Source: Pigoraptor vietnamica
Lineage: Eukaryota > Opisthokonta > Filasterea
Direction: 5' to 3'
Length of the DNA stretch: 21,377 nt
Assembly (NCBI GenBank): GCA_943704525.1
Contig: CALSCQ010003033.1
Span: 1-21,377, forward strand
Shown: in pieces, positions 1 through 21,377 of the stretch
How the letters are laid out: every line of letters begins with the position of its first letter
Position numbering within the stretch: position 1 is the stretch's first letter
Translations under genes and position numbers: made by a program
The notes under the pieces: model-generated
The model's input: the letters and a program-made list of their open reading frames with translations, nothing else
The model's database searches: none
What the model was told of the DNA's origin: nothing

Positions 1-3000
1 GGGGGGGGGGGCGGGGAGGGAGGGAATACGCGAATTTTAGCACTCCACGCACAACTTGCTTCGTCGATGACTGGGGACAAAGTTTAAGAGATGCAAAACA
101 GCGCCCATCTGTCCGTGAGGACGAGTTATTGCGCACCTGCAGCCGCGACACTTCGCGCGAGAGGCTCTCGCTGTCCTTTTCGATGCGCGCCTTCTCGGCT
201 TCGATCGTTTGAATGCGCTGCGAAAGAGTGCGACACTCCGCGACATAGGTCGTCGCCTTCGCCTCCGCTAGTTGCAGCTGCGCAAAAGAGATGGTGAGTG
301 TCCCATCAGTCATTGTGGCCTCACAAGATACGGCATCAATTCACCCGCAGTGCAGAGAGAAGGGGCACGACACACAATATTAGCTCTAGGTCCCCCCCCC
401 TCCCCTCCCCTCCCCCCCTCCCTCTTCTTTCTTCGCACATACCCCACAACAAGTGACAATTGAGGTAAGAGAGGCGGAAGTAAATCGGACCAACGACGAC
501 GCCACTCTAAACGACAAGCCGAGAGCGTGGACAGAAGGACACAATGGAACGTCGAGAGCGGCAATAAAACTTGCCTGTGACGACAATTGCGCAAGACGGG
601 TCGAGTAGTGACGCTTGATGAGTGCCTCACGTGACTCGGCCTCTAACGTCATGGGGACGGCATTCGCCTGGGACGCATAGTGAACTGTCAGACTCTACAC
701 ACACACTAATACATGTTGCACACACGCAGGCACACACACACACACACACACGCACACACACACACACGCACACACACACACGCGCACACACACACACACG
801 CACACACACGCACACGAGCACGCAATGCCAACCTCTATCACGGAACCAGTCGCCACGTCGGTCGCGACTACACGCACGCGCAGATTCCGCGTCCGCGTCA
901 CTCCGTCGCCGCCGTAATCCTCATCCGTCGGCCCAATGTGCGACTGCGATCCGCTCTCGATGCTCTCCACAGGCGGCGTCGGCGACGGCTGGCGCGGTTC
1001 CACGCGCAGCGTGTCGATCGACTGCGCCACGCCTGCGCGCGACGGCCGCCCCGCAGCTGGCGACGACGGAACGCTGCCAAACTTCGCGGGTGGCGGTGTC
1101 GCGCGGCCTGAATCGGTCGGTCGGGCGGCAAATATGTTCGGAGAGGGCGTCGTTTCCACGCGCACACGAACGCTTGATCCCTCCATCTCCTCGGCCACGC
1201 GGTCTGCGGGTGCGGAAATGCCGGCGTCCGCCTCACGCGCCCACCGACGCAGCGATTCCACTTCTTCGGCGAGTACCGCTGCACGGCGCTCTTCAGTCTC
1301 AAGCCGCTGCAGTGCGAGCTCGCGGTCGAGCGACAGACGCTCCCTCTCCGCTTCCAACACGGCGAGGCGGTCACGTGCCTCTGTCGCTTGCTGCAGCAAC
1401 GATTCCTTCCCGACGGCGAGTGACTGAATCAGCGCCTTGTTCGCGATGGCCTCGGCGTAAGGGACCGTCTTGCAGGGTGCGCGTCGTAGGGACGCGGTGA
1501 AGAGGCGCGCGCGGTCGTCCAAGGCGCGAATGAGGGAGGACCTGTCGATTGCGCAGCATTCATTCATTAGAAACATGAGTGTAAGTGCCCACTGTATCTA
1601 TTGAACGCAGTGGGCCAAAATTTGAAAATGTGAAGATGGGCAATTGGAACAGCCGTGGCACATTCAAACTCCTTGCAAGAATGCGCAAAACAGTTACAAA
1701 CGGCCGCACACCTCTTTGGGTCCTCCTCCACAGGCGCCATCCCCGAGCCACCGACGACGAGGAAGGCAACGACGGACTTGGCAATCGACGAGCACCGCGC
1801 GAGTGCGGACGACAGCGACGCGAGCGCCACGGCAATGCAGTCGTTGTTCGTCTCCATCTGTCGCTGCAGCGGACTCACCGCCGTTCCCTCCGGTGCCGAC
1901 GACGACGCGGGACCCGGCGTTCGAAATTCGCCGCGAAACTCGGCGGATAGCGACTCGGCCGCACTTGTCGCCGCGAGAAGCCTCTCCGCCACGCGCGACG
2001 CAATGGCAGACCGCAGCCGCGCGTCGTCTGGCGCTGCGCAGAGGGCCGCGACATATTCGGCGCAACCCTCGATTGCACCGTACAAGCGCGCGTGGGCCTT
2101 AGAGCGAGATCCGACGGCAATGCTGGCGTACGACAGCGTGCGGTTGCCGTAACACACAAGCGCCGTGAGCGCGTCCGATAGCGCACGAAGAGACGCGAGA
2201 GACGCCACACCGGCACCGAGCATCGATGTGGATACGCGCTCGTCTCCTGCGTCGCTTCCCTTCGACCCGAGCACCAACACCAGCGCCGCTTCCATCTGCG
2301 AGACGACGGAGCCGTGCGTGCCGACGACGGCGGCCATGCGTGCGTGCACGGACCCCGCACGAGAGGTTTGCGTCTGCATTGCGAGTCGCTGACCCAGGTA
2401 CGTCTGAAAGTCGGAGAAGGCGCTCACGGCCGCCCGTAGTGCCAGGACGCCGTCGCTGGCGAGCTCTCGCTTGCGCGCCATGCGGTCGGGATCGTATTTC
2501 GTGACGTTGAGAACGGCGAGGGACGGATGTGCGTGGTCGTCGAAAGCCAGCCGCTCCGACACGCGTGCGGAGAGATGGGCAAGAGCCGCGCTGCAGCGGT
2601 TAAGACGCACGCAACGTAAAACAACATCGGGGAAGCCAGGCCAATGCCCACATTCGCTAAAGCCACAGTTGAAATCGCCCACGTCACAAAGACGCGCACA
2701 CATGTGCCAGAACACTCATTGCAGAGTGCACCCACTTTGTCTCTGCCGCTGCGTCCGCTGCGACTCGTCGAGCGCGAATGTCCTCCTCGCGCACGGCCGC
2801 GCATTCCTTTCGGAGCATTGCAATTTCCGCTTGCAGCGCCTGCTTCTCCGCGGCGAGTCCCTCCGCCACGAGACGGCGCTCCTCCAGCTCACGCTCGTGC
2901 GCCTCGCGAAGGTAGCTGTTGTGTGCGAATGGAGGGGGGGTAATGCGAGTCAGTAAAAGTTTTGGGACAACGGGTGGTATGGCGACTTCGTAGCCAGGCA

Positions 3001-4278
3001 AAAGACGACACATAGCGCCCACACGATGGACATTCTCTCGCCAACCGCACACCAGCACAAAGTTGACAATGAATGTTCGTGTGCGTACACCGCGTAGGCG
3101 ACTTCGCGACGACATCCCACGCACCGCACTTCCTCGGCGCCCGCGATCACTTTCGCCTCGAGTGCCTCTATGCGCTCTCTGTCGCGCTTCCCTTGCTCGT
3201 ACATGCGGATGTGCAGCCCTTCGTTCTCCTCAATCTTCGCACGCAGCTCTTGGCCGGCCACGTCGAGCGACTCCTGCAGTGCCTTGGCCTGCTTCTTGCC
3301 GCCGCCGAGAAGGGACCCCGAGCGGCTCTCTTTCGCGTCGAGATCTGCCTGTAGCACCTGTTGAGAGCGGTCAAGAACGACGGGGACACGTGAGCGTGGG
3401 AGCGACAGGGAGATTGTGTATAAGTCGACCACACGTGAGAGTGAGAGTGAAAGGGATGTTGTGCATAAGTCGACCACACGTGAGAGTGAGAGTGAAAGGG
3501 ATGTTGTGCATAAGTCGACCACACGTGAGAGTGAGAGTGAAAGGGATGTTGTGCATAAGTCGACCACACGTGAGAGTGAGAGTGAGAGGAATATTGCATG
3601 AGATGGCAACACATGACAGTTATTCTGCTCGAATAGCTGGACATCGACCGGCTCCGAGACACAAAGGGAGCGTGTGCCGCGCTGCACTCCCACAGTCGTG
3701 AGAATGTTCTTCTTATAACGAGAAACGCCAAATAAGCGTGCATTCCGTCCACGCACCTCGACGCGCTTGCTGAGTTGCTGGTTGTGAAACTCGAGCTTGT
3801 CGATGTCCTCAGTCATCTTTCGTATTTTGACCTCTTTCTCCTGCACAGTTGCGCGAAGGCCAAACGACAGCCCTTGCTCCTGCGTGGCATTGCTCACGAG
3901 TGAACACAAACTCGCACGCACACCGGAGTAGAATACACGCACTCACACCCACACCCGCACGCACACACACGCACACACATGCACGCACACACACACACAC
4001 ACTCTCACACATATAGACTACATATACATGCATGCCAACCATGCAGCAGCACGCACCTCCGACAAGGCCTTCTTGAGAACACCCGTCTGCGCCTTCATCT
4101 TGCCGTATTCTTGGGCCAGTCGCGAATACAACACGACGACTTGCGCCAATCCGATGGACTCTGCATCGGCCATCGACAGAGACGTGATGACTCCCACTGG
4201 CGACGGTGCAGCAGACCCCGTCGGCGTCGCAAAGGTGGACGCTGGCGAGACGCCCCTCGACGCCATGCCGTCTGCCAT
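1..4278 (-). CDS. PPP1R21: PPP1R21 orthologue (FERRY complex subunit Fy-2), eight exons, 3' end outside window
   Basis: Exons on the minus strand: 4278-4057, 3879-3757, 3357-3125, 2915-2736, 2590-1670, 1541-833, 667-575 and 277-137. All phases agree and give 874 residues; the last donor (136) leads to an exon beyond the left edge. In animals PPP1R21 is a coiled-coil subunit of the FERRY complex, a Rab5 effector that carries mRNAs on early endosomes. Matches to the family, in order: [17 protein letters not shown] near residue 55 (the KLRAQ region), [17 protein letters not shown] near 104, [10 protein letters not shown] in exon 3, a long helical middle domain (exon 5) ending [21 protein letters not shown] in exon 6, [21 protein letters not shown] in exon 7 and a C-terminal coiled coil in exon 8. 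The start is the first in-frame ATG; a second one, MADAESIG, lies nearer the human start. Acidic and Ser/Pro-rich linkers in exon 6 are less conserved. Intron 7 is GC-AG. The exon 5 donor (GA|GTTTGA) is weak and is the least certain junction. Confidence 0.88.
278..574 (-). other. GC-AG intron (PPP1R21 intron 7)
   Basis: The exon reads ...TCGTCACAG and is followed by GCAAGT, the usual sequence of a GC-AG donor. The intron ends TTTTGCGCAG. Joining the two sides in phase 0 gives [11 protein letters not shown], which matches TSQLQLADSK in animal PPP1R21. No GT donor in the neighbourhood restores this match. The intron also holds a G-rich run on the transcribed strand. Confidence 0.8.
392..422 (-). 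other. Potential G-quadruplex in PPP1R21 intron 7
   Basis: The plus strand has C runs of 9, 4, 4, 7 and 3 separated by single T residues, so the pre-mRNA sense strand carries five G runs with one-base loops. This meets the usual G4 pattern of four or more G runs of at least three. It lies about 150 nt after the GC donor. Formation in the cell is inferred. Confidence 0.6.
719..815. repeat. (CA)n microsatellite in PPP1R21 intron 6
   Basis: Nearly uninterrupted CA dinucleotides with CG variants on the plus strand, so TG on the sense strand. The run begins about 17 nt after the donor at 832 and ends some 50 nt before the acceptor at 668. Cys/Val-repeat reading frames here are artefacts of the repeat. 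Confidence 0.95.
3390..3602. repeat. 45-bp minisatellite in PPP1R21 intron 2
   Basis: Four full copies start at 3390, 3435, 3480 and 3525, with a partial fifth from 3570. Copies 2 to 4 are identical; copies 1 and 5 have diverged. Each unit carries the palindrome GTCGAC, and CACGTG spans each unit boundary (3387, 3432, 3477, 3522, 3567). Because the unit is a multiple of three, several frames stay open across it. The flanking exons join precisely without it (KRVE-VLQADLD), so it is intronic. Confidence 0.95.
3956..4011. repeat. (CA)n microsatellite in PPP1R21 intron 1
   Basis: A degenerate CA/CG dinucleotide run on the plus strand, TG on the sense strand, inside the intron between exon 1 (ends 4057) and exon 2 (starts 3879). 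Confidence 0.9.
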
Positions 4279-4862
4279 TCTTCTCAGCGACGCTCTCAAC
4301 AACGACGGACGGATGAACGTCGCACGCGAGCACTGAAGAGTCGCAGCCCTACGTCATGTCGACACGACTACGGAACGAAGAGAGAAGAGGACACAGGGGA
4401 AGAGGAGAGGTAGGAAAACTGCTACGCAAAGAGAGAGAGAGAGCGTGCGACAGTGGAGAAGTGTCGTCTCACTCGTGTGTTGTGAGCGAATATGAAGGCT
4501 GGGTCGTGATGTCACTATTCGGCAAGCAAGTGGAGCACGGACGACAGCAACACGTGCCACTTGCACCTGCCGATTATATGACAAACAACCTCCAGAAAAC
4601 GCACGGCACGAAGTTGCACCTCTCTCTGCCGCAAAACGTGTGCGCACTCTGACACAGAGAGCGAAGCGAAAGGGACGGAGAGCCGATAGTTTGACTGACG
4701 TCATCGCACCGTGCGCTCGTGGGACGGACGGCGTTCACATCGAGCCCTCTCTCGCGCACATGGATAGTGCAGTCGCTAAACAGGCGTCTATGAGTTAAGT
4801 TGAGACACGACATCTCTCGTTCATTGCCATTGCGTGCCTCGCGAGGGGGGCGAGGAGACAAT
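4279..4862. promoter_or_regulatory. Divergent promoter region between PPP1R21 and NUDCD1
   Basis: These 584 bases separate two head-to-head start codons, so they should hold both promoters and both 5' UTRs. The sequence shows a GA-rich tract (about 4377-4444) and a CRE-like palindrome. The PPP1R21 sense strand has a tiny upstream frame ATG-ACG-TAG at 4357-4349. I see no TATA box or conserved coding exon. Transcription start sites are unknown. Confidence 0.6.
4696..4703. promoter_or_regulatory. CRE-like site TGACGTCA
   Basis: A perfect 8-bp palindrome matching the bZIP (CREB/ATF) consensus, 160 bases before the NUDCD1 ATG in a divergent promoter. The same core recurs in the promoter at 19163-19180. 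Function is inferred from the motif alone. Confidence 0.4.
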
Positions 4863-7144
4863 ATGGGGACATCGCGCGCATCGTCCACTCTTCTGGTCGA
4901 CCGTTCGCTGCTCAACGCAAACTTTGACGGCTATAAGTTGTCGTTTGAGAATGTGCCGCGTGTGGTGCAATCGAAAGGACCTCGCCCAGGTGCGTGTTGA
5001 GCACATACAGCACACGCACACGCACACGCACACGCACACGCACACGCACACGCACACACACACACACGCACACACACACACACGCACACACGCACACTCA
5101 CACACACACGCACGCACGCACACACACACACACACACACGCACGCACACAAAACAAAGCCATAATTACACCCTTTACTTACATCTTGACGCTTTCGTAGA
5201 CGTTCTCGCGTGCGACGCGGGCCACTTTTCCTTCAACTACGTTCGGCTATTCCAGTTGCACAACCACCTCTTCGCGGACCCACATGCGGCAGTCCCCTCG
5301 GCATATTACGTGGACGCAGAGTGGAATGTGATTCGTTGCGTGGCCGAGGTGTGTACACCTTACCCTCCGGCACTTGCGCGTCTTCGCACCCACGTCCCTG
5401 TGCCCTTTGTGCTAGTACGTGTGTGTGCGCGTGCGTGTGGGCGGGTGGCCGTCTGTGTGCGTGAGTGTGTATACGTGTGTGTGAGAGCTGCGGCGTGGCT
5501 GTCCATTGGTTTCATTGTTGCGTCCCGGTCGCGCGTTATCCTCCCGCTGATAATACCACGTGGCTGCCTGTGCAGCATTCGACAGGCATCCACTTTAACT
5601 CCGTATTCTCCATTCCGGGCCTCGACCGTCGCACCGCCGTGCGCGACGCGCTCCCCCCTACACTCCATTTCCCCTCTGCCGACGTCGCCGTCATTGCGGA
5701 TGGCGCGGGTGCGCTTCACGTGGTGGACCGCAGCCAGCCTGGCACATGGGCGCCGGTGTTCTCGTCAGCCGAGGCGTTCGAAGGCAAACCGTTCATGCTC
5801 ATCGCATGCAGCGTGCACGCTGGCGGGTGGCTTGTGCGGTGCACGGCGCAGGCCGTCTTCGATTCGGGGTCGTCTGGCGCTGCGGGTTCCACGGAAAGAG
5901 AGGCGCGCGGCGGCCGCACGGAGCTGAGGGTATTCGACATTGCAATCGGAGCGGACGGCGCGCCCGGTCGCCTGTTACTGCGCGGCGTGCTGCGTGGGAA
6001 GGACACGCCCCGCTACGCGTCGATCGATCCCGAGGGAGGGTCACTTGTTCTCATTGGGACAGGGGCGTTTCGCGTGCAGGGCGCGGCAGGCGTCGAAGGG
6101 TCCTCGGAGGTTACGCCGATGGAAGTGGACAACGGCGGACAGGTCGATGTGTCTGAGGAGAGAAGGCGGGAGGCGCCGCCGTACGAGTGGTCGCAGACGG
6201 ACGATGAGGTCGTGCTCCGCGTGGTTGTGGATGCGTCGACACGCAAAGCGGACGTCTCGATTGTGACGCGGCCCGACGCGCTGACGGTGAGCGTGAAGGG
6301 AAAGGCAGTCGCGAACGGCTCGCTCGGTGGGCGCGTGTTGCCGGCGGAGACGGTGTGGACGCTCTCTGACGGCGTGTTGGAGGTGACACTTGCGAAGGCG
6401 GACCGCTCCGATTCGGGCGAGCTCTCGCGCTGGCCGTGCTTCGTGCAAGGCGATGGCGTGGAGGAGACACTCAGCATCGAATCGGTGGCCGTTGCGCGCG
6501 AGGCGCTCGAAAAGTACACGAGCGAGTTGGAATCCGCGCCCACCGACAGGCCGGGTGCGGCGGCCGCGCGCCTCGGGCGAGAGATAGAAGAGTGCGATGC
6601 GGAGAGCTCTGAGGACGTGGCTATGTCCGTCTTTTCGCTTCCGCCCGTTTTCTCTTCGGACGGCAACGGCGACGACGCGCCCGTCGTGCTCAAGCAGACG
6701 GTGAATTTTGGCAGCCACGGGTTTCTCTTCCTGTGCGCGCTCCAAGGGGAACCGATGAGTGGATTCTGCGCGCAGTACAATGTCGACGCTCTCGTGTATG
6801 CCGTCCGCGGACGAACGGCACCGTCCGTACCTTCGTCTGACGAGGGTGCGGCTGTCGAGTGCGCGCACGTGGCAACGTTCAGCGCCCTCGGATACGTGCA
6901 GGCGTCGAAGCGCGAAAAGAAGTTTCTTGCGTGCGCGCCTGACTGTGCATATGCGGCGCTGTGCGAATCGAACCGCCACGTGTTTCTGTACATGCAAGCG
7001 AAGGAACGGCGTGCGTCGAATGCGAAGCAGTTTGTTGTCACTCTCGACGACGAGGACGAGGGGCTGGTCGGGTGCGCCGCACTGCGCGGTGTCGCGTTCA
7101 TCATGGCCGCGCCGGGCGCCGTGTGGTCCATAGAATTGCAATAA
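4863..7144 (+). CDS. NUDCD1: NUDCD1 orthologue (NudC domain-containing protein 1), three exons
   Basis: Exons 4863-4989, 5200-5348 and 5576-7144 (stop TAA) give 614 residues; human NUDCD1 is about 583. The introns are in phase 1 and phase 0. The protein begins with the family pattern of an Arg/Lys-Ser/Pro-Leu-Leu start followed by FDGYKLSFENVP. A beta-rich region follows. A CS (p23-like) domain spans about residues 294-384, from PYEWSQTDDEVVLRV to WPCFVQGD. The C-terminal propeller part has VDALVYAV, ATFSALGYVQASKREKKF, CAPDCAYAALCESNRHVF and a final strand. Those last motifs are almost identical to the human protein. CS domains of the NudC type act as Hsp90-linked chaperone modules; in humans NUDCD1 binds the COPI/DHX15 group of clients. 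The linker before the CS domain and an acidic segment (DDEDEG) near the end are lineage-specific. The start is the first ATG, in context with the conserved N-terminus. Confidence 0.92.
5010..5150. repeat. (CA)n and (CACACG)n microsatellite in NUDCD1 intron 1
   Basis: The run opens with hexamers CACACG and passes into CA with CG interruptions. It fills most of the 210-nt intron, from about 20 nt after the donor to about 50 nt before the acceptor. Here the sense strand reads CA, unlike the minus-strand genes. Confidence 0.95.
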
Positions 7145-7508
7145 CAGAAAAATGTTTCGAGAGTGAATGCGAGTGTGCGCTGCGGTGCATTGGATTGATA
7201 TATCGTTGCAAAGCATGTGTCTGAATGTACATTGGGGCGCGCGTGGACACGGCGTGCTCAGCGGACCAGCTAGCACTTGCACTCAGGCACGCAAAAGTCC
7301 CACCACACGCCACAGGCAAACGAAAAAATGAAGACAGGAAAAAAAGGCGAAATCACACGCAATCGCAGACGCCACGCGCCGCAGCAAGCACGACAGCGGT
7401 TTCAAGAGGCGCGGCCCACAGGGAAAAGCGAACGCCATCCGAGGAACGCGCAAAGGTCGCCCTTGGCCGCACCTCTCTCAACAACCGCCGCCAACGAAAC
7501 GAGAGCGC
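7145..7508. other. Convergent 3' region of NUDCD1 and NSL1
   Basis: The two genes end tail to tail 364 bases apart, so this holds both 3' UTRs and polyadenylation signals. I see no AATAAA. The sequence around 7320-7350 is A-rich. No coding exon or RNA gene is recognisable. Confidence 0.6.
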
Positions 7509-8569
7509 TCATCGCAAGTACGGAGGCAACGCGCGGAGGTTCTTGATCATCGATCGCCGCGCCGAGCGACGCAGGGGCGTGTGCGTGCTCGGCAGCGCGT
7601 TTTCGTTCGCCGGTTCGGCCTGTGCGCCCATTGCGGTGGGTCGCGGCGAGGATTTCGGGGCGGGCTCCCGGATGACGTTCTCCGTGGCGCTGGCGTCGAA
7701 CTTTGGGCCGAGCTCGGCGACCTTCGCAATGCGGCGCGCGCGGTGCACGACATCGGGCATGGTCTGGTGTACGTGCGTGCGCGTGCGTCAGCATACATGT
7801 GTGAGCGCGATTCTTATAGGGGCAAGTTATGCAGGGGAGATGTGAATGAACATGTGTGTGAAACGGACTAACACATTCGACAGACGACGTTCAGCAACAC
7901 AGTGCGTGGTCAAGCGATGGGGGCGCGCGCACCTTTCGGATGGTCGCGAGGGAAGACATCGAGTCTTGCCACATGGCGAGAACCTTCTCCAGCTCTGCTC
8001 ACGTGAGGAATGCCGAACGAGAGTGAGTACGACAATACCACGAAATTCCACAGACATGTCGGGTCAGCCTAAGTCACAGACGCGTGTCCATCGACTCCAC
8101 GACTCACAAAATCCACAGCGACAGCACATCGAAGCACATCAACACGTGACGTTTCGCAAACAGAGCAACGAGAGAACCCAAAGCACTCTTGGCGCATGTT
8201 GAAACATATGCGGCGCTTCCGATCGTGCGATGCACTTGCCTTCGATCGACGCCCCCGCAATGCTCGTGTGCTCGGCGACGGGGGGCGCGAGGGCCGACGG
8301 GGCGCACGCGGCGTCCGCCTCCCTCCCGGCCTCGATCATCTTGCACACCATCGCCTCCACTTCGGAGGGGACCGACTTTCGCTTGGCGGCAACGTCGACA
8401 ATCAGCGCGTTCACCTCGACGAGAAGGTTTGTCAGCTGAAGCTGCGCGGCGTCGTTGACGGGCTCGATGGCTGCACACGCAGAAGGACGTTGTGAACATC
8501 GGTCAAGAAGAAGGCATTGCGTAGAAGCAAACGCACGCGCACACTTGCACACATGGGCATATGCACGCA

Positions 8570-8616
<47 letters not shown>

Positions 8617-9030
8617 GTGCGATTTGCACACACACAAACCTTCGGTAGTTTTGTCTGCATTCTCCCAATCAACGCCGCCGATCTGAATGTTCTGGTGGAT
8701 CGCATCAAACATGCTCTTGCACACCTGCGACAACAACACAGCATAAGCACGCGCATGCGCACACACTCTCGTGTGAAGCGTACACACAATGAAGACGCGA
8801 CGTTGCCAAGGACGCCACCAAAATAACAAAAGCTCTCGACTGAGAGGAATAGAGAAGTAGGCGCGTGATGTGACAACGAAGCCTGTGGAGCCACCCACAT
8901 CGCCCATGCGCGCGCGAAATGTGTCTCGCTGGCGCTTCGTCCAACTCTTGGGAATGTAGTCCTCGACGCCGCGCATCAGGCGGTGTTGGAGGGTGTCCAC
9001 CACCTGTTTGTTCGCGACTTGCACCTTCAT
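7509..9030 (-). CDS. NSL1: NSL1-like subunit of the MIS12 kinetochore complex, five exons
   Basis: Exons 9030-8899, 8724-8640, 8470-8240, 7994-7933 and 7763-7509 (stop TGA) join in consistent phase to 254 residues; human NSL1 is 281. The MIS12 complex links CENP-C on centromeric chromatin to the NDC80 complex. Family matches, in order: KMKVQVANKQVVDTLQ-like start (human RVRCTSKRAVTEMLQ), FDAIHQNIQIGGVDWENA near residue 51 (human FESAVQENISINGQAWQEA), LIVDVAAKRKSVPSEVEAMV near 98 (human IIVDIATKRKQYPRKILECV) and a helical ELEKVLAMWQDSMSSLATIR segment near 150-169. The C-terminal exon is poorly conserved and basic (TPLRRSARRSMIKNL). Intron 3 is GC-AG. The start is the first ATG after the upstream stop and sits at the conserved region, so it lacks the human N-terminal extension. 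Identification rests on the order of four motifs and on similar length; MIS12-family coiled coils can be confused with each other. Confidence 0.78.
7995..8239 (-). other. GC-AG intron (NSL1 intron 3)
   Basis: The exon ends ATCGAAG and is followed by GCAAGT; the intron ends GTGAGCAG. Both flanks agree in phase 1 and the join restores a Glu codon (SIE-ELEKVL). A second GC donor in one window supports routine use of GC-AG introns in this genome. Confidence 0.65.
8572..8614. repeat. Perfect (AC)n microsatellite in NSL1 intron 2
   Basis: An uninterrupted AC run of about 43 bases on the plus strand, TG on the sense strand, close to the donor of the intron at 8639-8471. Flanks are also CA-rich. Confidence 0.95.
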
Positions 9031-9368
9031 CTTCGCAGCCCTCGAATCCCCACAGGGAACTAGAATATGAATGAGAAAGTACAAGACTAATGTAGGAGAT
9101 GGTTGACCAGATGCTCGCTTCTTCGACTACGAGTTTGTGGAGGACGTGCGCGTGCGTGCGTGTGCGTGTCCCCAATTCAAATTTTTTTTGGCGCCCTTTT
9201 TCTCATACTGCTATATTTGTATTTAGCAGGAAATGATTGCCAAATATGGATACATTGCACGTTACTTCCGATCTTTTCGCGTTACTGTATTGGCTGCGCG
9301 AGCACGAACGCAGGCCACGCAAAAGCTAGACACAAAATACAACGAGACTCTCCGATGCATGCTCCCCT
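9031..9368. promoter_or_regulatory. Region between DRC7 3' end and NSL1 start
   Basis: The two minus-strand genes are arranged head to tail with 338 bases between the DRC7 stop and the NSL1 ATG. The stretch is more AT-rich than the genes and holds an 8-base T run followed by GGCGCC. It must contain the DRC7 3' UTR and the NSL1 promoter. No other gene is visible. Confidence 0.6.
9187..9195. promoter_or_regulatory. E2F-like site TTTGGCGCC upstream of NSL1
   Basis: Matches the E2F/DP consensus TTTSSCGC, 157 bases upstream of the NSL1 ATG. E2F sites commonly drive S/G2-M genes, and NSL1 is a mitotic gene. Functional use is inferred. Confidence 0.4.
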
Positions 9369-12300
9369 CTACAGGAGGTGAGCGAGGCGTTGGTCGCTCC
9401 GGAGGCGCGCGTCGAGCTTGATGTACTTCTGCGGCGCGCTTTCCTTGTGCGCCGCAAGCCGCTGCTCGAGAATGTGGATCTTGAACATGGCGTCGTTGCA
9501 AAACGCGACGTACTCCTCCTCTTCCTCCTTGTCGATCGTGCTCTGGTTCTGCGCATACCACGCCTGGCGCTTCTGCAGCTCGGCCGTCTCCTCCTCGAAG
9601 CGCGACTGGATGAGATTCGCCTTGTCGATGAGCCGCTGCTTGAGGTCCTTCAGGCACTCCTCGCGCACGCGCTGTGCGTCCTCCGCCGTCAGCTTGTTCG
9701 GGCGGTCGAGACGTGCGAGGAACGGCGCCAGGTAATCCAACTCGGCGGCCGTAGAGTCCTCCTCGGTCTTCTTCGTCTCGATCTCCGCGCGGTGCGAGCG
9801 GATCGACTTGTTGCGCGCCGTGTCGTAGAACGAAACGGTCAGCTGCACAGACGCCTCCTCCTTCTTGCGAAGCGCGAGAATGTCGCGGACCTACGCAGTT
9901 CAAAAAATGATATCGTCAGTGGACGCACATTGATATACCGCGCCACACACAATAATATGCGCGTGGACGCCACCAAAACATGCGAGCGGAGCAAACTAAC
10001 CTGCTTCTCGCTCTCCCGCACAAGCGACGTGCACGTGGTCTCGGCGTGCAGGAGGTCTTGAAGCTCCTCCCACAGCTGAATGCGCTTTGGCGGCTTCGTT
10101 GGCTTGAGTCCGTGGAACTGCGTGATGTCTTCCAGCCCCGTCGCCTTCTCCCCTTGCGGCTTGACAAAATCGCGCGTCGACGCAATGATGCGGTCGGGCT
10201 CGAGGTGGAACGTGAGGCGGATGCTGTCCTCGCTCACAAAGAACGTGCGCTTGTTGACCTGTTCGCCGGCGGGTGCGTCCGCGCGCAGGGCAAATTTCTC
10301 CGTCATCTTGCGAATGGGACGGTCCTCAGACGGTGCCGCCATCGACCGCGCCTGCTTCCCCGGCGTGGCCTGTGGCGGCGGCGCACCGATGAGCGTCGGC
10401 GAGTCAAACGTCGCGCTCCGGTACGTCAGGTTGTCGTCCGTGTCGACAAACGTCTCCGTGAGCTTGCGACCCGTGTCGTGGCGGGTGACGAGGCCGTCCA
10501 GACGTGCGTTCGAGTAAAAGTGCATCGTCATGCTGCCGTCGCCCTTGCCCGGCTCAAAGTAAATGTGCTGGCGGAGAGAGTGCACGCGGCCGGGGGCGAA
10601 CGTCTCCGTCACGAGCCCGCGCGGGACGATGCGCGACCGCTCCACCAGCCGGTCCTTGCGGTTTGCGTACGTCTCGCGAATTTCGGCGACCTCATTGTTC
10701 GAATCCTCCTTGAAGATCGTCAGTCGCGACACGAGGCCGTCCTCGCGCACATATTCGGCAAACTTTTCGAGCTTCGCGCCCTTGTAAAGGAGCGTCTTCT
10801 TGCCGCCAGGACACCGCGACTGGTACTCGTGCGCGTTGATCTGTGGACACACACGCAATGGCTGGGGTTAGAACACGCAAGGAAGCCTTCGCACTAGAGG
10901 CACAATATCCTTCGGAATCGTACCTGTATGCGGTTCACCCACGACGGCGGGAGATCGAGAATGGCCTCCGTCTCGTCGTCTTCGGGCTCGGGCGAAAGCG
11001 GTGGCGACGTCGGCGCATCGTCGTCTTCTGTCGGCTTTGGCACGTTCGGCTGCAACTTGGTGCTCTCCGGGAAGATGTACTCCCAACGCGACGTGTCCGC
11101 AAGTTCGTACGCCATGCTCTGGACGGCGCAAATGGGCGGTTTGTTAGCTCAAACGTGCGACGGACGGTGTGTTTCAGTGTGTTTCAGTGTTTGCATGGGC
11201 GTGTGTATGCAATTACGCTCCCCCACAATATCATATAGCCATCCGTACTCACCCCGACGCCCTCGCTGCAGTCCTGCATGTTGACCCAGTAGTTGGCATT
11301 GGACCACACGCACTCGATACCGAGGTACTGGAAGTGGTTGGTCGGGTAGATCTTCCCTGTCGACGGCTCGACAAAGAACGCCTCGGGAACCTCGCGCTTC
11401 CCCGCAAGCACGAGCACCCAGCTATGCACGCGCAGGCCGTGGAGAACGTCCGCCTTCGGCTTGTTGCGCTCCTGTTGAGTCGCGCAGTTCACCGGAAATG
11501 AGAAGAGGACACGCGCCCAAAAAGTGGCGGCCAAAAAACTATCGATTGCACCAGTAGTATCGACCAGCCAAGTGTTATGGAAGGATAGATTTCACACTGA
11601 CCGCCTTCGCCGCTTCCTCGTCCTCTTTCCTCTTCCGCTCGGCGGCCTCCGCGAGTGCCTTTTGCTTCGCATCGTACTTGAGAATGAAGCGACTCTTCAA
11701 CTCGCGCGGCGGCTTCACCTGCAGCGCACGATAAGTAGCACGTCAGTAGACACACAAACAGATTACAGAAGCGCGACATACGGCACCCTTGTTGCGCGAA
11801 TGCAGCTAAGCATAGGAGTCTCACGTAGGCGAGAATGCACGCACGCAACCCCACGAGCTACGTTGCCCTTCTAAACACAATCCGTCACTCACTTGGTAAG
11901 AGCACTCCTGTTCCTTGACTTGCTCCACGGGGGGCGGCGGCGGCTGGACGAGCAGCGGACAGATGACTCGGGACTGGTCCATGAGCGTAATCTCTCGCGC
12001 TGCGTATCCGCACACGCAGTACGCGTCGTAGCCCGCGCCAAGGAGGAGGGAGCACAACACCATGCTAAAGTCGAAGCAGTTGCCGCCGTGTCGTTCGAGC
12101 GTGAGGGTCGGAGAGCACAGCTTGTCGGGCTGAGGAGAGAACAAACGAGACATTAAGCGAGGCTGTCGGAGTCCACACACGCAGCGAAGGCACACGTACA
12201 CACTTACTTGCACTCACACACACACACACACCCAGCCAACGATTCCACTAGCGTTGCGCGTGATGTAATAAAAAAAAAGTGAGGCCCACGCACCAGCTCT

Positions 12301-13135
12301 GTCGGGTTTGAGAGCGGTTCGTACACGAGGTAATCCGCAACAAAGCTGGCGCATCCGTCGTAGTCGTACAGCTCCTTGTACGGAAGGAGGGTTGGGCGAA
12401 GCGTCGTGCAGACGAATTTCTGCGAGACACGGAATATGTTAGAAAATATGGACTCGCAATACACACCACACACACAGACACACACACTCACACGCCACAC
12501 GGTACACACGCGCTACACACACGCACACACACACATAACACACACACATAACACACACACAACGCGACAGAATGCGCGCGCACCTCAACGCCCTGCTCGT
12601 TCGGCGGGCAGAGCAGCAGCGGCTTGCGGTCGGGGTACAACTGCACAAACTGCCGCCTGAAGTTCTCCACAAACGCGAGCACGAGCTCCTCCTTGTACGA
12701 GTTCGTCTTGTACGACTCCGGCACGGCCTTCTGGGGGCCATCCTTCTTCCCGCTCACCGGCCGCGACGACTTCGTTGTCACAGCCTCAATCTGATTCCGC
12801 AAGTCCTCCGCCTCGAGTATCAGTGACTCGTGCGACTCTGCCGACATGGGCCCATCCTCACGCTCACTCCCGGGCGACTGCGGCACAGACACTGGTCCGT
12901 CCGCCGGCACCTCCTCCGTGTCCATGTCATCGGCGCCATCCTCAAACGTGACCGTCGCGGGCGGTGGGTTCGACGTCGAGAGCAAGTTTTCCTTGCTAGA
13001 GCCGCGCTGGGGCGACCCGCCCTCAGCCAACAGCGAGTTTTGAGAGCCCGCCGCACTACGACCGGGAGTTCGAAGCCCCACGGTTGCGGGCGAGGGGTCG
13101 TCAAGGTTCGAGCGACTGCCGACCTGGCTCGGCAT
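9369..13135 (-). CDS. DRC7: DRC7 (CCDC135/Lobo), nexin-dynein regulatory complex subunit 7, eight exons
   Basis: Exons 13135-12584, 12419-12294, 12129-11893, 11718-11602, 11471-11253, 11118-10924, 10840-10001 and 9890-9369 (stop TAG) give 935 residues; human DRC7 is about 874. All seven introns are phase 0. DRC7 is a linker subunit of the nexin-dynein regulatory complex that controls dynein on the axoneme. Signature segments are all present: SYKTNSYKEE and LYPDRKPLLLCPPNEQGVE (about 150-184), KFVCTTLRPTLLPY, the transglutaminase-like HGGNCFDFSMVLCSLLLGAG with Cys244, DVLHGLRVHSWVLVLAGKRE, YWVNMQDC, PPSWVNRI, GLVSRLT, then LDYLAPFLARL, KQRLIDKANLIQSRFE and ILEQRLAAHKE near the end. The first 140 residues are a Ser/Pro/acidic low-complexity tail not typical of the family. 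Presence of this protein means the organism builds motile flagella. A candidate RFX X-box lies upstream. Confidence 0.96.
12213..12232. repeat. Short (CA)n run in DRC7 intron 2
   Basis: About ten CA units on the plus strand, TG on the sense strand, between exons 2 and 3 of DRC7. Confidence 0.9.
12460..12563. repeat. (CA)n microsatellite in DRC7 intron 1
   Basis: A degenerate run of CA with CG, TA and CATAA interruptions on the plus strand, TG-rich on the sense strand. It fills the 164-nt intron between the donor at 12583 and a TCTAAC branch point at 12443-12438. Confidence 0.92.
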
Positions 13136-13357
13136 CTTCGCACGGCGGGTTTGGGGATCCCGCGTCCCGCGCGCTCAAACAACAGAGAGTTGGCGATCCG
13201 ATATACGAAACTCGCAATAGACAATAGCTACCGCTGAGGGTCAGCGCCCGAGCGACAGTAAATGTGTCGTCCGAAGCAAAGGATGGACGAAGAACGAAAC
13301 ACAAAAGCGCGCACACACTGCGAATGTCAGTGCCGAACTGGAGCATACTCACGGGCG

Positions 13358-13371
13358 GTTGCCGTGGCAAT
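13358..13371. promoter_or_regulatory. RFX-type X-box GTTGCCGTGGCAAT upstream of DRC7
   Basis: This is two bases away from the palindromic X-box GTTGCCATGGCAAC. On the DRC7 sense strand it reads ATTGCCACGGCAAC, with a perfect right half-site (GGCAAC) and one mismatch in the left. It lies about 223 bases upstream of the DRC7 ATG, in the usual range for ciliary X-boxes. RFX factors bind such sites and drive ciliary genes in animals and choanoflagellates. Function here is inferred. Confidence 0.55.
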
Positions 13372-13463
13372 GGCTTCAAAGAATTACCGAATTCTCGCAT
13401 ATATTAATAAAGTAACATTTCTTGTTACACCAGTAGCGAGATCTCGGTTATTCTGTTGACGGT

Positions 13464-13511
13464 CATTTTGGCGCACTCGGATTGGCCCATTTTGCTGCAC
13501 TCTGATTGGTT
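13464..13511. repeat. Tandem 24-bp imperfect duplication carrying CCAAT boxes
   Basis: Two adjacent 24-base units, each starting CATTTTG and containing GCACTC.GATTGG, put two inverted CCAAT pentamers (ATTGG at 13481 and 13505) exactly 24 bases apart. A third box, CCAAT, follows at 13537-13541. Such clusters are typical NF-Y targets. Confidence 0.7.
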
Positions 13512-13842
13512 CACCGTTCTCAGTGTGAGTGGCCGACCAATCGCAAGAGACGAGACAGAAGTCGCCTGTTGTGTCCCGGCAAGTGGAGCGCCAGCCGGTG
13601 GATATTCTGTGTGGCCGTGTGGGTGTGCGTGTGACTGTCAGTATTGCCCCGCACGTGCGAGTGTGCGCATGTGTGTGAGACGCGTCGGAGCTCGCATTGC
13701 GGTTGTCGGCTGTGCTACGCACGGGCACGTGGTGAGCGACAGACTTAGATCCGGCAGCAGGGCAAGAAAAGGTGGCATACAGCAAGCGAAAAACTTTGTT
13801 CAAAAACCGTCCTGCCCTTCGGATCGCACGACTCGAGTCGTG

Positions 13843-13926
13843 GTGAGCACATGTATATCTTGCCTTGAGCTCTATGCCTTGCAAGTGAACTCGGACTAAC
13901 CGGTGCTTGACTGTTTTTTCGCGCAG
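13843..13926 (+). other. Probable 5' UTR intron of the sterol P450 gene
   Basis: The acceptor is strong: CTTGAC branch point, a run of six T and GCGCAG, ending 16 bases before the ATG. The best donor I can find is GTGAGC at 13843, giving an 84-nt intron like its neighbours. The acceptor is more certain than the donor. A first coding exon further upstream is less likely because the membrane anchor begins right at this ATG. Confidence 0.5.
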
Positions 13927-13942
13927 TTCTGTTTGTGCGAGA

Positions 13943-15826
13943 ATGGTTCTCGTCGAGGCGGTCGTCCTCCTCCTCACGGCCGTCGCCGTCTTTGCTGCGT
14001 ACGAGCAGCACAGCCTGTGGCGCAAGCGCAAGAACCTCCCCGGGCCCTCGGTGACCCCGCCTTTTTTTGGGACCATCTTTCACATGATCAAGCGACCCTT
14101 TGAGTACTATGACATCCAGGAGAAGTACGGCCCCCTCTCGTGGAACTGCCTGATTGGCAAGTGAGTGCGGCCCCAACACTGCATGCAGCCACTTGCCCGC
14201 ACCGTCGTTCGTCGTGAATGCGCTATGTGCTTCGCGATTTTCACTCCCTTGCCCTTTCATAAGCAACCAGTTAACAAATTGCACTGCTCGCACTATTCTA
14301 ACGCAACGATGCACATTCCCGCAGGTTCGTCGTCTTCAGCGCGGACCTCGAGGCCACGCGTAAGGTGTTTGCCAACACGGCCGACAGCTTCCGTCTCATG
14401 CTGACGCTCGGCGCGCGCCGCATCCTCGGCGACAACAACATCGCCTTCATGAATGGCCCTCCCCACAAGGCCCTCCGCAAGCGCCTGCTGCCCCTCTTCA
14501 CGCGCAAGGCCCTCCGCGTCTACCTCGCCATCCAGGAGCGCGAGATTCGCGAGCACATTGATCAGTGGCTCAAGATGCCCCAGGTGCGTCAAACTCTTAT
14601 GCCGTGTGTCTCGACGAATATGTGCGTCACATGTCACGTTCTCTTGCTACGAAATGGACACTCACCTCTATCTCGAATTCAAATTACAGCCCATCCAGGT
14701 CCGCCTTCTCGCACGCGACCTGAACATTGTCACGTCGACGAGCGTGTTCGTGGGCCCCTACATGACGCCGGAGCGCCGCGACGTGTTCGCCAAGCTGTAC
14801 AACGTGATGAACGACGGCATGCTCGCTTTCCCCCTCAACTTCCCCGGAACGACCCTCTGGCACGCGATCCGCGCCCGCGAGAAGATCATGACGATGCTTG
14901 TCGACTGCGTGCAGCGCAGCCGCGAGCGCATGGCCGGCGGCGAGGAGGCCAAGTGCCTTCTCGATGTGTGGATGGAGGCGGTGGAGAACGACAAGTCGAA
15001 GGGCGAGGAGGTCGCGGACCCGGCCGCGGGCGAGCAGGACGAGTCTGACAACACGAAGCCGGCCGAGTTTGACGAGACGGACTACGACATTGCGCTCCAC
15101 GTTCTCGACTTCCTCTTTGCAAGCCAGGACGCGTCGACGTCGTCGATTGTGTGGGCGTGCACGCTGCTGGAGGAGCACCCGGACGTTCTTGCGAAGCTCC
15201 GCGAGGAGCAGGCGCGCATGCGGCCCAACGACGCGCCGTTTGATCCCGAAGAGTGCGACAAGATGACGTACACGCGCCAGGTGAGCGTTTGTTGTGTCCT
15301 GCGTTATTGTATTTCTTATGCGAAACTGTGTGCGTGCGTGTGCGTGTTGTGCCCATCGACAGCCCAATGCCACTCCACTCACACGGTGCACTTTCGTCTC
15401 CCAACGCAGGTGGTCAAGGAGATTCTCCGCTTCCGCCCCCCCGCGACGATGGTCCCCCACATTGCTGTCAAGGAGTGCGCCATCAGCAGCGACTACACTG
15501 TGCCCGAGGGCTCGATCGTGCTCCCCAGCATCTGGGCGTCCCACTTCCAGAACTTCACCGACGCACACAAGTTCGACCCCGACCGCTTCTCTGCCGAGCG
15601 TCGCGAGGACGTGACGTATGCCAAGAACTTCCTTGCCTTTGGCGCCGGCCCGCACATGTGCCTCGGCCGCGAGTATGCGATGAACCACATTATGGCCTTC
15701 GCCGGCCTCTGGGCGATGAAGGTGGACAGCAAGCGCATCCGGACGCCGGGCTGCGACGACATTGTGTTCCTCCCGACGATTTACCCTGCGGACGACTGCA
15801 GGATTGCGATCACCGCGCGCGCCTAA
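13943..15826 (+). CDS. CYP710: Cytochrome P450, sterol C-22 desaturase type (CYP710/CYP61, ERG5-like), four coding exons
   Basis: Exons 13943-14160, 14325-14583, 14690-15280 and 15410-15826 (stop TAA) give 494 residues, the usual length for CYP710. The enzyme is a microsomal P450 that introduces the C-22 double bond of ergosterol or stigmasterol. Features in order: an N-terminal anchor helix (residues 2-19), the Pro-rich hinge NLPGP (31-35), an I-helix LFASQDASTSSIVW (301-314) that is a hallmark of the CYP61/CYP710 clan, ExxR at Glu360-Arg363, FDPDRF (411-416), the heme loop FGAGPHMCLG with Cys440, and the C-terminal DDIVFLPTIYPADDC typical of C-22 desaturases. The I-helix lacks the usual acid-threonine pair and has QDAST, as in other members. 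An acidic lineage-specific insert lies at about 259-290. CYP51 was considered, but the I-helix and C-terminus do not fit it. The gene is divergent from DRC7. Confidence 0.9.
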
Positions 15827-16352
15827 ACTGCTGCGTTGCCCCGTTCTGTATAAACCGACACTGAGATTCTATAACGTCATGAGCGTTACTTCGGCCGTTA
15901 CTTGCTAATTGGTGGCTCTCATCGCTTCTACTACAAGTCGCCCCGTCACGGCGACGATCGAGTGGCATCGCGCGGCAAGTGCGTCGAGTTGCGCGGCGAC
16001 GACATGGAGCTTCGCGAGCAAGCGTGGCTGTCGACGTCGACGACGGACGAGACGGGCGGCAAGATTGCGTTGCTGTCGCAGTCTACGCGGCGCAGTCACC
16101 GATGCGCACGCAGTCGTCGGGCAGTGTGTGCAAGCACGCTGATTCATGATTGTATGTGCGGGCGTTGTTGTGAGTGCGCGGCGACGGCGAAGCTTGTGGA
16201 CAGTTTCGTCCCCCGTCCATTTTTGTCCCCCCTGTCTGTTCCAATCAATGAAAGCCAACTACTACCTCCCCTGCCCATCCCGGCATTGACGGCCATAGTC
16301 ACGACAGGTGAACAGTATTGTCATGACGAAAGGAAAGTTTATGTGAACAGCG
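15827..16352. other. Convergent 3' region of P450 and PPR genes, with an unexplained GC-rich stretch
   Basis: These 526 bases separate two stop codons that face each other. From about 15909 to 16180 the composition is as GC-rich as the flanking exons, with open frames on both strands, but no translation resembles a known domain. The rest is AT-richer. It may be long 3' UTR, a decayed exon or an unrecognised short gene. Confidence 0.5.
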
Positions 16353-19004
16353 TCAAGACGACTTCGAAGCCGTGTTCGGTTCCGACGGTGCCTCCAGATT
16401 GTCTCCGAAAGCCAGTCCTCCGTCGGCGTATCGTCCCACGCCGTGCGCATCCGTTTCAGATGCGCCCGTGTAACCACCTTGCGAACGAGGCCTCTGCGCG
16501 TCGGTAGCGCGATGCATGGCGGGACCAGCCCATCTCTCTCCCATTCGCGGTGTGCCTTCGCGTCCGCGCGCGCCTTCCCTCCTGTCCCTGTGCACGGGTG
16601 CGTCCCCGCCGTAACGACCGTCCGTCCGTGCGCGGGGGGCAAAGGGCAGTTGTTCAACCGAGAGCTTCTTCCACTCGTCGCCGAGAGGGCGCGCCTCTCG
16701 CCATCGCATGCGACCTGCGCCTCCGTCGTCTGTCGAGCGCTCAGCGAAACGGCGCTCAGCGAAAGGTCGTTGGCCGCGCGATCCGCGGAAATGATCGCCT
16801 TTTCTTTGCGAACGACGGTTCCCGTCGTCGCCCACAGGCCTCTCAGCAGCGCCCTCGAACCTGCGCTCGCGGTCCGTCGCTCGCTCGTCGCTTCCGGGCG
16901 CTTCTCCTCCGTCAAACCCGGACGCACGCTCGTCAAATCGGCGCTCGTTACGTCGGCTACCGTGGCCTCTGTCGCCGCCGAAATCGCGCGCCTCTAGCGT
17001 GCCCCACGAACGCCGATCCTCCCACTCGCCAGCGAATGAGCGCTCACTCAATCGCCCATCCGAAGCACCGCCAGCGACCTCGCCGTCCCCGTCCTCTCGG
17101 TCGCTCTGCGATCCATCCGCGCTTTCCTCCCGTTTCTTCGCTGCACCGCCCGTTCGAAACTTGCCGCGTCTGCCCTGTTGGCCGACATCCGCCGCCTGCA
17201 GAGTGGCGACGTCCACGCCCACCACGTTGCGAAGGGGCTCGTTGATCGCGGCCGCAAATGTGCTCGACGCGAACGTCGCCGCCCTCAGCTGCTCCAGCAT
17301 CTTTAGGTCGACGCTTATCCGCGCCTTGCGACAGAGTTCCAGCACGCGCTCCGCCGCCGCGGCGTTCTTGGCTCCGCACGCGGCCCGCATGAGGTTGCCC
17401 AGAATGGCGACAGACAAGCGCATCCCCTTGCGCTGTCCTATACGAAACGCGCGCTCCGCAACATCGACGCGCCCAGCCGAAGCCGCGACCGTGAGCGCCG
17501 CACGCACCGTGAAGTCGTCTGCCGCGAGTGACTCGATCCCCCGTATGTCCGAAACACGGACCTTGCTGCGGCTGCGCAGCTCCGGCGCTGGACTGCTACC
17601 CACATCCTCGGCCTTCCCGAGGCCCATGGGCGGCGCTTCAATGACGCCGTCATACTGCTGAACCTCCACCTTCTCCGCCTTCTTGCCGCTCGCCCCTCGC
17701 GCGAGGCACTCGAAGAGTGCAAAGGCCTCGTCAAAGCGGCGGCGGCGGCCGAGCGACAGCATGAGCGCGTTGACGAGTGGGAGGTTCGCAGTGAGCCCGC
17801 TCTCCGCAAACGCTTTCGCGACGAGCGTCGGGTCGAGTCCGCCCACAGAGAACGAGCGCCGCTGTTCTCCGACGAGAATAAGGAACGTCCAGATGTTGGG
17901 CTCCACTTGCGCCTCCACCATCTCCGTAAGCACCGTCAGCGCCGCGCGCTGCATCTCGATAATGCGCTCCGACTTCCGTTCCCACGACATCTTCGGGTCT
18001 TCGCGCGCCTCAGCCTCGAATGGCGCCGCCATGGCACCCTTCAGCAGCGCGTTCCAGATGTTCGTGTCGGCGCGGCGGCGTGCGAGGACCGAGTCAAAGA
18101 GCGCCGTCCTGTGTTCGACCGTGCGGCAGTTCACCGAGAGCATCGTCACGGTCGCTTCGTTGGGGAAGTTCTCGATGCCCACCTCTTCGTTCATCAGCGC
18201 GATCGCTTCGGTCATAAGCCCGGCCTTCGCAAACACCATAAGGTACGCGTTGAGCACCATGGCGTTCGGCTCGACACCGACCGCGGACATCTGCGCGCGA
18301 TACTTCTTCGCCTGCTCGACCTTGGGCGCATAGCTGTTCTTCGCTAGCGCAGTGAACAGCGACGTGAAGGTAGACTGGTCCGGGGGGAGCCGCCTCCGCC
18401 GCATGTCGGCGTACAAAGAGATGGCCCGCTCGCCCCAGCCCGCCTTTGCGCACACGTCAATCAGCGCATTCCACACCGCCGGTTTTGCCCACGTGTCGTT
18501 CGAGATCATCTCGTCGAGCCACATGAACGCGCCCTCGTAGTCCCCGCGGTCGCCAGCCTCCGATATCTTCTGGGTGAAGAAAAACGCGTCCTTGACGGGC
18601 CGTCCCTTCTTCGGTCGCACCCACTCGTTCGTCACGGGATGCCGGTACGAATAGTTTCGCAGGCCCGCCTTCGTGATGAGCGCGCGAATCTCGCGCACGA
18701 GTGCACGGCGCTGCACGGGATCCTGCACCAGCGCGCACTCGGCCTTCTTCGCGTCAATCTCTCGGATCAATTCCGGAGGCGCCATACGCTTTCGCTCCTT
18801 GACTGGCAGCGGCGCAAAACGACCCGGGACATAATTATGCCTGATGCGTCTCATGATCGTTTCGCCCCCAGCCGTTGGCAGTCGCTCGAGCACGGCTGCG
18901 GTTGTGTGGAGGCCGCTTCGATGTGAAGAAGCTACAAGGAGACGATGTGCCGGCCGCGACAGCGCGATCGCGCGTGCGGCGGCGCCCCAGAGCAATAACG
19001 ACAT
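16353..19004 (-). CDS. Mitochondrial pentatricopeptide repeat (PPR) protein with long charged tail, intronless
   Basis: One uninterrupted frame of 883 residues ending TGA. The start is the first ATG. The N-terminus (MSLLLWGAAARAIALSRPAH, followed by RLLVASSHRSGLHTTAAV) is rich in Arg, Ala, Leu and Ser with no acids for about 39 residues, as in mitochondrial presequences. PPR-type helical repeats run from about residue 142 to 270 (for example VWNALIDVCAKAGWGERAISLYADM, cut here into its two helices, and LNAYLMVFAKAGLMTEAIALM), with weaker repeats at 316-440 and 495-560. PPR proteins bind organellar RNA and act in processing, stability or translation. From about 604 the protein turns into an Arg/Glu/Asp/Gly-rich low-complexity tail with recurrent RRF-x-ER units near 688, 714 and 751. 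This resembles RNA-binding RGG-like regions. The exact family member is not recognised; a PTCD1-like role is only a guess. It is divergent from the LPGAT1-type gene. Confidence 0.86.
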   Translation of the reverse strand: MSLLLWGAAARAIALSRPAHRLLVASSHRSGLHTTAAVLERLPTAGGETIMRRIRHNYVPGRFAPLPVKERKRMAPPELIREIDAKKAECALVQDPVQRRALVREIRALITKAGLRNYSYRHPVTNEWVRPKKGRPVKDAFFFTQKISEAGDRGDYEGAFMWLDEMISNDTWAKPAVWNALIDVCAKAGWGERAISLYADMRRRRLPPDQSTFTSLFTALAKNSYAPKVEQAKKYRAQMSAVGVEPNAMVLNAYLMVFAKAGLMTEAIALMNEEVGIENFPNEATVTMLSVNCRTVEHRTALFDSVLARRRADTNIWNALLKGAMAAPFEAEAREDPKMSWERKSERIIEMQRAALTVLTEMVEAQVEPNIWTFLILVGEQRRSFSVGGLDPTLVAKAFAESGLTANLPLVNALMLSLGRRRRFDEAFALFECLARGASGKKAEKVEVQQYDGVIEAPPMGLGKAEDVGSSPAPELRSRSKVRVSDIRGIESLAADDFTVRAALTVAASAGRVDVAERAFRIGQRKGMRLSVAILGNLMRAACGAKNAAAAERVLELCRKARISVDLKMLEQLRAATFASSTFAAAINEPLRNVVGVDVATLQAADVGQQGRRGKFRTGGAAKKREESADGSQSDREDGDGEVAGGASDGRLSERSFAGEWEDRRSWGTLEARDFGGDRGHGSRRNERRFDERASGFDGGEAPGSDERATDRERRFEGAAERPVGDDGNRRSQRKGDHFRGSRGQRPFAERRFAERSTDDGGAGRMRWREARPLGDEWKKLSVEQLPFAPRARTDGRYGGDAPVHRDRREGARGREGTPRMGERWAGPAMHRATDAQRPRSQGGYTGASETDAHGVGRYADGGLAFGDNLEAPSEPNTASKSS

Positions 19005-19076
19005 GTCATAATAAACGCAGCGCGCTTGCAAGTTAAAGAGAGACCGACGCTTGCGAACACACAGAAAAGAAAGAAA

Positions 19077-19143
19077 GAAAAAAACGACGGAGCGTTTCAG
19101 TGGTAACAGTCTTTTGCTTTTTGAAAAAAACGACGGAGCGTTT
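19077..19143. repeat. 21-bp perfect direct repeat in the divergent promoter
   Basis: The identical 21-base units at 19077-19097 and 19123-19143 consist of G, seven A and then cgacggagcgttt. Their starts are 46 bases apart. The position suggests a duplicated regulatory element rather than a transposon footprint. Confidence 0.85.
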
Positions 19144-19162
19144 GCACGTGTCGATTGACAGG

Positions 19163-19180
19163 GACGTCACAGTGACGTCA
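19163..19180. promoter_or_regulatory. Palindromic pair of CRE/bZIP half-sites
   Basis: GACGTCAC and GTGACGTC form a perfect inverted repeat around a single A (19171). The right arm extends to a full TGACGTCA (19173-19180). Two adjacent bZIP sites of this kind suggest CREB/ATF-like control of one or both flanking genes. Confidence 0.45.
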
Positions 19181-19409
19181 TTATGTTCAACCAATGGGAG
19201 GTCTGATTTTTTCTGTCACAAACACATCCCTTTGCTCCAACGTCGCTGTTTTGTGTTGACACGTACGTGCATCTTCACTCTTCCCCCTCCCACTTCGCCT
19301 CTTCCTCATTATATCCCCACTCTTTGCAGTCTCTATTCCCTCATTCTCCTCTCCCTGTGTCCCCGAGAGTAGCGGCTTCGCAGTGGGGTTGCCCGCCGAC
19401 GGCTGAAAA

Positions 19410-20582
19410 ATGCGGGCGACGGAAATCCTGACGACTTTCATCAGGGGTGGTGGCAGCGGCGCACCCGCAGTGCACAACCAGCCGCAAACGCCGCTCGGCA
19501 TTGTCGTCGCACTCGTGCGCATCGTCCGCGCTGCGGTGTTAATCGTGAACAGCCTGTGGACGGCGTTCTCTTACTCGTGCTTCTACGCGCTGCTGCGGCC
19601 GACGCTGGGCCTCGTCTCTCCCGCGCTCTTTTGGCGCGTGGAGGAGGTCATGTTCCAGACGGGACTCGCGGTGGTCGCATCGTGGATGTTCATCGGCGAT
19701 GTGGAGGTTATTGAGACGACAGAGACGGATGCCGTGTACGAGGAGCCGTGCATCGTCCTCGCCAACCACCAGGAAACTGGCGACGTCGCCGTGTTGATGA
19801 CGGCGGCGGTGGGCAACGGCATCGCCGGTCGCATGACGTGGATCATGGACGCGCTCTTCAAGTACACGCAGTTTGGGCTCGTCTCCGCGGGGCACGGCGA
19901 CCTCTTCGTGCAGGAGGGCCGCAACACGCGCGACGCTTCGGTGAAAGAAATCAACCGCCTCCTTCGTCGCCGATTTGCGAGCCGACGGCGCTTGTGGTGC
20001 GTCATTTTTCCCGAGGGCGGGCTTCTGTGGAAGCGGCGCGCGGGGAGCCAGAAGTATGCGCGGGAACGCGGGCTGCCTGTTCTGAACAACGTCGCTCTCC
20101 CGCGCCTCGGGGCTTTCAAGGCGACGATGGACGCGATCGGCCGCGACGTGCGCTCGATTGTCGACATTACGATCGGCTACAAAAAGGATCGCCCGCTGAC
20201 GATGATTGATGTGCTGACGGCGTCGCTCGGGCGCTACCCGGTGCACTTGCATTACCGGCGATTCGACATTTCGACCGTTCCGACTGACGACGAGGGGATG
20301 ACCACGTGGCTCTACGACCGCTTCGTCGAGAAGGAGAAGCTGCTCGAAGACTTTTACGCCACGGGAAGTTTCGACAGCGCCGCGTCCCCGCAGCCGTCGT
20401 CTTCTGCGGCGTCCGCGTCGCACGCACGCAGGAACAGCGGTCCCAAGGCGGGCACTGGCCGTCGCGAACGCCTTCTCGCCATTCCGCCGTGGTATCTTGT
20501 GGGCATCCAGCTCTTCTGGGCTTCGACGGCGTTCGGGTTCTATACGGGACTGCGCACGGCCATATCTGCCATGGCGTTTTGA
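19410..20582 (+). CDS. LPGAT1: LPGAT1-type lysophospholipid acyltransferase, intronless
   Basis: A single frame of 390 residues ending TGA. It is a PlsC-superfamily membrane acyltransferase, most like animal LPGAT1 (lysophosphatidylglycerol and lysophosphatidylethanolamine acyltransferase) of the endoplasmic reticulum. Visible features: hydrophobic helix at about 28-62, WRVEEVMFQ and VASWMF (75-94), motif I NHQETGD (119-125; His120 and Asp125 catalytic), MTWIMDALFKYTQFGLVSAG (142-161), motif III VIFPEGGLLWKRR (198-210), ALPRLGAFK (229-237), DITIGY and LHYRRFDI, then WLYDRFVEKEKLL (300-312), a segment diagnostic of LPGAT1 and its kin. A Ser/Ala-rich linker follows, then a last membrane helix at about 361-380. 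The start is the only plausible ATG, just after a pyrimidine-rich leader. AGPAT5/LCLAT1 are related, but FPEGG with KRR and the VEKEKLL segment favour LPGAT1. Confidence 0.92.
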   Translation: MRATEILTTFIRGGGSGAPAVHNQPQTPLGIVVALVRIVRAAVLIVNSLWTAFSYSCFYALLRPTLGLVSPALFWRVEEVMFQTGLAVVASWMFIGDVEVIETTETDAVYEEPCIVLANHQETGDVAVLMTAAVGNGIAGRMTWIMDALFKYTQFGLVSAGHGDLFVQEGRNTRDASVKEINRLLRRRFASRRRLWCVIFPEGGLLWKRRAGSQKYARERGLPVLNNVALPRLGAFKATMDAIGRDVRSIVDITIGYKKDRPLTMIDVLTASLGRYPVHLHYRRFDISTVPTDDEGMTTWLYDRFVEKEKLLEDFYATGSFDSAASPQPSSSAASASHARRNSGPKAGTGRRERLLAIPPWYLVGIQLFWASTAFGFYTGLRTAISAMAF

Positions 20583-20939
20583 GGTCGCGTGCGTGGACGT
20601 AGCTGTGCGTTGACATTTGTGAGCGCTGTTCTGCGTTGGAAACTGTGAGCCTGTTGCGCGTTGACGTTGTGAGCGCTTTTTGCGTGTGTTGGAACTACGA
20701 GTCCACACGGGGTGTGTGCCCTCGTGTCGCTTGTAAAAAAGGTTGCTCCGAAATATATTGCGGAACAAAGAAATTCTAGTGTTATTTTGTACAGTCGCGG
20801 CTGTGCGGGGCAGACGCCCAGCGCTCGACCCCGCACGCCATAGCTTAGGAATGGGACGAGACGCAATTCAGCAGGGGTGGAGGGGGTTTGAGAGGGCGAG
20901 ACAGCATGGCAGATTCGACTACGGGGACGTGTGAACGCG
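20583..20939. other. Convergent 3' region of LPGAT1-type gene and right-edge gene
   Basis: The 357 bases between the facing stops hold an imperfect tandem duplication and AT-rich sequence near 20730-20790, a likely polyadenylation zone. No gene is recognised. Confidence 0.6.
20607..20706. repeat. Imperfect tandem duplication, about 51 bp
   Basis: Units starting at 20607 and 20658 share GCGTTGAC, TTGTGAGCGCT, TGCGT and TTGGAACT-like segments with small indels. It lies directly after the LPGAT1 stop. Confidence 0.6.

Positions 20940-21377
<438 letters not shown>

Follow-up and report, generated by a model that had tools for sequence, protein, structure and literature searches.

An intact, five-exon gene for the MIS12-complex subunit NSL1 (Mis14), apparently single-copy, in a probably flagellated eukaryote

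The stretch of DNA analysed here (21,377 nucleotides, hereafter the window) almost certainly encodes an intact NSL1 (Mis14) gene, apparently present in a single copy, in a probably flagellated eukaryote; on the minus strand, from position 9030 to position 7509, five exons join in frame into 765 bases, that is, 254 residues and a TGA stop codon, and the product would be a subunit of the MIS12 complex. When the joined 254-residue protein was compared with Pfam-A, the Mis14 family (PF08641, NSL1) was matched at 38.7 bits (E = 1.6e-9), the curated cut-off of the family being 24.9 bits; the match spans residues 52-168 of the protein and positions 2-130 of the 133 positions of the profile, and no feature was found that would place the protein outside the family. 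The identity put forward in an initial annotation of this DNA, where a search of the 254-residue model against family profiles was among the proposed checks, is thereby borne out, Mis14 being the sole Pfam family matched by the joined protein at E up to 1.

The gene is composed of short exons, all on the minus strand. Exon 1 (8899..9030, 132 nt) opens with the ATG at 9030 and is supported by its frame and by the donor GTGGGT; exon 2 (8640..8724, 85 nt) encodes AIHQNIQIGGVDWENA; exon 3 (8240..8470, 231 nt) carries the core LIVDVAAKRKSVPSEVEAMVCKMIEAGRE; exon 4 (7933..7994, 62 nt) encodes ELEKVLAMWQDSMSSLATIRK; exon 5 (7509..7763, 255 nt) is an open frame entered in phase 0 behind the acceptor CACCAG, and holds a PDVVH-like stretch followed by a proline-rich basic tail ending in TPLRRSARRSMIKNLRALPPYLR, with the stop codon TGA at 7511-7509. 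Four short introns, of which one is GC-AG and the others are GT-AG, would have to be spliced out of the transcript to leave the message for the 254-residue subunit: intron 1 (8725..8898, GT-AG, 174 nt), intron 2 (8471..8639, GT-AG, 169 nt), intron 3 (7995..8239, GC-AG, 245 nt) and intron 4 (7764..7932, GT-AG, 169 nt). Their donors are, in order, GTGGGT, GTTTGT, GCAAGT and GTGCGC, and their acceptors end in TCGCAG, GTGCAG, GAGCAG and CACCAG; the third-position GC content of the five exons lies between 0.64 and 0.88. Since intron 3 ends in GAGCAG, an acceptor of the NAGNAG type, exon 4 may start at 7997 rather than at 7994, with the in-frame addition of one alanine. The initial annotation had described five exons, the shortest of 62 and the longest of 255 bases, with one GC-AG intron and with agreeing phases, and this is what is found, the splice phases being 0, 1, 1 and 0 in the joined 765-base frame; the four motifs that it had listed also occur on the minus strand in the order given, namely KQVVDTLQ in exon 1, NIQIGGVDWENA in exon 2, IVDVAAKRK in exon 3 and MWQDSM in exon 4.

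The contribution of the single exons to the family assignment can be followed in the profile scores. Exon 3 by itself matches Mis14 at 28.1 bits (E = 3e-6), above the cut-off; exons 2 and 3 joined reach 36.4 bits, a gain of about 8 bits from exon 2, while exons 1-3 score 35.3 bits and exons 3-5 score 31.2 bits. If exon 3 is joined to exon 4 across the GC-AG intron, the score is 30.7 bits and the match reaches position 130 of the 133 positions of the profile; if exon 3 is instead read through into intron 3, the score is 26.8 bits and the match stops at position 84. The support for Mis14 is clear from exon 2, modest from exon 4 and next to nothing from exon 5; exon 1 sits mostly before the start of the profile. 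One further, unrelated match, far under its cut-off, was returned with exons 1-3 and another with exons 2 and 3. Without exon 3, exons 1 and 2 gave no Mis14 match (REST_helical appeared at E = 0.14, below its cut-off), and exons 4 and 5 matched no Pfam family. This silence of the outer exons, together with the non-significance of exon 1 and of exons 4-5 in plain pairwise comparison with human NSL1 (see below), is what could be said for a string of unrelated exons resembling NSL1 by chance; such a coincidence is, however, hardly credible when exon 3 alone exceeds the Mis14 cut-off, when the score rises from 28.1 to 36.4 bits on joining exon 2 to it, and when the joined protein is matched with the E-value given above; for exons 2 and 3 it is already refuted by the Mis14 profile scores.

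The closeness of the protein to human NSL1 is uneven along its length. A phmmer search of the PDB at E up to 1 retrieved two sequences, both of them human NSL1 (5lsk_N and 8ppr_N) and both weak (E = 0.14 and 0.15). With human NSL1 (PDB 8ppr/8q5h chain N and 5lsk chain N) the protein has in common the motifs NI-I-G--W--A and IVD-A-KRK and the order of its parts, possibly also a head helix before the core; its length is similar (254 residues compared to 281), in keeping with the closeness to the animal protein noted previously. In local alignment the whole protein scores 80 against human NSL1, the mean of the shuffled sequences being 34.6, and none of 2000 shuffles reaches 80; in the conserved core, 22 of the 64 aligned residues are identical, as counted by eye in the local alignment. 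The initial annotation had called the protein a divergent NSL1: the family membership stands, whereas the adjective is slightly too strong for a protein with this degree of core identity and with one exon that passes the family cut-off unaided. There are also differences: the two core motifs are separated by a longer stretch here (the local alignment opens a gap of 8 residues), the N-terminal extension of 35 residues that human NSL1 carries ahead of the aligned start is missing from the five-exon model, and the human tail has a VLKRK/YPLR pair, of which no clear counterpart pair is seen in the C-terminal tail of the present protein.

Taken exon by exon, the local score against human NSL1 is reached by 3 of 2000 shuffles for exon 2 and by none of 2000 for exon 3; in the same plain local comparison exon 1 is not significant (1589/2000 shuffles reach its score), and neither are exons 4-5, whether taken together (1219/2000) or in part (454/2000 for the first 50 residues, 1242/2000 for the last 55). 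In a head-anchored global alignment, with boundaries picked post hoc, 185 of 5000 shuffles do as well as the whole of exon 1, and none of 5000 does as well as its core, the first 26 residues after the methionine; KVQVANKQVVDTLQHRLMRGVEDYIPK in this exon may be a helix of the head domain. For the start of exons 4-5 the corresponding global figure is 113/5000, with human boundaries picked after viewing the alignment. The human stretch RMQPVIHLQRIHQEVF, the C-terminal segment that binds Spc24-Spc25 and carries the PVIHL motif, finds its best placement at residue 171, on TMPDVVHRARRIAKVA, a placement that is not significant (380/5000 shuffles do as well).

Given that exon 1 and exons 4-5 are non-significant in the plain comparison and that no Mis14 match is obtained without exon 3, the two ends of the protein rest mainly on gene structure; the joins of exon 1 and of exons 4-5 rest on splice sites, on phase and on a modest profile gain. 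The start codon and one acceptor of the model are slightly uncertain, and a start or an exon further upstream is possible. It may be asked whether NSL1 is real but wrongly delimited, either by the omission of an upstream exon or start that would add an N-terminal extension of the human kind, or by a different choice of exons 4-5 (another acceptor or another last exon). This alternative, though unlikely, finds some room in the frame of exon 1, which remains open ahead of the ATG as far as position 9126, in the 35 residues that precede the aligned start of human NSL1, in the GAGCAG end of intron 3 and in the weak similarity support for exons 4-5. On the other hand, the ATG falls where the aligned human head begins, the Mis14 match is lengthened by exon 4, exon 5 brings the protein to a length near that of its human counterpart, and the upstream gene, DRC7, whose frame ends at 9369, lies about 340 bases from the ATG and leaves little room.

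The gene does not stand alone in its genome (32,526,649 bases in 1395 contigs). Nine kinetochore models, that of NSL1 included, were searched exon-wise with E limits of 0.001 for NSL1 and MIS12 and of 0.1 for NNF1, NDC80, KNL1, NUF2 and SPC24; seven were matched and two were not. In the six-frame search with Mis14, the NSL1 locus is the sole match at E up to 0.001, and the model gives no match in any of 14 control genomes of prokaryote type. MIS12 is found on C677 (exon matches of 39.3 and 36.9 bits, rising to 106 bits once the exons were joined by eye), NNF1 on C930 (one exon of 20.4 bits, below the cut-off of 23.7, and 29.8 bits for three exons joined by eye), NDC80 on C870 (97.1 and 45.8 bits), NUF2 on C7 (99.4 and 20.8 bits) and KNL1/Spc7 on C11 (84.5 bits); for SPC24 there is a weak candidate on C692 (23.6 bits, or 29.5 bits with its neighbours, the cut-off being 25.3), besides two further matches in this genome below the cut-off. 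In the same 14 control genomes the NDC80 and NUF2 models are silent, while MIS12 matches in 1, NNF1 in 1, Spc7 in 2 and SPC24 in 1, none of these above the cut-off. The donors of NNF1 and MIS12 read by eye (GTGCGT, GTGGGT, GTACCA and GTCTGT) resemble those of NSL1. Coiled-coil-like matches, each below its own cut-off, were also obtained with the joined MIS12 (seven) and with the joined NNF1 (one). In-frame TGA codons are seen within the NDC80 match (two, C870:6624-6920) and within the NUF2 match (one, C7:23746-24072); a simple guess is that these mark unread introns rather than a reassignment of TGA. The two models without a match in the exon-wise search of this genome are those of DSN1 (PF08202), the direct partner of NSL1, and of SPC25 (PF08234); since both are silent in all 14 control genomes as well, their silence does not show that the genes are absent.

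A decayed copy of NSL1 is another conceivable reading of the locus. Nothing was found in favour of a pseudogene, which is very improbable: the 765 bases run without a stop codon or a frameshift, the splice sites are intact, the third positions are GC-rich, and the locus is the sole Mis14 match found in a genome where other KMN genes are present. Both this reading and that of a chance resemblance were rejected in view of the intact frame, the intact splice sites and the profile score.

Other genes lie on both sides of NSL1. The NSL1 coding region fills, without overlap, the gap between a CS-domain gene and DRC7: to its left, on the plus strand, lies a CS-domain protein (5465-7144, PF04969, 45.9 bits, frame end 7144), presumably NUDCD1-like, and to its right, on the minus strand, the intron-split DRC7 (9369-12213; PF24671, 157.5 bits; PF24667, 259 bits). 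DRC7 is part of the nexin-dynein regulatory complex of motile cilia; the host is therefore probably flagellated, with a motile cilium. Further up from the DRC7 matches, one piece gives a CEP76-peptidase-like and a transglutaminase-like match, neither of which reaches its cut-off. Beyond these, the window holds matches to cytochrome P450 (14453-15826, plus strand, 129.2 bits), to pentatricopeptide repeats (16356-19166, minus strand, 84.2 bits) and to acyltransferase families (19407-20582, plus strand, 63.3 and 32 bits); tRNA genes were sought across its 21,377 nucleotides and none was found. At 3386-3596 a 45-base unit is repeated in tandem (4.7 copies, 93% matches), and the minus-strand open frame that runs over it (3168-3812) gave no Pfam match when scanned. 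CA-rich simple repeats occur at 719-815, 3935-4011, 5002-5150, 8573-8614, 12461-12561 and 21251-21377; the fourth of them, a run of 21 perfect AC units, falls within intron 2 of NSL1.

Starting from the gene, the frame, the family and the other KMN genes demonstrated in this genome, a role and a set of contacts may be proposed by analogy with published work on human and yeast. In the portions of the literature cited here, the Mis12 complex is described as a Dsn1-Nsl1 dimer together with a Mis12-Nnf1 dimer (PMC9252888), and in the human KMN network the C-terminal parts of Dsn1 and Nsl1 are reported to bind the RWD domains of Spc24-Spc25, the YPLR motif of the Nsl1 tail binding Knl1 RWD-N and its VLKRK motif the Knl1-ZWINT coiled coil (PMC11189301). 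By homology, the protein would have the same role as human NSL1: it would most likely pair with DSN1, join MIS12-NNF1 in the rod of the MIS12 complex, and, through its C-terminal part, help to hold NDC80C (Spc24-Spc25) and the RWD domains of KNL1, thereby connecting the inner kinetochore to the microtubule binders. The tail contains TPLR and PYLR, which may be counterparts of the human YPLR. That the NSL1-DSN1 arm has been rebuilt in this lineage, and its link to NDC80C and KNL1 reshaped, is an improbable proposal, drawn from the tail TPLRRSARRSMIKNLRALPPYLR and from the absence of a DSN1 or SPC25 match.

NSL1 outside animals and fungi was already known, since two NSL1 proteins, NSL1.1 and NSL1.2, members of the MIS12 complex in the plant KMN network, are reported for Arabidopsis in the part of the study cited here (PMC12595034). 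By that account they represent the same subunit, and they are shorter, with 140 and 139 residues and a single intron in NSL1.1, compared to the 254 residues and four introns of the present gene. In the section of van Hooff et al. referred to here, the absences of Nsl1 and Dsn1 in fly and worm are counted among the suspicious ones, perhaps false negatives (PMC5579357). With the present gene a fast-changing family gains a further NSL1, and the view of kinetochore function is left unchanged; an exon-level profile search can recover a short kinetochore gene split by introns, and cases such as this one help to separate true losses from missed genes.
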